A model generated the notes under the pieces. That model was not told the DNA's origin. It saw only the letters and a program-made list of their open reading frames with translations, and ran no database searches. A program made the position numbers and the translations under genes. 64,000 nucleotides of DNA from Desulfoferula mesophila (GTDB taxonomy: Bacteria > Desulfobacterota > Desulfarculia > Desulfarculales > Desulfarculaceae): NCBI RefSeq assembly GCF_037076455.1, contig NZ_AP028679.1:3177501-3241500 (forward strand), read 5' to 3'. Shown in pieces: positions 1 to 64,000 of the stretch; position 1 is the first letter of the stretch; each line of letters starts with the position of its first letter.

Positions 1-1282
<1,282 letters not shown>

Positions 1283-2278
1283 ATGCAAACCTTCGCGCAC
1301 ATCATGACCAAATACCTGCCCCTGTGGGTGGGCCTGGACATCATCTTGGCCATCACGGTGGGCTACCTGTTCCCCGCAGTTTCGGTGCTGGAACATCTGG
1401 TCCCCCTGCTGCTGTTTTTGATGCTCTACCCCATGATGGTGACCCTGCGCATCGAGGAGGTGGGCAACGCCCTGAAGCACCCCAAGCTCTTGGCAACGGC
1501 CATGGTGCTCAACTTCGCGGTCACCCCCCTGCTGGGTTGGCTGTGGGGTCATATTTTCTTCAGCGGCACCAACTCCTACCTGACCGCCGGTTTCATCCTC
1601 AAGACCCTAATCCCCGGCAGCGGCATGGTGGCCGCCTGGACCGGGTACGCCCGGGGCAAGGTGGGCTCGGCGCTGGTCATCGTGGCGGTGAGCCTGTTGT
1701 TGTCGCTGGTGATGGTGCCGTTTTGGATGTGGGTGTTGGCCGGGGCCTATGTGACCATCGAGCCGCTGGTCATCTTCCGCGCCATGGGCCTCATCGTGGT
1801 GGCCCCCCTGGTTGCCGGGGTGCTCACCCGGCGCTACGCCGTGCGCCGCTGGGGCCAGGCCAAATTCCAGGAGCGGGCCAAGGTGTTTCCGGTGATCTCC
1901 ACCTGCGCCATGATGCCCATGCTGTTCATCATCGTCTCTTTCCAGGCGGTGATGATCGTCGAAAACCTCTACTGGATGCTCCTGGTGATCGTGGCCATCG
2001 GCACCATGTATCCCCTGCTCTACATGGCGGCCATCGCCTTCGCCAAAATTGGCGGGGTGGACTACGGCGACGCCGTGGCCATGGGCTACAGCGTGACCGC
2101 CAAGGCCCACGCCATCACCATCGGGGTGGCGGCCACCGTTTTCGCGGGCACCCCGGCGGTGCTCCCCGCGGCCGTGGCCCCGGTGATCCAGGTGCCCCTG
2201 ATGCTGGCCATGCTGAAGACCTCGGGCCGGGTGGAGCGCTATTTGAGCCCCCGGGCCGTCCCGGAGCAGGCCGCCTAG
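1283..2278 (+). CDS. ACR3/BASS-superfamily permease, arsenite-efflux-like
   Basis: A 331-residue integral membrane protein of the bile acid:sodium symporter/ACR3 superfamily, with about nine to ten hydrophobic segments spread along the chain. The segment PGSGMVAAWT around residues 113-122 resembles the discontinuous-helix region of ACR3 arsenite permeases, where a conserved Cys normally sits; here no Cys is present at that place, so arsenite extrusion is uncertain and another anion or organic solute is possible. No ArsR, ArsC or other arsenic gene is adjacent. Start ATG 1283 has only a weak GGGCGGGA ribosome-like stretch; ATG 1304 is an alternative. Likely single-gene transcript. Confidence 0.7.
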   Translation: MQTFAHIMTKYLPLWVGLDIILAITVGYLFPAVSVLEHLVPLLLFLMLYPMMVTLRIEEVGNALKHPKLLATAMVLNFAVTPLLGWLWGHIFFSGTNSYLTAGFILKTLIPGSGMVAAWTGYARGKVGSALVIVAVSLLLSLVMVPFWMWVLAGAYVTIEPLVIFRAMGLIVVAPLVAGVLTRRYAVRRWGQAKFQERAKVFPVISTCAMMPMLFIIVSFQAVMIVENLYWMLLVIVAIGTMYPLLYMAAIAFAKIGGVDYGDAVAMGYSVTAKAHAITIGVAATVFAGTPAVLPAAVAPVIQVPLMLAMLKTSGRVERYLSPRAVPEQAA

Positions 2279-2350
2279 GGCCTGGCCAGAACCCACCCCA
2301 TCCCATCAGCTTCCCTCGGCGTTGTTTGAGCCTCGCCAAGCATTCATACT

Positions 2351-2369
2351 GATTAAGTAATAATTAATC
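2351..2369. promoter_or_regulatory. Inverted repeat GATTAA-N7-TTAATC, candidate operator
   Basis: Perfect six-base arms (2351-2356 and 2364-2369) separated by seven A/T-rich bases lie just upstream of the start of the nitroreductase-like gene. In a GC-rich genome such an AT-rich symmetric site directly before a start codon is a plausible regulator-binding site. No cognate regulator is adjacent. Confidence 0.35.
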
Positions 2370-2390
2370 CGGATGCTTGGATGGAAGACA

Positions 2391-3680
2391 ATGAGCGCTC
2401 GAGACTTGCCCCAAGGTTTTCAAGACATGCTTTCCTTCGGCCTGGTGGAGGCCCTGCTAGGCCGCCGCTCACGCCGGTTTTTTATGGGGGCCGAGATCCC
2501 CGACGGGGTCTTTACCTACAAGTCCCGACACCCGGCCGTGCCCCTGTCCGAGCTGGAAAAGCTCCTGGTGGTGGCCGCCTGCGGAGGTAACACCAGTTGG
2601 CACCACCTGATCTACCGGGCCCAGCTTTACGCGCCCCATTTGTCCAATTACGCGGCCGCGGCCGGGGGGCGCACCTTTCCTTCCGCCGCCGGTTTCCACA
2701 CCAGCCAAACCTTTTTCACCGACGACGAGGGGGTGTACCTGCTGGATGCCCGCGATACCCCGCCCTTCGCGGAGCGGGAAAAAGACGGCTCCCTGGACCT
2801 GGAAAGCCTGCTCACCGCCCTGCGCGGCCGCATAAAAAAAATCCAGCCAGGGCGTCTGGGGCTGCCGTCCGAAGTGCCCTTTGTGGAGGCCCACAACACC
2901 TGGGTGGTCAACCACCCCGGCACCCTGCTGGTAATTCCGGTGGGCGATTTGGCCCAACACGTGCTGCTGGGCCTATGCTACATGCTGCAAAACGGCCTGG
3001 TGCTCAGAGACGACGTCAATGGGCGCTCCATTCCGGGCCTCGAGAAATTCAAGCGCCTGGTGGACGTGGATAACTTCTGGCCCCTGACCTTTGTGGAGCA
3101 ATGGTCCCTGGCCGAGCTGACCAGCGAGCTGTCCATGAGCTGTTATGCGGGCAACCTGATGCTCCAGGCCATGGGCCTGGGCGGCTGGATGTTCAACGGC
3201 GTGGACCCCTTCGCGACGCTGGGGGCATCGGGCGATCCCCAGGCTCCGGGCCTGGGCTTCCGCTACGATGAGCACCCGGACTGGCCCTACCCCAACCCCA
3301 CCGGACTGCCGGGGGTCATGGAAGGCTATTGTCCGCCCCACTACCCGGACATGCGCGCGGCGGTGGATGCGCTTTGCGAGCGCAAATTCGGACCGGGCGG
3401 CCCCTTTAACCCCGAAACCCCGGGCCCCTGGAAAAACTCCCCCTTGGTCCGGGGCTCGGCCCAGGTGCATGCCGAGGATTTCCGCGAGTGCGTGGCCCTG
3501 CAGGCCCAGTACGTTCTGGACACCTTCGGCAAGTTCCCGGGGACCGTGCCCTCCATCTTTTTGATCACCTATTTGCAGGCCCATCACCTGGACCTGGAGT
3601 TCTACGACCGCTATTACCAGCCGGGGTCCTACTTAAGAACCCACGCTGAGCACATGCAACGCTGGCATCCCCAGGACTAG
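2391..3680 (+). CDS. Nitroreductase-like uncharacterised protein
   Basis: A 429-residue soluble protein that I recognise only loosely. The N-terminal stretch RRSRRFFMG followed by LSELEKLLVVAACGGNTSW resembles the opening of nitroreductase-family flavoproteins, and a later helix with SYAGNLMLQAMGLGGW-like content (ELSMSCYAGNLMLQAMGLGG around residue 245-265) resembles the family segment that packs on FMN. It is about twice the length of a normal single-domain nitroreductase, so it may be an internally duplicated or extended member. Start: ATG 2391 follows GGATGGAAG; ATG 2373 in frame has no ribosome site. It converges with the MBL hydrolase 11 bases downstream. A specific reaction cannot be assigned. 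Confidence 0.5.
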   Translation: MSARDLPQGFQDMLSFGLVEALLGRRSRRFFMGAEIPDGVFTYKSRHPAVPLSELEKLLVVAACGGNTSWHHLIYRAQLYAPHLSNYAAAAGGRTFPSAAGFHTSQTFFTDDEGVYLLDARDTPPFAEREKDGSLDLESLLTALRGRIKKIQPGRLGLPSEVPFVEAHNTWVVNHPGTLLVIPVGDLAQHVLLGLCYMLQNGLVLRDDVNGRSIPGLEKFKRLVDVDNFWPLTFVEQWSLAELTSELSMSCYAGNLMLQAMGLGGWMFNGVDPFATLGASGDPQAPGLGFRYDEHPDWPYPNPTGLPGVMEGYCPPHYPDMRAAVDALCERKFGPGGPFNPETPGPWKNSPLVRGSAQVHAEDFRECVALQAQYVLDTFGKFPGTVPSIFLITYLQAHHLDLEFYDRYYQPGSYLRTHAEHMQRWHPQD

Positions 3681-3691
3681 ACGCGTCTCGG

Positions 3692-4660
3692 CTACGCCGG
3701 CCCGTAAACCCTGACCCCGTCGCGCTCTTGCCGCAGGGCCTCGCCGCGGTTTTCCAGGTAGCGCAGGTGGGCCATGGCCTCGCCGGTGGCGAACCACTTC
3801 TGGGCCACGGGAAACTCCTCCCAAGTGTCGCACTTGATGTCCCAGCGCATGCGGGCGGCGGTCTCATAGGCGCTGTAGGAGCCGGTGGCCAGGATGCCCT
3901 TGATCTCGGTCAGGCGCTGGCGGTGGTGTCGGTCCAACTCCTGGGTGCGCGCCCGGCAGTCGGCCACCAGGCTGCGATGGCCGGGCAGGGTCAGGCGCAC
4001 CGGAAGCTCGGCCACCCGCGCCAGGCTCTTCAGGTAGTCGGCCAGGGGATCGTAGTCGTCTTTCCAGCATTGGATGTTGGGGGTGATGTCCCCCAGCACG
4101 TGGTCCCCGGCCAACAGGATGCCCCGCTGTTCCTCCCACAGGCAGGTGTGGCCCAGGGTGTGGCCGGGGGTTACCAGACAGGTGAAATCGTACTCACCCA
4201 CCGTCAGGTGGTCGCCGTCGCTGATCAGGCTCAACTGGGGCACCCACTCGGAGCCGTACTTGTAGCCGGGGTGGTTGTTGAGGGCAGCCACCAGTTCGTC
4301 GCGAGGGAAACCGTTGAGCCCGCCGAAGTTGATCATGGGCTCCCAGCCGGTGTGCGCCTCGATGAGCTCCGCCTCGGGCCGGTTGAAGAACACCCGGCTG
4401 CCCTGGCCCGCCACCTTGGAGGTCAGGGCGAAGTGGTCCGCGTGCAAATGGGTGATGAAAAAATCGGTGCGCCCCAGGTCCAGGCCCAACTCACCCATGG
4501 CCCCGGTCATGGCCGCCTCGCACTCGGGGCGGTTCAGGCCGGTGTCCACGATGAGGTTGCGCGGCTGGCCCAGGATGAAATAGGAGTTGAGGTACTTCAG
4601 AGGGCTGCCCGGCAGGGGTATCTGCACCCGGAAAAGACGCGGCGCTACTTCTTCCAGCAT
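3692..4660 (-). CDS. MBL-fold metallo-hydrolase
   Basis: A 322-residue metallo-beta-lactamase-fold hydrolase. The zinc-binding motif HLHADH lies near residue 91-96, a second ligand region GHTLGHT near 168-174, and GDHVLGD near 187, matching the HxHxDH, His and Asp ligands of the family. After the catalytic domain comes an all-helical C-terminal region of about 90 residues like the winged-helix tail of LACTB2-type hydrolases. The substrate is unknown; thioesters, lactones or RNA ends are handled by relatives. It is divergent from the IclR regulator across 219 bases, so it may be that regulator's target. Start ATG 4660 follows a short leader. Confidence 0.85.
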   Translation of the reverse strand: MLEEVAPRLFRVQIPLPGSPLKYLNSYFILGQPRNLIVDTGLNRPECEAAMTGAMGELGLDLGRTDFFITHLHADHFALTSKVAGQGSRVFFNRPEAELIEAHTGWEPMINFGGLNGFPRDELVAALNNHPGYKYGSEWVPQLSLISDGDHLTVGEYDFTCLVTPGHTLGHTCLWEEQRGILLAGDHVLGDITPNIQCWKDDYDPLADYLKSLARVAELPVRLTLPGHRSLVADCRARTQELDRHHRQRLTEIKGILATGSYSAYETAARMRWDIKCDTWEEFPVAQKWFATGEAMAHLRYLENRGEALRQERDGVRVYGPA

Positions 4661-4823
4661 GGCGGCTCACAATCGATGGGCCCCGGAGGGCGCGTTGGAC
4701 AACCTGGGCAAGTGGGGCTAGAGGATATATATACGCCATGCCCCGCCTCCGCCAAAGAGTATTCACGCCCTATTCCCCCGGCCGCCCGGCCACCGAGCGA
4801 GAAAAACGGGCTTGCGGCCTCGC

Positions 4824-4852
4824 TTGACACCGACCGGGCAAAATTCTAGAGT
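4824..4852 (+). promoter_or_regulatory. Sigma-70-type promoter for the IclR gene
   Basis: TTGACA at 4824-4829 and TAGAGT at 4847-4852 are separated by 17 bases, giving a perfect -35 and a four-of-six -10. The predicted start lies about 20 bases before the ribosome site GGGAG (4864-4868) of the regulator gene. Confidence 0.6.
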
Positions 4853-4879
4853 TAACGCCATACGGGAGCAGATACCGCA

Positions 4880-5665
4880 TTGAGTAACATTCAGCTCATA
4901 AAATCCGTGGCCAAGGGTTTCACCCTGCTGGAGCTCCTGGTGCGCTCGCCCGACCCCCTCACCCTGACCCAGATCGCCCAGGCCCTGGGGCACACCAAGA
5001 CCAGCGCCCAGCGCCTGATCAACACCCTGTTGGACCTGGGCTATCTCAAGCGCATCGAGGGCAAGCGTTACGTGCCGGGCAACAAGGTGCTGTCGCTGAG
5101 CTTCCAGCTTTTGCAAAAGGACAACCTCTACAAGCAGGCCCAGTCTCTGTTGGAGGAGGTTTCCGACCGCCTGGGCTACAGCGTGACCCTGAGCGTGTTG
5201 GAGGGCTCGGAGATCCTGGTGATCTACCGCAAGGAAAGGGCCCGCTACCTGCCCTACGCCATCTACACCGGCTCCAAGCTGCCGCCCCATTGCTCGGCCA
5301 CCGGCAAGGCGCTCCTGGCCGGCTTGCCGCCGGAAAAGCTGGAGCCCCTGCTGAAAGGCCTGCGCCTGACCAAGGTTACCCCCAAGACCATCACCGAGGT
5401 GGACGAGCTTCGCCAGGAGCTGGCCCGCATCAGGAAGCGGGGCTACTCGGTCTCCAACCAGGAGTTCTCCCTGGATCTTTATTCCATCGGGGTGCCCCTG
5501 TTGGACGGCCGCCAGAAGATAGCCGCCGCGGCCGGGCTGTCGGTACCCATCAAGGACAAGAGGGACAAGAAAAAACTCGCCGCCTCCCTGTCCGACTTTC
5601 TGAGCGTGGGGGAGGCCATCTCGCGCGAGCTGGGCTACCAAGGCCCCTATCCGCGCCTGGCCTGA
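4880..5665 (+). CDS. IclR-family transcriptional regulator
   Basis: A 261-residue IclR-type regulator. The N-terminal winged helix (about residues 6-65) contains KGFTLLELL and the recognition region LGHTKTSAQRLINTLLDLGYL. The C-terminal effector domain carries the family's LPPHCSATGKALLA segment near 136-150 and SNQEFSLDLYSIGVPL near 193-208. These proteins sense small aromatic or organic acids and control catabolic operons. Translation starts at TTG 4880 behind GGGAG. It lies between the MBL hydrolase (divergent) and the keto-acid/Liv cluster (same direction), and could control either. Effector not predictable. Confidence 0.93.
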   Translation: MSNIQLIKSVAKGFTLLELLVRSPDPLTLTQIAQALGHTKTSAQRLINTLLDLGYLKRIEGKRYVPGNKVLSLSFQLLQKDNLYKQAQSLLEEVSDRLGYSVTLSVLEGSEILVIYRKERARYLPYAIYTGSKLPPHCSATGKALLAGLPPEKLEPLLKGLRLTKVTPKTITEVDELRQELARIRKRGYSVSNQEFSLDLYSIGVPLLDGRQKIAAAAGLSVPIKDKRDKKKLAASLSDFLSVGEAISRELGYQGPYPRLA

Positions 5666-5773
5666 AACCTGGCCGGAGCAGGCCGAGCGCCTGCGCTTCC
5701 CAGGGCCTTTTCGTCAAAAGCGCCCTTGCGCCGAATGGGGTTGACCGCCCGAGCCGCCCTAGTGTACGTTTGT

Positions 5774-5821
5774 TTTCTAATAGTCAACAAGACTTTCTAA
5801 TCGGGCAACGATAGTCAACAA
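5774..5821. promoter_or_regulatory. Paired direct repeats upstream of XRE-cupin gene
   Basis: TTTCTAAT occurs at 5774-5781 and 5794-5801, and ATAGTCAACAA occurs at 5780-5790 and 5811-5821. The offsets of 20 and 31 bases are close to two and three helical turns, so the copies lie on the same face of the DNA. The site is 60-110 bases before the regulator's start codon, which fits an autoregulatory operator. Confidence 0.4.
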
Positions 5822-5883
5822 CAGATGCGCCAACTTGGTTCGCCCCTTTGCTCAACGAATCACCAGGTTGAGTGGAGCCAGGC

Positions 5884-6462
5884 ATGGCTACCTTTAATGA
5901 GGAACAAATAGGCGCCCGCATCAAGAGCCTGCGCATCGACCGGGATCTCACCCTGGCGGCGGTGGCCGAGAGAACCAATCTCAGCCGCAGCTATCTCTCC
6001 AAGGTGGAAAACTCCAAGAGCGCGCCTCCGGTCTCCACCCTGGCCACCATAGCCGAGGCCCTGGGGGTGCACGTCGCCGACATCTTTGCCGACGACGAGC
6101 CCGCGACCATGGTCACCGTGGTAAGAAGCGAAGAACGCCAGGCCAGCTTTCGCCACGGCGTGGAGGTGGGATACAGCTACGCGCCGCTGGCCCCGGTGTT
6201 TCCCAAGCGCCTGATGGACCCTTACTACATCAGCATCCGGCCCCGCGAGGGAGAGCCCTATGTTTTCCAGCACAAGGGGCACGAGTTGATGCTGATACTC
6301 AGCGGCGAGTTGGAGTTGCACGTCGGAGAGCGGCAACTGGAGTTGCACCCGGGGGATTGCGTTTATTTCGACGCCAGCCTCCCCCACTATGGCTTTGCCT
6401 TGGGCGGCAAACAGGTGGAAGCCATGCTGGTCATCTCCACCGGCCAGGGGCGCTCATCCTGA
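5884..6462 (+). CDS. XRE-family regulator with C-terminal cupin domain
   Basis: A 192-residue two-domain regulator. Residues 8-65 form a lambda-repressor-type helix-turn-helix (IKSLRIDRDLTLAAVAERTN, then LSRSYLSKVE). Residues about 110-190 form a cupin barrel with QHKGHELMLILSGELELHVG and a second motif ending in HPGDCVYFDASLPHYG; the His and Glu pattern suits small-molecule or metal binding. Relatives control amino-acid, polyamine or keto-acid catabolism. ATG 5884 is preferred because GGAG ends six bases upstream; a GTG 12 bases earlier lies on top of that site. It is followed by the keto-acid cleavage gene 76 bases on and probably heads or controls that operon. Confidence 0.9.
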   Translation: MATFNEEQIGARIKSLRIDRDLTLAAVAERTNLSRSYLSKVENSKSAPPVSTLATIAEALGVHVADIFADDEPATMVTVVRSEERQASFRHGVEVGYSYAPLAPVFPKRLMDPYYISIRPREGEPYVFQHKGHELMLILSGELELHVGERQLELHPGDCVYFDASLPHYGFALGGKQVEAMLVISTGQGRSS

Positions 6463-6538
6463 AGCCGGTTCTCCACGAACCTCGACTTGAAATTAGAGCC
6501 CTTGGCAAAGGGCCTTGCGGAGCGAAAGGAATTACGCT

Positions 6539-7453
6539 GTGGAAAAGCTGATCATCACCGCGGCCATTACCGGCGGCGCCTCCCCGGATAGCAACCCCAA
6601 CCTTCCCAAGACCCCCGCCGAGCAGGCCCAGGCCACCATCGACGTGTACAACGCGGGAGCCTCGGTGGTGCACATTCACGCGCGCAACCCCGAGACCGGA
6701 CGGGGCGAGCAGAGGTCCGAGTGGCTGGAGCAGGCCATCCTGCCCATCCGCGAGAAAACCGACATCATCGTCAACGTCAGCACCGGCGGCTCCGGGCGCC
6801 GCTGCGACGGGGATCATCTCTACGAAAAAATGCCTCTGGAGAGCGTGGAAGGCCGCCTGGCGGTGGTGCCGGAGCTGTGTAAAAACCCGGCCGCCGCGCC
6901 GGAGTTGGCCTCCTTCAACGCGGGCTCTCCGGTGATCGACATCTACAGCGCCAGCAAAAAGGACTACATGCTCAAATTCGTCATGGTGCACTCCTTTCCG
7001 GACATGGTGCACATGGCCGAAACCATGAAGTCCTGCGGGGTCAAGCCCGAGCTGGAGTGCTACGACGTGGGCATGATCAACAACGCCGTGCACCTGGCCG
7101 AGTTGGGCCACCTCGAAGAGCCCATGTATTTCCAGTTCGTGCTGGGCGTGTTGGGCCAGATACCGGCCACTCCCGAAAACCTGCTGCACATGGTGCATTG
7201 CCTGCCCAAGGGCTCCCCCTGGTCGGTGTGCGCCATAGGCCTCAACGAGTTCCGCATGGCCGCCATGTCCATGATCATGGGCGGCCACGTGCGGGTGGGC
7301 TTCGAGGACAACCTCTACCTGAGCCCCGGGGTGATGGCCAAGAGCAACGCGGAGCTGGTGGAAAAGGCGGTGCGCATGGCCCGGGAGCTGGGCCGGGAGA
7401 TAGCCACCCCGGAAGAGGCCCGGCAGATTTTGGGCCTGCCGCCCAGGAAATAA
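6539..7453 (+). CDS. Beta-keto acid cleavage enzyme (BKACE/DUF849, Kce-like)
   Basis: A 304-residue TIM-barrel enzyme of the BKACE family. Known members, such as 3-keto-5-aminohexanoate cleavage enzyme, use Zn2+ to split a beta-keto acid with acetyl-CoA, giving acetoacetate and a new CoA thioester. Family marks seen are LIITAAITGG at the N terminus, VHIHARNPETG around residue 41-51 with the metal-binding His pair, IIVNVSTGGSG near 78, and the ECYDVGM segment near 175. GTG 6539 is chosen as start because GAAAGGA precedes it by eight bases and the protein then begins at the conserved strand. The neighbours (Liv importer, acyl-CoA dehydrogenase) suggest that it degrades an imported acid; its side chain specificity is unknown. 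Confidence 0.9.
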   Translation: MEKLIITAAITGGASPDSNPNLPKTPAEQAQATIDVYNAGASVVHIHARNPETGRGEQRSEWLEQAILPIREKTDIIVNVSTGGSGRRCDGDHLYEKMPLESVEGRLAVVPELCKNPAAAPELASFNAGSPVIDIYSASKKDYMLKFVMVHSFPDMVHMAETMKSCGVKPELECYDVGMINNAVHLAELGHLEEPMYFQFVLGVLGQIPATPENLLHMVHCLPKGSPWSVCAIGLNEFRMAAMSMIMGGHVRVGFEDNLYLSPGVMAKSNAELVEKAVRMARELGREIATPEEARQILGLPPRK

Positions 7454-7474
7454 CCGGACAGGCGGGAAGCGAGC

Positions 7475-8224
7475 ATGGACGACCAGGTGGTCTTGGAGGC
7501 CAGGGGCCTCAGCAAAAATTTCGGCGCCTTGCAGGTCATCAACGACGTGAACCTGCAGGTGCGCCGCGGGGCCATCCATTCCATAATCGGGCCCAACGGG
7601 GCGGGCAAGACCACCCTGTTCAACCTGCTTACCGGATTCTTGAAGGCCAGCTCCGGCCGGGTGATCTACCAGGGCAAGGACATAACCGACCTGCCGCCCT
7701 TCAAGGTGGCCAGGATGGGCATGGCCCGCTCGTTTCAGATCACCAGCGTCTTTCCCGAGCTTACGGTGCATGAAAACGTGCGGGTATCGGCCCAGGCCAC
7801 CCAGGCGCACCACTACAACTTCATGATGAACTACAAACGCCTCAAGCAGGCCGAGACCAAGGCCGACGCCGTTTTGGCCAGCATAGGCCTTTACGAGCAA
7901 CGCGACCAGCTTTGCAAGAACCTCTCTTACGGCGACCGCCGGGTGCTGGATATCGGCATATCCCAGGCCACCGAACCCCAACTGGTCCTTTTGGACGAGC
8001 CCCTGGCCGGGCTCCAGGCCGCCGACCACGAGCGCCTGGTGGGCCTGATCGAGGACATGGCCCACTCCATGACCGTGGTGCTCATCGACCACAACATCGA
8101 CATCGTGACCTCCGTTTCCCACGTGATCACGGTGCTCAACCAAGGCCAGGTCATCGCCGAGGGGACGCCGGAAGAGGTCAAGGGCAACCCGAAGGTGCAA
8201 GAAGCCTACCTGGGGGGAGTATGA
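7475..8224 (+). CDS. livG: Branched-chain-type ABC transporter ATPase (LivG-like)
   Basis: A 249-residue ABC ATPase of the LivG type, one of two ATPases powering a high-affinity importer for amino acids or related organic acids. Walker A is GPNGAGKTT near residue 38, the signature is LSYGDRR near 149, and Walker B is LVLLDEP near 170, followed by the LivG-typical LAGL and the H-loop region IDHNID. It lies 21 bases after the keto-acid cleavage gene and its stop overlaps the start of livF (ATGA), indicating translational coupling. Confidence 0.93.
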   Translation: MDDQVVLEARGLSKNFGALQVINDVNLQVRRGAIHSIIGPNGAGKTTLFNLLTGFLKASSGRVIYQGKDITDLPPFKVARMGMARSFQITSVFPELTVHENVRVSAQATQAHHYNFMMNYKRLKQAETKADAVLASIGLYEQRDQLCKNLSYGDRRVLDIGISQATEPQLVLLDEPLAGLQAADHERLVGLIEDMAHSMTVVLIDHNIDIVTSVSHVITVLNQGQVIAEGTPEEVKGNPKVQEAYLGGV

Positions 8225-8922
8225 CGCTTCTCCGACTGGAAGAGGTGCACGCGGCCTACGACGAGAGCCAGGTGCTCACCGGAGTCTCCCTGGAGATAGC
8301 CAAGGGCGAGCTGGTCACCCTGTTGGGCCGCAACGGCGCCGGCAAGACCACCACCCTGCGCACCATCATGGGCCTGCTGCCCCCCCTGTCCGGCCGCATC
8401 AGCTTCAAGGGCCAACAGATCAGCGGCTTGGTGCCCAACCGCATAGCCAAGCTGGGGGTGGGCTACGTGCCCGAGGAACGGGGCATCTTCCCCAGCCTCA
8501 CGGTCTCGGAGAACCTGATGTTCCCCAGTTGGGGCCGGGGCGAGACCGGCTGGAGCCTGGAGCGCATCTATCACTTTTTCCCCAGGCTGCACGAAAGGGC
8601 CGCGCACAAGGGCTCCCAGCTCAGCGGCGGCGAGCAGCAGATGCTGGCCATCGCCCGCATCCTCAGGGCCAAGATGGACCTGCTGCTTCTGGACGAGCCC
8701 ACCGAGGGCCTGGCCCCTCTGCTGGTGGAGACCATCGGCACCATTCTCAAGGAAATAAAGGCCTCCGGCCTCACGGTGCTATTGGTGGAGCAGAACACCC
8801 GCTTCGCCTGTCAGATAGCCGAGAGGCACCACATACTTTACGGCGGAAGAATCGTGCACACTTGCAGCAATGATGAATTCATGCGCGATATGGATATTCA
8901 GCACAAATATTTGGGAGTTTGA
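8221..8922 (+). CDS. livF: Branched-chain-type ABC transporter ATPase (LivF-like)
   Basis: A 233-residue LivF-type ABC ATPase, the second nucleotide-binding subunit of the importer. Walker A is GRNGAGKTTT near residue 37, the signature LSGGEQQ near 136, and Walker B LLLLDEPTEGLAP near 156, the last a hallmark of LivF. The start ATG 8221 overlaps the stop of livG by four bases; upstream in-frame codons lie inside livG and are ignored. The gene is followed by the binding-protein gene after a 96-base gap. Confidence 0.93.
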   Translation: MTLLRLEEVHAAYDESQVLTGVSLEIAKGELVTLLGRNGAGKTTTLRTIMGLLPPLSGRISFKGQQISGLVPNRIAKLGVGYVPEERGIFPSLTVSENLMFPSWGRGETGWSLERIYHFFPRLHERAAHKGSQLSGGEQQMLAIARILRAKMDLLLLDEPTEGLAPLLVETIGTILKEIKASGLTVLLVEQNTRFACQIAERHHILYGGRIVHTCSNDEFMRDMDIQHKYLGV

Positions 8923-9018
8923 AACGCCCTTTGGACCCGCACATCCTTTGGGCGCGCGCCCGACAGCCCGCGCCGGAAGACCCGAGGGGCAAGCTGGTTG
9001 CAAGAAAGGAAAAGTGAG

Positions 9019-10221
9019 ATGAGAGCAAAATGTCTGGTCGTAGCGTTCATGTTGGCCGCGGCTCTGCTCATGGTCGGCGGGCCCGCGGTTGCCGCCAAGG
9101 TGGTCAAGGTCGGTATTGTCAGCGTGCTCTCCGGGCCGGTGGCGGTCATCGGCAACGGTGAAAAGTGGGCCGCCGAGATGGCGGTGGCCGATTTCGAGGG
9201 CATCGAAGGCACCAAGATAGAGCTGGTGGTGCGCGACCACGCCTACAACCCCGGCGTGGCCAACGAAAAGGCCAAGGAGCTCTACGAAAAGGAGAACGTG
9301 GACGTCATCATCGCCTGCCCCAACAGCGCCGCCGCCCTGGCCGTGGCCCAGCAGGCCAAGCTCCACAAGAAGCTGTTCATCTCCACCTCCGCCGGCACCA
9401 CCGACCTGATCGGCAAGGCCTGCAACCGCTACGTGTTCAAGTGGAACTACAACGACTACATGCTGGCCACCACCGTGGGCATCCTGGGCGCGGAGAAGCT
9501 GGGCAAGCGCTGGTACACCATCACCTCCGACTACGCCTGGGGCCACAACCTGCTCAAGCACTTCACCGAGGCGGTGGAGTCCAAGGGCGGCAAGGTGGTG
9601 GGCAACGACATGGTGGCCTTGCACACCTCCGACTACAGCCCCTACATCCTCAAGGCCATGAACGCCAAGCCCGAGGTGTTGGCGTTGCTCAACGTGGGCA
9701 AGGACGCGGTTAACTCCACCAAGGCCGCCGCCGAGTACGGCCTCAAGAAAAAGGTCACCATCGTGCACGCCCTGCTGTTTGAGCCCAGCATCCGCGGAGG
9801 CGGCGTGGCCACCTTTGCCGGCGACTACACCGCCGCGCCCTGGAACTGGGTGGTGGACAACCCCGGCGCCCGCGACTTCGCGGACCGCTACCTCAAAAAG
9901 ACCGGCGAGCGCCCCCACTTCATGGCCGCCGCCGTCTACAGCGCGGTGACCCAATACCTCCTGGCGGTCAAGCGCGCGGGCGGCGCGGACACCGAAAAGG
10001 TGATCAAGGCCCTGGAAGGCCACACCTTCAAGGACATGTTCGCCAATCCCGGTTACGTCCGCCCCGAGGACCACCAGCAGGTGGGCAAGGCCTATCTGCT
10101 CAGGGTCAAGCAGCCCGACCAGGTCAAGGGCACCGACGACTACTTCGAGGTCGTGGGCTCGCTCCCGGCGGAGCAGGCCTTTGGCAAACCCGGCCAGTTC
10201 GGCTGCAAGCTAAACAAGTAA
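9019..10221 (+). CDS. Periplasmic amino-acid/organic-acid binding protein (LivK-like)
   Basis: A 400-residue type I periplasmic binding protein, the specificity subunit of the Liv importer. Residues 1-26 form a classical Sec signal peptide ending in VAA before KVVKVGIV, the first strand of the mature fold. GPVAVIGNGEKWAAEMAVADF and the long two-lobe body match the Peripla_BP_6 family. ATG 9019 follows AGGAAA and gives a clean signal peptide; an earlier in-frame TTG does not. The ligand cannot be read from sequence. A strong stem-loop follows the stop codon, before the permease genes. Confidence 0.92.
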   Translation: MRAKCLVVAFMLAAALLMVGGPAVAAKVVKVGIVSVLSGPVAVIGNGEKWAAEMAVADFEGIEGTKIELVVRDHAYNPGVANEKAKELYEKENVDVIIACPNSAAALAVAQQAKLHKKLFISTSAGTTDLIGKACNRYVFKWNYNDYMLATTVGILGAEKLGKRWYTITSDYAWGHNLLKHFTEAVESKGGKVVGNDMVALHTSDYSPYILKAMNAKPEVLALLNVGKDAVNSTKAAAEYGLKKKVTIVHALLFEPSIRGGGVATFAGDYTAAPWNWVVDNPGARDFADRYLKKTGERPHFMAAAVYSAVTQYLLAVKRAGGADTEKVIKALEGHTFKDMFANPGYVRPEDHQQVGKAYLLRVKQPDQVKGTDDYFEVVGSLPAEQAFGKPGQFGCKLNK

Positions 10222-10235
10222 CTCCAAGCGGCCCG

Positions 10236-10263
10236 GGGCGGGGCGTTTTCTAACGCCCCGCCC
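10236..10263 (+). other. Stem-loop between binding-protein and permease genes
   Basis: A perfect 12-base-pair GC-rich stem (10236-10247 with 10252-10263) closes a TTCT loop in the 56-base gap after the binding-protein gene. It is not followed by a run of T, so it is more likely an mRNA 3'-end protecting or attenuating hairpin than a full terminator. Such placement usually gives more binding protein than permease. Confidence 0.6.
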
Positions 10264-10277
10264 GGCCTGGAAACACC

Positions 10278-11156
10278 ATGGAACCGGTTTTCCTGTTCAG
10301 CCAATTCTTCAACGGCCTGGTGCTGGGCTGCATCTACGTGTTGCTCTCCCTGGGGCTCACGGTGGTCTTCGGCACCCTGGGGGTGGTCAACTTCGCCCAC
10401 GGGGCCCTGTACATGCTGGGGGCCTACGCCGCCTACACCATCTCCAGCAAGTTGCAGCTGAACTTCCTGGCCTGCCTGGTGCTGTGCCCGCTGATCGTGG
10501 CCGCCATCGGCATGATCCTGGAAAAATTTCTGATCAGCAAGCTCTACAAGCTGCCCCACTATTACAACCTGCTGTTGACCTTCGGCATCATGTTCATCAT
10601 CCAGGACGCGGTGAAGATCATCTTCGGCCCGGAGGGCGAGCCCTTCAACATTCCGGAGCTGCTGCAGGGGGCGGTGAACCTGGGCTTCATGTACTACCCC
10701 AAGTACCGCCTGTTCATTTTGGTGGTAACGGCGGGTTTGTCCCTGGGGCTGTGGCTGTTCATCGAGAAAACCCGCCTGGGCGCGATCATCAGGGCGGGCA
10801 CCGACAACGCCGAGATGGCCGACGCCCTGGGCACCAACATCTCCTGGACCTTTACCCTGATCTTCGGCCTGGGGGCCGGGCTCTCGGGGCTGGCCGGGGT
10901 GTTGGCCGCGCCCATTCAAAACGTGCAGCCGGCCATGGGCATGGACATCCTGGTGCAGACCTTCGTGGTGGTCATCATCGGCGGCATGGGCAGCATCGCC
11001 GGCTCCATCCTGGCGGGCCTGGTCATCGGCCAGATACTCACCTTTTCCATCGTCTTCTGGCCGCCGGGCTCCACCACCTTGATCTACGCTTTCATGGCCC
11101 TGGTGTTGGTCACCCGGCCGCGGGGCTTTTTCGGACGGGTATCGTTTTTTGAGTAA
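10278..11156 (+). CDS. livH: Branched-chain-type ABC permease (LivH-like)
   Basis: A 292-residue inner-membrane permease of the LivH type with about eight hydrophobic helices. The opening FLFSQFFNGLVLGCIYVLLSLGLTVVFG, split over residues 3-31, followed by GVVNFAHGALYMLGAY near 37-52, is the family hallmark, and ALGTNI with FGLGAGLSGLAGVLAAP near 190-213 covers the EAA-like coupling region. It is 13 bases upstream of the LivM-like gene. Both form the translocation channel served by the two ATPases. Confidence 0.93.
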   Translation: MEPVFLFSQFFNGLVLGCIYVLLSLGLTVVFGTLGVVNFAHGALYMLGAYAAYTISSKLQLNFLACLVLCPLIVAAIGMILEKFLISKLYKLPHYYNLLLTFGIMFIIQDAVKIIFGPEGEPFNIPELLQGAVNLGFMYYPKYRLFILVVTAGLSLGLWLFIEKTRLGAIIRAGTDNAEMADALGTNISWTFTLIFGLGAGLSGLAGVLAAPIQNVQPAMGMDILVQTFVVVIIGGMGSIAGSILAGLVIGQILTFSIVFWPPGSTTLIYAFMALVLVTRPRGFFGRVSFFE

Positions 11157-11168
11157 TCCGGAGCGGAC

Positions 11169-12101
11169 ATGCAACTAAAGGCGCGCCATAAAACCGCCGG
11201 CATCATCGTCGGCGCGGCCTTGCTGCTGGCCGCGCCCTATCTGGCCCCCTACCAGGCGTTGGCCACCCAGATGCTCATTTTCGCCATCTTCGCCATCGGC
11301 TTCGACATACTCTTCGGCTACACCGGCCTGCTCTCCTTCGGCCACGCCGCCTTTTTCGGGCTGGGGGCCTACGGCACCGGGCTCAGCCTGATCCACCTGA
11401 CCAGCTCCGTGCCCCTGGCCCTGGGCCTGGGCATCCTGCTGGCCGTGCTGGTGGCCGTGCCCATGGGCTTTCTCTCCACCCAGCGCCACGGCATCTACTT
11501 CGCCATGGTCACCCTGGCCTTTGCCCAGTTGATCTACTTCATCGCCTTTCAGTGGCGCTCGCTCACCGGCGGCGACGACGGCCTGCAGGGTGTGCCCCGG
11601 CCTTCCCTGGGGCCGGTGGACCTCAGCTCGGACCTGGTCTACTACTACTTCGTTTTGCTGATGTTCATCCTGGCTCTGGTGGTAGGAGTCCGGGTCATCC
11701 GTTCGCCCTTCGGCCGGGTCTTGCAGGCCCTGCGCGAAAACGGCGACCGGGCCATGAGCGTGGGCTACGACCCTCGCAAGTACAAGCTGATCTCTTTCGT
11801 GATCTCGGCCGGCTTCGCCGCCCTGGCGGGCGGGCTATACGCCATGCTGCAAAATTTCGTGCCCTTGTTCAGCCTGGGCCTGGATTTGTCCGGCGAGATC
11901 GTGCTGATGACCCTGGTCGGCGGCATGGGCACCATCTACGGCCCCGTGGTCGGGGCCATGGCCATCGTCTACGTCAAGGACTTCCTCAGCTCCCAAACCG
12001 ATGTCTGGCCCCTGATAATGGGCCTTTTATACGTGGTTTCCGTGATGACCTTCCGGCGGGGAGTGGTCAAGGAGCTGAAGGAACGCCTGCTCAAATCATG
12101 A
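11169..12101 (+). CDS. livM: Branched-chain-type ABC permease (LivM-like)
   Basis: A 310-residue LivM-type inner-membrane permease, partner of LivH. It shows several long hydrophobic segments, the family motif GYTGLLSFGHAAFFGLGAYG near residue 50-69, the TGGDDGLQGVPRP segment near 132-144 and the coupling region ALRENGDRAMSVGYD near 183-197. The start ATG 11169 follows a GGAG site six bases upstream. The next gene begins 25 bases later behind its own strong ribosome site. Confidence 0.93.
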   Translation: MQLKARHKTAGIIVGAALLLAAPYLAPYQALATQMLIFAIFAIGFDILFGYTGLLSFGHAAFFGLGAYGTGLSLIHLTSSVPLALGLGILLAVLVAVPMGFLSTQRHGIYFAMVTLAFAQLIYFIAFQWRSLTGGDDGLQGVPRPSLGPVDLSSDLVYYYFVLLMFILALVVGVRVIRSPFGRVLQALRENGDRAMSVGYDPRKYKLISFVISAGFAALAGGLYAMLQNFVPLFSLGLDLSGEIVLMTLVGGMGTIYGPVVGAMAIVYVKDFLSSQTDVWPLIMGLLYVVSVMTFRRGVVKELKERLLKS

Positions 12102-12126
12102 TCAGAGTCACCACGGGAGGATTCAG

Positions 12127-13077
12127 GTGTCCATAATCATCACCGGAGGCTGCGGACTCATCGGCGCCAACCTGGCGCGCATCATGCTGGAAAAGGGCCG
12201 GGAGGTGGTCACCTTCGACGTGGCCCCGGCCCAGGCCCTGCCCGCCGACCTGGCCTCCAGGGTCACCCACGTGCAAGGCGACATCACCAACTACCACGAG
12301 GTGCTCAACGCCTTGCGCGACCACGGCGTGGACGAGGTATTCCACCTGGCCGCCACCCTCTCGGCCCCCTCGGAGGCCAACCCCTGGCGGGCCTACAAGA
12401 TCAACAACGAGGGCACCTACTTCGCCCTGGAGGCCGCCCGCGTCTGCGGGGTGGGCAAGTTCCTCTTTTCCAGCTCCATGGGTTCCTACGGCATGGGCCA
12501 CGACGGCCACATCTCCGACGACACCATCCAGCAGCCCACCATCATCTACGGAGTCACCAAGGTCTTCGGCGAGCTGATGGGCCGCTACTACCAACGCAAG
12601 TTCGGGGTGGACTTCCGGGGAGTGCGCCTGCCCCAGATCGTGGGCCCTGGGGTCACCGCCGGGGGCTTCGGCCAATACAACCCCGGCATGATCGAGGCCG
12701 CCGCCCAGGGCCGGCCCTACGAGGTATGGGTGCCCGAGGACACCGTGCTGCCCCTGATGTACATCAGCGACGCCATCCGCAGCCTGGCCGAGCTTTACGA
12801 GGCCGAGGCGGCCGCGATCAAGACGAGGGTCTACAACCTGGGCCAGATCACTCCCGCGCCCACCGCCGCGGAGTTGGCCGGCATCGTCAAGGGATTCTTC
12901 CCGGAGGCTCAGATCACCTTCAAGCCCGACCCCCAGGCGGTGGAGGTGCTGCGCTACATCCCCAGCTACATCGACGGAAGCAACGCCGAGAAGGAATGGG
13001 GCTGGAAGCTCACGGGTAGCGCCGAGGACATGGTGCGCGATTTCATCGCGGACATGAAGGCCATGAACCAAGGCTAA
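12127..13077 (+). CDS. NAD-dependent epimerase/dehydratase (extended SDR)
   Basis: A 316-residue extended short-chain dehydrogenase/reductase. The nucleotide-binding loop GGCGLIGANL is at residues 7-16, the catalytic pair is YGVTK near 139-143, and the strand FLFSSSMGSYG near 114-124 supplies the catalytic Ser/Thr region. Relatives epimerise or dehydrate nucleotide sugars, but others oxidise hydroxy acids or threonine. Its place between the Liv permease and the hydroxyacyl-CoA dehydrogenase suggests that it oxidises or isomerises the imported hydroxy compound rather than serving cell-wall sugars; that is inference. It begins at GTG 12127 after GGGAGGA. Confidence 0.85.
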   Translation: MSIIITGGCGLIGANLARIMLEKGREVVTFDVAPAQALPADLASRVTHVQGDITNYHEVLNALRDHGVDEVFHLAATLSAPSEANPWRAYKINNEGTYFALEAARVCGVGKFLFSSSMGSYGMGHDGHISDDTIQQPTIIYGVTKVFGELMGRYYQRKFGVDFRGVRLPQIVGPGVTAGGFGQYNPGMIEAAAQGRPYEVWVPEDTVLPLMYISDAIRSLAELYEAEAAAIKTRVYNLGQITPAPTAAELAGIVKGFFPEAQITFKPDPQAVEVLRYIPSYIDGSNAEKEWGWKLTGSAEDMVRDFIADMKAMNQG

Positions 13078-13093
13078 GACGGGAGGAAGGGCG

Positions 13094-14056
13094 ATGTCCG
13101 CGATCAAGCACATCACCGTGGTGGGAGCCGGGCTGATGGGCCACGGCATCGCCCAGGCCTTTGCCCAGAAGGGCCTGGAGGTGTGCCTCTACGACCTGGG
13201 GCAAGACCTGCTGGCCCAGGCCGTCGCCTCCATCAAGGAAAACCTGGGCACCTTCGTGGAGATGGGCCTGGAGACCCCGGAGGGCGCGGCCCGTGCCCTG
13301 GGGCGCATCAGCACCTTCACCGACCTGCCCCGGGCCCTGGAAAAGGCCGAGTTCGTCACCGAGGCAGCCCCGGAGAACCTGGAGCTCAAGCAGGAGCTCT
13401 TCGGCCTGATGGATCGCCACGCCCCGGAAGGGGCCATCCTGGCCAGCAACACCTCCATGCTCTCCATCTCCCGTTTCGGCTCCCAGGTGCGCGATCCGGG
13501 CAGGCTGATCATCACCCATTGGTTCAACCCGCCCCACATCGTGCCGGTGGTGGAGGTGGTGCTGGGCCAAGGCACCAGCGAACGGACCAAGCAGGCGACC
13601 TTTGAGCTGCTGAAGTGCATCGGCAAGACGCCGGTGCTGGTGAACCAGGAAATACCCGGCTTTTTGGTCAACCGCATCCAGACCGCCATGTTCCGCGAGG
13701 TGCTCTCTCTCCTGGAGATGGGGGTGGCCTCGGCCGAGGACATCGACCGGGCCATCGCGGGCAGCTTCGGCCTGCGCCTGTCGGTGCAGGGGGTGCTCAA
13801 GACCATGGACCTGGCCGGGCTGGACCTGATGCTCAAAGGCTGCAGCTACCTGTTCGGCCACATCGCCGGCGGCAGCGAGGCTCCCGAGGTTTTGCGCCAG
13901 AAGGTGGAGCAAGGCGAGCTGGGGGTCAAGACGGGACAGGGCTTTTTCCGCTATGACCAGGAAGGCTCCGGCGCCGGTGGCGCGTCGCCGGACAAAATGC
14001 GCGACCGGGCCTTGCTCAAGGTCCTCAAGGCCATCTCCAAGGATTCCGACAGCTAG
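13094..14056 (+). CDS. 3-hydroxyacyl-CoA dehydrogenase-family protein
   Basis: A 320-residue NAD-dependent dehydrogenase of the 3-hydroxyacyl-CoA/3-hydroxybutyryl-CoA family. The Rossmann motif VVGAGLMGHGIAQ is at residues 9-21, the catalytic His lies in HWFNPPH near 139-145, and PGFLVNRIQTA near 187-197 begins the helical dimerisation domain. It lacks a fused hydratase. The family also includes dehydrogenases for carnitine and other beta-hydroxy acids, which would produce a beta-keto acid for the cleavage enzyme encoded at the start of this cluster. It follows the SDR gene by 16 bases behind GGGAGGAAGG and ends the plus-strand run. Confidence 0.9.
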   Translation: MSAIKHITVVGAGLMGHGIAQAFAQKGLEVCLYDLGQDLLAQAVASIKENLGTFVEMGLETPEGAARALGRISTFTDLPRALEKAEFVTEAAPENLELKQELFGLMDRHAPEGAILASNTSMLSISRFGSQVRDPGRLIITHWFNPPHIVPVVEVVLGQGTSERTKQATFELLKCIGKTPVLVNQEIPGFLVNRIQTAMFREVLSLLEMGVASAEDIDRAIAGSFGLRLSVQGVLKTMDLAGLDLMLKGCSYLFGHIAGGSEAPEVLRQKVEQGELGVKTGQGFFRYDQEGSGAGGASPDKMRDRALLKVLKAISKDSDS

Positions 14057-14116
14057 GTTCGAAGGACTTTCCCCCCTTCGATCCTGCGCCCCGGCTATAT
14101 GCCGAGGGCTGCCCTT

Positions 14117-15967
14117 TTAGCCGGGGATGGCCTCCAGCTCCTCCCAGCGGGCGTAGGTTTGCTCCAGCTCGCCCTCCAGCTCTTCCAGGCGCTCGCTGAT
14201 CTGGGCCGCTTCCTTGCCCCCCTTGGCGTACAGATCAGGGTCGGCGATGCGCCGGTGCAGCTCGGCCTGCTCCTTCTCCAGGGCCTCGATCCGGCCGGGC
14301 AGCTCGGCCAGCTCCCGCTTCTGGTTGAAGCTAAGCTTGAGCGGGCGCTCCGGGGCGGGACGCTTCTTGGGCTTGGCCGCCTTGGGCGCCGGGGTAGTGG
14401 GCGCGCCCACGGCCCGCTGGGCCAGCCAGTCGTCGTAGCCACCCGCGTACTCGCCCACCCGGCCCCCGCCTTCCAGCACCAAGCTACTCGTGGCCACGTT
14501 GTTGAGGAACTCGCGGTCGTGGCTGACCAACAGCACCGTGCCCGCGAACTCCACCAGCAGGTTTTCCAGCAGCAGCAGGGTGTCGCGGTCCAGATCGTTG
14601 GTGGGCTCGTCCAAGACCAACAGGTTGGCGGGCTTGGCAAACAGCTTGGCCAAGAGCAGGCGGTTGCGCTCCCCGCCGGAAAGCACCCGCACCGGGGTGT
14701 GGACCCGGTCGGCGCTGAAGAGAAAGTCCTTGAGGTAGCTGACCACGTGGCGCTGGCGGCCCCCGATTATCAGGCTGTCCTGGCCTTCCACCAGGTTGTC
14801 CCGCACGCTCTTGCCCTGGTCCAGCTCCTCGCGCATCTGGTCGAAGTAGGCGATCTCCAGGTTGGCCCCCAGGCGAATCTCGCCGGAGCTGGGCTGCAAG
14901 CTGCCCAGGATCAGCCCCAGCAAGGTGGTCTTGCCCGAGCCGTTGGGGCCCATGATGCCCACCTTGTCGCCCCGCAGGATAAGGGTGCTGAAGTCCGCGA
15001 TGAGCGGATGCTCCGGCTGGTAGGCGAAGCTTACCTCCTTTAGCTCGGCCACCACCTTGCCCGACAAGCCGGCCTGCTGGGCCCGCAGGGTGGCCGAGCC
15101 CAGCACCTCGCGGCGCTTGGCCCGCTCCTCGCGCATCTGTAGCAAGCGCCGCACCCGGCCCTCGTCGCGGGTGCGCCGGGCCCGGAGCCCCCGGTGCAGC
15201 CAGGCCTCCTCCTGCTCCAGCTTCTTGTCGAAGCGGGCCCGCTGCTCCTGCTCGATGGTCAGGGCATCTTCCCGGCGGCGCAGAAACTCGTCGTAGGGGC
15301 AGTTCCAGTCGTAGAGCACCCCCCGGTCCAGCTCCACCACCCGGGTGGCCAGGTTGCGGGCAAAGGCCCGGTCGTGGGAGATGAAAACCAGGGCCCCCTG
15401 GTAGGCGGCCAAAAACTCCTCCAGCCACACAATGGCCTGGATGTCCAGATGGTTGGTGGGCTCGTCCAACAGCAGCAGTTGGGGGCTCTTGGCCAGGGCC
15501 CGGGCCAGCAGCACCCGGCGCTGCAACCCGCCGGACAGGGTCTCCACCCGCTGCCGGGGCTCCAGGCCCAGGCGGGTGAGCACGGTGCGCAAACGGCGGT
15601 CCGCCTCCCAGAGCCTTTGCTCGTTGCCCTGCTCGGCGTTGTGCTCCCCGCCCCGCCCCCGGCGCAATTCGATCAGGGTGCGCCCCAGACCGTCCAATAC
15701 CTGGGCCGCCACCTCGTAGACCTCGCCGCTGAGACCGGAGGGCACGTCCTGGGGCAGGAAACCGGTCTCCAGGCCCACCGCCCGGCTGATCTCGCCCCCG
15801 TCGGGAGTCAGCTCGCCGGCCAGCAGCCCCAGCAGGCTGGACTTGCCCGCCCCGTTGCGCCCCAACAGGCACAGCCGCTCGCCAGGCTCCACCCGCAGGG
15901 AAATGCTTTCCAGAAGCTTGGGCCCGCCAAAGGCCAGACTCACGTCGAAAAGGTTAATCAGGGCCAA
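14117..15967 (-). CDS. uup: ABC-F ATPase, Uup-type
   Basis: A roughly 616-residue cytoplasmic ABC-F protein with two ATPase domains and no membrane segments; the family acts on ribosomes or, for Uup, is linked to genome and translation maintenance. The first domain has Walker A GRNGAGKSS and signature LSGGLQRR; the second has GPNGSGKTT and LSGGERNR. A charged linker (about residues 230-290) joins them, and a C-terminal coiled coil of about 70 residues (EALEKEQAELHRR region) is typical of Uup. TTG 15967 is favoured since GGAG precedes it by eight bases; GTG 15982 is the alternative. It converges with the dehydrogenase gene. Confidence 0.9.
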   Translation of the reverse strand: MALINLFDVSLAFGGPKLLESISLRVEPGERLCLLGRNGAGKSSLLGLLAGELTPDGGEISRAVGLETGFLPQDVPSGLSGEVYEVAAQVLDGLGRTLIELRRGRGGEHNAEQGNEQRLWEADRRLRTVLTRLGLEPRQRVETLSGGLQRRVLLARALAKSPQLLLLDEPTNHLDIQAIVWLEEFLAAYQGALVFISHDRAFARNLATRVVELDRGVLYDWNCPYDEFLRRREDALTIEQEQRARFDKKLEQEEAWLHRGLRARRTRDEGRVRRLLQMREERAKRREVLGSATLRAQQAGLSGKVVAELKEVSFAYQPEHPLIADFSTLILRGDKVGIMGPNGSGKTTLLGLILGSLQPSSGEIRLGANLEIAYFDQMREELDQGKSVRDNLVEGQDSLIIGGRQRHVVSYLKDFLFSADRVHTPVRVLSGGERNRLLLAKLFAKPANLLVLDEPTNDLDRDTLLLLENLLVEFAGTVLLVSHDREFLNNVATSSLVLEGGGRVGEYAGGYDDWLAQRAVGAPTTPAPKAAKPKKRPAPERPLKLSFNQKRELAELPGRIEALEKEQAELHRRIADPDLYAKGGKEAAQISERLEELEGELEQTYARWEELEAIPG

Positions 15968-16178
15968 GGTCGCTCGCTCCACCTGGTTCAGCGTTGTTGC
16001 CCGCCGCGCGGCGGGCTGGGGGAATCATACCGCCTGGCGCGCCATTGTTCATGGCGGGCCAAGACCTAAGCAGCAAAAACTGTTGGGCTGGGCGGTCGGA
16101 GGGCGCAGGCCTTATACTTGAACTTGGAGCTCGGGGCGTTGCCCCCGGGCCCGCTCACCTCAATCTGGAGGGATCAGC

Positions 16179-17294
16179 TTGTCCGTAACCTCCGCAGAAG
16201 AGAAAACCGTGGTCTCCCTGGCCCAGGTGCCGGGCGGGGCCTCAGCAGAGCAAATCATGGAGGCCACCCGCCGGGCGGCCCTGGCCGTGGACGACCTGGC
16301 CTGGCTGCGGCCCGGCGATGCGGTGTTCATCAAGCCGGTGATCAACTCGGGAAGCCCCTACCCCGCCACCACCAGCCCCGCGGCCCTGGCGGCCGTGGTG
16401 GGCCTACTCCGGGAGCGGGGCGCGGGCCGAGTGCTGGTGGGGGACATGGGCGGCGTGGCCCACGTGCGCCAGCGGCCCGGCCGGGTCAAGGGCAGCACCC
16501 GAAAGCTGGCCATGCAAAACGGCCTGGCCCAGGCGGCCCAAGAGGCGGGGGCAGAGCTGCACTTTTTCGAGGAAGCCGGGTGGGAGGCCTTTTTCGAGGA
16601 CCGCCCCCTGCCGGGCTCCCACTGGAAAAGCGGCCTGATGCTGCCCGAGGTGCTGCGCCAAGTGGAGCACATCGTGCTCATGCCCCGCTGCGCCCGCCAC
16701 GCCCTGTTGGGCAGCACCCTGGGGCTCAAGGCGGTGGTGGGCTACATGCGCTTCGACACCCGCCTGGAGTATCACCACCAGGGAGCCGCCATCCAGGAAA
16801 TGACCGCCGAGGCCAACACGGTGAGCACCCTGCTGAACAAGCAGCGGCTGGTGGTGAGTGCGGCCGACCAGGTGCTGGCCACCTACGGTCCGGACAAGGG
16901 CCATGTGCTCACCCCGGAAGTGGGCCTGGTAATGGCCTCGCCCTCGGTGGTGGCCCACGACCTGGTCTCCCTGGCCTGGCTCATCCATAACCGCCGCGCC
17001 CTGGACCCCGGTCAGACCAACTTTCTGCGCGATCCCAACGCCAGCCCGCTCTTGGCCAACCTGGCCAACCACGCGGTGGCGGGCATGCTGGGAGGCTTGG
17101 GGGCGGGGCTCAGCGCCCTGGCCCTGACCCCCACCCCCTTGGAGCGGGTGAGCCAGGACCGGGTCCTGGCCCATGCCTGCCGCATCCTGGGCGGCGCGCC
17201 TCGGGTAGATCCCGTCCCGGCCGGGCCGGAGCTGGCTCCGGGGCTGGTGGACGAGCTGATGGAGCTGGTTCAAGACCCCGCCCTGGGCGCCTGA
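16179..17294 (+). CDS. DUF362 domain protein
   Basis: A 371-residue member of the DUF362 family of uncharacterised proteins, often found beside iron-sulfur proteins in anaerobes. The family segment VFIKPVINSG near residue 49-58 and the central LKAVVGYMRFDTR-like region near 186-198 are present, as is the AADQVLATYGPDKGH segment near 228-242. No CxxC ferredoxin motif is present, unlike fused family members. It starts at TTG 16179 behind GGAGGGAT. It stands alone between the divergent ABC-F gene and the enoyl-CoA hydratase. The function is unknown. Confidence 0.8.
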   Translation: MSVTSAEEKTVVSLAQVPGGASAEQIMEATRRAALAVDDLAWLRPGDAVFIKPVINSGSPYPATTSPAALAAVVGLLRERGAGRVLVGDMGGVAHVRQRPGRVKGSTRKLAMQNGLAQAAQEAGAELHFFEEAGWEAFFEDRPLPGSHWKSGLMLPEVLRQVEHIVLMPRCARHALLGSTLGLKAVVGYMRFDTRLEYHHQGAAIQEMTAEANTVSTLLNKQRLVVSAADQVLATYGPDKGHVLTPEVGLVMASPSVVAHDLVSLAWLIHNRRALDPGQTNFLRDPNASPLLANLANHAVAGMLGGLGAGLSALALTPTPLERVSQDRVLAHACRILGGAPRVDPVPAGPELAPGLVDELMELVQDPALGA

Positions 17295-17330
17295 ACCGCC
17301 AGCGCCAAGGCCGGAGAGACCGCCCAAATT

Positions 17331-17350
17331 AACACTATACTAGTAGTGTT
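17331..17350. promoter_or_regulatory. Candidate operator AACACTA-N6-TAGTGTT
   Basis: Perfect seven-base arms (17331-17337 and 17344-17350) flank six bases about 60 bases upstream of the enoyl-CoA hydratase start. The site contains TATACT (17336-17341), a near-consensus -10 element, so a bound repressor would cover the promoter. TetR or MarR family regulators use sites of this size, but none is adjacent. Confidence 0.45.
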
Positions 17351-17408
17351 GAATCCTTTATTTTAGGGCGCGACACACTTGCGGGAACCTGTCAACAGGG
17401 AGAGCAGC

Positions 17409-18185
17409 ATGGACGGCGCACCCATCCTCTACCGGGTGGAAGACCAGATCGCCTGGATATCCATCAACCAGCCCAAAAAGATGAACCGCCTGGATTTCGC
17501 CTCCATGCGGGAGTTGGCCCTGTCCGTGGACAAGGCCGACAAGGACCCCGGCGTTAAGGTGATCGTCATCAGCGGCGAGGGCGGCAAGGCCTTTTGCGCG
17601 GGCGGCGACCTGGGCGATTTCGCGGCCGAGTCGGTGCTGGCCGGCAAGAACAACCTGCAGGGTTACGCCGATCTGTGCCTGGTGTTCAACCGCATCACCA
17701 CCCCCTCCATCGCCATGATCAGCGGCTACGCCCTGGCCGGGGGCTGCGGTCTGGCCATGCTGCCCCACATCAGCATCGCCACATACGACTCGGTTCTCGG
17801 GGTGCCGGAGATCAAGGTGGGGGTGTGGCCCATGATGGTCATGGCCATCCTGTTTCGCACCGTGGGCCGCAAAAAGGGCCTGGAGCTCATCTGCACCGGC
17901 GAGCAGATCGACGCCCGAGAAGCGCTCCGGATCGGCATGATCAACAAGGTCACCACCCGCGACGAACTCCTGGACGAGGTATTGGCGGTGGCCAACCAGC
18001 TCAAGGGCCTGAGCCGCTCCATCATGAGCCTGGGCCTGGAGGCCTTCAACCACATCGGCGACCTGGAATACACCAAGGCCATATCCTATCTGCGCAACAT
18101 GGTGGTGATGGTAAGCGAGACCAGCGACTCCATCGAGGGGCGCAACGCCTTTATCGAAAAGCGCAAGCCGGTCTGGGAGGACTAG
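17409..18185 (+). CDS. Enoyl-CoA hydratase/isomerase-family protein
   Basis: A 258-residue crotonase-fold protein. The oxyanion-hole strand FCAGGDL lies near residue 62-68 and the second glycine-rich turn, LAGGCGLAML, near 111-120. In classical enoyl-CoA hydratases that turn reads GGGCELA; the Glu is replaced by Gly here, while the second acidic position in LGVPEIKVGVWP near 135-146 is kept. This pattern suits an isomerase, decarboxylase, hydrolase or one-Glu hydratase better than a standard hydratase. Start ATG 17409 follows AGGGAGAG; an earlier in-frame TTG is inside the leader. It is a single-gene unit under the candidate operator just upstream. Confidence 0.87.
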   Translation: MDGAPILYRVEDQIAWISINQPKKMNRLDFASMRELALSVDKADKDPGVKVIVISGEGGKAFCAGGDLGDFAAESVLAGKNNLQGYADLCLVFNRITTPSIAMISGYALAGGCGLAMLPHISIATYDSVLGVPEIKVGVWPMMVMAILFRTVGRKKGLELICTGEQIDAREALRIGMINKVTTRDELLDEVLAVANQLKGLSRSIMSLGLEAFNHIGDLEYTKAISYLRNMVVMVSETSDSIEGRNAFIEKRKPVWED

Positions 18186-18448
18186 GACTGAGGGGCAAGG
18201 AGGTGGGCCGGAGCGCCTCCTGAAGAGCGAAGCGCCCCGGCCCGAGGGGTCTGTTTTGCGCCGTGGCCGCCCTTGGCCCCGCCGTCACCGGCCGGGGCCG
18301 CAACCAAGCGACATGCTCATGCCCAGCGCGGGGTTCCGCCAAGCTGAAGGCGGTTGACAAGTCTTGCCGCTTCTGCAAATATGCCACGCACGACATATGT
18401 CAAATTAGTCATAGCTTCTTGGCAACCCATCGAGCAAAGGCCCTAACC

Positions 18449-19201
18449 TTGCCGGCAACCAACTCGCACCACCTCGTACAGGGCAACGCCCGGCTTCTTG
18501 GCCGGATCAACCATGAGATGGAGCGCCAGGCCTCCCGCGGCTGGACCGACGAGGAGAGCCTGAGAAACCTGCGCGACGAACTGCACGAGTACGCGGGCCC
18601 CAAGGGTCAGGCCTTTTGGCTCAGCCTGGCCCGCCTGGGCGAGTTGGCCCTGTGGTGGACCGGCAGCCTGGCCGACGCCGGGGAGTTCCAGGCGGTGGGC
18701 GACCTGCTGCTCAACGCCCCGCGCAAGACGCTGTACGTGCAGGGCCGCGCCCTTCCCGTGCGCCTGCGCCGCCACCAACCCATCACCGAGCAGGTGCGCC
18801 TCCTGGCCCCGGCAGGGGCCAACCTGGTGCAGTGGCTCAAGAACCGGACCATGCTGGTGGTGGAGACCCAGCCCCTGCTGCCCACGCTCCTGGACGATCT
18901 GAGCCACTGGCCCCATCAGGCCCCCAAGGCTTGCGGGGAGTTCCAGCAGCGCCTGGACCGGGTGGCCGGGGCGCTGTGCCACATCACCTCGCTCAACTTG
19001 CCCGAGGGCCGTAGCGTGGTCGAGCACCTGGCCCGCGTTCCGCTCATGGAGGCCGAGGCCATCAAAGAACGCCTGTGCCGGTTCGATCTCCAGCGCTTCG
19101 AGGCCCTGGGCCTGCACCTGCGCTCCCTGCTGCCTCCCGCCGCTCCGGAAATGGCCCAAGGCCGGGGAGCCGGACAACCGGCCGAACTCCCCAGCCCCTA
19201 G
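18449..19201 (+). CDS. Unrecognised protein
   Basis: I do not recognise this gene. The product is about 250 residues, soluble, rich in Leu, Arg and Ala, mostly helical in appearance, with no signal peptide, membrane segment or cofactor motif. Coding bias (G/C at third positions) is convincing only from about 18450 onward, so the open frame upstream of that point is probably leader. Candidate starts are TTG 18449 (after AAAGG), TTG 18419 and ATG 18518. A TTGACA at 18354-18359 followed by AT-rich sequence may be its promoter. It converges with the HdrD-like gene five bases beyond its stop. Confidence 0.5.
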   Translation: MPATNSHHLVQGNARLLGRINHEMERQASRGWTDEESLRNLRDELHEYAGPKGQAFWLSLARLGELALWWTGSLADAGEFQAVGDLLLNAPRKTLYVQGRALPVRLRRHQPITEQVRLLAPAGANLVQWLKNRTMLVVETQPLLPTLLDDLSHWPHQAPKACGEFQQRLDRVAGALCHITSLNLPEGRSVVEHLARVPLMEAEAIKERLCRFDLQRFEALGLHLRSLLPPAAPEMAQGRGAGQPAELPSP

Positions 19202-19206
19202 GAAGG

Positions 19207-20454
19207 TCAGTCCTGCACCAGGGCCTTGGCGGTGAGGTCGGAGAGGTACATAACCTCCACCCCCAGGCCGTAGTGCTCATTCAGGTCCGAAAGCTGGGTG
19301 TGGCAGTTTTCGCAGGCCGTGCACAACACCTCGGCTCCGGTGGCCTTTACCTGATCGGCTTTGACCTTGGCCGACTTCATGCGAAAGTCCTTTTCACCGA
19401 TGGCCACCAGGCCGCCGCCCCCGCCGCAGCACCAGTTGGCCTGGCGGTTGGGGGTCATCTCCACGAAGTGGTCGGTGAGGTGGTTCAGCACGTAGCGGGG
19501 CGGCTCGTAGATGCCCCCCTGGCGGGCGATCTGGCAGGGATCGTGATAGGTCACCTTGCCGGGCAGCTTGCTCTTGTCCAGCTTGATGCGCCCCTGCTCG
19601 ATGTAGCGGGCGATGAGCTCGGCAAAGGTGATGACCCCGAAGGGCTTCTCGCCGGTCATGTGCTTCATCACCCGGTAGGCGGTGCCGCACTCGCAGATCA
19701 CCACTTCCTTCACGTTGAGGCGCTTGGCCTCGTCGATGATGCGCCCGGCTATCTCCTTGGTCTTGGCCGGGTTGCCCACGAAGGCCCCGAAGTTCACCGC
19801 CTCGAAGTAGCTGAGCGACCATTTCTCCTTGGCGGCGTTCATGATGGCCGCCGCCGGGATTATGGAGTGCTTGCCGGCCAGGGCCACGTAGAGCACATTG
19901 GCGTCCTGCACGTCCAGGGGCACCACGTCCTCGCCGCCCTCGGAGCGCCAGCGCTCCAGAACCTCTTTTTCCAGGTTCTTGGCCGCGGCGGCGAAGTTGG
20001 TCTTGGTCTTTTCGATGGTCTTGCCCTTGGCGATGGACATGTCGGCCAACATGCTCAGAGCCTTGGGCTCCTGGTCGGCGGTGATGAGCATCATCTTGGC
20101 GATGCCCTGGATCACCCCGGTGTCGATGCCAAAGGGGCAATAGGTCATGCAGCGGCGGCAGCCGGTGCAGGTGTAGGCGGTCTCGTAGACCTTTTCCATC
20201 CAGAAGTCGCTGAGCTCCACCGCCTCGTTTAGCTTCTTGGCGATCTTGCCCTTCTTGAAATACTCCTCGTAGATGCGCCTGATGTTCTGGGCCCGGCCCA
20301 CGGCGGTGTAGCGCGTCTCAGGCGAGGAGGCGTAGGCGTGGCAGGCCTCGATGCACAGCCCGCAGCGCGAGCAGTTTTCCATATACATCTTGGCCGCTTG
20401 GCTCAGACGCTCGGAGAAGGTCTGGATGAGCTCTTGTTTCAGCTTGGCGTCCAT
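19207..20454 (-). CDS. HdrD/DsrK-like iron-sulfur oxidoreductase
   Basis: A 415-residue cytoplasmic iron-sulfur protein of the HdrD/GlpC/DsrK/TmcB type. Two [4Fe-4S] ferredoxin motifs are present: C28, C31, C34, C38 and C96, C99, C102, C106. The C-terminal half holds CCG-type cysteine-rich regions, one around CECGTAYR and one complete set (HDPCQ, WCCGGGG, CTACENC) of the kind that binds the noncubane cluster reducing heterodisulfides or thiols. It overlaps or abuts the membrane protein gene upstream (4 bases apart), and the pair resembles TmcBC or DsrMK cores that pass electrons between quinones and cytoplasmic thiol/persulfide carriers. It is the last gene of the sulfur operon. Confidence 0.85.
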   Translation of the reverse strand: MDAKLKQELIQTFSERLSQAAKMYMENCSRCGLCIEACHAYASSPETRYTAVGRAQNIRRIYEEYFKKGKIAKKLNEAVELSDFWMEKVYETAYTCTGCRRCMTYCPFGIDTGVIQGIAKMMLITADQEPKALSMLADMSIAKGKTIEKTKTNFAAAAKNLEKEVLERWRSEGGEDVVPLDVQDANVLYVALAGKHSIIPAAAIMNAAKEKWSLSYFEAVNFGAFVGNPAKTKEIAGRIIDEAKRLNVKEVVICECGTAYRVMKHMTGEKPFGVITFAELIARYIEQGRIKLDKSKLPGKVTYHDPCQIARQGGIYEPPRYVLNHLTDHFVEMTPNRQANWCCGGGGGLVAIGEKDFRMKSAKVKADQVKATGAEVLCTACENCHTQLSDLNEHYGLGVEVMYLSDLTAKALVQD

Positions 20455-20458
20455 GGCC

Positions 20459-21172
20459 TTAGCCCCTCCTCAGCTTGTTCAGGGGGATGGCGAAGAAGGT
20501 GTGCATGATCTTGCTGAAGGGCAGCACCATCAAGAACAGGTTGGCCAAAAATACGTGGGTCACCAGGACCACGTAGTGGCCGCCGTCGATGGTCTCCGCC
20601 GGGTCGGCCCAGGAGAAGTGGAACAGGCCGTTGAGGTACTCGCCAAAGTCCTGCTTGGTCAACACGAAGCCGTTCTCGCTCCAGGAGTTGGCCCAGGAGA
20701 TGATGTCTCCGGACATGGCCACGCAGAACAACAGGAACAACAGCAGGTAGTCGGCGGGCACCGAAACCTCCCGCAGGGGACCGGCGAAGCGGCGCAGCAG
20801 GAAGTAGAGGATGGCCGCGGTGACCACCACGCCCACCGCCCCGTTGCCGATCATGTTGGGGGAGTCTTCGGGGTAGATGTTGAACCAGGGCAGCATGTCC
20901 AGGTGGGATAGGATCAGCAGGGCCACGCCGATGTGGAACAGGATCAAAAAGACCCAGAAGGTGGGATTGTGACGGCGCACCGTGGGCATGCTCAGGGCGC
21001 CCCAAACCGCGCTGGGCACCGGGTGGTCCTTGTCCGGGAAGATCTTGAGGGTGAAGGGGTGGGCGGGTGTCTTGGCCACCCGCGCCACCTTCACCGCGAT
21101 CCCCACGAGACACCAGGCCACGGCCAGGTAGACCATCGGCACGGTGATTACATAGAAGATCTGGTTAACCAT
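20459..21172 (-). CDS. NarI/DsrM-like membrane quinone-interacting subunit
   Basis: A 237-residue inner-membrane protein with about five to six hydrophobic segments, resembling the gamma subunit of respiratory nitrate reductase and the DsrM/TmcC cytochromes b. Histidines within or next to hydrophobic helices (FHIGVALLILSHLD near residue 79-92, and FHFSW and THVF in the C-terminal half) are candidate haem ligands. It is expected to exchange electrons between the quinone pool and the HdrD-like subunit encoded next. It sits between tusA (19 bases) and the HdrD-like gene. Haem content is inference. Confidence 0.75.
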   Translation of the reverse strand: MVNQIFYVITVPMVYLAVAWCLVGIAVKVARVAKTPAHPFTLKIFPDKDHPVPSAVWGALSMPTVRRHNPTFWVFLILFHIGVALLILSHLDMLPWFNIYPEDSPNMIGNGAVGVVVTAAILYFLLRRFAGPLREVSVPADYLLLFLLFCVAMSGDIISWANSWSENGFVLTKQDFGEYLNGLFHFSWADPAETIDGGHYVVLVTHVFLANLFLMVLPFSKIMHTFFAIPLNKLRRG

Positions 21173-21191
21173 GTTCTCGGCGTTCCGGCTT

Positions 21192-21428
21192 TTAGTTGTT
21201 GCGCTTGACGAAAATCTTGATGAACTCGCCCTGCTCGGTGTCCACCACCTCGTTGCCCGAGGTCTCGGCCCAAGCCGGGAAGTCGGAGAGAGAGCCGGGG
21301 TCGGTGGTGTGCACTTCGATGATGTCGCCCACGTTTACCGAGCCGATTTCCTGGCTCATCTTCACCACGGGCATGGGGCAGGGCAGACCTTTGAGATCCA
21401 GAATCTTGGCGGCTTGAATGTCGGACAT
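21192..21428 (-). CDS. tusA: TusA-family sulfur carrier protein
   Basis: A 78-residue TusA/SirA-family protein, a small cytoplasmic carrier that holds sulfur as a persulfide on one cysteine. The family signature LDLKGLPCPMPVV gives the active Cys at residue 17 followed by the CPxP pattern. In sulfur oxidisers and reducers TusA passes sulfur among rhodanese, DsrE and HdrABC-like or Dsr proteins. Its position between a DsrE-family gene and the NarI/HdrD pair supports a redox sulfur relay rather than tRNA thiolation. ATG 21428 has a GGAGAAAG site upstream. Confidence 0.93.
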   Translation of the reverse strand: MSDIQAAKILDLKGLPCPMPVVKMSQEIGSVNVGDIIEVHTTDPGSLSDFPAWAETSGNEVVDTEQGEFIKIFVKRNN

Positions 21429-21483
21429 TTTGCTTTCTCCTTTTGGGGTTAGCCGGGTATTTGGTTGGTCCGGGCCAATTGAT

Positions 21484-22029
21484 TTAAATGAAAAGCTGGT
21501 TGGCGGACTTGCGCGAGTTGGCCAGGAAGGTGGCCACGCCCACGTATTCCATGTTGGGGTAGTCGATGATCTCCTCGTGCTTGAAGCCCATGAGGTCCAT
21601 GGACATCTCGCATACCTTGATCTCCACCCCTAGCTGGGCCGCGATCTCAAAAAGCTGGTCCAGGGTGGGGGCGTTCTTCTTCTTCATCAGGCTCTTGAGC
21701 ATGGCGGTGCCCATGCCGCCCATGTGCATCTGGCTCAGCTTCAGCGCGTTGCGGCCCTTGGGCAGCATCCAGCCGAACATCTTGGACATGAAGTCCTTGC
21801 CCCCCACCTGCTTCTTGGCGTCGCGCAAGGCGGCGGTGCCCCAGAAGGTGAAGAACATCACCACTTTCATGCCCATGGCCGCCGCGCCGGTGGCGATGAT
21901 CATGGCGGCCAGCATCTTGTCCAGGTCGCCGGAGAAGACCACCATGGACAGCTTGTTTTCCAGGGGCACCCCGGCCGGTTTGGGGGCGGGGGGCGTCTGT
22001 TGCATTTGGGTTGCGGCTTCGGCGCTCAT
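21484..22029 (-). CDS. DsrE/DsrF/DrsH-like (DsrE2-type) sulfur carrier
   Basis: A 181-residue protein of the DsrE/F/H-like superfamily, the longer DsrE2 (DrsE_2) type. After a Pro-rich 25-residue leader come LSMVVFSGDLDKMLAAMII and KVVMFFTFWG, the family's first strands, and the C-terminal VCEMSMDLMG around residue 145-154 carries the conserved cysteine thought to hold persulfide sulfur. The two hydrophobic stretches near residues 28-65 may be membrane-associated, as suggested for DsrE2. Its coupling with tusA is a recurrent pair in sulfur metabolism. It is the second gene of the operon, after arsR. Confidence 0.88.
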   Translation of the reverse strand: MSAEAATQMQQTPPAPKPAGVPLENKLSMVVFSGDLDKMLAAMIIATGAAAMGMKVVMFFTFWGTAALRDAKKQVGGKDFMSKMFGWMLPKGRNALKLSQMHMGGMGTAMLKSLMKKKNAPTLDQLFEIAAQLGVEIKVCEMSMDLMGFKHEEIIDYPNMEYVGVATFLANSRKSANQLFI

Positions 22030-22073
22030 GTTTCCTCCAGGGGCGTTTGAGTCTTAAGGGTTGGTCAGGGGTT

Positions 22074-22370
22074 TCAAGCGGCCTGGCAGCCATCCAGGCA
22101 GGCCAGGAGCTGGCGCAACTGGGGGTTGGCCAGGGTGTAGAACACCTCGCCCTCGCGGCGCTCGGTGCTCACCAGCCCGCTCATGCGCAGGATGCGCAGC
22201 TGCTGGGACACCGCGGCCGGGGTCCTTTCCAGACGCTCGGCCATGAAGATCACCCGCTGATCCGACTGGCACAACAGGGAGATGATCCTAAGGCGCACCG
22301 GGTGGGCAATGGCCTTGACCATCTCGGTGACGGCGTCGGCCCGTTCCTGGCTTTCGGCTAGGCTGCTCAT
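22074..22370 (-). CDS. ArsR/SmtB-family regulator heading the sulfur operon
   Basis: A 98-residue ArsR-type winged-helix repressor. AIAHPVRLRIISLLCQ near residue 16-31 and the recognition helix region RTPAAVSQQLRILRMSGLV near 50-68 are typical, followed by the wing TERREGEVFYTL. Cysteines at 30 and near the C terminus (CLDGC) could give thiol or persulfide sensing like SqrR/BigR, but the pattern is not identical. ATG 22370 is chosen because the protein then starts at the usual family position; an upstream in-frame start would add 36 unlikely residues. It lies about 50 bases downstream of the predicted sigma-54 start site. Confidence 0.88.
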   Translation of the reverse strand: MSSLAESQERADAVTEMVKAIAHPVRLRIISLLCQSDQRVIFMAERLERTPAAVSQQLRILRMSGLVSTERREGEVFYTLANPQLRQLLACLDGCQAA

Positions 22371-22429
22371 ATTGGTACTTTTGAAACTCCCAAGTTTTAA
22401 AGTTCTGCAACTCGTTGCCCAGCTACATG

Positions 22430-22445
22430 AGCAGGTATCGTGCCA
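22430..22445 (-). promoter_or_regulatory. Sigma-54 (-24/-12) promoter for the sulfur operon
   Basis: On the minus strand this reads TGGCACGATACCTGCT. It has the invariant GG and GC separated by ten bases and differs from the consensus TGGCACG-N4-TTGCT at one position. The predicted transcript starts near 22419 and runs into arsR-dsrE-tusA and the two redox genes. The adjacent divergent gene encodes a sigma-54 activator. Confidence 0.8.
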
Positions 22446-22522
22446 AATACCCGATTTGCGGGATATGATATTTAACATATTGATATAGTTAATATTTAAA
22501 ATTTATATAAATCGCTTGCGCA

Positions 22523-22528
22523 TATAAT
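22523..22528 (+). promoter_or_regulatory. -10 element TATAAT for the sigma-54 activator gene
   Basis: A perfect TATAAT lies 54 bases before the activator's start codon in an AT-rich stretch. No good -35 is found 17 bases upstream (AATTTA), so expression may need help or be weak. The TAGAC repeats begin at about the predicted start site. Confidence 0.45.
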
Positions 22529-22531
22529 ACC

Positions 22532-22581
22532 GTCTAAGTAGACTATTAATTGTTTAGACACTGTTTAAACGGTAGGTAGAC
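22532..22581. promoter_or_regulatory. TAGAC repeat cluster, candidate activator-binding sites
   Basis: A perfect inverted repeat GTCTA-AG-TAGAC lies at 22532-22543, further TAGAC copies at 22555-22559 and 22577-22581, and the palindrome GTTTAAAC at 22563-22570. They sit about 90-140 bases upstream of the sigma-54 promoter, the usual distance for an enhancer, and also cover the activator gene's own start and leader, which would allow autorepression. Confidence 0.5.
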
Positions 22582-23952
22582 ATGGACGTGGACATCGCTT
22601 CCCACTGGGGCACCGTGGCCGACACCCTGCACGACGTGGTTTTGGTGGTGGATCCCCAAGGGCGCATCGTGCGCATCAACCGGGCCGGCGAAGAGCTCAC
22701 CGGTTATCGCAACGACCAACTGGCCGGCCAATCTTGCCGGGTGCTCAACTGCACCGGCTGCAAGATCATCGGTCAGGGCAGCGGGGTGGATTACTGCGGC
22801 CTGTTCCGGGCCGGGGAGGTCCGCTCCAAGCGCTGCACCATCACCAACCGGGCGGGCGAGCCGGTGGTGGTGCTCAAGCGGGCCAGCGTGCTCAAGGACG
22901 AGCAAGGCAACATCACCGGCGCGGTGGAGACCCTCACCGACCTCACCGAGCTCCATGCCAAGGAGCGCGAGATCACCCAGCTGCGCCGCAGCTTGCGCTC
23001 CGAGGACGGCTTCGAGGGCCTCGTCGGCAGCTCCCCGGCCATGACCAGCCTGTACCGCCTCATCGACACCGTGGCCCAGTCCGACTACCCGGTGCTGATC
23101 CAGGGGGCCAGCGGCACGGGCAAGGAGCTGGCCGCCCTGGCCATCCACCGCCGGGGGCCCCGGGCCGACAAGCCCTACGTGAAGGTGAACTGCGCGGCCC
23201 TGAACCCCAACCTCTTGGAGAGCGAGCTTTTCGGCCACGTGAAGGGCTCCTTCACCGGGGCGGACCGCGACCGGGTGGGCCGCTTCGAGGCGGCCGAGGG
23301 CGGGGACATCCTCCTGGATGAGATCGGCGAGATTCCCCCGGCCACCCAGATCAAGCTGCTCAGGGTGTTGCAGGAAAAGGAGATCGAGCGGGTGGGCGAA
23401 AACCGCCCCCGCCGGGTGAACGTGCGCATCCTGGCCGCCACCAACCGCGACCTGCCCGAGCTGGTGCGCCGGGGCGCCTTCAGGGAAGACCTGTACTACC
23501 GCCTGGACGTGGTGCCGGTGCAGATGCCCACCCTGGCCGAGCGCCGGGAAGACCTGCCGCTGTTGGTGGAGCACTTCATGGCCCAGGCCGCGGCCAAGTC
23601 GGGCAAGGAGATCACCGGCATGTCCCCGGAGGCCTTCGGCCTGCTGGAGGCCTACCCCTGGCCGGGCAACGTGCGCGAGCTGCGCCACGCGGTGGAATAC
23701 GCCTGCGTGCTCTGCCCCGGCGGCTTGATAACCGCCGAATACCTACCGCCCAAGCTGCGCCAAGCGGAGCCCGCCGCGCCCCCGGCCGCCGGGCCGGCCG
23801 GCAAGCGCCACACCCAGCGCCAAGAGCTGCTCGAGGCCCTGCGCCGGGCCGGAGGCAACAAGAGCAAGGCCGCCGAAATGCTGGGCGTGTGCCGGGCCAC
23901 GGTGTGGAACCGCATCAACCGCCTGGGCATCGACTGCGAGCGCGACCTGTAG
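22582..23952 (+). CDS. Sigma-54-dependent activator with Cys-containing PAS domain
   Basis: A 456-residue enhancer-binding protein. Residues 8-125 form a PAS domain that carries five cysteines (C52, C57, C60, C72, C85), suggesting a metal or redox sensor. The AAA+ domain has Walker A GASGTGKE at 175-182, the sigma-54 contact loop GSFTGA at 222-227 (usual GAFTGA), and Walker B GGDILLDE at 240-247. The C-terminal Fis-type helix-turn-helix (NKSKAAEMLGVCRATVWNRI) lies near 424-445. The gene is divergent from the arsR-dsrE-tusA operon, whose promoter is sigma-54 type, so that operon is its likely target. Confidence 0.95.
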   Translation: MDVDIASHWGTVADTLHDVVLVVDPQGRIVRINRAGEELTGYRNDQLAGQSCRVLNCTGCKIIGQGSGVDYCGLFRAGEVRSKRCTITNRAGEPVVVLKRASVLKDEQGNITGAVETLTDLTELHAKEREITQLRRSLRSEDGFEGLVGSSPAMTSLYRLIDTVAQSDYPVLIQGASGTGKELAALAIHRRGPRADKPYVKVNCAALNPNLLESELFGHVKGSFTGADRDRVGRFEAAEGGDILLDEIGEIPPATQIKLLRVLQEKEIERVGENRPRRVNVRILAATNRDLPELVRRGAFREDLYYRLDVVPVQMPTLAERREDLPLLVEHFMAQAAAKSGKEITGMSPEAFGLLEAYPWPGNVRELRHAVEYACVLCPGGLITAEYLPPKLRQAEPAAPPAAGPAGKRHTQRQELLEALRRAGGNKSKAAEMLGVCRATVWNRINRLGIDCERDL

Positions 23953-24061
23953 CGCGCGGGCAAGGCCGAACCTTTACCATACCTCGCCAATAGACATTCT
24001 CTCGGGTTTACCGTAACCTGGTATTAACGGTCCACTCCCTCACCCAGGTGAGGTAAAACCG

Positions 24062-25504
24062 GTGAACCCTTACGCCCTGCCCTTTTTGATGTCCTTCGTG
24101 CCCCTAATCCTGCTGGGGCTGGCCATAATTCTGCAAAACCCCCGCAACCGCCTTTACCAGATCGTTTGTGCCTTTTGCATAGGCAACGCCCTGGTGGCGG
24201 GCGCCGGGGGCATGCTGCACCTGGCCGCCAGCCGGGAACAGGCCGTATTTTGGAACCGCCTGCCCTATCTGCTCAACTGCGCCACCTACTGGCTCTTTCT
24301 GCAGTACACCCTGATCATCTCCGGCGGCGAGGCTCGCATGGGCGAGCGCTTCCTCTTTATGCCCATCAGGCTGCACTACTGGCTCACCATAGGCGTCCTG
24401 GCCCTGGTCTTCGGCCTGGTGGGCCTCAGCGACTTGGTCGTGGCCGCCCCGGTCTACAACCCCGTCACCGGCTGGGAGCACGGCTATGGCCCCCTCCACC
24501 GGGAGATCATTTTCGCCAACGTCTATCTGCTGGTATTGCTGCTGTTCATTTTGCAGCGCGGCATCAAGACCAGCCCCGACCCCATCCTGCGCCGGGCGCG
24601 CATCATCGCCACGGCCGCCATCGGCGTGGCTCAATCCTGGGTAATCGTCACCGGCCTGGTTCTTCCCGATTTTTTCGGCGTGCCCACCCATAGCTTCGCC
24701 GCCATAGCCTGGCTGGTGCTGTGTTTCCTGCTCATCTACGGCCTCATGCGCCAGCAATGGGAGACCATCCACGAATTCAGCGCCAACCTGGAAGAAAAGG
24801 TGGCCATGCGCACCGCGGAGCTGGCCCGGGCCAAGAGCAACCTCGAGGAGGTGCAGGAGCAGATATCCAAATACCTGGACCCCCACGTGGTGGAGAAGAT
24901 CTTCTCTGGGGAGCTCAGCGCAGAGCTCACCTCCCGGCGGGCCCGCCTTACCATGTTCTTTTCCGACATCAAGGATTTCACCCAGTTCACCGACGCCTCC
25001 GACCCCGAAGAGGTGGCCCGCTTGCTCAACGAGTACCTGGGCGAGATGGCGACGATCGTACGGCGCTGGGGCGGCACCATCCCCCAGTTCACCGGCGATT
25101 CCATCTACGCCATATTCGGGGCCCCGGACAGCCGGGGGGCGCGGGAAGACGCCCTGGCCGCCGTACGCATGGCCCTGGAGATGCAAAGCCACATGCAACA
25201 CCTCCGCCGCAAATGGTGGAACGAGGGCATACAGTTCCCGTTCCAGATTCGCTGCGGCATCCACTCGGGCATGGCCAACGTGGGCAACTGCGGGTCCGAG
25301 GGTTTCATGGAGTTCTCGGCCATAGGATTGAACGTAAACCTCGCCTCCCGCCTGGAGCATATCTGCCGGCCGGGCCAAATCTACGTTTCCCACGCCACCT
25401 GGGCCCTGGTTAAGGACGAGATACCCTGCGAGGAAGTCGGCGCCATCGAGGTCAAGGGGTTCCACTACCCCATTCAGGTCTATAGGGTTATGCCCCGCCC
25501 CTAG
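24062..25504 (+). CDS. Class III nucleotidyl cyclase with N-terminal membrane domain
   Basis: A 480-residue protein with about seven hydrophobic helices in residues 1-230 (7TM sensor-like), a short coiled coil near 235-275, and a class III adenylate/guanylate cyclase domain near 285-478. The metal-binding FFSDIKDFT and GDSIYAIFGAP segments and the transition-state Asn/Arg in NVNLASRLE are present. The residue that recognises adenine, usually Lys in KFxGD, is Gln here (PQFTGD), so nucleotide preference is uncertain. Translation begins at GTG 24062 after GAGGT. It stands between the activator and the transporter gene. The input signal is unknown. Confidence 0.87.
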   Translation: MNPYALPFLMSFVPLILLGLAIILQNPRNRLYQIVCAFCIGNALVAGAGGMLHLAASREQAVFWNRLPYLLNCATYWLFLQYTLIISGGEARMGERFLFMPIRLHYWLTIGVLALVFGLVGLSDLVVAAPVYNPVTGWEHGYGPLHREIIFANVYLLVLLLFILQRGIKTSPDPILRRARIIATAAIGVAQSWVIVTGLVLPDFFGVPTHSFAAIAWLVLCFLLIYGLMRQQWETIHEFSANLEEKVAMRTAELARAKSNLEEVQEQISKYLDPHVVEKIFSGELSAELTSRRARLTMFFSDIKDFTQFTDASDPEEVARLLNEYLGEMATIVRRWGGTIPQFTGDSIYAIFGAPDSRGAREDALAAVRMALEMQSHMQHLRRKWWNEGIQFPFQIRCGIHSGMANVGNCGSEGFMEFSAIGLNVNLASRLEHICRPGQIYVSHATWALVKDEIPCEEVGAIEVKGFHYPIQVYRVMPRP

Positions 25505-25613
25505 CGAGTACGGGCTGCACTATGACTATCGCCCGGCCGTGTCCTATAATGACCGGGGCGACCAATCAAGCGCGGCGCCCGTCCCAGGGGCGCGTCGAGG
25601 CACGAGGAGGAGC

Positions 25614-27074
25614 ATGAGAGAGCAATGGAACTCGCGCACCGGCTTTGTCTTGGCCGCGGTGGGCTCGGCCGTGGGGCTGGGCAACATCTGGCGCTTTCCC
25701 TACATGGCCTATGAAAACGGGGGCGGGGCCTTTCTCATCCCCTATTTTTTCGCCATGCTCACCGCCGGAGTTCCCTTCCTCATCATGGAGTTCGCCCTGG
25801 GCCATCGCTACAAGAGCGCGGCTCCGCTGACCTTCCACGCCATCAAGGCCCGTTGGGAGGGCCTGGGCTGGTGGCAGGTTCTGGTGTGCCTGGTCATCTC
25901 CTTTTACTACGTGGTGATCCTGGGCTGGACGGTTTGCTACTTTTTCCTCAGCTTCCACCAGGGCTGGGGCGGCGCCCCCTCGGACTACTTTTTCAAGGAC
26001 TTCCTGCAGCTGACCAAGAGCCCCCTGGACCCCGGCGGGATGCGTTGGCCTATTGTGGCGGCCACGGTGTTTTGTTGGCTGGTCTCCTGGGTGGTGCTGT
26101 GGCGCGGGGTCAACGCGGGCATAGAGCGGGTCAACAAGGTCTTCATGCCCGTGCTCTTCGTCCTGGTGCTGGTGCTGCTGGCCAGGGCCCTTACCCTGCC
26201 CGGCGCGGCCGACGGCCTGAACTGGCTCTTCGCGCCGGACTTCTCCAACCTGTGGAACTACAAGGTCTGGACCGCCGCCTACGGCCAGATTTTCTTCACC
26301 CTGTCCATAGGCTTCGGCATCATGATCGCCTACTCCAGCTATCTGCCCGACGACGCCGACATCACCAACAACGGCTTCATCACCGTGTTCCTCAACTGCG
26401 GCTTCAGCCTGTTGGCCGGCACCATGGTCTTCGGGGTGCTGGGCTTCATGGCCGCCCAGCAGGGGGTGCCCATCAAGGAAGTGGTCTCCCAGGGCGTGGG
26501 CCTGGCCTTTGCCACCATCCCGGCGGCCCTGAACATGATGCCCGCCGCCGGGGTGTTCGGAGTGGTGTTTTTCCTGGCCCTGCTCTTTGCCGGCTTTTCC
26601 AGCTTTTTGTCCATCGTGGAGGCCTGCGTGGCCCCGCTCATGGAAAAGCTGGGCTGGAGCCGCACCAAGGCGGTAAGCGTGTTGTGCGGCCTGGGCCTGG
26701 TGGGCAGCCTGCCCTTTTCCACCGGCGGCGGGCTGCTGCTGTTGGATTTGGTGGATCACTTCATCAACAACTACGGCATCGTCTTCGGCGGCCTGGCCGA
26801 GATCCTTATGATCGCCTGGCTGGGCCGGCTGCCCGAGATGCGCCGGTACGTGAACCAGGTGTCCGACTTTCCCTTGGGCTCCTGGTGGTCCGTTTGCCTC
26901 AAGGTGGTAACCCCGCTTACCCTGGGGGTGATGGCCATCTCCAACCTGGTGGGCGATCTGGCCCAACCATACAGCGGCTATCCCCTCACCGCGCTCGTCG
27001 CTTTCGGGTGGGTCTTGATGGCCCTCATGGGCCTGGCCGCCTGGTGGCTGGCCACCAAACGCTGGGCCTACTAG
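25614..27074 (+). CDS. Sodium-dependent transporter, NSS/SNF family
   Basis: A 486-residue neurotransmitter:sodium-symporter-family protein with about 12 hydrophobic helices; bacterial members import amino acids with Na+. TM1 shows the family signature GSAVGLGNIWRFPYMAYENG at residues about 16-35, with the unwound region that binds substrate and Na+. The second repeat and SFLSIVEACVAPLME near 330-344 match TM8. ATG 25614 follows GAGGAGGA and starts at the usual family position; in-frame codons upstream are leader. A 34-codon MetS-like gene follows after 15 bases, which suggests a MetP/MetS-type methionine or alanine carrier. Confidence 0.92.
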   Translation: MREQWNSRTGFVLAAVGSAVGLGNIWRFPYMAYENGGGAFLIPYFFAMLTAGVPFLIMEFALGHRYKSAAPLTFHAIKARWEGLGWWQVLVCLVISFYYVVILGWTVCYFFLSFHQGWGGAPSDYFFKDFLQLTKSPLDPGGMRWPIVAATVFCWLVSWVVLWRGVNAGIERVNKVFMPVLFVLVLVLLARALTLPGAADGLNWLFAPDFSNLWNYKVWTAAYGQIFFTLSIGFGIMIAYSSYLPDDADITNNGFITVFLNCGFSLLAGTMVFGVLGFMAAQQGVPIKEVVSQGVGLAFATIPAALNMMPAAGVFGVVFFLALLFAGFSSFLSIVEACVAPLMEKLGWSRTKAVSVLCGLGLVGSLPFSTGGGLLLLDLVDHFINNYGIVFGGLAEILMIAWLGRLPEMRRYVNQVSDFPLGSWWSVCLKVVTPLTLGVMAISNLVGDLAQPYSGYPLTALVAFGWVLMALMGLAAWWLATKRWAY

Positions 27075-27089
27075 GCAAGGAGAATAAGC

Positions 27090-27194
27090 ATGAGCCTGGG
27101 CGCCTGGATAATGATGGTCGGCGGGTTCCTGGTAACCCTGGGCGGCGCGGCCCTGTGCCTGGCCGTGGCCATAAAAAAAGGCCGCGCGGACTAA
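27090..27194 (+). CDS. MetS-like small subunit of the NSS transporter
   Basis: A 34-residue single-helix membrane peptide. It begins at ATG 27090 after AGGAGAATAAGC and has a hydrophobic stretch from residue 5 to 28, then the positive tail KKGR. In size, form and position behind an NSS transporter it matches MetS, the small subunit needed by MetP-type transporters. It is immediately followed by a strong terminator, so transporter and small subunit form a two-gene operon. The product is too short for sequence alone to be conclusive; context carries the call. Confidence 0.75.
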   Translation: MSLGAWIMMVGGFLVTLGGAALCLAVAIKKGRAD

Positions 27195-27219
27195 CCCGCG
27201 CGACCCTTGCCTGCGATTA

Positions 27220-27259
27220 CCTGCCCTGGGAGCGGCTAAGCCCCCGGGGCAGGTTTTTT
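27220..27259 (+). terminator. Rho-independent terminator after the NSS transporter operon
   Basis: CCTGCCC (27220-27226) pairs with GGGCAGG (27247-27253), with further internal GC pairing, and is followed directly by six T. It separates the plus-strand transporter operon from the converging tctA gene. Confidence 0.85.
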
Positions 27260-27263
27260 GTCG

Positions 27264-28817
27264 CTAGTGCTTGAACTGGTCGGGCACGTCCAAGACGCTC
27301 TTGCCGCCGTGGGCCTTGCGCCACAGGGACCAGCCCAGGGCGGCCACGGCCAAGATGATCAGGGCCAGGGCCACGGGGCTCTGCACGAAAATCGTGGGGC
27401 TGCCGTTGTTGAGCAACAGGGCGGTGCGGGTGTTGCGCTCCAGGATGGGCCCCAGGATGAAGGCCAGGATAAAAGGCGGAATGGACATGCCCATCTTGCG
27501 CATGATGTAGCCCACGAAACCCAGCACCAGGAAGATGCGCAGGTTGAAGACGTTGAACTCCTCGGCGTAGACCCCCACCACGCAGCACACGATCACCCCG
27601 GGAAAGAACAGGGCGTAATCCAGGTTCTTGAAGATTTTCTGCACCACCGAGATGAAGGGCAGGGCCACCACGAAGGCGCCCAGGAAGTCGGTGACGATGA
27701 GCAGCACGAACAGGCCGTAGATGATCTCCGGGTGCTCCATCATCAGCATGGGGCCGGGGATCATGCCCTGGATCATGAAGGCGCCGTACATCACCGCCGC
27801 GGCCACCGAGCCGGGGATGCCCAGGGTGACCAGGGGTATCAGCGAAGAGGCGGCCACCGCGTTGTTGCCCGCCTCCGGGGCGGCGATGCCCCGCGGGTCG
27901 CCGTTGCCGAAGCGGGCGTTTTTCTTGGCCGAGCGCCGGGCCTCGCCGTAGCACACGAAGGCGGCGGTGGTGGCCCCGATGCCCGGCAGGGCGCCCAAGA
28001 GCGAGCCCACCAGGGAAGAGCGGATCAGATCCTTGGCGCAAATCTTCAGATCCTGCCAGCGTTGCTTCCAGCTATAGGGAATGATCTTGGTAACGGCGTC
28101 GGTCGCGTCGCCCAGGGTAAAGGTGCCCACCCGCTCGGCCTGCATGAACACCTCGGACAGGGCCAGCAGGGCGATGATGGTCAAGACGAAGGGCACCCCG
28201 TTGTCCAGGTCTTCCACGCCGAACACGTAGCGCCGCGAGGCGCTCATGTTGTCCAGGCCCACCATGGCCAGCATCAGCCCCATGGTTATGGAGATGAAGC
28301 CCTTCCAGATGTCCATGCGGCTGTCGCCCAACAGGGTGATCACCGCGGTGAGCGAGAACAGGATCAGGGCGGCGATCTCCGCCGGGCCCAACCGCAGGGC
28401 CACCTCGGACAGCGGCGGAGCGGTGAACACCAACAACAGGTTGCTCACCGTGCCGCCGATCAGGGAGGCCCACAGGGCGATCTCCAGGGAGCGCCTTTGC
28501 ATGCCCTGCTTGAACATGGGATAGCTGTCCAGGGCGGTGGCCGCCGCCTCGGGGGTGCCGGGGATGTTGAACAGGGTGGCGGTGATGGAGCCGGCGTAGG
28601 CCCCGCCCTTGTAGATGCCCATCAACAGGGATATGGCGAACAAGGGCTCCAGGGTAAAGGTATAGGGCAGAATGAGCACCATGGCGGTGACCGCCATGAC
28701 TCCCGGAATCGCCCCGGCGACGATGCCGACAAAGTATCCGACCACGATGGCCAGCAGGTTCCATAACGACAGGGCGTATACCGCCCCTTCCCACAAATGA
28801 CCAAATATTTCGCCCAT
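27264..28817 (-). CDS. tctA: Tripartite tricarboxylate transporter large permease, TctA
   Basis: A 517-residue inner-membrane protein with about 12 helices, the large subunit of a tripartite tricarboxylate (TTT) transporter. The family repeats are visible: GAIPGVMAVTAMVLILPYT near residue 37-55, MGIYKGGAYAGSITATLFNIPGTPEAAATALD (two parts, about 66-97) and the second-half GALPGIGATTAAFVCYGEARR near 258-278 and LVTLGIPGSVAAAVMYGAF near 313-331. TTT systems import citrate, other carboxylates or aromatic acids with a proton or sodium gradient. It is the last gene of the six-gene GntR/AprA-like/Tct operon and faces a terminator of the converging operon. Confidence 0.95.
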   Translation of the reverse strand: MGEIFGHLWEGAVYALSLWNLLAIVVGYFVGIVAGAIPGVMAVTAMVLILPYTFTLEPLFAISLLMGIYKGGAYAGSITATLFNIPGTPEAAATALDSYPMFKQGMQRRSLEIALWASLIGGTVSNLLLVFTAPPLSEVALRLGPAEIAALILFSLTAVITLLGDSRMDIWKGFISITMGLMLAMVGLDNMSASRRYVFGVEDLDNGVPFVLTIIALLALSEVFMQAERVGTFTLGDATDAVTKIIPYSWKQRWQDLKICAKDLIRSSLVGSLLGALPGIGATTAAFVCYGEARRSAKKNARFGNGDPRGIAAPEAGNNAVAASSLIPLVTLGIPGSVAAAVMYGAFMIQGMIPGPMLMMEHPEIIYGLFVLLIVTDFLGAFVVALPFISVVQKIFKNLDYALFFPGVIVCCVVGVYAEEFNVFNLRIFLVLGFVGYIMRKMGMSIPPFILAFILGPILERNTRTALLLNNGSPTIFVQSPVALALIILAVAALGWSLWRKAHGGKSVLDVPDQFKH

Positions 28818-28839
28818 GAGGTTACTCCGCCCGTCCGTC

Positions 28840-29331
28840 TCAGCCCAAAAGCAAGTTGATTAATTCCTCGGCCGGCCCTTCCGGCAATACGGCGTTGAGT
28901 CCCCGGAACACGAAGGTGATGATCAGGGGCATGACCAAACTCAAAATGATGGTCTTGCTCCAGCTCTTGGAACCGAAAATGCGCGAGGCGATGAGCAGGA
29001 AGAAAAATGTGGAGATGAGGAACCCCAGGAGGTCCATGCTCAACACCCAGGCACCGGTCACCACCAGCAGGATCAGGGGCCGCGCCATGAGCTTGCCGCC
29101 GCCCGTGGAACAGGAGCCGCCTTCTCCCTGGGCGGCCTTTTCCTTGCGCCAGCAGCGCACGCCCTCGGCCAGATAGGCCAGGGAAAAGCACAGCAGCATG
29201 GTGTTGATCAGGGCGGGATAAACGGGCGAGGAGCCTTCGGCCACCACTTGGGTGGGTATCAAATAGAAGTAGTTAAGCAAGCTGAAACCGATGAGCACCA
29301 GGGCTAGGGACAGCTCTGACCGCGCGTTCAT
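28840..29331 (-). CDS. tctB: Tripartite tricarboxylate transporter small permease, TctB
   Basis: A 163-residue membrane protein with four hydrophobic segments separated by a charged loop (residues about 60-80), the expected form of the TctB subunit. Sequence conservation in TctB is low, so the assignment rests on length, topology and its place between tctC and tctA; tctA begins 22 bases downstream. ATG 29331 opens directly into the first helix region. Confidence 0.9.
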   Translation of the reverse strand: MNARSELSLALVLIGFSLLNYFYLIPTQVVAEGSSPVYPALINTMLLCFSLAYLAEGVRCWRKEKAAQGEGGSCSTGGGKLMARPLILLVVTGAWVLSMDLLGFLISTFFFLLIASRIFGSKSWSKTIILSLVMPLIITFVFRGLNAVLPEGPAEELINLLLG

Positions 29332-29425
29332 GGAATCCCTCGTAAGGCGAACCGGCCCAACCGGACCGGCCCGCCGTCTATGTAGTGTTAAGCAGTCTGG
29401 ACCAGGCGCGACGGCGCCCGAGTCT

Positions 29426-30391
29426 CTAGTACTTCTTCAGGCCGACCTCTTTGAGGATGCCGCCCCAGATGCCCCAGTACTGGTTGCAAAGCTCCCGGTA
29501 CTTCTTGCCGTCCAGGTAGTCGATGCTCACGTACAGCTCATCCTTGGCCTTTTTCTGCACATCGGGCTGGGAAACGGCGTACTTGATGGCCGCCTCGATC
29601 TTGGCCCGGATGGCCTCGGGGGTGCCCTTGGGGAACACCGCGCCCATGCAGGAGAACTGGGCGAAATCGTAGCCCAGCTCCTTGAGGGTCTTGGTATCCG
29701 GGGTCAAGGGGATGCGGTTGGCGCTCATGACCACCAGGGGCTTGAGCTTGCCGCCCTTATAGGCGGATACCGAGGCGGTGGTGGAGGTGTTGCAGGCCAC
29801 CACGTGGCCGCCCAGCACCGCGGCCACCGACTTGGGGTTGCCCTTGAAGGGGATGGGGGTCATCTTGACCTTCTCGTGGTTGGCCAGCCAGGCCACGCCC
29901 AGGTGGTTGGTGGTGCCCAGGCCGGGGGTGCCGTAGGTCACCGCGCCGGGGTTCTTGCGGGCGAAGTCGATGAGCTCCTTGAGGCTGTTGTAGGGCGAGT
30001 CCTTGGCCACGTAGAGGATGTAGTCATAGTGCATCGGCGAGGCGATGTAGACCAGCTCCTTGGGATCGTAGGTCAGCTTGCGCATCTGGGGAATGGTCAC
30101 CAGGGTGGGCAGGTTGGCCCAGGAGAAGGTGTAGCCGTCGGGCTTGGCCTTGGCCAGAGTGGCGATGGCCACCGCGCCGCCGGAGCCGGGCTTGTTCACC
30201 AACACCAGGGGCTTGCCCAAAAATTTCTCCATGTGGGGCGCGATGGTGCGCACGAACACGTCGGAGGTGCCGCCGGCCGACAGGGGAATGTAGGCCGTGA
30301 TGGGTTTGGTGGGGTAGTCCTTGGCCAGCGCCGGCACGGCCATCAGGGCCAAGGCCAGGCAGCAGGTCACAGCCGCCATTAACTTTTTCAT
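29426..30391 (-). CDS. tctC: TctC-type periplasmic carboxylate-binding protein
   Basis: A 321-residue extracytoplasmic binding protein of the Bug/TctC family. The signal peptide ends in ALA near residue 23; the mature protein starts with YPTKPITAYIPLSAGGTSD, the classic opening where the second strand and helix bind the ligand carboxylate. Later segments GKPLVLVNKPGSGG near 54-67 and YGTPGLGTTNHL near 133-144 also match. It delivers ligand to TctAB. It lies 58 bases downstream of the GltD-like gene and 94 bases before tctB. The ligand is unknown. Confidence 0.94.
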   Translation of the reverse strand: MKKLMAAVTCCLALALMAVPALAKDYPTKPITAYIPLSAGGTSDVFVRTIAPHMEKFLGKPLVLVNKPGSGGAVAIATLAKAKPDGYTFSWANLPTLVTIPQMRKLTYDPKELVYIASPMHYDYILYVAKDSPYNSLKELIDFARKNPGAVTYGTPGLGTTNHLGVAWLANHEKVKMTPIPFKGNPKSVAAVLGGHVVACNTSTTASVSAYKGGKLKPLVVMSANRIPLTPDTKTLKELGYDFAQFSCMGAVFPKGTPEAIRAKIEAAIKYAVSQPDVQKKAKDELYVSIDYLDGKKYRELCNQYWGIWGGILKEVGLKKY

Positions 30392-30449
30392 TCTTTTCCT
30401 CCCGGTACGTTAAAAAGCCTTCGATCCAGTCAGGGGAAGCTTGGCTCCC

Positions 30450-32036
30450 CTAGCGTAGCAAATAGGGAATATCCACCCACAGGGCCTCCTGCGGGCACTC
30501 CACCTCGCAGGGCAGGCAGAACCAGCAGGTGCGGAACTTGCCGAAGGGCGCTCCGCAGCTGTAGCAACGGCCCGCCTCGGCGCGCGCGTCCTCGGGGCTC
30601 AGGCACTGCTCCACCTCGGCGAAGTCGCCCGCGCCGCTCAGCCTGCGCAGCGGAATCTGCGCCCGCGCGGCGTCCGAGCCCCGGCTGTGGTCGATCTCGT
30701 ATTCGGTCTCCACCGGTCCGGGGTACTCCCGGCCGTAGGTAAGGTGTTCGCCGCTTACCAGGCGATGGGCGCTCTCGGCCGCCCGGCGCCCCGAGGCCAT
30801 GGCCTCGACGATGGTGCTGGGGCCGCCCACCGCGTCGCCGGCCAGGAACACGTTGGCCACCGGAGTCTGCAGGGTGAGCGGATCGCAGGAGCCGGGGCCG
30901 CCGGGCAGCGAGGCCTCGCGCTCCTGGCCGATGGCCACGATCACCGCGTTGGCCTCCATGGTGTTGAGCTGACACTCGTCATAGCTGGGAGCGAAGTTGC
31001 CTTCGTTGTCCAAGACCGCCAGACAGCGCTTTAGCTCCAGGCCGCTCACCGCGCCGTCCTGGGTCAGGATGCGGGTGGGGCCCCAGGAGCCGTCCAGCAC
31101 CACGCCCTCGGCCTCGGCCAGGGCCAGGGCCTCGGGGGTGGCAGGCATGCCCTGGCGATCCTCCAGGCTCACCACGGTCACGGACTCCGCGCCCAGGCGC
31201 AGGGCGGTCTGGGCGGTGTCCAGAGCCACCTCGCCGCCGCCGATCACCACCACCTTGCCGCTCAGGCTGGGCGGATCGTCGCCGCGCGCCGCCTTGAGCA
31301 GATCCAGGGCGTGGTACACGCCTTGGGCGTCCTCGCCCTCCACGCCCAGGCGGCGGGACTCAGGGCAGCCCAGGGCCAGCACCACGGCGTCGTAGTCGCC
31401 GCTGAGCTGCTCCAGGGTGAAGTCGCGGCCCAGGGCGGTGTTGCCCTGGAAGGAAACCCCCAGGGCCTCCAAGCGGCCCCACTCGGCGCCCAGGACCTCC
31501 AGCGGCAAACGGTAGGCGGGAACCGCCCAGCGCAGCATGCCGCCCGGCTCGGACTGGGCGTCGTACACCGTGACCGTGTGCCCCTTGACGGCAAGGTCCC
31601 AGGCGGCCAGCATGCCCGCCGGGCCGGAGCCCACCACCGCCACGCGCTTGCCGGTCTCCGGCGCCCGCTCGGGCAGGGGCATCTCGCCCCCCGCTTCGCT
31701 CAGGTAGCGCTTGAGGGCCCGGATGGCCACCGCCTCGCCGGTCTGCTTCTTGCGCTCGCAGCTCGCCTCGCACTGGGCCGAGCACAGGCGGCCCAGGATG
31801 CCCGGGAAGGGCAGCGTGCGGCCCACCATCTCCAGCCCGGCCGCGTCCTCGCCGCGCAGGATGAGCTGCACGTAGCCCTGGCAGTTGACCCCCAGGGGAC
31901 AGGCCTGGCGGCAGGGGGCCAGCTTCAGGCGCAGGTTGTCTAGGATGCAGGTATCCACGCACACCCCGCAGGCGGTGCACTTGTCCTTGTTGACCTTGAT
32001 GTTGTCCGAAAGGGCCTCTAGCAGATTGATTCGCAT
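30450..32036 (-). CDS. Ferredoxin-fused GltD-like FAD/NAD(P)-binding oxidoreductase
   Basis: A 528-residue redox protein. A [4Fe-4S] motif (C20, C23, C26, C30) precedes the GltD-type helical cysteine region (C42, C46, C52 and CSAQCEASC near 85-93). An FAD-binding loop GSGPAGMLAAWDL lies near 134-146 and a second nucleotide loop GGGEVALDTA near 265-274. The C terminus has further CxxC pairs (CYSCG, CWFCLPCEVECPQ), enough for one or two more clusters. Such modules move electrons between NAD(P)H, flavin and ferredoxin. It starts 11 bases after the AprA-like gene and is the probable electron partner of that flavoprotein, replacing the AprB ferredoxin of true APS reductase. Confidence 0.85.
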   Translation of the reverse strand: MRINLLEALSDNIKVNKDKCTACGVCVDTCILDNLRLKLAPCRQACPLGVNCQGYVQLILRGEDAAGLEMVGRTLPFPGILGRLCSAQCEASCERKKQTGEAVAIRALKRYLSEAGGEMPLPERAPETGKRVAVVGSGPAGMLAAWDLAVKGHTVTVYDAQSEPGGMLRWAVPAYRLPLEVLGAEWGRLEALGVSFQGNTALGRDFTLEQLSGDYDAVVLALGCPESRRLGVEGEDAQGVYHALDLLKAARGDDPPSLSGKVVVIGGGEVALDTAQTALRLGAESVTVVSLEDRQGMPATPEALALAEAEGVVLDGSWGPTRILTQDGAVSGLELKRCLAVLDNEGNFAPSYDECQLNTMEANAVIVAIGQEREASLPGGPGSCDPLTLQTPVANVFLAGDAVGGPSTIVEAMASGRRAAESAHRLVSGEHLTYGREYPGPVETEYEIDHSRGSDAARAQIPLRRLSGAGDFAEVEQCLSPEDARAEAGRCYSCGAPFGKFRTCWFCLPCEVECPQEALWVDIPYLLR

Positions 32037-32047
32037 GACGACCCTCC

Positions 32048-33709
32048 TTAACCCTGCATCTTCACGATGTCTTTGTGCTGAATCTTGACCTCGCCGGGGC
32101 CTTCGCCCTGGCTCAGCACGATGTGCTTAAGCCATTGCTCGTCGTTCTTTTCCGGGAAGTCGGTGCGATAGTGCCAGGGCAGCCAGCGGCTCTCGGTGCG
32201 CTCCAGCGAGGCCGTGGCGCTCAGGGTGGCGCACTGGATGATGTTGGCCACCTCGTAGGTCTTGAACAAATCGTGCATGTCCTTGACGTAGACCATCTCG
32301 TCCAACTCGCGCCGGAAGCGGTCCATCCACCACAGCACCCGCTTGAGTTTGTACTCGTTTTTGGGCGGGGTGAGATAGTCGGTGATGATGCGGCGCACCT
32401 TGAACTCGAACTCCTCCACCGCGATGGGGTTGGTTCCCTGGGCCAGGCGCTTTTCCCGCCGGGCCAGGAAGGCGTCCACCTTGGCCGAGTCATAGTCCGT
32501 CAACCCGTGCTCCCTGGCGAACTCGCTGCCGCTCTCGGCGCAGATCTCGCCGTAGACAAAGGCCCCGGAGAGGTGGCCCCGGGCGCACAGGGAGGTGTCG
32601 CCCGCCGCGTAGAGGCCGGGCAGGCTGCTCTCGCCGCGCTCGTTGATGCGCACTCCGGTCATGCCGTGGCCACCGCAGAGGTACACCTCGGTGGGCCACA
32701 GCTCTATCTCGCCGGTGCGGAAGTCGTTGTCGCGGCCCGCGTGGAAGCGCTCGCAGGCCGGGCGCTCGGTGGTGAAGAGAATCTCCTCGATCTCCTTGAT
32801 CTTGTCCTCGGGCAAATGATCCATGCGGATGCGCAGGGGCCCGGAGCGATCGAAGAAGTCCTCCATGCACATGCTCTTGATGGAGGGGTGCTCCTTGTCG
32901 CGGCGCTGGTCAAAGGCGTTGAGCAGATGGGCTCCGCGGGTCAGGGTGATGTAGAGCAGCGGGGCGTTGATGTCCTTGGTGATGTAGTAGTACAGGGTGT
33001 ACTCCAAGCCGCTCAGCTCAGCCCCGGCCCGGTAGGCCAGGCAGTAGCCGTCTCCGGTGTTGCCCGGGAAGTCGTAGACCCCGTAGAGGTTGCCGTTGGC
33101 CGGCAGGCCGAAGCGGGCGGTGCCCCCGGCGCTCAGGATGACGCTGGGAGCCCTTATTACCATAACCTCGCCGGTGCGCACGTTCATGGCGATGACCCCG
33201 GCCACGCGGCCCTCTTCCACCAGGATCTCGGCGGCCATGGTGCGGTTGAACACCTTGGCTCCGCCGGCCACCAGGCGCTGGTGCAGGATGGCTTTGAGCT
33301 CGGGCTCCTTCATGGTCACGCAAAAGCGGCCCTTGGGGTGCACCTGAAGAATCTCGTACTCGTCCTTGTCGTCGGTGGGGAAGCACACCCCCCAGTCGAT
33401 GAGCTTTTTCATCAGGGGCCAAGAGCGCTCGGCCATGCGGTAGTTCACCGGCTCGTCCATGATGCCCTCGCAGGCCATGCGATTGGACTCCACGTAGAGC
33501 TCGGGGGTGGCCACGCCGGGCACGGCCACGATGTTCAGGGCGTCCATGCCCCGGGCGATGCAGCCGGAGTACTTGGCGTCGCCCTTTTCCAAGACGATCA
33601 CTTCCTGATCCGGGGCCACTTCCTTGGCCCGGATGCCGGCCATAACTCCGGCGCTGCCGCCTCCCACCACGACCACGTCGGCGTTGATTACTGGATAGTC
33701 GTAAGCCAT
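32048..33709 (-). CDS. AprA/fumarate-reductase-family flavoprotein
   Basis: A 553-residue FAD-dependent protein of the succinate dehydrogenase/fumarate reductase/APS reductase alpha-subunit family. The N terminus has the FAD loop VVVVGGGSAGVMAG at residues 12-25 and SGCIARGMDALN near 48-59, similar in layout to AprA; the second FAD contact YAAGDTSLCARGHLSGAF lies near 389-406. No aprB or sat is adjacent, and the operon has a carboxylate importer, so reduction or oxidation of an imported organic acid seems more likely than APS reduction. This is inference. It is 27 bases downstream of the GntR regulator gene. Confidence 0.83.
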   Translation of the reverse strand: MAYDYPVINADVVVVGGGSAGVMAGIRAKEVAPDQEVIVLEKGDAKYSGCIARGMDALNIVAVPGVATPELYVESNRMACEGIMDEPVNYRMAERSWPLMKKLIDWGVCFPTDDKDEYEILQVHPKGRFCVTMKEPELKAILHQRLVAGGAKVFNRTMAAEILVEEGRVAGVIAMNVRTGEVMVIRAPSVILSAGGTARFGLPANGNLYGVYDFPGNTGDGYCLAYRAGAELSGLEYTLYYYITKDINAPLLYITLTRGAHLLNAFDQRRDKEHPSIKSMCMEDFFDRSGPLRIRMDHLPEDKIKEIEEILFTTERPACERFHAGRDNDFRTGEIELWPTEVYLCGGHGMTGVRINERGESSLPGLYAAGDTSLCARGHLSGAFVYGEICAESGSEFAREHGLTDYDSAKVDAFLARREKRLAQGTNPIAVEEFEFKVRRIITDYLTPPKNEYKLKRVLWWMDRFRRELDEMVYVKDMHDLFKTYEVANIIQCATLSATASLERTESRWLPWHYRTDFPEKNDEQWLKHIVLSQGEGPGEVKIQHKDIVKMQG

Positions 33710-33736
33710 TTCTTCTCCCGCGACACAGCGTCGGCC

Positions 33737-34501
33737 CTACATCTCCCGGAACATCTTGTTTTCGTCGGTGATGCAGTAGCTGACCCGGTATTCGTAAGGT
33801 TTTTCCTTGTAGGTAAAGGAAAGCATCTCGATCCTGAGGACCGGCGCGCCCACCTTGGCCCCCAGCACCTTGGCCACGTCCTTGTCGGCGGCCACGGCGC
33901 TGAACAGCTCCTGGTTGAATATGGTGGGCAGGCCGTATTTTTTCTCTATGCCCTCGTAGAGGGTCATTTTCTCCATGAGCGGGGCGATGACCTGGTCCAG
34001 GTCCTTGAACAAGCGCTGCGGCAGGTAGGAGATGAAATACATGAGGGGGCCCTTGCGGTTCACGAAAAGCCGCCGCACCTCCCACAGCTTGCCCGCCCCG
34101 CGCATCTTGAGCAAACGCTTGGCCGGCTCGAAGGAAGGGACCTCCGCCAGGCTGAGCACCTGGATCTTGAAGCGGGGGTCCGGGTCGCCGAAATCACGCC
34201 GCAGCCGGGTGTAGCGCACGCTCTCCCGGGGGATGGTGGTGCCGGCCACGAAGGTGCCCTTGCCCTGAATGCGCTTGAGGTAGCCCTCGTTGACCAGGTT
34301 GGCCAGGGCCCGGTTCACCGTGCCCAGGCTGACCCCCCAGTCCTCGGCCATCTTGCGCTCCGGCGGGATGGCCTCGCCCGGAGCCCAGCGGCCGTTTTCT
34401 ATGCCCTTGAGCAACTCCATCTGGAGCTTGTAATAGGCGGGTATGGGGGCTTTGCCGCCGCGCTGGTTGGTTTTGGACCTGGCCATCGATGGCATCTCCA
34501 T
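33737..34501 (-). CDS. GntR-family regulator (HutC type, UTRA domain)
   Basis: A 254-residue regulator with an N-terminal GntR winged helix (PAYYKLQMELLKGIENGRW, then PPERKMAEDWGVSLGTVNRAL, about residues 20-75) and a C-terminal UTRA effector domain (about 95-250). Regulators of this type sense a small metabolite and usually repress their own operon. It is the first gene of the minus-strand AprA-like/Tct unit, so the effector is probably the Tct substrate. ATG 34501 has GGGAAA just upstream; ATG 34486, with GGAG nine bases before it, is an equally reasonable start. Confidence 0.9.
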   Translation of the reverse strand: MEMPSMARSKTNQRGGKAPIPAYYKLQMELLKGIENGRWAPGEAIPPERKMAEDWGVSLGTVNRALANLVNEGYLKRIQGKGTFVAGTTIPRESVRYTRLRRDFGDPDPRFKIQVLSLAEVPSFEPAKRLLKMRGAGKLWEVRRLFVNRKGPLMYFISYLPQRLFKDLDQVIAPLMEKMTLYEGIEKKYGLPTIFNQELFSAVAADKDVAKVLGAKVGAPVLRIEMLSFTYKEKPYEYRVSYCITDENKMFREM

Positions 34502-34909
34502 GGTTTCCCGCCGAGACGACCGGCCCAGAGGGATCACCCGAAGCCGGGCCGGGCTCGTCGATAGCTAATCATGCTACAGCTTGACAGCCGTCGCAATACT
34601 TATTTGGTTATATAGTTCATTTTTTTGTTTTTAGAATTATTTAAGCTTGTTCATTATTTTTTCTTATTTTGTTCAGGGCGCTATCTTGCCAAAAATGTAA
34701 ACCGGGCCGGACATGGGCGAGTGCCGGTTCGGCCGGGCGGTTACTTTGCGAAATAAGGAGAGAAGCTAGCGCCGTTCGGGGCCGTGTCCCCTGCCCGGCT
34801 GGGCGCAGAAGAAAAGCCTCACCAGGCAAAAAAGCCGGATGCCGACCCCGCGGTAGGAATCGGCATCCGGCGATGGTGAAATTTTTTTGGGCGCGCGGCT
34901 CGGCCGGCT
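34502..34909. other. Intergenic region between gntR and gcvPB ends
   Basis: This 408-base region lies between the 5' end of the GntR gene and the 3' end of the glycine cleavage operon, both on the minus strand. The part from 34560 to 34680 is AT-rich and should hold the GntR operon promoter. A plus-strand TTGACA (34581-34586) has no good -10 and no gene downstream. The left-over 34690-34825 shows nothing recognisable. The gcv terminator occupies 34828-34871. Confidence 0.5.
34828..34871 (-). terminator. Rho-independent terminator of the gcv operon
   Basis: GCCGGATGCCGA (34834-34845) and TCGGCATCCGGC (34860-34871) form a perfect 12-base-pair stem with a 14-base loop. On the minus strand the stem is followed at once by six T (34828-34833). 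It begins 38 bases after the gcvPB stop codon. Confidence 0.9.
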
Positions 34910-36373
34910 CTAGGCCTCCGGCTCTTGCAACACCGGATGGCGGGCCGCGTTCACCTCGTCCAAACGGCCCACCGGGGTGCTCACCGGCGCGGCGTGCAGG
35001 GCCTCCGGGTCGGAGGCGGCCATATCGGCGATGCGCCCCATGGCCGCCACCAGGGCGTCCAGGTTCTCCAGGGACTCGGTCTCGGTGGGCTCGATCATCA
35101 GGGCCTCCTTGACCACCAGGGGGAAGTAGATGGTCGGCGGATGGAAGCCCGCGTCGATGAGCGCCTTGGCCACGTCCAGGGCCGAGACGCCGTGGTCGGC
35201 CACTTTGTCCTCGGCGCTGAACACCACCTCGTGCATGCAGGTCTTGTCAAAGGCAACTTGCCATTTGTCGCCCAGCTTGACCCGCAGGTAGTTGGCCGCC
35301 AGCACCGCGTCCTGGCTCACCTCCTTGAGCCCCTCGCCGCCCAGGGCCAGGATGTAGGCAAAGGCCTTGAGGCACACCCCGAAGTTGCCGTAGAAGGGAG
35401 CCACGTAGCCAATGGACTTGGGGTGGTCGTAGTTGAGGAACAGGGTGCCGTCGGGGCGCATCTCCACCCGGGATATGGGCAGGTAGTCCCTGAGGCGCTC
35501 CACCACGCCCACCGGACCGGCCCCCGGTCCGCCGCCGCCGTGGGGGGTGGCGAAGGTCTTGTGCAGGTTCAGGTGCACGATGTCAAAGCCCAGGTCCGCC
35601 GGCTTGGCCATGCCCATGATGGCGTTGAGGTTGGCCCCATCGTAATACATCAGGGCGTCGGCCTGGTGGGCCGCCTCGGCGATCTCGGCGATGTAGGGGT
35701 TGAACAGGCCCACCGTGTTGGGGTTGGTCATCATCACCCCGGCCACCTGGTCGTTTAGCATCTCCTTGAAGGCCACGGGGTCCATGACTCCGCCCTTGGA
35801 GGGCACGGTCACCACCTCGTAGCCCGCGATGGCCGCCGAGGCAGGGTTGGTGCCGTGGGCCGAGTCGGGCACCAGCACCAGCGATTTTTGGTTGCCCTTG
35901 TCGTTGTGATAGGCGGCCATGAGCATGATGCCGGTGAGCTCGCCGTGGGCCCCGGCCAGGGGCTGCATGGTAAAGGCGTCCATGCCGGTGATCTGTTTGA
36001 GCAGATCCTCCAGTTCGTGGATCACCCTTAGCGCCCCCTGGGCCAAAAGCCCGCCCCGCCGGAGCTGGGGCAGCAGGGGGTGCAGCCCCGCGAAGCCGGG
36101 CAGGCGCGCGGCCTGTTCGGTGAACTTGGGGTTGTACTTCATGGTGCACGAGCCCAGGGGATAGGTGCCCACGTCCACCCCGAAGTTCATGCGCGACAGC
36201 AGGGTGTAGTGGCGCACCAGGTCCACCTCGGCCACCTCGGGCAGCTCGGCGGGCTGGGCCCGCCTAAGCTCCGGGGGAAGCTGGCTCATCTGGCAGAAGC
36301 TCTCATCCACCCGCGAGCAGGGCAAGGAGGCCGCCCGGCGGCCGGGCCGGCTTATCTCGTATATGGTTTTCAC
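34910..36373 (-). CDS. gcvPB: Glycine dehydrogenase (decarboxylating) subunit 2
   Basis: A 487-residue PLP enzyme, the C-terminal-type half of the split P-protein of the glycine cleavage system. P-protein decarboxylates glycine and loads the aminomethyl group on the H-protein lipoyl arm. The PLP lysine lies in LNLHKTFATPHGGGGPG near residue 268-284; YPLGSCTMKYNPK near 66-78 and the QPLAGAHGELTG segment near 120-131 are typical. The GTG start at 36371-36373 overlaps the gcvPA stop (GTGA), so the two halves are translationally coupled. Longer frames upstream run through gcvPA in another phase and are not real. Confidence 0.97.
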   Translation of the reverse strand: MKTIYEISRPGRRAASLPCSRVDESFCQMSQLPPELRRAQPAELPEVAEVDLVRHYTLLSRMNFGVDVGTYPLGSCTMKYNPKFTEQAARLPGFAGLHPLLPQLRRGGLLAQGALRVIHELEDLLKQITGMDAFTMQPLAGAHGELTGIMLMAAYHNDKGNQKSLVLVPDSAHGTNPASAAIAGYEVVTVPSKGGVMDPVAFKEMLNDQVAGVMMTNPNTVGLFNPYIAEIAEAAHQADALMYYDGANLNAIMGMAKPADLGFDIVHLNLHKTFATPHGGGGPGAGPVGVVERLRDYLPISRVEMRPDGTLFLNYDHPKSIGYVAPFYGNFGVCLKAFAYILALGGEGLKEVSQDAVLAANYLRVKLGDKWQVAFDKTCMHEVVFSAEDKVADHGVSALDVAKALIDAGFHPPTIYFPLVVKEALMIEPTETESLENLDALVAAMGRIADMAASDPEALHAAPVSTPVGRLDEVNAARHPVLQEPEA

Positions 36374-37689
36374 AGCACCGCCTCCAGACCCTCGGCCAAA
36401 TAGCCGATCTCTTCCTTGGAGCGCTTTTCGGTCACCGCCACCAGCAGGTTGTTGGCCTGCTCGGGATAGTAGCGGCCCAGGGGGAAGCCCGCCGCGATAC
36501 CCTTGTCGATCATGCGGCTCACCGCCACGCGGGCGTCGATGGGCAGGCGCACCCGAAATTCGTTGAACCAGGGGCCCTGGTCCACCGCCTCCACCCCCGG
36601 AATGTCCGTGAGGCGCGTCCGGGCGTAGGCCGCCTGGGTCATGTTCAGCTCGGCCAACTCCACCAGGCCCTTCTTGCCCATGAGCCCCAGGAAGATCACC
36701 GCGGCCAGGGCGCACAGCGCCTCGTTGGAGCAGATGTTGCTGGTGGCCTTTTCCCGGCGGATGTGCTGCTCGCGGGTCTGCAGGGTCAGGCAGTAGCCGG
36801 TCCGGCCCTGGGCGTCGTGGGTGCGCCCCACGATGCGGCCGGGCATGGTGCGCAGCAGGGCCTGGCTTACGGCCATGAAGCCCAGATAGGGGCCGCCGAA
36901 GGACAGGGGCAGGCCCAGGGGCTGGCCTTCGCCCACCGCGATGTCCGCGCCCATCTCCGCCGGGGTCTTGGCCACGGCCAGGGCGATGGGGTTGCAGCCC
37001 AGGATGCCCAGGCCCTTGATCCCGTGCACCGCCGCGAAGTGGGGCGTGTAGTCGTGCAGCACCCCGAAGAAATCGGGGTTCTGGAGGATGAGCCCGGCGG
37101 TGTCGTTGTCCAGCAGGCCCTCCAGGGCAGCGGGGTCGGACACGTCGGCCTCCACCAGCTCCAGGTGCAGGTTCACGGTGTAGGTCTCGAGCATGATGCG
37201 GTAGATGGGGCTCACCGAGGTGCACACGATGAGCTTCTTGCGCCGAGTCTTGCGCACTGCCATCATGGCCGCCTCGTACAGGGCGGTGCCCCCGTCGTAG
37301 AGCGAGGCGTTGGCCGCGTCCAGTCCGGTGAGGCGGCAGATGGCGCTCTGGTACTCGAAGATGCTTTGCAGGATGCCCTGGGACATCTCGGCCTGGTAGG
37401 GGGTGTAGGCGGTATAGAACTCACCCCGGCTGATCAGGGCGTCCACCGCCGCCGGGATGTGGTGGTCGTAGAAACCGCCGCCCAAGAAGCTGATCAGGTT
37501 TTGGGCGTTGAGCCCGGCCAGCTTGGCCAAATACTGGCTCACCTCCGGCTCGCTCATGCCCGCCGGCAGGTCCCAGCTCTTGGCCCTGAGCGGCTCGGGG
37601 ATCACCGCGAACAGCTCTTCCACCGAGCCCAGGCCCAAGGCCGCCAGCATGGCCGCCCGGTCCTCGGGGGTGTGGGGGGTGAAACGCAT
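36370..37689 (-). CDS. gcvPA: Glycine dehydrogenase (decarboxylating) subunit 1
   Basis: A 439-residue protein, the N-terminal-type half of the split P-protein, which forms an alpha2beta2 enzyme with GcvPB. MRFTPHTPEDRAAMLAALG at the start, SFLGGGFYDHHIPAAVDAL near 61-79, the YTPYQAEMSQGILQSIFEYQ segment near 89-108 and AEMGADIAVGEGQPLGLP near 235-252 match the family. ATG 37689 is the family start; in-frame codons upstream lie inside gcvH. It follows gcvH by four bases. Confidence 0.97.
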   Translation of the reverse strand: MRFTPHTPEDRAAMLAALGLGSVEELFAVIPEPLRAKSWDLPAGMSEPEVSQYLAKLAGLNAQNLISFLGGGFYDHHIPAAVDALISRGEFYTAYTPYQAEMSQGILQSIFEYQSAICRLTGLDAANASLYDGGTALYEAAMMAVRKTRRKKLIVCTSVSPIYRIMLETYTVNLHLELVEADVSDPAALEGLLDNDTAGLILQNPDFFGVLHDYTPHFAAVHGIKGLGILGCNPIALAVAKTPAEMGADIAVGEGQPLGLPLSFGGPYLGFMAVSQALLRTMPGRIVGRTHDAQGRTGYCLTLQTREQHIRREKATSNICSNEALCALAAVIFLGLMGKKGLVELAELNMTQAAYARTRLTDIPGVEAVDQGPWFNEFRVRLPIDARVAVSRMIDKGIAAGFPLGRYYPEQANNLLVAVTEKRSKEEIGYLAEGLEAVL

Positions 37690-37693
37690 GGCC

Positions 37694-38092
37694 CTACTCT
37701 CCCTCGGCCAGAAGCTGGCCGTAGGCGGCGGCGTCCATGAGGTTGTCCAGCTCGGCCTGGTCAAATCCCTTGAGCTTCACCAGCCAGCCCGCGCCGTAGC
37801 AGTCCTGGTTCAGTAGCTCGGGCTGGTCCTCCAGGGCGGAGTTCACCTCGGCCACCACCCCGCCCAGGGGCGCGTACACGTCGGCCGCGGTCTTCACCGA
37901 CTCCACCACGCACATCTCGCCCATCTGCTCCACCTCGGCCTCCACCTCGGGCAGCTCCACGTAGGTGATGTCGCCCAACTGATCCTGGGCATAGTCGGTG
38001 AGCCCCACCACGGCCAACTCGCCCTCCAGCTTCACCCACTCGTGCTCCTTGGTGTAGTACAGGCCCCCGGGCGCCTTTTTCGCTTCGCTCAC
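37694..38092 (-). CDS. gcvH: Glycine cleavage system H protein
   Basis: A 132-residue lipoyl carrier protein that shuttles the aminomethyl group between the P, T and L proteins. The N-terminal YYTKEHEWVKLEG is typical and the lipoyl-lysine is K67 within VESVKTAADVYAP. The length matches the usual 125-130. Its ATG overlaps the gcvT stop by three bases (ATGA). No lipoyl synthase or dihydrolipoyl dehydrogenase is present in this window, so L protein must come from elsewhere. Confidence 0.98.
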   Translation of the reverse strand: MSEAKKAPGGLYYTKEHEWVKLEGELAVVGLTDYAQDQLGDITYVELPEVEAEVEQMGEMCVVESVKTAADVYAPLGGVVAEVNSALEDQPELLNQDCYGAGWLVKLKGFDQAELDNLMDAAAYGQLLAEGE

Positions 38093-39258
38093 TTGATACC
38101 TCCATCGAACTGGATCGGTTCCAGATAACGGCCGTTGGGCCGGGTGAATGCATTGACCACCCTGCCGGGCAGGGTCAGCTTGCGGTATACGATTTCCACT
38201 TCCTGCCCCTCCCCTACTTCACTGTCCAGCAGGGCCAGGCCCAGGGGCCGCACATAGCTTTCATCGCCCGGGGCCTCGCCCGCAAAGCGCCAGGCGGGCA
38301 CGGTGGTGGCGCTGGTCATGGCCCCCACCTCCCGGCCGCCCACCAGCACCGGCGAACCTTCGCGCATCATGCCCTTGCTCAAGGCCACCACCGCCCGCAC
38401 CCGCTTAGACAGGCTCGCGGCCTGGGTCTCCAGGGCGGCGCGGCCCAGGAACTCGCCCCGCCCCGGCTTGAGATCCACCCCTAGGCGGGCGGTGGGCATC
38501 TCCAGGATGGGGCGATCCGGGCCGTACTCGTGGCCGTAGAGGGGCAAGGCGGCCTCCAGGCGCAGGGTGTCGCGGGCCCCTAGGCCCACCGGCACCACCC
38601 CCAGGGGCGCGCCCTGGGTGGCCAGCCGCTCCCACACCGTCCCGGCCGCCTCCCAGGGCAAAAACAACTCGAAGCTCAGCGGCTCGCCGGTGTAGCCGGT
38701 GCGCGAGACGTACATCTCCACCCCGCCCATGCGGTTGAAGGCGCCGTGGTTGCGTCCGGCCGGAGGCAAGGGCTCGTCCAGCAACTCGCCCAGCAGCGTT
38801 TCGCTCTCCGGCCCCTGCACCGCCAGCATGGCCAGGCGGAGGCTGTGGTCCACGAATTCCACCCCCTCGCCCAGCCGCTCCTGAAGCCAGCGGCGGTCTT
38901 GGTCGCGGTTGGCCGCGTTGACCACCAGCAGGTAGCGCTCCGGGGCCTGTTGGTAGAGATAGGCGTCGTCCAGGGGTTGGCCCCACTGGTTGGAGATAAG
39001 GGTGTACTGGGCCTTGCCGGGGATCAGCTTGGCCGGGTCGTTGGTGAGCAGCGAGGCCAGCCAGGCTTGGGCCTGGGGGCCCGTCACCGCGAAGCGGCCC
39101 ATGTGGCTGATGTCGAACAGGCCGCCGTGCTTGCGGGTGGCCAGGTGCTCGGCGATGACCCCATCGCCGTAGGACACCGGCAGCCGCCAACCGGCGAAGT
39201 CCACCAGCTTGCCGCCATGGGCGGCGTGCCAGTCGTGCAGGGGAGTTTTGGCCGTCAT
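38089..39258 (-). CDS. gcvT: Aminomethyltransferase (glycine cleavage T protein)
   Basis: A 389-residue tetrahydrofolate-dependent aminomethyltransferase that releases ammonia and forms methylene-THF. Marks are LHDWHAAHGGKLVDFAGW at the N terminus, KHGGLFDISHMGRF near 43-56, the folate-pocket strand RTGYTGEPLSFELF near 191-204 and GARDTLRLEA near 235-244. ATG 39258 lies eight bases after AAAGGAGGAACC. It is the first gene behind the tandem glycine riboswitch. The two lrp-like and riboswitch elements upstream point to glycine-induced expression. Confidence 0.97.
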   Translation of the reverse strand: MTAKTPLHDWHAAHGGKLVDFAGWRLPVSYGDGVIAEHLATRKHGGLFDISHMGRFAVTGPQAQAWLASLLTNDPAKLIPGKAQYTLISNQWGQPLDDAYLYQQAPERYLLVVNAANRDQDRRWLQERLGEGVEFVDHSLRLAMLAVQGPESETLLGELLDEPLPPAGRNHGAFNRMGGVEMYVSRTGYTGEPLSFELFLPWEAAGTVWERLATQGAPLGVVPVGLGARDTLRLEAALPLYGHEYGPDRPILEMPTARLGVDLKPGRGEFLGRAALETQAASLSKRVRAVVALSKGMMREGSPVLVGGREVGAMTSATTVPAWRFAGEAPGDESYVRPLGLALLDSEVGEGQEVEIVYRKLTLPGRVVNAFTRPNGRYLEPIQFDGGIK

Positions 39259-39304
39259 ACGGAAGGTTCCTCCTTTGTTGCCAAGGGCGCCCGTCTAGAG
39301 GTTC

Positions 39305-39486
39305 CTCCTGTTGCTGGGCCTGAGAGATTCGCCCCGTAGGGCTTGCTCCTTCGGCGGCCGGTTGGCCCGGCACTCTCCAGGAGTCGCGTTTTCAGCGGTC
39401 CTTTTGCCTGAGAGTTTCGGCCCATGGGGCCTTGCACCTTCGGCGGCCCCGGCCCTCTGGCGGACCGGCGGCGCTCTCCCGCTGAA
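39305..39486 (-). promoter_or_regulatory. Tandem glycine riboswitch (gcvT motif)
   Basis: The leader of gcvT carries two glycine aptamers in series on the minus strand. Aptamer 1 runs from GGGAGAG (39474-39480) through GCCGCCGAAGG to CTCTCAGG (near 39407). Aptamer 2 runs from GGAGAG (39373-39378) through GGCCGCCGAAGG to CTCTCAGG (near 39319). The short AAAAGGACCGCTGAAAAC linker between them is typical of the cooperative tandem form. It is followed by two copies of AGGAGGAACC, the second being the gcvT ribosome site. There is no clear intrinsic terminator, so control of translation initiation or of Rho access is likely; such switches turn gcv on with glycine. Confidence 0.95.
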
Positions 39487-39507
39487 ATACCTGCTGGTTA
39501 CTATTAA

Positions 39508-39957
39508 TTAGAGCACATACGGCACATGACAGTTGAGGTTTTTGTAAACCACGAAGGTCTCGGTGGAGAGCACCTCGTCTATCTTGGACACCTCTTCGGC
39601 GTAAAACTCGGTGAGCCCGAACTGGTCGTTGAGCAGCACCGTCACCAGCAGGTCGAAGCGCCCGGTGACCACCACCACCGACGCCACGCCCTTGAGCTGG
39701 TTGAATTTTTCCGCGCCGTCCACCAGCCGGGGGGTGGCCAGCTTGATGCCGATGACCACCAGCATATGGCCGTCGATCTGGTCGGGGTTCACCAAACCCC
39801 GGATCGTCAGCACCCCGTCTTGGTCCAGCTTGGCCAGGCGCGAGCGCACGGTGTTGGTGGTGATGCCCAGGGCCTTGGCGATCACCCCCAGGGACTTGCG
39901 TCCCTCGCGCAGGTGCCGCACCAGCATCAGGTTGATGTCGTCGAGCTTCATGCCCAC
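39508..39957 (-). CDS. Lrp/AsnC-family transcriptional regulator
   Basis: A 149-residue Lrp/AsnC-type regulator: N-terminal helix-turn-helix (LDDINLMLVRHLREG, then SLGVIAKALGITTNTVRSRL, residues 5-45) and C-terminal RAM ligand-binding domain (about 65-145, with VTGRFDLLVTVLL). Family members sense amino acids. It lies directly upstream of the glycine riboswitch and gcv genes, only about 22 bases separating its stop codon from the first aptamer, and downstream of alanine dehydrogenase. Start: GTG 39957 or ATG 39951, both near GGGGG-rich sequence. Likely ligands are glycine or alanine (inference). Confidence 0.93.
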   Translation of the reverse strand: MGMKLDDINLMLVRHLREGRKSLGVIAKALGITTNTVRSRLAKLDQDGVLTIRGLVNPDQIDGHMLVVIGIKLATPRLVDGAEKFNQLKGVASVVVVTGRFDLLVTVLLNDQFGLTEFYAEEVSKIDEVLSTETFVVYKNLNCHVPYVL

Positions 39958-39998
39958 CCCCAGTCGGCCATACGGACCGTCCCGGCCTTCTGGCCCCT

Positions 39999-40027
39999 AT
40001 GCTGACCATGAGTGCGCATTTTGTCAA
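39999..40027 (-). promoter_or_regulatory. Candidate promoter of the lrp-like gene
   Basis: On the minus strand TTGACA (40022-40027) and CAGCAT (39999-40004) are 17 bases apart, a perfect -35 and a weak -10. The region upstream is very AT-rich. The predicted start lies about 35 bases before the start codon. Confidence 0.45.
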
Positions 40028-40082
40028 ATTATTTTTAGTTATTTTATCTTTTTATCATAATTAGTGAATACTTTTTCTCTAT

Positions 40083-40100
40083 TTAGCTTTATAGCTAAAA
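40083..40100. promoter_or_regulatory. Inverted repeat TTTAGCT-N4-AGCTAAA, Lrp-like site
   Basis: Perfect seven-base arms lie about 60 bases upstream of the lrp promoter -35. The core TAGCTTTATAGCTA has the TAG/CTA ends and AT-rich centre of Lrp-family sites, though one base shorter than the E. coli consensus. It partly overlaps the T run of the ald terminator, so it could instead be part of that structure. Confidence 0.4.
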
Positions 40101-40128
40101 AACCGGCCCGAGCCTTGCGGCCCGGACC
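40097..40128 (-). terminator. Rho-independent terminator after ald
   Basis: On the minus strand GGTCCGGGCC and GGCTCGGGCC form a ten-pair stem (two G-U pairs) closed by the stable tetraloop GCAA, then GG and six T. It lies 50 bases beyond the ald stop codon and ends the 14-gene minus-strand run. Confidence 0.85.
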
Positions 40129-40177
40129 GTGGTCTTGTCTTGCTTTTCGCCCGGCGGCGTTGTGCAGGCGGCCCGGC

Positions 40178-41302
40178 TCAGGCCCCCGAGGCCAAGCAGG
40201 AATCCAGGTCGGCGCATTCGCACCCCAGGGCCTGGGCCACGCCGGGGCAGGTTACCTTGCCCATGTACACGTTGATGCCTTTGGCCAGGGCCGGGTCCTG
40301 GGCCGCGGCCTTTTCCAGGCCGTGGTCGGCGATGGCCAGGGCGTAGCGCAGGGTCACGTTGGTCAGGGCGAAGGTGGAGGTGCGGGCCACGTCGCCGGGG
40401 ATGTTGGCCACGCAGTAGTGGATCACCCCGTCCACCAGGAAAACCGGGTCCTGGTGGGTGGTGGGGTGGCTGGTCTCGAAGCAGCCGCCCTGGTCTATGG
40501 CCACGTCCACCACCACCGAGCCGGGGCGCATGGCCTTGATCATGCGCCGCGACACCAGCCAGGGCGCCTTGGCCCCGGGGATGAGCACCGATCCGATCAC
40601 CAGGTCCGAGGCGGCCACCAGGCGCTCGATGTTCTTGTGGTTGGACATCACCGTCTCGATGCCGTTGCCGAAGATGTCCTCCAGATAGGCCAGGCGCTGG
40701 GGGTTGAGGTCCAGCAGATACACCCGGGCTCCCATGCCCACCGCAATCTTGGCCGCGTTGGACCCCACCACGCCCCCGCCGATGATGGTCACCACCCCGC
40801 GTTCCACCCCCGGCACCCCGCCCAGCAGCGTGCCGATGCCCCCGTGGGACTTGGTAAGGTAGCTGGCCCCCACCTGGGTGGCCATGCGCCCGGCCACCTC
40901 GCTCATGGGGGTGAGCAGGGGCAGGGAACCGTCGGGCAGCTGGATGGTTTCATAGGCCACGGCGATGCAGCCCGAATCCACCAGGGCCCGGGTCTGGGCC
41001 GGGTCCGGGGCCAGGTGCAGATATGCGTAGATGATTTGCCCCTTGCGGATGAGGCCGTATTCCGGGGGCAGAGGCTCCTTGACCTTGATGATCATCTCGG
41101 CCCGGCCGTAGATCTCCGGCGCGCCCTCCACCATCTCGGCCCCGGCTTCGGCGAACTCCTGGTCGCTGATGCCGCTGCCCAGCCCGGCTCCGACCTGAAC
41201 CATAACCTCGTGACCCGCCCGCTTGAGCAGGCTCACCCCGGCGGGCACCAGGCCCACCCGGTTCTCGCTGTTCTTTATCTCCGTGGGAACCCCGATAAGC
41301 AT
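40178..41302 (-). CDS. ald: Alanine dehydrogenase
   Basis: A 374-residue NAD-dependent alanine dehydrogenase that interconverts L-alanine with pyruvate, NH4+ and [24 protein letters not shown] at the start, the catalytic Lys in [12 protein letters not shown] near 72-83, His in AYLHLAPD near 92-99, the Rossmann loop [18 protein letters not shown] near 174-191 and [12 protein letters not shown] near 268-279 all match. Length equals the usual 370-375. ATG 41302 follows GGAGAGGAAGG; an in-frame ATG 24 bases earlier would place residues before the conserved start. It is the last gene of the long Dpp/AOR run and is followed by a terminator. The C-terminal CECADLDSC adds cysteines not usual in Ald. 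Confidence 0.97.
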
Positions 41303-41373
41303 GGCCTTCCTCTCCTTCCCGCTCATGGCCGCCGATGCGGCGGCGGTTGTTCAAGCGCGATGTCCGCCTTGGC

Positions 41374-42270
41374 TCAACCGGCCAGGCATTTGATAAGGGA
41401 AGTAACCAATTGATTGGCCGGAGCCGTCAGGCCGTGCTTGGCGGCCAGACGCACGATGGCCCCATTGATGAAATCGATCTCCGAGGGACGGCCGCGGTCG
41501 ATGTCGGTGCGCATGGAGGGCACGTTGTCGCCGCGCAACATCTGGTTGAAGCGCTCCACGCTCAGCTCCACCTCCACCCCCTCGGCCAAGGCCACCGCCT
41601 TGACCTCGCTCAACAGCGCCTCCTTGGCCGGGTCCAGCGTCGGGCTGATCAGCTGGTGGTTGGGCAGGTTGAGGATGCCCGCCAAGGGGTTGGCCAGGCA
41701 GTTGACCGCCAGCTTGAACCACTCGGCGCTTTTATAATCCTCGGTCTGCTCGCAGACTAGGTCTTCGCTGGCCAGCACCTCGCTCAGGGCCTGGGCCGCC
41801 GGGCCCGCGCTGAGAATCAAGCGGCCGGGGCCGAAGAAGAACGCCTGTCCCGGAGCCACGCTGCGCGCTCCGAACAGGGCCACCCCCGCCTCCACCGGGC
41901 GCTCCAGGAGCCCCCCGGCCATCTCGCGCACCCCCAGGCCGTTTTGCAGGGTAAAGACCAGGGCCTCCCGGCCCAGCTTGGGCCGCAGCCTGGCGCAGAC
42001 CTGGGGCAGGTCCGTGGCCTTGCCGGTCAAGAGCACCGCGTGTCCCGCGCCCAGTTCAGGCACCTCATCCCAAGCGCAAGTTTGCAGGGGAATCCGCCGG
42101 TCGTCGCGGCCGGGCTGCTGCAAGAGCAGATCCTCGTCGCGTACCTTTTGCCAATGAGGGCTGGCCCCCAGCAGATAGGTTTGGGCCTTGCCGTTTAGAT
42201 GCAACAGGGCGGCCAGCACCGAGCCCAAGGCCCCGGCACCCACCACCCACACGGTTTGGATCTGCTTCAT
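41374..42270 (-). CDS. Ketopantoate reductase-family (ApbA/PanE) protein
   Basis: A 298-residue NADP-dependent dehydrogenase of the PanE/ApbA family. The Rossmann loop VVGAGALGSVLAALL lies at residues 9-23; the catalytic-region KLAVNCLANPLAGI near 206-219 includes the conserved Lys and Asn, and RPSEIDFINGAIV near 261-273 is the family signature. True PanE reduces ketopantoate for coenzyme A synthesis, but many paralogues act on other 2-oxo or 2-hydroxy acids. Its place inside a catabolic operon argues for a substrate-specific role. It lies 45 bases after the DUF1177 gene. Confidence 0.85.
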   Translation of the reverse strand: MKQIQTVWVVGAGALGSVLAALLHLNGKAQTYLLGASPHWQKVRDEDLLLQQPGRDDRRIPLQTCAWDEVPELGAGHAVLLTGKATDLPQVCARLRPKLGREALVFTLQNGLGVREMAGGLLERPVEAGVALFGARSVAPGQAFFFGPGRLILSAGPAAQALSEVLASEDLVCEQTEDYKSAEWFKLAVNCLANPLAGILNLPNHQLISPTLDPAKEALLSEVKAVALAEGVEVELSVERFNQMLRGDNVPSMRTDIDRGRPSEIDFINGAIVRLAAKHGLTAPANQLVTSLIKCLAG

Positions 42271-42315
42271 CGCCGCTCCTCGCTGGGAAATCAGTTTAAA
42301 CAGGTGGACGCGGCC

Positions 42316-43239
42316 CTAGCCTTTCCGGCCACCCAGGCCTTGCAGATGGCCCATGCTGCCGTAGAGCTCGCTCAGGCGCTGGAACTCCTCCGGGTCGTGC
42401 AGGCTGAGGCGCCCGGCGGTGAACTCCTTGGCCACCTCCAGGCAGAAACGCCCCGCCTCATCCAGGTCGCCTAGCTGGTTGGCCCCGGTGGCGCACCCGG
42501 CCACCGGAACCACGGAGGTAGTGGCCACTCCCACCACCGGGGCGCTGGTGGCTATGGCGGGCTGCATGATGCTGTTCACGTGGTGCACTCCATTGCCGTA
42601 GGGAGTTATGTCGCTGGTACTGATGGGCAACACCACCGGCAGGCGGCCGCTGACGAAGCGCATCAGCTCCAGGAGCCGCTCGTTGACCCGGAGCACCCAG
42701 CCCTCCTTGACGGTGGAGGTGATGGCGAATCCCCTCTGGTTGACCACCCAGTTGCCCTTGGTGGCGTCCACCGAGAGGATGCCGTCCATGGCCGAGTCCA
42801 CCTCCATGCGGTTCATCTGGGCCATGTCCACCGGCGAGCCCATGAAGGGGGTGGGCTCATGGGGCTGGGTGGGGGCGTTGGGGCAGATATGGGTGGCCAC
42901 GATCACCCCGCCCTGGGGCAGGCCGTCGCCCCGCCTGGCCATGTGGGCCAGGCGGGCGGCGCAGGCCAGGGACACGATGCAGCCGTCCGCGTCGGAAACC
43001 ATGCCGATGCGCTCGGGCCGGGCTCCGATGCCTCCCAGGCGGCCCACGATGCCCAGAACCGGGCCGGGCTCGGGGGAGATCAGGCGCGCCTTGATAAAGT
43101 CGGTGTGTCCCTGGGGGCCCTGCACCCGGTGGACCTCCACCTGGTCCAAGCCTTTTTGGGCCAGCCAGCCGGCCACCTTGTCGCCGTCCACCCGCGCGTC
43201 GTCGAGCAGGTCGGCCGCTTCCATGATCTCAGGCAGCAT
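42316..43239 (-). CDS. DUF1177 family protein
   Basis: A 307-residue protein of the uncharacterised DUF1177 family. The central stretch GIVGRLGGIGARPERIGMVSDADGCIVSLACAARLA (spanning about 72-107), the ATHICPNAPTQPHEPTPFMGSPVDM region (about 117-141) and the PISTSDITPYGNGVHHVNS region (about 202-220) are well ordered, with His, Asp and Glu residues that could bind metal in a hydrolase-like fold. This family is usually found near peptide or amino-acid transporters and DUF917 proteins. It overlaps the DUF917 gene by 11 bases, implying coupled translation. The reaction is unknown. Confidence 0.85.
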   Translation of the reverse strand: MLPEIMEAADLLDDARVDGDKVAGWLAQKGLDQVEVHRVQGPQGHTDFIKARLISPEPGPVLGIVGRLGGIGARPERIGMVSDADGCIVSLACAARLAHMARRGDGLPQGGVIVATHICPNAPTQPHEPTPFMGSPVDMAQMNRMEVDSAMDGILSVDATKGNWVVNQRGFAITSTVKEGWVLRVNERLLELMRFVSGRLPVVLPISTSDITPYGNGVHHVNSIMQPAIATSAPVVGVATTSVVPVAGCATGANQLGDLDEAGRFCLEVAKEFTAGRLSLHDPEEFQRLSELYGSMGHLQGLGGRKG

Positions 43240-44308
43240 TGACGTCTCCCGCGGCGTCGGCCCCCAAGGGACTACCTATGGCCTCCTCGGCCCGCCGCCA
43301 TAATTCAGTATCACGCGCTCCTGCCCCCAGAAGCAACGACCCCGCCGGGGCTCCCACCAGAATCACCTCTTGGCCCAGGCCAACCTCGGCGCTGCTCACC
43401 GGCAGTCCGCTGGCCGCGTCCAGGGTGGTTATGAGATCGGGGAAGGAGAAAGGCACCTTGCCCCGGCGCTCCACCAGCATGTACTCGTTCCAGAACACCA
43501 GCTCGTGCCCGCTGGCCAACACCAGGCTTCCCAAGTCGAAGCCGCCCTTTGTCACCAGCTCCTTTTGCTCCACCTTGGCCGTGGCCAATACGGCTCCCCC
43601 CAGAAAATCGGACACGGCGGCGGCCTTGCGCCCCGCCGCCGCTTCCGCCAGAAGCATCTCGCCCAGCTTTTGGGCCATGGCCATGGCACCCACCGCGCAA
43701 TGTTCCGTCAGCCAGGCGCACTGCACCGGATTGCGTGCCACCGCCACCAGGCCGCCCGCCCGCACCGCCGCCTGGCGCACCATGGCCGAGCAGTTCTCCA
43801 GGCCACCCTTGACCACCATTTCCAAGCGGCGGCCCTGTTCGCGATTGCCGCCGCAGGCGGCCTGCACCGAAACGTAGCGCTCCATCAGGTGCAGGCCCAT
43901 GCTGCCCATGGCCGCGATGGGGTGGGCCCGACCGTTACAGGGGGCGTCGATCATCGGCAGCCCCAGCACGGCCGACTGCAACAGTCCGTTCACCGAGGCC
44001 AGCCCGCCCATCTCGTTGCAGATGATACCCCCCAGGGGGGCGTCCAGGTTTTCCGCCAGCTTGCCCAGGGCGCGCACATGGTCCATGGGCTCCAGGAACG
44101 CCTCCTGGGCGGCCGGAGCCCCCACCATGGATACCGTGGCCACCCAGGCGGCGGGGTCCATGTCATCCAGTTCGAGGATGATCGGGGTGCCCAGCTCCAG
44201 GGCCAACCGGCCCAGGCGCAGGCCCTCCTCGGTCGATCCGCCGCCGCCGCCGCCCAAAAAGGCCCCGCCCATGACCAGGGCCTCCACCATTTGCGCGCTT
44301 ACTTCCAC
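43229..44308 (-). CDS. DUF917 (S-Me-thiohydantoin desulfurase-like) family protein
   Basis: A 359-residue DUF917 protein. The glycine-rich GGAFLGGGGGGSTEEGLRLGR stretch near residue 14-34, followed by VATVSMVGAPAAQE near 57-70 and ICNEMGGLASVNGL near 98-111, are family hallmarks. Pfam names this domain after S-methyl-thiohydantoin desulfurase, and relatives sit beside hydantoinase/oxoprolinase-type enzymes, so a role on a heterocyclic amino-acid derivative is possible. No hydantoinase is present here. GTG 44308 is taken as start because GAGAGGGAG precedes it by five bases; earlier in-frame codons lie in the AOR gene. Confidence 0.85.
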   Translation of the reverse strand: MEVSAQMVEALVMGGAFLGGGGGGSTEEGLRLGRLALELGTPIILELDDMDPAAWVATVSMVGAPAAQEAFLEPMDHVRALGKLAENLDAPLGGIICNEMGGLASVNGLLQSAVLGLPMIDAPCNGRAHPIAAMGSMGLHLMERYVSVQAACGGNREQGRRLEMVVKGGLENCSAMVRQAAVRAGGLVAVARNPVQCAWLTEHCAVGAMAMAQKLGEMLLAEAAAGRKAAAVSDFLGGAVLATAKVEQKELVTKGGFDLGSLVLASGHELVFWNEYMLVERRGKVPFSFPDLITTLDAASGLPVSSAEVGLGQEVILVGAPAGSLLLGAGARDTELWRRAEEAIGSPLGADAAGDVNAA

Positions 44309-44318
44309 GGCTCCCTCT

Positions 44319-46232
44319 CTAGGGCAAGGTTTGCGCCCAGTCATCCAGGCCCTTGACTCCCTCGGCCAGTTCCAAGCGGCCCAGCAACTCGCGGGTGGGC
44401 CTGCCGGTCTCCAGGTCATAGCCCTGCAGCCGGTAATATTGGCGCAACAGCCCGCCCAGCTCCTGGGCGGAGTTCACGTGCCCGGCCAGGGGCCCTTCGG
44501 AGATGGGCTCGTTCATCAGCCGCCAGGGCAGCTCGTCCTTGCGGTTCGGCTTCTCGCGCAGGTTGAAGCAGCGCTCCAGCACCACGCAGCGGCGGCCGCG
44601 CTCCAGCAGCTCCTCGCCGCTCATTTCCACGCCCAGGGCCGCGCTGACCATGAGCGCCAGGGACTCCAGGGACACGATATAGGACGAGGTGGTGGCAAAG
44701 GAACAGATGCCCAGGGAGTCGGTAAGGGCGAACATGTCCTCGTGCCAGCGCACCAGCTCGGGCTTGCCCTTCAGCGTGGTACCGGTGCATTCCTCCTCGC
44801 GGCCCAGGATGCGCTTGACCAGCTCGCGGGCCTCGGGGAAGTGGCCGAACTCGGCCATGGGCTGGGCGTGCAGATGGTCCGGCCCCCGGGGGTTCACCGC
44901 GAAGGCCAGGCTGTAGGCCTTGGCCACCCTGGTGTCCACCCGCGACTGCTCCAGGCCGTTGGCCTGCACCGCCCACTGGTAGGAATCGCCCCCGGTGCGC
45001 TCGGCGGCGATGCGGGTGCCCTCGGCCAGCAGGTCGCCGATGCCCTGCCGGTGGGCGATCCAGTGCAGCAACTCCACCATGGTCTCGCCGTTGCCCCAGC
45101 TCAGGTCCAAATCCCCGGCCGCGCCCGGGGGCAAGGCCCCGCGCTCCACGCACTCCAGCAGCCAGCCGACTGCTCCGCCGGCGCTGATGGTGTCCATGCC
45201 GTAGTCGTTGCACAGCTCGTTGCCGCGCAGCACCGCCTCCACGTCGTTGATGCCCAGGCTGGCCCCCAGGGCGGCCAGGGTCTCGTATTCCGGCCCTCCG
45301 CTCTTGCCCCGGAAAACGCCCTGGCGCACCTCGGAGTACTTGTGGCAGCCCAGGGGACAGGCCGAGCAGGCGCTGCCCTTGCGCATGTAGCGCTTTTCGT
45401 CCAGGTAGGAGCCGCTGATGAGATGGCCGTCCTCGATGTGGCTCTTCTGAAAGTTGTTCACCGGCATGGACCAGCTCTCGTTGACGTATTCCACGGTGGC
45501 CGAAGTGCCGTAGTCCACGTAGAGCTTGGCCTTGACGGTGCCGTCAATCTTGGCCAGCACCGCCTCGATTTCCCGGCGCAAGGCCGTGGGATCGGCCACC
45601 GGGGTCTTGCCGGTGCCCCGCACCGACACCGCCTTGAGCTTCTTGGAGCCCATCACCGCGCCGAGGCCTCCCCGGCCGGCGGCGTGGAACAGGTTGGTCA
45701 TCACGCAGGCGAAGTTGACCAGGTTTTCCCCGGCCTGGCCGATGGTGGCGTTGTCCCAGCCCTGGCCCCGAAGCTCCCGATGCAGCCAGGCCTCGGTCTC
45801 GCGCACCGTCTTGCCCCACAGCTCGCCGGCGTCGTGGATCTCCACCTGGTCGTCATCGATGGTCACGTACACCGGCCGCTCGCTGACGCCCGTGAACACC
45901 ACCGCGTCCCAGCCCGCCCGGCGCAGGGCCTTGGCCCAGGCGCCGCCGGTGTTGGACTTGAAGTAGAGCCCCGTCGCCGGGCTTTTGCTGGTGATGGTGG
46001 TCTGGCCCGCCGTGGGCACCGGGGTGCCCACTAGCTTGCCGGTGGCGAAGATAAGCTGGTTGTCCGGCCCCAGGGGGTCGGCCCCGGCCGGTTGGCCCTC
46101 AAACAGCAGCTTGGCCGCCAGCCCCCGTCCGCCGATCAAAAGATCGAAGGTGTCCGCTTCCAGCCGTTCTACCCTGACCTGACAATTGCTCAGATCTATG
46201 CGGGCGATCTTGAATCCGAGATCAATGGGCAT
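44319..46232 (-). CDS. Aldehyde ferredoxin oxidoreductase family protein
   Basis: A 637-residue tungsto/molybdopterin enzyme of the aldehyde ferredoxin oxidoreductase (AOR) family, which oxidises aldehydes to acids with ferredoxin as acceptor, or the reverse. The [4Fe-4S] ligands C289, C292 and C296 form CSACPLGC, with the fourth Cys in LGICSF near 505. The N-terminal GGRGLAAKLLFE (34-45), TSKSPATGLY (81-90) and GRGGLGAVMGSKKLKA (186-201) bind the bis-pterin cofactor. It overlaps the ferredoxin gene upstream by 11 bases. Substrate unknown; a decarboxylated or transaminated amino-acid aldehyde would fit the operon. Confidence 0.94.
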   Translation of the reverse strand: MPIDLGFKIARIDLSNCQVRVERLEADTFDLLIGGRGLAAKLLFEGQPAGADPLGPDNQLIFATGKLVGTPVPTAGQTTITSKSPATGLYFKSNTGGAWAKALRRAGWDAVVFTGVSERPVYVTIDDDQVEIHDAGELWGKTVRETEAWLHRELRGQGWDNATIGQAGENLVNFACVMTNLFHAAGRGGLGAVMGSKKLKAVSVRGTGKTPVADPTALRREIEAVLAKIDGTVKAKLYVDYGTSATVEYVNESWSMPVNNFQKSHIEDGHLISGSYLDEKRYMRKGSACSACPLGCHKYSEVRQGVFRGKSGGPEYETLAALGASLGINDVEAVLRGNELCNDYGMDTISAGGAVGWLLECVERGALPPGAAGDLDLSWGNGETMVELLHWIAHRQGIGDLLAEGTRIAAERTGGDSYQWAVQANGLEQSRVDTRVAKAYSLAFAVNPRGPDHLHAQPMAEFGHFPEARELVKRILGREEECTGTTLKGKPELVRWHEDMFALTDSLGICSFATTSSYIVSLESLALMVSAALGVEMSGEELLERGRRCVVLERCFNLREKPNRKDELPWRLMNEPISEGPLAGHVNSAQELGGLLRQYYRLQGYDLETGRPTRELLGRLELAEGVKGLDDWAQTLP

Positions 46233-46704
46233 GGCGGTTCCTCTCTATGAAATGCAGCTTGGCTTGCTTGCGGTCCAGGCCCGAAGCCACGGTCTGGGGG
46301 CTGACCTCGACCACCCGCAAGGCGCCGGTGTGGCAAAGCCCCGCGCAGGCCGGGTCCCCGCCGCAAAGGTCGCACTTGAGGGCCGTCTCCTCGCCCAGGA
46401 AGATGCCTTGATAGGGGCAGGCCTCCACGCAATCCCCGCAGGCCACGCAGAGCTCCGGGTCCACGGTGAGCAGAGACAGCTCGGGGTCGAAGACGATGGC
46501 CTTGACCGGGCAGGCGTCCTGGCAAGGGTGCTCGCCGCACTGCTCGCACATCAGCGGAGCGAACTGGGCGGTGGGCTCTTCGCGCAAGATGCGGATGCGC
46601 GAGTTGCTCAGGGAGCAGAACCCGCCGTGGCTCATGGAGCAGGCGTCCACGCACAACTCGCAGCCGTTGCACTTGTCCATATCGGCCAGCAGGATTTTTT
46701 TCAT
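46222..46704 (-). CDS. Four-cluster ferredoxin-type protein, AOR partner
   Basis: A 160-residue HycB/DmsB-like iron-sulfur protein with four cysteine sets: C12, C15, C18, C22; C53, C56, C61, C65; C86, C89, C92, C96; and C111, C114, C120, C124. These should hold up to four [4Fe-4S] clusters. Such proteins take electrons from AOR-type enzymes and pass them on. It starts at ATG 46704 and overlaps the AOR gene by 11 bases, while the flavoprotein gene ends five bases upstream. The three probably make one redox chain. Confidence 0.92.
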   Translation of the reverse strand: MKKILLADMDKCNGCELCVDACSMSHGGFCSLSNSRIRILREEPTAQFAPLMCEQCGEHPCQDACPVKAIVFDPELSLLTVDPELCVACGDCVEACPYQGIFLGEETALKCDLCGGDPACAGLCHTGALRVVEVSPQTVASGLDRKQAKLHFIERNRHAH

Positions 46705-46709
46705 GACCC

Positions 46710-47408
46710 CTAGTCCTTCCCCTGGCCGAACACCACTTCGCGTCCCGCGCGCACCACCTGGGCCAGGGTGATGACGTTGTGCCCCAGGGTGCGGGCCGCG
46801 TCCACCGCCGCCTGGGCGCCGATGGTGCCCTGCTCGCTGAGCTGGGCCAGGGCCTTGCGGTCGGCCAGGCACTCGGTCCAGCCGCTGGCCCCCAGATAGC
46901 CCTGCCAGAGGTTGCCGGCCACGGGCAAACAGCCCATGAGCAGGGCGTGGTTGACCAGCTCGGTGATGGCGTGCTCCTGGCCGGAGAAGATGTGCATGCC
47001 CTGGCTGATGATGCCCATGGGCTTGAGCGACTTGGTGAAGCCCGTCTGTGAGGCCGAGGGCAGGGACTTGGTTATGCCCGACTGGCCCAAACGGTCTATG
47101 AAGCACTTGAGCTGGCCGGGTATGGACATGTGGTACACCGGTACCGAATAGATTATGGCGTCGGCCTGGACCCACAAGTCGGCCAGCTCCTGGTAGTCGT
47201 CCTTGATGGTGCACTGGCCCTCGTGGCCTTTTTTGCGGCAGCCGTAGCAGTGGATGCAGCCGCCGAAGGTCTTGTTCTTGAAATCGTAGACCGTGATCTC
47301 GGCTTCGGGCTCGCTCTCGCGCACCGCCTGCATGGCCTGGGTCAAGAGGTAATAGCTGTTGGCCTTGCCCCGGGGGCTGGCGGATATGCCCAGCAGGTTG
47401 AGCTTCAT
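46710..47408 (-). CDS. Iron-sulfur flavoprotein (NADPH-dependent FMN reductase family)
   Basis: A 232-residue flavodoxin-fold protein. GISASPRGKANSYYL at residues 7-21 is the FMN-phosphate loop, and C51, C54, C57 and C66 form a compact CxxCxxC-x8-C motif near the flavin, as in archaeal-type iron-sulfur flavoproteins (Isf). VPVYHMSIPGQLKCFIDRLG near 89-108 matches the family's dimer/flavin region. It could accept electrons from the adjacent ferredoxin and AOR or reduce a small substrate. It lies three bases after the dppF gene and five before the ferredoxin gene. Confidence 0.88.
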   Translation of the reverse strand: MKLNLLGISASPRGKANSYYLLTQAMQAVRESEPEAEITVYDFKNKTFGGCIHCYGCRKKGHEGQCTIKDDYQELADLWVQADAIIYSVPVYHMSIPGQLKCFIDRLGQSGITKSLPSASQTGFTKSLKPMGIISQGMHIFSGQEHAITELVNHALLMGCLPVAGNLWQGYLGASGWTECLADRKALAQLSEQGTIGAQAAVDAARTLGHNVITLAQVVRAGREVVFGQGKD

Positions 47409-47411
47409 GTC

Positions 47412-48401
47412 CTACTCCTTGTTGGTGGCGGAGCCCGTGTCCGGGCTCTGGTGGCAACGCAGCCAATGACCGGGCCGCGCCTGGCGCCAGGGCGGGGCCT
47501 GGCGCGAGCAAACCGCGGCCCGCTCGGCGCAGCGGGGATGGAAACGGCAGCCCGAGGGCGGGTCGGCCGGGTTGGGCACGTCGCCCGCCAGGGTGATGTC
47601 CAGGGCCCGCTCCTCGCCGGGCAGGGTGGGTATGGCCGAGAAAAGGGCCCTGGTGTAGGGGTGCAGGGTGTGGCGCATGATGCGCTCGTTGGAGGCCATC
47701 TCCACCAACTGTCCCAAATACATCACCGCGATGTTGTCGCTCATCTGGTGGATGACGCTGAGGTCGTGGGAGATGAACAGACAGGTCATGTCCATCTCCC
47801 GCTGGATGCGCTTGAGGGTGTTGAGTATCTGGGCCTGCACGCAGACGTCCAGGGCGCTGGTGGGCTCGTCCAAGATCAGAAAGCGCGGCTTCAGGGATAC
47901 GGCCTTGCAGATGCCCACCCGCTGCTGCTGGCCGCCGGATAGCTCCTTGGGGTAGCGGTTAAGGTGCTCCGGGCTCAAGCCCACCATGGAGATGAGTTGG
48001 TCCACCTCTTGCTCGATTTGGCGCTTTGCCACCAAATGGTGCACCACGAAGGGCTCGCGCAGGATGCCCCGCACGGTCATGCGCGGATTGAGAGAGGCCT
48101 GGGGGTCTTGGAACACCATCTGGATGTCGCGCTTGGCCTTGTGCATCTCCCGGGCGCTTTTGGCCAGAATCTCCTGATCGCCCAACTCGAAGCGGCCCTC
48201 GTCGGCCTCGATGAGCCGCGAGAGCAGGCGCCCCACCGTGGTCTTGCCGCAGCCGCTCTCCCCCACCAGGCCCAGGGTGGAGCCATGGGGAATGGAGAAG
48301 CTCACGTCCTCCACGGCGGAGACGTAGCCGCTGGGCCGCCCGAAGAGCCCGGCGATGGGAAAGCGCTTGCGCAGCCCTTCCACGCGCACCAGATCAGGCA
48401 T
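47412..48401 (-). CDS. dppF: Dipeptide/oligopeptide-type ABC transporter ATPase (DppF-like)
   Basis: A 329-residue ATPase of the DppF/OppF type. Walker [12 protein letters not shown] near residue 47, signature LSGGQQQR near 155, Walker [13 protein letters not shown] near 175, and the C-terminal [15 protein letters not shown] near 286-300, where cysteines in relatives bind a [4Fe-4S] cluster. It works with the DppD-like ATPase and the two permeases to import peptides, nickel or other small solutes; specificity is not readable. It overlaps dppD by eight bases. Confidence 0.94.
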
Positions 48402-49392
48402 GGGCCACCTCCGCTTGATTGCGCCAACAGGCGGCCCAGTGCCCCGGCGAGGGCTCGATCATTTCCGGCGGGCGGCTCCGGCAGATGTTGTCGGCATAAG
48501 AACAGCGGGGGTGGAAGCGGCAGCCGGAGGGCGGGTGCAACAGGCTGGGCACCGTGTCGGGGATCACGTTGAGCATCTCCTGCCGGGCGGCCAGCAGGGG
48601 CAGGCTGCTGAGCAACGCCTCCACATAGGGGTGGCGGGGCCGCAGGAAGACCTCGTCCACCGGCCCGTGCTCCACGATCTGCCCGGCGTACATCACGTAG
48701 ATGTAGTCGCAGGTGTTGTAGACCGTGCGCAAGTCGTGGCTGATGAACAACATGGAGAAACCGTGTTCCCGCCTGGTCTGGGCGATGAGCTCCAGAATCT
48801 GTTTCTGGATGGTCACGTCCAGGGCGGTGGTGGGCTCGTCGGCGATGATCAGCGCGGGGTTGGAGCTCAGGGCCACCGCGATCATCACCCGCTGGCGCAT
48901 GCCGCCGCTAAGCTCGTGGGGGTAGCGGTCCAGGATGCGCTCGGGGTCGGACATGCGTACGCTGGCCAACAGCGCCGCGCCGCGCTGGAGGGCCTCCTTG
49001 TGGTCCACCCCCTGGTGCAGGCAGATGATGTCGGCCATCTGGGTGCCGATCTTGAAGGTGGGGTTGAGCGAGCTCATGGGCTTCTGGAAGACCATGGAGA
49101 TGGCCCCGCCCCGGACCCGGCGCATTTCACGGTCGCTCAGGGACAGCAGATCGCGGCCCTGGAACAGCACCTGCCCCTCGGTGATGCGCCCCGCCGGCTC
49201 GGGCACCAAGCGCAAAATGGACAGGGCGGTTACCGATTTGCCGCTGCCGGTTTCGCCCACCAGGCCCACCGCCTGGTTAGGAGCTATGCCGAGCTCCACC
49301 CCGGCCACCGCGTCGAAGGAACCTTCGTGGGTGGTGAAGTGGGTGCGCAGCCCTTTCGCCTGTAAAAGCATCTCTTGCTTGGCCGAGCCCAT
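48394..49392 (-). CDS. dppD: Dipeptide/oligopeptide-type ABC transporter ATPase (DppD-like)
   Basis: A 332-residue ATPase of the DppD/OppD type. Walker A GETGSGKSVTA near residue 45, signature LSGGMRQRV near 160 and Walker B LIIADEPTTALDVT near 181 are clear; the C-terminal [16 protein letters not shown] near 298-313 matches the paired ATPase. ATG 49392 follows GGAG by seven bases. It begins just after the dppC stop codon. It is the second ATPase of the five-gene importer. Confidence 0.94.
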   Translation of the reverse strand: MGSAKQEMLLQAKGLRTHFTTHEGSFDAVAGVELGIAPNQAVGLVGETGSGKSVTALSILRLVPEPAGRITEGQVLFQGRDLLSLSDREMRRVRGGAISMVFQKPMSSLNPTFKIGTQMADIICLHQGVDHKEALQRGAALLASVRMSDPERILDRYPHELSGGMRQRVMIAVALSSNPALIIADEPTTALDVTIQKQILELIAQTRREHGFSMLFISHDLRTVYNTCDYIYVMYAGQIVEHGPVDEVFLRPRHPYVEALLSSLPLLAARQEMLNVIPDTVPSLLHPPSGCRFHPRCSYADNICRSRPPEMIEPSPGHWAACWRNQAEVAHA

Positions 49393-49395
49393 GTC

Positions 49396-50259
49396 TCAGC
49401 TCCGCTCGTAGATGTCGCGGATGGCGTCGCCCAACAGGCAGAAGCCCAGCACGAACCAGAAAATGGCGAACCCGGGGAAGGTGGACATCCACCACCACTT
49501 GGGGATGAAGGCCCGCCCGGTGGCCACCATCAACCCCCACTCGGGCGCCGGCTCCTGGGCGCCGATGCCCAAAAAGCCCAGGCCCGCGGCGGTGATCACC
49601 GCGTAGCCCATCTGCAGGGTGGCCTGCACGATGATGGGCCCAGTGCAGTTTGGCAGGATGTGGCGGAACATGATGCGCACGCGCGAGGCCCCCAGCATGC
49701 GGGCGCTCTCGATGAACAGCTCCTCCTTGATGGCCAGGGCCTGGCCCCGCACCAGCCGGGCGTACCAGGTCCACCACACCAGGGCCAGGGCCAGCATGGT
49801 GTTGGTGACGCTGGGCCCCAGGGCCGCCTGGATGGACAAGGCCAGCACCAGGGGCGGGAAGGCCAGGAAGGCGTCGGTCACCCGCATGATCGACCCGCCC
49901 AACCAGCCGCCCATGTAGGCGGAGATAAGCCCCAGCAGCGAGCCGATGGTGGCGGCCAGAAGCACCACCACGCAGGCGATCTTCAGGCTGATGCGGGCGC
50001 CGTAGACCATGCGGCTGGCCACGTCGCGTCCCATGTCGTCGGTGCCGAACCAATGCTCGGCGCTGGGGGGCAGCAGCTTCTGCTTGAGATTGACCTTGTA
50101 GACCTGCTCCGGGTGGGGTGCCACCGCCGGGGCGAAGGCCGCCACCAGCACCACCACCAGGATCATGCCGATGCCCACCATGGCCAGGGGCGAACGGCGC
50201 AGGGAGTAGGTAGCGTAGCGGAAGGAATCGCTGCGCACTATGGTGGCCAGGCCTCTCAT
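49396..50259 (-). CDS. dppC: Dipeptide-type ABC transporter permease (DppC-like)
   Basis: A 287-residue inner-membrane permease. After a cytoplasmic N-terminal tail comes the first helix (PLAMVGIGMILVVVLVAAFAP near residues 23-43, two overlapping segments), the GTDDMGRDVASRMVYGARISL segment near 72-92 typical of DppC/OppC, and the coupling motif ESARMLGASRVRIMFRHILPN near 178-198. It pairs with DppB to form the channel. It overlaps dppB by four bases. Confidence 0.94.
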   Translation of the reverse strand: MRGLATIVRSDSFRYATYSLRRSPLAMVGIGMILVVVLVAAFAPAVAPHPEQVYKVNLKQKLLPPSAEHWFGTDDMGRDVASRMVYGARISLKIACVVVLLAATIGSLLGLISAYMGGWLGGSIMRVTDAFLAFPPLVLALSIQAALGPSVTNTMLALALVWWTWYARLVRGQALAIKEELFIESARMLGASRVRIMFRHILPNCTGPIIVQATLQMGYAVITAAGLGFLGIGAQEPAPEWGLMVATGRAFIPKWWWMSTFPGFAIFWFVLGFCLLGDAIRDIYERS

Positions 50260-51272
50260 AGCCGCACCTTGGGGTTGATAAGCATGTAGACCACATCCAC
50301 CAGCAGGTTGACCAAGGCGTAGCTCAGGGTAACCACCATGGTGGCCCCGATGATGGCTGGAAAATCGCTGGAAAGCACCGACTGGGCCACGTACTGGCCG
50401 ATGCCCGGCCAGTTGAACACCGTCTCCACCAGGAAGGATCCGCCCAACAAGAGCCCGAACACCAGGCCCACCAGGCTGACCGTAGGGGTCAGGGCGTTGC
50501 GCAGGGCGTACTTGTAGATCACCCGCCAGCGGGCCAGGCCGTAGGCCTTGTGGAACACCACGTAGTCTTCCTTGAGCACCTTGAGCATCTCGCTGCGGGT
50601 CTGGCGCACCACTGAGGACATGGAGCTTATGCTGAGCGCCGCGGCGGGCAGGATGATGTGGCGGATGGAATCGCCCAGAGTCTGCCAGTTGCCGGTCAAA
50701 AGGCTGTCCAGGATATAGAGCCCGGTGATGTCAGTGGGTGGCGCCAGGCCGTAGGTGAGACGGTCGCCTACCGGCAGCCAGCCCAGCTTGAAATAGAAAT
50801 ACAGCTGCATGAGGATGGCCAGCCAGAACACCGGCACCGACACCCCTCCCAAGGCGAAAAGGCGCGAGGCGTGGTCGGATAGGTGGTCTTTGCGCACCGC
50901 CGACACCACCCCCAGGGGCACCCCCACCACGATCACGATGAACATGCTCACCAGGGCCAGTTCCATTGTGGCGGGGAAAAACTCTTCGATGTCTTCCATC
51001 ACCGGCCGGCGGGTGTGCATGGATTTGCCGAAACGGCCGGTGAAGGTGTCGCGCAGATAGATCAGGTATTGGGTGGGCAGGGGCTTGTCCAGGCCGTACT
51101 CCGCCCGGATCTGGGCCACCTGCTCCTCGGAGGCGTACTGCCCGGCGATGAGCCGGGCGGGGTCCGAGGGAACCATGTGGGAGACAAAAAACACCACGGT
51201 CATAGCCAGCACGATCACCGGCACTATGGTGATGATGCGCCGCAGTATTTTTTGCAGAAGCATGCTGCTCAT
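50256..51272 (-). CDS. dppB: Dipeptide-type ABC transporter permease (DppB-like)
   Basis: A 338-residue inner-membrane permease of the DppB/OppB type, with the first helix at residues 11-31, the large periplasmic domain that follows (DPARLIAGQYASEEQV and beyond), and the EAA-like coupling region FHKAYGLARWRVIYKYALRN near 232-251. It begins 84 bases after the dppA stop, past a stem-loop, with only a weak ribosome site. ATG 51263 (residue 4) is an alternative start. Confidence 0.94.
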   Translation of the reverse strand: MSSMLLQKILRRIITIVPVIVLAMTVVFFVSHMVPSDPARLIAGQYASEEQVAQIRAEYGLDKPLPTQYLIYLRDTFTGRFGKSMHTRRPVMEDIEEFFPATMELALVSMFIVIVVGVPLGVVSAVRKDHLSDHASRLFALGGVSVPVFWLAILMQLYFYFKLGWLPVGDRLTYGLAPPTDITGLYILDSLLTGNWQTLGDSIRHIILPAAALSISSMSSVVRQTRSEMLKVLKEDYVVFHKAYGLARWRVIYKYALRNALTPTVSLVGLVFGLLLGGSFLVETVFNWPGIGQYVAQSVLSSDFPAIIGATMVVTLSYALVNLLVDVVYMLINPKVRL

Positions 51273-51319
51273 GGGCGAATTCGCAATCCCTGACGGTTCA
51301 CGCGCGAAACTTGCTAAAC

Positions 51320-51344
51320 GAGGGGGGCGCTTGGCGCCCCCCTC
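51320..51344 (-). other. Stem-loop between dppA and dppB
   Basis: An 11-base-pair perfect stem (51320-51330 with 51334-51344), almost all G-C, closes a three-base loop right after dppA. The minus-strand sequence beyond it is GTTTAGC, too short a T run for efficient termination. It probably protects or attenuates the mRNA so that more binding protein than permease is made, as at the Liv cluster. Confidence 0.6.
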
Positions 51345-51356
51345 GGGGGCTGGCTC

Positions 51357-52910
51357 TTACTTCCGGTAGTAGTCGTAGAAATAGAACATGTTGCCCAGGG
51401 CGTCGCCGATCTGGGTGTAGTCGTACACGCCCACGCTGTCGCGGTAGATGGCCACGTAGGGCAGCATGAACAGCCACAGGTAAGTGGCGTCCTTCTCGGG
51501 CAGCAGACGGGCCTGCTCATAGATGCTCATGCGCTTGGCCCGGTCGATGGTCTGGGAGGCCTTGTCCATCAGGGCGTCGAACTGGGCGTTCTTATATCCC
51601 AGGTTGGCCCCGCCCTTTTGCAGGCTGTGGGAATCCAGGACCTTGTAGAGCACGCCGTAGGGGTCGGCGATGATGGAGGAGGCGTAGAAGGGATACAGGT
51701 CGGCCGCCTCGTCCGGGGTGCCGTAGACCTGCTTGGCGAAGGCCGGCCAGGTCATGGACTGGATGTCCAGCTTGACCCCGATATCCTTCAGGTTGTCCTG
51801 CAGGATCAGCGACCACTTGCGATGGTTCTCGATGCCGCTCACGTAGCAGAGCTTCAGAGTGACTTCCTTGCCGGCGTAGGCGCTCTTGGCCTTGAAGGCC
51901 TTGGCCTTGGCCACGTCGCGCTTGATGGGGGTGCCCACCAACAGGCCCTTGGCCGAGGCGTTGACCACGGCCCGGCAGGCCTCGTAGTCCACGGCGTAGG
52001 TCACGGCCTTACGCATGTTCTCGTCGGCCAGGGGGCCACGGGCGTTGTTCATCAGGATGAACTGCTCGGCCAGGGAGGGGAAGGTCTTGACCTTGATGTG
52101 GGGATCGGCGGCCAACACGTCCCAGTACTCGGCGGTCATGTCGTTGATCATGTCCACCGCGCCCTTGGTGATGAGCATGCGCTCGGTGGAGTCTTCCTTG
52201 TTGACCTGGTAGACCACCTCGCTGAAGTGCTTGCCGTCCCAGCCGCGCCAGTAGCCCTTGTGGCGCACCAGCTTGATGTACTGATTGGGGGCCCACTTCT
52301 CAACCACGTAGGGGCCGGTGCCTGCGGTGTGGTCGTGCATCCACTTGGTGGCCCAGGGGTCGTCCTTGGTGGCATTTTTCTTGATGGCGGTGGGGCTGAC
52401 CATGATGAAGCACCAGGGAGCGGCCAGCACGTCCTCCAGGAAGGCCCAGTTCTTGGTGGTCTCCAGGCGCACCGTGTGCTTGTCGAGGATCTTGACTTCC
52501 TTGATGTCCTTGACCCAGGTGGCCGGGCCCTTGTTGATGGCCTTGATGCGCTCCAGGTTGAACTTCACCGCCGCGGCGTCGAACTCGCTGCCGTCGGAGA
52601 ACTTGACCCCCTTGCGCAGCTTGAAAGTGCCGCCGTTTTCGTCAAGCTTCCAGGACTCGGCCAGCAGGGGCTTTATTGAGTAGTCCTTGAGGTCGTATTG
52701 CAACAGGCCCTCATGGGTGTTGCGGGTAATGGTGCAGGAATACCAGACAAAGGCCACGTGGGGGTCCATGGTCTGGATATCGGTGTACACCGAGTAAACC
52801 AGTTTGCCGTCGTCCACGAATTTGCCGGCGGCCAGGGCCGGGCCCGCCAGCGCCAAGGTCGCCGCCAGGGCCAGCGCCAAACAACTCAACCAACATTTTT
52901 TTGCCTTCAT
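51357..52910 (-). CDS. dppA: Dipeptide-type periplasmic binding protein (DppA-like)
   Basis: A 517-residue family 5 (SBP_bac_5) extracytoplasmic binding protein. The Sec signal peptide (residues 1-28, ending ALA) precedes KFVDDGKLVYSVYTDIQTMDPHVAF, in two adjoining parts, the usual start of the fold. LLAESWKLDENGGTFKLRKGVKFSDG near 82-107 (two parts) is the family signature. It captures the substrate for the DppBCDF importer. Specificity cannot be deduced; family members bind peptides, nickel, haem or glycosides. It lies 48 bases after the TIGR04076 gene. Confidence 0.95.
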   Translation of the reverse strand: MKAKKCWLSCLALALAATLALAGPALAAGKFVDDGKLVYSVYTDIQTMDPHVAFVWYSCTITRNTHEGLLQYDLKDYSIKPLLAESWKLDENGGTFKLRKGVKFSDGSEFDAAAVKFNLERIKAINKGPATWVKDIKEVKILDKHTVRLETTKNWAFLEDVLAAPWCFIMVSPTAIKKNATKDDPWATKWMHDHTAGTGPYVVEKWAPNQYIKLVRHKGYWRGWDGKHFSEVVYQVNKEDSTERMLITKGAVDMINDMTAEYWDVLAADPHIKVKTFPSLAEQFILMNNARGPLADENMRKAVTYAVDYEACRAVVNASAKGLLVGTPIKRDVAKAKAFKAKSAYAGKEVTLKLCYVSGIENHRKWSLILQDNLKDIGVKLDIQSMTWPAFAKQVYGTPDEAADLYPFYASSIIADPYGVLYKVLDSHSLQKGGANLGYKNAQFDALMDKASQTIDRAKRMSIYEQARLLPEKDATYLWLFMLPYVAIYRDSVGVYDYTQIGDALGNMFYFYDYYRK

Positions 52911-52958
52911 GTCTCTCCTCGCCTCTAAAAAAAAATACCCTTGACCCGCCCAAAGGCC

Positions 52959-53261
52959 CTAGCCCTTGGGCCCGCCATCGGAAACAGTCGATTCAACCAG
53001 ACTGACTTTGAAAACCACCGGATTCTTGGCGTCGGAACAGGTTACCCGGGCGGCGCGCTCGTCCCGGCAAAAGGGAAGACGCGCTCCGTACTTGAGAGCG
53101 ACCAGCACCGGAAACATCTCGTGGTAGGCCCAACCGCAAAAGCTGGGGAAGGTTTCGGTGCGCGGGCCCACCGGGAATTCGAACACCTGGCCCACCTGGT
53201 AGCCGAAGGGGCAGACGCCCTCTTCCAGTATCCGTTCGATCTCGATCCGATAAGTAGTCAT
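52959..53261 (-). CDS. TIGR04076 family protein
   Basis: A 100-residue small soluble protein of the TIGR04076 family, common in anaerobes and of unknown function. The family pattern is YRIEIERILEEGVCPFGYQVGQ near residue 4-25 (two parts), CGWAYHEMFPVLVALKYGA near 43-61 and PVVFKVSLVE near 83-92, with three conserved-looking cysteines. ATG 53261 follows AAGGAT by five bases; ATG 53267 would overlap the flavin-reductase stop codon as ATGA. In either case the gene is coupled to the flavin reductase and precedes dppA. Confidence 0.8.
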   Translation of the reverse strand: MTTYRIEIERILEEGVCPFGYQVGQVFEFPVGPRTETFPSFCGWAYHEMFPVLVALKYGARLPFCRDERAARVTCSDAKNPVVFKVSLVESTVSDGGPKG

Positions 53262-53263
53262 CT

Positions 53264-53779
53264 TCATCCTTGGCCGGGCAGGTAGTCCCGGCGGTCGTAA
53301 ACCAGGCCCCTGGTGGAGCGCAACACCCGCCCCGCCAGCGCCTCGCACAGAAAAACGGTGTGGTCGCGGGCGTCCATTTCGTCCACCAGGCGGCATTCCA
53401 GATAGGCCGCGGCTTCGGCCAGCACGGGGCAGCCGTTGCGGCCGGTAAAAAACTCGAGGCCCGCGAACTTGTCCACCTGACGGCTGGATTGGCGGCCAAA
53501 GCAGCGGGCCAGGTCCTGCTGTCCCTCGCCCAGGAAGTTGACGGCCAGCGCCTTGCTCTGGCGGATGATGCCGTGGCTGAAGTTCTCTTTGTAAACGCAG
53601 GCCACGGCCAGAAAAGGCTGCTCCGCCGCGCGGGTGAACCAGGAGGCGGTCATGCCCGTCAGGCGCTCATCCAGGCGGCTGGTGAGCACCACCACGCCCT
53701 TGACCTGGGCCTCAAAGGCCCGGTCAATGTCCGTCACCTTTCTGCCGGTGACGGTGTATTGCGCGGTTTCCTGCTCCAT
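53264..53779 (-). CDS. Flavin reductase-family protein
   Basis: A 171-residue FMN-binding split-barrel protein of the flavin reductase/HpaC-like family. VVVLTSRLDERLTGMTASWFTRA near residue 29-51 (strand, loop and FMN-contacting segment) and FSHGIIRQSKALAVNFLGEGQQDLARCFG near 69-97, given in two parts, are typical. It may supply reduced flavin or act as an NADH:flavin or rubredoxin oxidoreductase. ATG 53779 is chosen because the family usually starts there; the in-frame extension to 53860 is low in coding bias. It is the first gene of the long minus-strand operon, about 95 bases after the inverted repeat at 53875. Confidence 0.85.
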   Translation of the reverse strand: MEQETAQYTVTGRKVTDIDRAFEAQVKGVVVLTSRLDERLTGMTASWFTRAAEQPFLAVACVYKENFSHGIIRQSKALAVNFLGEGQQDLARCFGRQSSRQVDKFAGLEFFTGRNGCPVLAEAAAYLECRLVDEMDARDHTVFLCEALAGRVLRSTRGLVYDRRDYLPGQG

Positions 53780-53874
53780 AATTGGACGGCGTTCCCCTAA
53801 AGTTCGCGTATTTTCAGTTACAAACCCAGTATGTCGGTGTCGAGATCCGGTAGCGCTCACCAGCCGGAGTACCT

Positions 53875-53890
53875 ATGTCATAAATGACAT
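53875..53890. promoter_or_regulatory. Inverted repeat ATGTCAT-AA-ATGACAT, candidate operator
   Basis: A perfect 7-2-7 inverted repeat lies 95 bases upstream of the first gene of the Dpp/AOR operon, in the 242-base gap before the NarL-type regulator gene. It is the only such symmetric site in the gap and a likely control point of that operon. Which protein binds is unknown. Confidence 0.5.
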
Positions 53891-54021
53891 CGATACTTTC
53901 TATGCATCTCTATAGGCTTTAAGCATGGCACCGAAACGAGGGGGATTACAATGCAGGGAATACGTCTTTTATTAAGGAGTAACCAGATGGGGTTGTAAGG
54001 GGTTCCCGTACAACAATTTCG

Positions 54022-54678
54022 TTAGTCGCCCAGGGAAGTAATGCCCTCTCGGATAGAAAACTTGATCAAGGCGGCGGTGCTGCTGAGGTCCAGTTTTTCC
54101 ATGATGCGCCGGCGGTGGGTTTCCACCGTTCGCGGGCTCAAGTTCAAGGCGTCGGCTATCTGGGAACGGGTCATGCCCTTGGAAAGAAGCTGCAACACCT
54201 CCTTTTCCCTTTGGGACAAGGGACTCGCCGCCTTTTGCCGGGCCTGGTCGTCATCTTCCTGGATGTAGCCCCGGACCAGGGTGCCGGTCACCTGGGGGCT
54301 CAGGTAGGTGTGGCCCTGGCTGACCGCCTTTATGGCGTTCAAGAGCTCGCCCAAGCCGCTGTCCTTGGGCAGGTATCCCGAAGCGCCGGCCTTAAGCATG
54401 CCTTCCACGTATTGCCGGTCGCGGTGCACCGACAGCCCGATGACCTTGGTGTGGGGGCAAGCCTGCCTTATGCGGCGGGTGGCCTCGATGCCGTTCATAT
54501 CCGGCAGGGCGATGTCCATCAATACGATGTCCGGCTTGAGGCTCTGGCAAATGCGCAGGGCGCCGGCGCCGTCATCCGCTTCGTCCACCACGGTCAAGTC
54601 CGGTTGGGGCTCTAATAGCGAGCGCAGGCCCTGGCGCATCAGTTTGTGGTCATCAACTAACAATAACCTTAAATTCAA
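54022..54678 (-). CDS. NarL/FixJ-type response regulator
   Basis: A 218-residue response regulator. The receiver has the acidic pair D9-D10, phosphoacceptor D55 in IVLMDIALPD and the conserved Lys in GYLPKDSG near 105. The C-terminal LuxR-type helix-turn-helix (SQREKEVLQLLSKGMTRSQI and LNLSPRTVETHRRRI) spans about 150-205. Translation starts at TTG 54678; its ribosome site GGAG lies in the end of the kinase gene, six bases away, so the two are coupled. It is probably phosphorylated by the adjacent kinase. Targets may include the Dpp/AOR operon just downstream, which is inference. Confidence 0.95.
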   Translation of the reverse strand: MNLRLLLVDDHKLMRQGLRSLLEPQPDLTVVDEADDGAGALRICQSLKPDIVLMDIALPDMNGIEATRRIRQACPHTKVIGLSVHRDRQYVEGMLKAGASGYLPKDSGLGELLNAIKAVSQGHTYLSPQVTGTLVRGYIQEDDDQARQKAASPLSQREKEVLQLLSKGMTRSQIADALNLSPRTVETHRRRIMEKLDLSSTAALIKFSIREGITSLGD

Positions 54679-54683
54679 TATAG

Positions 54684-55877
54684 TTACTCCATATTTCTCT
54701 TGGCGGAAATCCTGATGTCCAGCGGAATGATGAGCGCCACCTGGGTGCCGTTGCCCACCTGGCTGTGCACCTGCAGGCGTCCGCCCAAATGGCGCAGGCG
54801 CTCCTTCAAGCTGAACAGGCCGAACCCGCCGCCCGATTCGGTCTGGGTGTCGTTGGGCCGGTAGTCAAAGCCCCGGCCATGGTCGCTCACCACCAGGCGC
54901 AACTGGTTGCTGAACCGGGCGATGCTTACCCAGGCCTTGGGGGTCTCGGCGTGCTTGGCCACGTTGTACAAGAGCTCCTGAACGGACCTGATCACGAAAC
55001 CGCCCAAATCGTGGGTAAGGTTTTCCTCCAGGTCGGATTCCTTCAAGACGACCTCCAGGCCATACAGGTCGCACATGCGGTCGGCCAGCCATTCCAGGGC
55101 GGCCGACAAGCCGAGGTCCTGGAGCACCGGCGGGCTGAGATCCAGGATGGTGGCCCTGGTCTCGGCGATGACTTCTTGGATCATCTTTTTTACCTGGTCC
55201 AGAGACTCCGCCAGAGGCGCCTGGCCGGGGACCTGGCCCAACAACTCCAGCTTCATCACAGCCAGGGACAGGTTCTGGGCCACCCGGTCGTGCAGATAGG
55301 ACGCCGCCTTGCGCTTTTCCCTTTCTTCGGCCAGGGACAGTTCGGTGGCCAGGGAGCGCAGCTGCTCCTCGTAATTTTTTACTTTTTCCTCCGCCTCCTT
55401 GCGGGCGGTTATGTCCTCGACCATGACCAGGTTGTATTTGGGGCTGCCGTCCGCGTTGCGCACGATGCTCAGGGCCAGCTCCGCCCAGACCATTCCCCCG
55501 TCCTTGCGGATGTAACGCTTTTCATAGTGCACCTGCTGATGATCTTCGCTGTTCATCAGGGCGGCCACGATGGCCTGTTCCCGCTGGATGTCATCCGGAT
55601 GGGTGAAATCCGGTATGGTCATGGTTTTCAATTCTTCGGCGCTGTAACCCAGCATGCGCTGCATGGCCGGGTTTATCTCCATGGGGCGATGGTCCAGGCT
55701 GGTCAGGGTCATGCCGACCGCTGCCACCTGGAACATGGTTTGAAAAAGCAGCTCCCCCTCCTGGGGCAAGGCGGCGGGCGGCGTGAAGCCAGCCGAGGCC
55801 CTTGGCGGTTCGTCCAGACGCAACCGCAACCGGGCCAGCTCTTTCTCCAATCGAATGATTTTTGCCTGCGGGTCCAT
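54684..55877 (-). CDS. PAS sensor histidine kinase (HisKA_3 type)
   Basis: A 397-residue cytoplasmic kinase with no membrane segment. Residues 1-25 form a coiled coil, about 45-160 a PAS domain ending in the PAC strand YNLVMVEDITARKEAEE. The dimerisation and phosphorylation helix has the phosphoacceptor H196 in SYLHDRVAQNL. The ATPase domain (about 285-390) shows ELLYNVAKHAE (N box), DHGRGFD and GGFGLFSLKERL (G boxes). It is the NarL/NreB-type partner of the regulator encoded next. The PAS domain has few cysteines, so the signal may be a small ligand or redox state. Confidence 0.94.
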   Translation of the reverse strand: MDPQAKIIRLEKELARLRLRLDEPPRASAGFTPPAALPQEGELLFQTMFQVAAVGMTLTSLDHRPMEINPAMQRMLGYSAEELKTMTIPDFTHPDDIQREQAIVAALMNSEDHQQVHYEKRYIRKDGGMVWAELALSIVRNADGSPKYNLVMVEDITARKEAEEKVKNYEEQLRSLATELSLAEEREKRKAASYLHDRVAQNLSLAVMKLELLGQVPGQAPLAESLDQVKKMIQEVIAETRATILDLSPPVLQDLGLSAALEWLADRMCDLYGLEVVLKESDLEENLTHDLGGFVIRSVQELLYNVAKHAETPKAWVSIARFSNQLRLVVSDHGRGFDYRPNDTQTESGGGFGLFSLKERLRHLGGRLQVHSQVGNGTQVALIIPLDIRISAKRNME

Positions 55878-55985
55878 TTTACTTATCCATTGATGCAGTC
55901 TATCAATTTCACCAGTATAGAATTATTTAGGCAAGTGCTTATATACGGTCCGGCAAGGGACGCGCCGTTCGGATGGTTAAGGCCA

Positions 55986-56225
55986 ATGGACATCAAGCTC
56001 AAACTTTTCCACAATCTGCGCAAGCTGGCTTTTCCCGGGAGCCGGGAGTTCCTCTTTGATTACCCCTTGCCCGAAGGGGCCAAAGTATCCGACCTGCTGG
56101 AGCGCCTGAACATCCCTCCCGAACTGAGCATCCTTATTTTTTTGAACGGCGAGGCCGCCACCATCGAGCGAGTGTTGAATGAAGGCGATCTGGTCAGCCT
56201 GATGTTGCCCGCCGGAGGCGGATAG
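55986..56225 (+). CDS. MoaD/ThiS-like ubiquitin-fold sulfur carrier
   Basis: A 79-residue beta-grasp protein ending in AGGG. A C-terminal Gly-Gly is the thiocarboxylate or conjugation site of MoaD, ThiS and related carriers. The strand FLNGEAATIERVLNEGDLVSLMLPAGGG (residues about 52-79, in two parts) matches the family C terminus. MoaD would serve molybdopterin/tungstopterin synthesis for the AOR enzyme, but no moaE, thiG or thiF is near, so the partner is unknown. ATG 55986 has a short AAGG site; longer frames upstream are antisense to the kinase gene. Confidence 0.82.
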   Translation: MDIKLKLFHNLRKLAFPGSREFLFDYPLPEGAKVSDLLERLNIPPELSILIFLNGEAATIERVLNEGDLVSLMLPAGGG

Positions 56226-56473
56226 GGCGCCGCTGCCCCCAAAATGACCACAGGCCCGCTCTGGTTGCCAAACGCCCCGGAGGGGCGGACAACCGAGTTC
56301 CACGCCCTCGCCTAAGGCAAAATAGCAGACAATAACCGATGCCCGCCTTCGCATGATGCGCGGAGGCGTGCCACGCGTTTGGATGGGAACGGGCATGAGC
56401 GAATGGTATCCGCGCCCCTCGAACAGGCATAATAGGTCCAAGACCTTTCGCGCAACAATTTCCAAGGAATCGC

Positions 56474-58648
56474 ATGGGCTTTTTCTCGACCAGCCGACCT
56501 TTTGAAAAGCACTTGGGCCAAGCCAAGGAGGTGTTGGAAAGCAATTGGATGGGGAGCTACACCAGGCCCGCCAACGGCTTGTACCCCCACCAGTGGAACT
56601 GGGACTCCGCTTTCATAGCCCTGGGCTATGCCAATTACCTGCCGCAAAGGGGAAGGCGGGAGCTTGGCCGCCTGTTCGCCGCCCAGTGGCCCAACGGCAT
56701 GGTCCCCCATATAGTCTTCAACCCAGACTACCTGGGAGGCTATTTCCCGGAGCCCGACTTTTGGCAGTGTCCCCAGGGCCGCCAAACCAGCGGCCTGACC
56801 ATGCCGCCCCTGCACGCCGAGGCCTGCCTGCGCCTGCACCGGCTGGCCCACGACCAGGAAAGCAGCCGCGGCTTTCTGGCCGAGATGTTTCCCAAGCTCC
56901 TGCAAGGCCACCGCTATCTATACCGCGAGCGCGACCCCGAGCGGGAGGGGCTCATCTATATCCGGCATCCCTGGGAGTCGGGCCGGGACAACGCGCCCGC
57001 CTGGGACGCTCCCCTGGGCGCCATCGACCTGAACCAGGTGAGCATCCCCGCTTACCAGCGCCGGGACTTGGACAAGGGCGTGGACCAGGAGCAGAGGCCC
57101 GCCGACGAAGACTACGACCGCTACGTCTACCTGGTGGACCTCTTTCGGCGCCTGGACTACGACGAGGCGGCCATTCAAAAGGAATGCCCCTTTCTGGTGC
57201 AGGACATCGGCTTCAACAGCATCCTCTGCCGCGACAACCGCGCCCTCAAGGAGATCGCCGGCCTGCTGGGAAAAGACCAGGGCGAGATAGAGGAGTGGTA
57301 CCAGCAGACTTCCAAGGGGATTCGCGACAAGCTTTGGTCCGAGGATTACGGGCGCTTTGAATCCTTTGATCTGCGGGCCCAAAAGTTCCTGGACAGCCCC
57401 ACGGCCATGGGTTTCATGCCCCTGTACGCAGGAGTGGTGGACAGCGCCAAGAGCGCCCAGTTGTTTGGGCAGATGGACTCGGTGTCCTTTTGCGGCCTGC
57501 GTCAGGGCAACTGCTTTGCCATACCCGACTACGACATGACCGCCGAGGACTACAGCGAGGTAAACTACTGGCGGGGGCCGGTGTGGCTCAACATCAACTG
57601 GATGCTGGCGCAGGGCCTGGAAGACTACGGGTATTATTTCGAGTCCCAGATCCTTCGCAAGGACATCCTGGAGCTGGCGGTCCGCTTCGGCTTCCGGGAA
57701 TATTACGACTCCCATAAGGGCCTGGGGCTGGGCTCCAAACAATTTTCCTGGAGCGCCGCCCTGTTCATCGACGTGCTCGAGGGCTATTATCGGCAAAAGG
57801 ATTCCGAGCCCGGCCTGTTGGGGATAGTGCTCAGCGGCAAGCTGGGACACACCAGAGTCCTGAACGACCCGGACTCCGCCCCCGGCGAGGCGGGAGGCGG
57901 CGTCGATCAAGCGGTCAGCGAGTCGATCAAGGAGGTGGCCGAATCGTTTTTGGGCTCCGTGCGCGGGGCGGTGGATTACAAGGGCATCGCCCAATCGGAG
58001 CAGTACCACAAATACTGCGCAGCGGTGAAACTGCTGCCCGGGCTGAACCTGGCGTCCTTGGGTCAGGGAAAGCAGGCCCTGGCCTTTTGGATCAACCTGT
58101 TCAACATGCTGGTCATCCATGGGGTGATAGAGTTGGGGATGAAAAGCTCGGTGGCCGAGGTGCCCGACTTTTTCGACCGCGTGGCCTACAAGGTAGGCCC
58201 CCACCTCTTTTCGCCGCTCGACATCTACCACGGCGTGCTGCGGGGAAACCAGGCCCCGCCCCACCGCCTGCTGCCCCAGTTCATGCCCTGGGACAAGCGG
58301 CGCAAGCTGGCCTTCGCGCAACCCGACCCCAGGGTCCATTTCGCCCTTTCCTGCGGCTCCCGCTCCTGCGCCAAGGCGGGCTACTATGAGGCGCGGGAGC
58401 TTGACGAACAGTTGGACAACGCGGTCAAATCCTTCATCAGCTCCGAGGTGCTGGTGGACCCGGAGGAGAACCGGGTGGCCATGGAGGAGATGTTTCAGTG
58501 GTACCAGGAAGACTTCGGCGGCCAAGAGCCGATGCTGAAATTCGTGGCCGAGTTCATGCCCGAAGACGAGCACAAACGTTATCTGTTGGACAATCTGGAC
58601 AAGGTCGAGGTGGAGTACCTTTTTCACGACTGGCACCTCAACCGCTGA
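56474..58648 (+). CDS. GH63-like glycosidase fused to DUF547 domain
   Basis: A 724-residue protein. The N-terminal 460 residues look like an (alpha/alpha)6-barrel glycoside hydrolase of the GH63/mannosylglycerate-hydrolase type: LYPHQWNWDSAFIALGYANY near 37-56, IRHPWESGRDNAPAWD near 156-171, and NYWRGPVWLNINWMLAQGLED near 365-385 with a catalytic-type acid region. The rest (about 480-724) matches DUF547, with WINLFNMLVIHGVIE and the LSCGSRSCAK motif. The join of these two domains is unusual. No signal peptide is seen, so it should be cytoplasmic, acting on compatible solutes or glycogen-like glucans; that is inference. It is followed seven bases later by ubiE. Confidence 0.8.
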   Translation: MGFFSTSRPFEKHLGQAKEVLESNWMGSYTRPANGLYPHQWNWDSAFIALGYANYLPQRGRRELGRLFAAQWPNGMVPHIVFNPDYLGGYFPEPDFWQCPQGRQTSGLTMPPLHAEACLRLHRLAHDQESSRGFLAEMFPKLLQGHRYLYRERDPEREGLIYIRHPWESGRDNAPAWDAPLGAIDLNQVSIPAYQRRDLDKGVDQEQRPADEDYDRYVYLVDLFRRLDYDEAAIQKECPFLVQDIGFNSILCRDNRALKEIAGLLGKDQGEIEEWYQQTSKGIRDKLWSEDYGRFESFDLRAQKFLDSPTAMGFMPLYAGVVDSAKSAQLFGQMDSVSFCGLRQGNCFAIPDYDMTAEDYSEVNYWRGPVWLNINWMLAQGLEDYGYYFESQILRKDILELAVRFGFREYYDSHKGLGLGSKQFSWSAALFIDVLEGYYRQKDSEPGLLGIVLSGKLGHTRVLNDPDSAPGEAGGGVDQAVSESIKEVAESFLGSVRGAVDYKGIAQSEQYHKYCAAVKLLPGLNLASLGQGKQALAFWINLFNMLVIHGVIELGMKSSVAEVPDFFDRVAYKVGPHLFSPLDIYHGVLRGNQAPPHRLLPQFMPWDKRRKLAFAQPDPRVHFALSCGSRSCAKAGYYEARELDEQLDNAVKSFISSEVLVDPEENRVAMEEMFQWYQEDFGGQEPMLKFVAEFMPEDEHKRYLLDNLDKVEVEYLFHDWHLNR

Positions 58649-58654
58649 AGCGCC

Positions 58655-59422
58655 ATGCCTGACTTGAGATCATTCCTGCGGCTGACACCCGCCCGGGGGC
58701 CACTAAGCCCCGAGACTAAAACGGCCTTGGTCAAAGAGCACTTCGAGGCGGTGGCCAGGCATTACGACTTGGCCAACAACATCATGAGCCTGGGCCTGCA
58801 CCGTCCCTGGAAAAAGCTCGCCGTGCAGATTCTGGACCCGCGGCCCGGCCAGCGCTTGGCCGATATATGCGGCGGCACGGCGGACCTGGCTCTGCTGGCC
58901 CAGCGCCACCGCGCTGCCCAAGGCCAGTCAGGCACGGCGGTGGTCTACGACCTGAACCGCACCATGCTGGAGTTGGGCCGGGCCAAGGCCCGGCGGTCCG
59001 CCCACGGCGGGGGCATCAGCTTTGTGCAGGGCGATGCCCAGAACCTGGCCCTGGCCGACGGCAGCGTGGACGAGGTAATGGTGGGCTTCGGGGTGCGCAA
59101 CCTCGCGGACATGGCCCAGGGCTTCCGGGAGATGGCCCGGGTGCTCCGGCCTGGCGGCAGGCTGGTGTGCCTGGAGTTCTCCCAGCCTTCCGCCGCCTGG
59201 TTCGCCTGGCTTTACGACCTCTATTCCTGCCTTCTCATGCCCCTGGTGGGCCGGGTGTTCACCGGCTCCTGGAGCACCTATTCCTACCTGGCCGGCTCCA
59301 TCCGGCGCTTCCCCGCTCCCGACGAGCTGGGCCGCGTCATCAGGGAGGCGGGTTTCTCCCGGGTTGGCTGGCGCCGCTTGAGCGGCGGCATCGCCACCAT
59401 ACATTGGGCGCGCAAGCCGTGA
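58655..59422 (+). CDS. ubiE: UbiE/MenG-type C-methyltransferase
   Basis: A 255-residue SAM-dependent methyltransferase of the UbiE family that makes menaquinone (or ubiquinone) from demethylmenaquinone. HFEAVARHYDLANNIMSLGLHRPWKK near residues 28-53 (two parts), the SAM loop LADICGGTADLA near 69-80, GFGVRNLAD near 139-147 and YSYLAGSIRRFP near 207-218 are diagnostic. In an anaerobe menaquinone is the likely product. It follows the GH63-DUF547 gene by six bases, and its stop overlaps the next methyltransferase start. Confidence 0.9.
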   Translation: MPDLRSFLRLTPARGPLSPETKTALVKEHFEAVARHYDLANNIMSLGLHRPWKKLAVQILDPRPGQRLADICGGTADLALLAQRHRAAQGQSGTAVVYDLNRTMLELGRAKARRSAHGGGISFVQGDAQNLALADGSVDEVMVGFGVRNLADMAQGFREMARVLRPGGRLVCLEFSQPSAAWFAWLYDLYSCLLMPLVGRVFTGSWSTYSYLAGSIRRFPAPDELGRVIREAGFSRVGWRRLSGGIATIHWARKP

Positions 59423-59991
59423 AGCTCAACCTGGCCGAACGCTGGATGGTCAACAGCCCGGTGCGCCTGGCCCTGCAGCGACGGGTGCTCGGCCAAATGC
59501 TGGCCATGGCCCGCCCGGCGCCGGGGAGCGACGTCTTGGAGATAGGCTGCGGCCGGGGAGAAGGCGGGCGGCTCCTGCGCGAGCACACCCGGCCCCGCCG
59601 CCTGCTGCTCATGGACATGGACCCGGCCATGGCCCGCCTGGCGCGGCTGCGGGGGGAGAACGTCCTGGTGGGGGACGCCGAGGCCCTGCCCCTAAAGAGC
59701 GCCAGTCTGGACGCGGTGTTCGGTTTCGGTTTCTTGCACCACGTGCCCGATTGGCGGGCGGCCCTGGGCGAGGTGGCCAGGGTGCTCAAGCCCGGCGGGG
59801 TCTACTTCCTGGAGGAGTTTTACCCCGCCACCTACCAAAATTTTCTTACGCGCCACATCCTGGCCCACCCCGCCCAGGACCGCTTTCACGGCCTGGATTT
59901 GCATGACGGCTTGGAGCGGGCCGGCCTCGGCCTCCTGGCCTGCCGCGAGCACTCCTGGTGGGGCATCGTGGGTGCCGCCCGCAAGGGTTAG
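59419..59991 (+). CDS. Class I SAM-dependent methyltransferase
   Basis: A 190-residue methyltransferase of the Methyltransf_11 type. The SAM-binding loop DVLEIGCGRGEGGRLL lies near residue 38-53, DAEALPLKSASLDAVFGFGFLHHV near 83-106 (two parts) and VLKPGGVYFLEEF near 120-132. The GTG start at 59419 overlaps the ubiE stop (GTGA), so both are coupled. The small-molecule substrate is unknown; a second quinone or lipid methylation is possible. It converges with zwf, the two stop codons overlapping at 59988-59991. Confidence 0.85.
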   Translation: MKLNLAERWMVNSPVRLALQRRVLGQMLAMARPAPGSDVLEIGCGRGEGGRLLREHTRPRRLLLMDMDPAMARLARLRGENVLVGDAEALPLKSASLDAVFGFGFLHHVPDWRAALGEVARVLKPGGVYFLEEFYPATYQNFLTRHILAHPAQDRFHGLDLHDGLERAGLGLLACREHSWWGIVGAARKG

Positions 59992-61544
59992 CTGTCGTCC
60001 ACGGAGTGCACCCGGCACATGGCGATGTCCTCCTGGCACTGCAAGATGGTGGGCAGGGTCCAGGTGCGGCCGTCCTTGGCGATGAGCACCTCAGCCTGCT
60101 CGGGCCCCCAGGTCCCGGCCTGGTAGTTGGGGAAATCGGTCGGGCGCTGCTCGGCCCAAACGTCAAGGATGGGCTGGATGACCCCCCAGGCGGCCTCGGC
60201 CTGGTCGGCCCGCATGAACAGGGTGGCATCGCCGTTCATGATGTCCAGCAGCAGGGTTTCGTAGGCGTCCACCGGCTCCTCGCGGAAGGCCTCCTTGTAG
60301 AAAAACTGCATCATTACCGGGGTCAGGTGGAGGGACGGGCCCGGCTGTTTGGACTCGAAGCGCAACAGAATGCCCTCCTCGGGCTGAATGGCGATGATCA
60401 GGCGATTGGGCTGGCGGTCCAGCAGTGCCCGGGCCGGGAAGGTCTGGTGCGGCACCGGGCGGAACTGGATCGACACCTCGGTGATGCGGTCGGAGAGCCG
60501 TTTGCCGGTGCGCAGGTAAAAAGGCACGCCTTGCCAGCGCCAGTTGTCCACGTAGAGCTTTACCGCCGCGTAGGTCTCGGTCAGCGACTCTGGGTCCACG
60601 TTGGGCTCCTGGCGGTAGCCCGGCACGTGCTCCCCCTGCAGCCAGCCTCCCCCGTATTGCCCTCGCACCGCGTATTCATGCACCTGGCTGGGGGGTATGT
60701 CGCGGATGGCGTGCAGCACGTCCACCTTCTTGTTGCGCACCTCGTTGTCGTCAAAGGTGATGGGCGCTTCCATGGCCACCAGGCAAAGTATCTGCAGCAG
60801 GTGGTTTTGGATCATGTCGCGCAGGGCGCCGGCCTTGTCGTAATAATGGCCCCGGTGCTCCACTCCCAGTTTCTCGGCCACGTTGATCTGCACGTGGTCG
60901 ATGTAGTGGCGGTTCCAGATGGGCTCGAACATCGCGTTGGCCAGACGAAAGGCCAGGATGTTCTGCACCGTCTCCTTGCCCAGGAAATGGTCGATGCGAA
61001 AAATTTGCTTCTCGTCGAAGAGCCGGCCCAACAGCCGGTTGAGCTCCCGCGCCGATTCCAGGTCGGAGCCGAAGGGCTTTTCCACCACGATGCGGGCGTG
61101 CTCCCGCCGCTGGTTGAGCCGCGCCTTGGCCAGGCCCTCGGTTATGGGCGCCATCATGGCCGGCGGCATGGCCAGGTAAAAGACCCGCTGGGCCTTGTCC
61201 CCCCAGTCCTTCTCGATCCTCTCCAGTTCGTCGCTCAAATCCTGGTAAGCCTGCTTCTGCTCCAGGTCGGCCTCCAGAAAATCCAGATGGCTCACGAAAT
61301 TTTCCCAGGACTCCTTGCCGGGCTTGCCGTGGCGGGAGAACTGCTCCACCCCCTCGCGCAGGTGGTCCAGGTATTGGCTCTTTTTGGTATGCAGATGTCC
61401 TATGCCCATGATGCTGAACTTGTCCGGCAGCCAGCCGTCCCGGAACAAATCGTATATGGCGGGCACCAGCTTGCGCCAGGCCAGGTCTCCGGCGGCTCCG
61501 AAGATGGTGAAGATGGTGGGCTCGGGTCTTTCCTGCCTGCTCAT
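59988..61544 (-). CDS. zwf: Glucose-6-phosphate 1-dehydrogenase
   Basis: A 518-residue NADP-dependent enzyme that converts glucose 6-phosphate to 6-phosphogluconolactone, the first step of the oxidative pentose phosphate pathway. The coenzyme loop FTIFGAAGDLAWRKLVPAIY lies near residue 11-30 and the active site RIDHFLGKETVQN near 170-182, with RHYIDHVQINVAE near 205. The usual Lys of GDLAKRK is Trp here (GDLAWRK), which is seldom seen. ATG 61544 follows GAGG by six bases. It overlaps gnd by four bases, so both are made together. Confidence 0.96.
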   Translation of the reverse strand: MSRQERPEPTIFTIFGAAGDLAWRKLVPAIYDLFRDGWLPDKFSIMGIGHLHTKKSQYLDHLREGVEQFSRHGKPGKESWENFVSHLDFLEADLEQKQAYQDLSDELERIEKDWGDKAQRVFYLAMPPAMMAPITEGLAKARLNQRREHARIVVEKPFGSDLESARELNRLLGRLFDEKQIFRIDHFLGKETVQNILAFRLANAMFEPIWNRHYIDHVQINVAEKLGVEHRGHYYDKAGALRDMIQNHLLQILCLVAMEAPITFDDNEVRNKKVDVLHAIRDIPPSQVHEYAVRGQYGGGWLQGEHVPGYRQEPNVDPESLTETYAAVKLYVDNWRWQGVPFYLRTGKRLSDRITEVSIQFRPVPHQTFPARALLDRQPNRLIIAIQPEEGILLRFESKQPGPSLHLTPVMMQFFYKEAFREEPVDAYETLLLDIMNGDATLFMRADQAEAAWGVIQPILDVWAEQRPTDFPNYQAGTWGPEQAEVLIAKDGRTWTLPTILQCQEDIAMCRVHSVDDS

Positions 61545-62968
61545 ACGCTGCCTCGTGATTGTTGCCATTGGTGATGGAAGACGCCTTCACGGTCCACCCG
61601 CTCAAAGGTGTGCCCCCCGAAAAAGTCGCGCTGCGCCTGCACCAGGTTGGTGGGCAGGTGCTCGGAGCGCATGGCGTCCAGATAGGCCAGCGAGGCCATG
61701 AGGCCGGGCGCCGGGATGCCGGAGGCGGCCGCCAGGCTCACCACCTCGCGCAGGGCCGGCGCGCCGCTTCGCACCTGCTCGCCCAGCTCGTGGTCCAGCA
61801 AAAGGCAGGGCAAGTCTGGCCGATCCTGGTAGGCCAGCCGCAGGCGCTCCAGGAGCTTGGCCCTGATGATGCAGCCGCCCCGCCAGATGCGGCAGACCTC
61901 CTCCAGCTTGAGGCCGTATTCGTATTTCCGCGAAGCGCCGGCCAAAAGGGCCATGCCCTGGCTAAAGGTCAGGATGAGGCCGGTGTAAAGGGCGCTTTCC
62001 AGCAGCGAGCTCAAGCGCTCCGGTTCGATCTGCACAGGCTCCGAGCGGCCAAGGCGCTCTTCCAGTTGCTGTCGCAGTTGGCCGTGCACCGACAGGTTGC
62101 GCATGCTCACCGCGCCGTCGATGGTGGGCGTGGGCTCCTGCAGCTCCATGGCGTCCTGGGAGGTCCACTTGCCGGTGCCCTTTTGCTTGGCCTGGTCCAG
62201 AATCATGTCCACCAAGAAGTGATCCGACTGGGGGTCCTTGACCTCGAAGATGCGGGCGGTGATCTCCAGCAGGTAGGATCCCAGCTCACCCTGGCTCCAG
62301 CCCCGGTAAATGGGCGCCAGTTGCTCGGGCCCCAGGCCGGCTCCCCGGTGCAGTAGATCGTAGGTCTCGGCGATCATCTCCATGAAGGCGTACTCGATGC
62401 CGTTGTGCACCATCTTTACGTAGTGCCCGGCCGAGCCGCTTCCCAGAAAAGTTACGCAGGGCTCGCCGTCCACTTGGGCCGCCGCCTTCTCCAAGATGTA
62501 GTGCACCCGGTCGTAGGCCTGCTTGTGGCCGCCGGGCATCAGGCTGGGGCCGTGGCGGGCCCCCTCTTCGCCGCCCGAGATGCCCATGCCCAAGTAACCC
62601 AAGTCCAGCTTCTCCACCTTGGCGGCGCGCCAGTCGGTGTCGCTGAAATGGGAATTTCCGCCGTCGATGATCAAATCGCTCTCTCCCAACAAGGGCGTCA
62701 GCTCGTCGATCACCGCGTCCACCGCCTTGCCGGCCGAGACGATGAGCAGCACCGAGCGCGGCGGCTCCAGCAGGTCCACGAACTCTCGCAAGGTGCGGCC
62801 GGCCTGGATGGAGCGGCCGCCCGCTTCGTGGCTCATGAACTCATCGGTCTTTTCCGTAGTGCGGTTGTAGACCCCCACGGTGAAGCCCTTGTCCGCCAGG
62901 TTGAGCACCAGGTTCCGGCCCATGTTGCCCAGGCCGATCACCCCTATGTCGCATTTGGGATCACTCAT
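61541..62968 (-). CDS. gnd: 6-phosphogluconate dehydrogenase, decarboxylating
   Basis: A 475-residue enzyme that makes ribulose 5-phosphate, CO2 and NAD(P)H from 6-phosphogluconate. The Rossmann loop IGVIGLGNMGRNLVLNLADKG lies near residue 7-27, the catalytic Lys in GHYVKMVHNGIEY near 178-190, and ILDQAKQKGTGKWTSQDAMEL (two adjoining parts) near 245-265. The N-terminal acidic residue after strand two is replaced by NRTT, as in NADP-binding members. Its stop overlaps the zwf start by four bases. It follows the HAD gene by 18 bases. Confidence 0.97.
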   Translation of the reverse strand: MSDPKCDIGVIGLGNMGRNLVLNLADKGFTVGVYNRTTEKTDEFMSHEAGGRSIQAGRTLREFVDLLEPPRSVLLIVSAGKAVDAVIDELTPLLGESDLIIDGGNSHFSDTDWRAAKVEKLDLGYLGMGISGGEEGARHGPSLMPGGHKQAYDRVHYILEKAAAQVDGEPCVTFLGSGSAGHYVKMVHNGIEYAFMEMIAETYDLLHRGAGLGPEQLAPIYRGWSQGELGSYLLEITARIFEVKDPQSDHFLVDMILDQAKQKGTGKWTSQDAMELQEPTPTIDGAVSMRNLSVHGQLRQQLEERLGRSEPVQIEPERLSSLLESALYTGLILTFSQGMALLAGASRKYEYGLKLEEVCRIWRGGCIIRAKLLERLRLAYQDRPDLPCLLLDHELGEQVRSGAPALREVVSLAAASGIPAPGLMASLAYLDAMRSEHLPTNLVQAQRDFFGGHTFERVDREGVFHHQWQQSRGSV

Positions 62969-62986
62969 GTTTTCCGTCCCGCCTCA

Positions 62987-63601
62987 TTATTCCAGCCCCA
63001 GCTCGGCCAGCCGGTCTCGGGTGGATTCGTAACCAATATGGTGGAGCCCGTTGATGCCCAGGGTTTCGGCGACCTGCACGAACATCAGGCGGTCGTCTAT
63101 GTAGATCGATTCCTCGGCCTTGCTCTGCACCCCGTCCAGGGCCAGGCGATACATGTCCTCGTCCGGCTTGCGATAGTGCACAAAACAGGAGCTGACGAAA
63201 AAGTCGAAGATCTCGTGCAGGCGAAAAGTGGCGATGCGATGCTCGGTCAGCTCGCGCCCCTCGTTGCTCACCGCCACCACGTGCAGGCCGTGGCGCTTTT
63301 TAAGGCCGCGCACCAAGTCCAGCATGTCCTGCTTGGCCTGGCTTTGGGCATACATGAACTGCTTGAACTCCTCGCGCGCGAAAGAGCGTTCCTGATGAAA
63401 CACCACCCGGTCCAGGTATTGGTCCAGGGTCAGCTTGCCCTCCTCGTAGGTGTCAAAGGTGAGGTGGTGCCGCTCGTCCATGTCCTCGTGATCGAGCCCA
63501 TACTTTTCGGCGGCCTTGCGGCGGCTGTGCCGATCCCAACCGTTGGTCAGCACCACGCCCCCTATGTCCAAAAGCAGGGTATCTATGCGCGGCTCGGGCA
63601 T
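62987..63601 (-). CDS. HAD-superfamily phosphatase (HAD-IA)
   Basis: A 204-residue HAD-IA hydrolase. The nucleophile motif is LLLDIGGVVLTNG near residue 9-21 (D-x-G type), motif II Ser/Thr is VVAVSNEGRE near 112-121, the motif III Lys is in HYRKPDEDMYRLAL near 142-155, and the acidic motif IV in SIYIDDRLMFV near 165-175. It lies between the transketolase and gnd genes, so a sugar-phosphate substrate is plausible; the second Asp of DxD being Gly means it may not act as a classical phosphatase, though many HAD-IA members look like this. Confidence 0.88.
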   Translation of the reverse strand: MPEPRIDTLLLDIGGVVLTNGWDRHSRRKAAEKYGLDHEDMDERHHLTFDTYEEGKLTLDQYLDRVVFHQERSFAREEFKQFMYAQSQAKQDMLDLVRGLKKRHGLHVVAVSNEGRELTEHRIATFRLHEIFDFFVSSCFVHYRKPDEDMYRLALDGVQSKAEESIYIDDRLMFVQVAETLGINGLHHIGYESTRDRLAELGLE

Positions 63602-63610
63602 ATCACCTCC

Positions 63611-64000
63611 TCATTTAGCGGATTGTTTGGTCCGCCCCACCAAATCCAGCGCCTTGCGGCACACGTTGTCCAGGCTGAAGCCGTAGTGGGCCATCACCTC
63701 CCCGCCGGGAGCCGAGGCTCCGAAGGTGTCCACGCTCACCGTGTCCACCAGGGGATCGGGCCGCAGGTAAGGCTGCCAACCCAGGCTCACCCCGGCCTCG
63801 AGGATGAGAAGCGGCAGCCCCTCGGGCAACACCTGGCGACGGTACTCCTCGGGTTGCTGGCGGAACAGATGCCAGGCCGGCAGGCTCACCACCCTGGCGG
63901 CCACGCCCTGCTCGGCCAGCTGGGCCCGGGCGGCCAGGGCCAGGGACACCTCCGAGCCGGTGGCCACCAGGGCCAGGGCCTCCGGGCCCTCGGCGGCCGG
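63611..64000 (-). CDS. tkt: Transketolase C-terminal part, cut by window edge
   Basis: The last 129 residues of a transketolase-type enzyme; the 5' end is beyond the right edge. LVATGSEVSLALAARAQLAEQGVAARVVSLP, in two adjoining parts, and the C-terminal VDTFGASAPGGEVMAHYGFSLDNV are the typical transketolase C-domain, following the pyrimidine-binding domain outside the window. It is 9 bases upstream of the HAD gene, so tkt-HAD-gnd-zwf is one pentose phosphate operon. Confidence 0.92.
   Translation of the reverse strand, partial: PAAEGPEALALVATGSEVSLALAARAQLAEQGVAARVVSLPAWHLFRQQPEEYRRQVLPEGLPLLILEAGVSLGWQPYLRPDPLVDTVSVDTFGASAPGGEVMAHYGFSLDNVCRKALDLVGRTKQSAK

Follow-up and report, generated by a model that had tools for sequence, protein, structure and literature searches.

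FisR, a sigma-54 activator of sulfide-oxidation genes, is a precedent for sulfane-sulfur sensing by activators of this class. In Cupriavidus pinatubonensis, this is achieved by three conserved cysteines (PMC9774590, PMC7315123, PMC12170894), and the FisR of Acinetobacter baumannii is encoded divergently from its sigma-54 operon (PMC9774590, PMC7315123). The precedent is not uniform, because the Cupriavidus cysteines are missing from the FisR of A. baumannii (PMC7315123). In the latter species, FisR and BigR sense persulfide independently of each other (PMC7315123). Kazakov et al. predicted that a divergent activator controls ohc through sigma-54 (PMC4641369), and sulfur disproportionators and cable bacteria have the YTD cluster, or DsrEFH type II (PMC13293266, PMC12998232).

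Here, we describe a locus in a 64 000 nt stretch of the Desulfoferula mesophila genome (hereafter the window), in which the gene for a one-component sigma-54 activator with conserved N-terminal cysteines is divergent to a sulfur operon whose promoter is of the sigma-54 type. In these respects the activator resembles FisR, to which it is likened by description; FisR sequence was sought in a plasmid collection, which returned only unrelated activators. The two differ in their targets: the family of the window activator faces TusA/DsrE/Hdr, Psr/Phs and rhodanese operons, and the window operon contains no gene for SQR or persulfide dioxygenase, the genes that mark a FisR target. As in A. baumannii, sulfur metabolism in one cell is under both a sigma-54 activator and a repressor of the ArsR type, but FisR and BigR act on separate operons, whereas in the window both regulators appear to act at one promoter region.

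The divergent arrangement is shared with DVU3142-ohcBAC and other one-component Desulfovibrio regulons (PMC4641369). Several members of the family described below face Ohc-like cytochrome genes, so DVU3142 may itself belong to it, although the published account of DVU3142 makes no mention of DsrE, rhodanese or cysteines (PMC4641369). The YTD cluster and the window operon both encode TusA and DsrE-type sulfur carriers; unlike the YTD cluster, the window operon has no yedE beside tusA and dsrE, and has DsrE2 together with a NarI/HdrD pair. A search of mainly open-access literature turned up no account of a Cys-PAS sigma-54 family tied to tusA, nor of a sigma-54 activator and ArsR both controlling one sulfur operon. 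The tie between a cysteine-PAS family and TusA operons is apparently undescribed.

A sigma-54 promoter precedes a sulfur-carrier operon

The host genome is a single contig of 4.48 Mb with one rpoN and 42 sigma-54 activators, and its near relatives are Desulfarculaceae. The host is probably a sulfate reducer, since the genome carries dsrA and dsrC. About 3 kb from dsrAB lies a large activator frame of 1025 aa (G000:C1:162621-168471), which could encode a dsr regulator. Within the window, Pfam and NCBIfam searches bore out the gene order arsR-dsrE2-tusA-narI-like-hdrD-like that had been proposed in a sequence-only reading of this DNA (Table 1). Membership of the last two products in DsrMK was rejected: scores against the NCBIfam models were 237 bits for DsrK (cut-off 400) and 39 bits for DsrM (cut-off 300), so the pair is related to DsrMK without belonging to it.

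Table 1. Features of the locus and of related loci (window positions unless a locus is named)
Feature	Position	Strand	Remarks
HdrD/DsrK-like iron-sulfur CCG-domain subunit	19207..20454	minus	Pfam/NCBIfam
NarI/DsrM-like membrane cytochrome b subunit	20459..21172	minus	Pfam/NCBIfam
tusA, sulfur carrier	21192..21428	minus	CPMP motif
dsrE2-like sulfur-carrier protein	21484..22029	minus	DrsE_2, 166 bits
arsR, ArsR/SmtB repressor	22074..22370	minus	conserved Cys34, Cys91, Cys95
Candidate ArsR operator AACTTTAAAACTTGGGAGTTTCAAAAGT	22404-22377	minus	imperfect palindrome downstream of the predicted start; putative
Predicted transcription start of the operon	22419	minus	12 nt past the C of the -12 element; same position as in the sequence-only reading
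-24/-12 sigma-54 promoter TGGCACGATACCTGCT	22445-22430	minus	top site in the window; kept in five genomes of the genus
IHF-consensus-like TATCAATATGTTA	22473..22485	minus	between candidate activator site and promoter; weak
Candidate upstream activator site GTTTAAACAGTGTCTAAAC	22552..22570	minus	family-wide GTTAA/TTAAC repeats at this place
Divergent sigma-54 activator	22582..23952	plus	Cys-PAS domain, AAA+ with GSFTGA, Fis HTH
YTD-like clusters	L117:7240-13391; L130:1-6055		
Degenerate TusA-like first genes (examples)	L098:9734-9997; L128; L134; L144; L148		

The near-consensus sigma-54 site claimed in the earlier reading was upheld: TGGCACGATACCTGCT has the correct GG-N10-GC spacing and departs from TGGCAC-N5-TTGCW by a single mismatch, a C for T. 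It ends 59 nt before the arsR ATG (22370), matching the distance of about 60 bases first reported, and the start of transcription is predicted near 22419 on this basis. A loose pattern allowing three mismatches was uninformative (253 matches vs 321 expected). Scored with a weight matrix, TGGCACGATACCTGCT reached 17.2 bits and the runner-up in the 64-kb window 12.0 bits, values that are approximate because the matrix was drawn up after the published consensus; the ranking and conservation of the site are independent of matrix details. None of 5000 dinucleotide shuffles of the intergenic region reached 17.2 bits; when the whole window was shuffled 200 times, five of the shuffles did so. Across the 4.48 Mb genome, TGGCACGNNNNYTGCW occurred seven times compared with once for the reversed control, and an activator gene lay close by at three of the six other TGGCACGNNNNYTGCW loci.

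Five genomes of the genus carry the operon (the window; L008/L089; L094; L009/L090; L091). In all five, the site is held at -75 to -78 from arsR, whilst the spacer and flanks have diverged. These comparisons confirm at the sequence level that the sigma-54 promoter in front of the sulfur-carrier operon is real and conserved. The IHF-like TATCAATATGTTA is not kept in the aligned relatives, and was graded weak for that reason.

Besides Desulfobacterota, MAGs labelled Spirochaetes, Firmicutes and others contain the dsrE2-tusA-narI-hdrD operon. A regulator is absent from many copies, and about ten have arsR in front; the combination with an activator and a sigma-54 promoter was seen only in the window genus. 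The search for the same promoter before arsR-dsrE2-tusA in other Desulfobacterota, suggested by the sequence-only reading, thus succeeded for the five genomes of the genus and failed for other lineages with arsR: at arsR-only loci, no -24/-12 site of at least 12 bits was found within 450 bp upstream, the best being 11.8 bits (L025). As arsR-bearing lineages outside the genus have no sigma-54 site, ArsR control looks older, and we infer that the sigma-54 layer was added in the window genus.

The divergent activator has a cysteine-rich PAS domain

The divergent gene does encode a sigma-54 activator, as previously suggested. The product combines the AAA+ domain (PF00158, 229 bits), GAFTGA loop (here GSFTGA) and Fis HTH (HTH_8) that characterize bacterial enhancer-binding proteins. 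An AlphaFold model of residues 1-152 (mean pLDDT 86) shows a PAS fold from which a long helix leads into the AAA+ domain, and its Foldseek neighbours were PAS/LOV domains and the NifL-NifA complex. The model places Cys52, 57, 60 and 72 in or beside the alphaE-alphaF stretch and Cys85 in betaC; loop 61-70 is among its least certain parts. Cys52, Cys60 and Cys72 were present in 65/65 discovery proteins (see below), Cys85 in 94% and Cys57 in 74%, counts into which some selection is built because the search profile included the cysteines. The same three residues were found in 42, 40 and 42 of the 42 hold-out activators, respectively, and account for three of the seven invariant columns in an alignment of 55 sequences.

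Four paralogues with the same Cys-PAS architecture, at 51-60% identity, are encoded in the same genome. Three of them have an outward -24/-12 site and stand head-to-head with a rhodanese operon (L097), a tusA-tusA-flpD-hdrA-hdrA-dsrE-hdrC-like operon (L098) or an iron-sulfur/NrfD/multihaem cytochrome operon (L100). In the fourth (L099), the -24/-12 site lies behind the activator gene and before an iron-sulfur protein gene. An inward sigma-54 site of the type TGGCAGG...TTTGCT (14.3-14.7 bits) faces the activator gene at L097:7709 (minus), L106 and L107, and its presence in all three species suggests auto-activation. Behind the window activator gene lie genes for a protein that combines a 7TM region with a guanylate/adenylate cyclase domain (24062-25504) and, after it, a neurotransmitter-type sodium symporter (25539-27074).

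Cys-PAS activators adjoin sulfur operons across Desulfobacterota

A profile of the N-terminal domain matched 50/197 sampled Desulfobacterota genomes at a loose cut-off. For the discovery set, 60 further loci were fetched, giving 65 proteins, of which 64 members entered the architecture counts; a hold-out set of 40 new loci with 42 activators was analysed at the same thresholds. Most discovery members (59/64) were head-to-head with a divergent gene. Sites of the -24/-12 type scoring at least 12 bits pointed outward from the activator in 36/59 of these intergenic regions and inward in 4/59 of the same DNA, and in the hold-out set the corresponding figures were 29/37 and 0/37 divergent members. 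Amongst other activators of the same or sampled genomes, only one of 17 divergent ones had an outward site.

Counted with a TusA profile built from loci that had not been picked via the activator, tusA lay within 4.5 kb of 25/64 members and of 0/50 control activators (Fisher p = 6e-8, an optimistic value because related loci are not fully independent). The 25 linked loci span about 13 genera, and the hold-out set gave 18/42. Cys-PAS sigma-54 activators appear to form an undescribed, Desulfobacterota-wide family beside sulfur-handling operons. Members of a deeper branch of the family (L155-L161; E 1e-29 to 1e-37) often have thioredoxin-like genes, rather than tusA, as their neighbours.

Target operons with tusA contain either flpD, hdrA and CCG genes or Psr/Phs-like iron-sulfur, NrfD and molybdopterin genes. 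Other targets encode rhodanese pairs, a CoA-disulfide-reductase-like protein with a rhodanese domain, DsrE, TauE-like proteins or Ohc-like cytochromes. The first gene is TusA-like in 22 loci, 18 of which have no CPxP-type active-site cysteine motif; amongst ten of these small, degenerate genes tested, eight scored above the PF01206 cut-off. Six loci (L099, L104, L108, L111, L112 and L118) face Fur-FeoA-FeoB or a TusA-like gene without an outward site of at least 12 bits, and have a strong -24/-12 site (CGGCACG...TTGCT type) behind the activator gene.

At L117 and L130, the divergent operon encodes a DUF3373 porin-like protein, YedE (Sulf_transp), TusA, small DsrE-type proteins and cytochromes. 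At L117, yedE lies next to tusA and dsrE, the arrangement that defines the YTD cluster; of four small proteins tested, only one scores as DsrE in Pfam. Both clusters face a Cys-PAS activator with outward sigma-54 sites, that at L117 being TGGCACAAACCTTGCT (17.7 bits). The activator at L117 and L130 is a candidate regulator of this disproportionation marker.

The family also shares a candidate upstream activator site. Pairs of the form GTTAA-N0-8-TTAAC were found in 26/51 intergenic regions, compared with 0.4 expected from shuffles and 0/37 control regions, although the motif was discovered in the same data as this count; GTTAA/TTAAC pairs were seen in 15/37 regions of the hold-out set. In the window, GTTTAAACAGTGTCTAAAC is a degenerate variant of the repeat, its centre preceding the predicted start by ~142 bp and the activator ATG by ~20 bp. 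Orthologues carry the GTTAA-N5-TTAAC type, with GTTAAATTGTTTAAC at L102 and GTTAAATCTCTTAAC at L103. Measured from the activator ATG, repeat midpoints mostly lie 14-55 bp upstream; measured from the predicted start, they lie 120-182 bp upstream in most loci. This position is normal for an activator site, and would also permit self-repression of the activator. A genome-wide exact search for spaced GTTAAC pairs was too specific to be useful (7/198 genomes).

The ArsR repressor has its own conserved cysteines

Amongst proteins of solved structure, those closest to the window ArsR are the persulfide sensors SqrR and BigR. Together with SoxR and sHdrR, these proteins resemble the window ArsR in fold, in position upstream of sulfur-transfer genes and in having conserved cysteines. 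Membership in the SqrR/BigR group was nevertheless rejected, on the grounds that the protein scores 52 bits against NCBIfam BigR (cut-off 155) and has its cysteines at other positions: Cys34, Cys91 and Cys95 are present in 13/14 ArsRs that precede dsrE2 (the exception being the remote L017), and in the alignment the first reactive cysteine of SqrR is matched by Ser31, which lies one turn of helix away from Cys34.

Palindromes occur in the leader of the operon. In addition to the imperfect AACTTTAAAACTTGGGAGTTTCAAAAGT of the window, sister species have the perfect palindrome ATGCAAAA(C/G)TTTGCAT at the equivalent place, the sister clade has ATGCAAAACTTTGCAT, and other lineages have CTATAT...ATATAG types. 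These palindromes may be ArsR operators, situated downstream of the start.

The sequence-only reading had proposed that two signals are integrated through double control. A sigma-54 promoter, a neighbouring activator and ArsR do come together at one sulfur-relay operon, but the integration of two different signals goes further than the sequence does: both regulators carry conserved cysteines and may, therefore, read the same kind of signal, sulfane sulfur. That reading also knew of no described system with this layout. The exact layout is indeed local to the genus, but the regulator type is general, given that the activator belongs to a phylum-wide Cys-PAS family tied to many sulfur operons.

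Proposed mechanism and alternative explanations

We consider it probable that the window activator is a sigma-54 activator of the FisR kind, which responds to sulfane sulfur through its thiols and has here been added on top of an ArsR repressor. The one-component activator would sense through the PAS cysteine set Cys52, 60, 72, 85 and, usually, 57. Cytoplasmic sulfane sulfur (polysulfide or persulfide) would modify these thiols and release the AAA+ domain; by analogy with the three cysteines of Cupriavidus FisR, we lean slightly towards such a reaction of the PAS thiols. From the repeat ~140 bp upstream of the start, the activator would then open the sigma-54 holoenzyme at the promoter. DsrE2 and TusA would carry the sulfur in persulfide form, and the NarI/HdrD pair, if it works like DsrMK, would link the quinone pool to carrier-bound sulfur by electron exchange. 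ArsR, with its own thiols, may bind between the start and the gene and block the operon transcript for as long as these thiols are unmodified, the signal that lifts the block being the same or a related one, so that the operon would act like an AND gate. In this scheme, the wiring of activator to promoter is well supported by comparison of the loci; the signal is what we infer.

The same wiring could serve another signal. The cysteines could instead hold a metal or an iron-sulfur cluster, and with a bound cluster or zinc the PAS domain would sense redox, oxygen or NO. Cluster-bearing, cysteine-rich PAS sensors are known, the four to five cysteines fall in the alphaE-alphaF loop and betaC, which is the usual cofactor region of PAS domains, and some family relatives adjoin FeoAB or multihaem cytochromes. 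The Ohc-like cytochrome, TauE-like and MetV-like targets are only loosely tied to sulfane sulfur, which also speaks against our preferred reading. However, most targets are sulfur carriers, rhodaneses, DsrE or Psr/Phs-like operons, and the lack of Cys57 in 26% of members would leave varied ligand sets; we regard a cofactor as unlikely, yet worth serious consideration. Far less room is left for a flavin-binding LOV photosensor. LOV domains are amongst the top structural neighbours, Cys52 lies where the reactive LOV cysteine does, and GQSCRVLN of the activator resembles the LOV motif. The family consensus, GxxCxxLxC, does not keep the other residues of that motif, a glutamate occupies the usual glutamine position near the domain end, and four further cysteines would be left unexplained. 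We rejected the photosensor on the failure to keep the remaining motif residues, and give it hardly any credence.

The wiring itself could also differ. The promoter might be real and yet be served mainly by one of the other 41 activators, or by several paralogues in cross-talk, given 42 activators in the genome, four Cys-PAS paralogues at 51-60% identity and an upstream-site type common to the family. Against this, activator and promoter occur together in 5/5 operon-bearing genomes of the genus, and operon loci without the activator are also without the promoter; we judge this explanation improbable. Alternatively, ArsR and a sigma-70 promoter could run the operon, the -24/-12 match being fortuitous. 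Relatives outside the genus do have ArsR and no sigma-54 site, and there is a weak sigma-70-like match at 22492-22465, but a chance match is very hard to reconcile with the score of 17.2 vs 12.0 bits, the 0/5000 shuffles, the conservation across diverged flanks and the same pattern in about 100 family loci. It is, thus, well supported by these comparisons that the neighbouring activator acts on the promoter.

Biological significance

Little is known about how anaerobic sulfur bacteria detect zero-valent sulfur and decide whether to reduce sulfate, reduce sulfur or disproportionate. Three invariant cysteines, a DNA site of the activator's own and an adjoining promoter provide a direct handle on sulfane-sulfur sensing. 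We see an even chance that the Cys-PAS family is a common sulfane-sulfur switch for TusA relay, polysulfide/thiosulfate-reductase and YTD operons across sulfate reducers and disproportionators, which in one genus has been stacked on an older ArsR. If this is true, sulfane-sulfur-responsive operons can be predicted from the presence of the family, amongst them the YTD cluster, a proposed marker of disproportionation.
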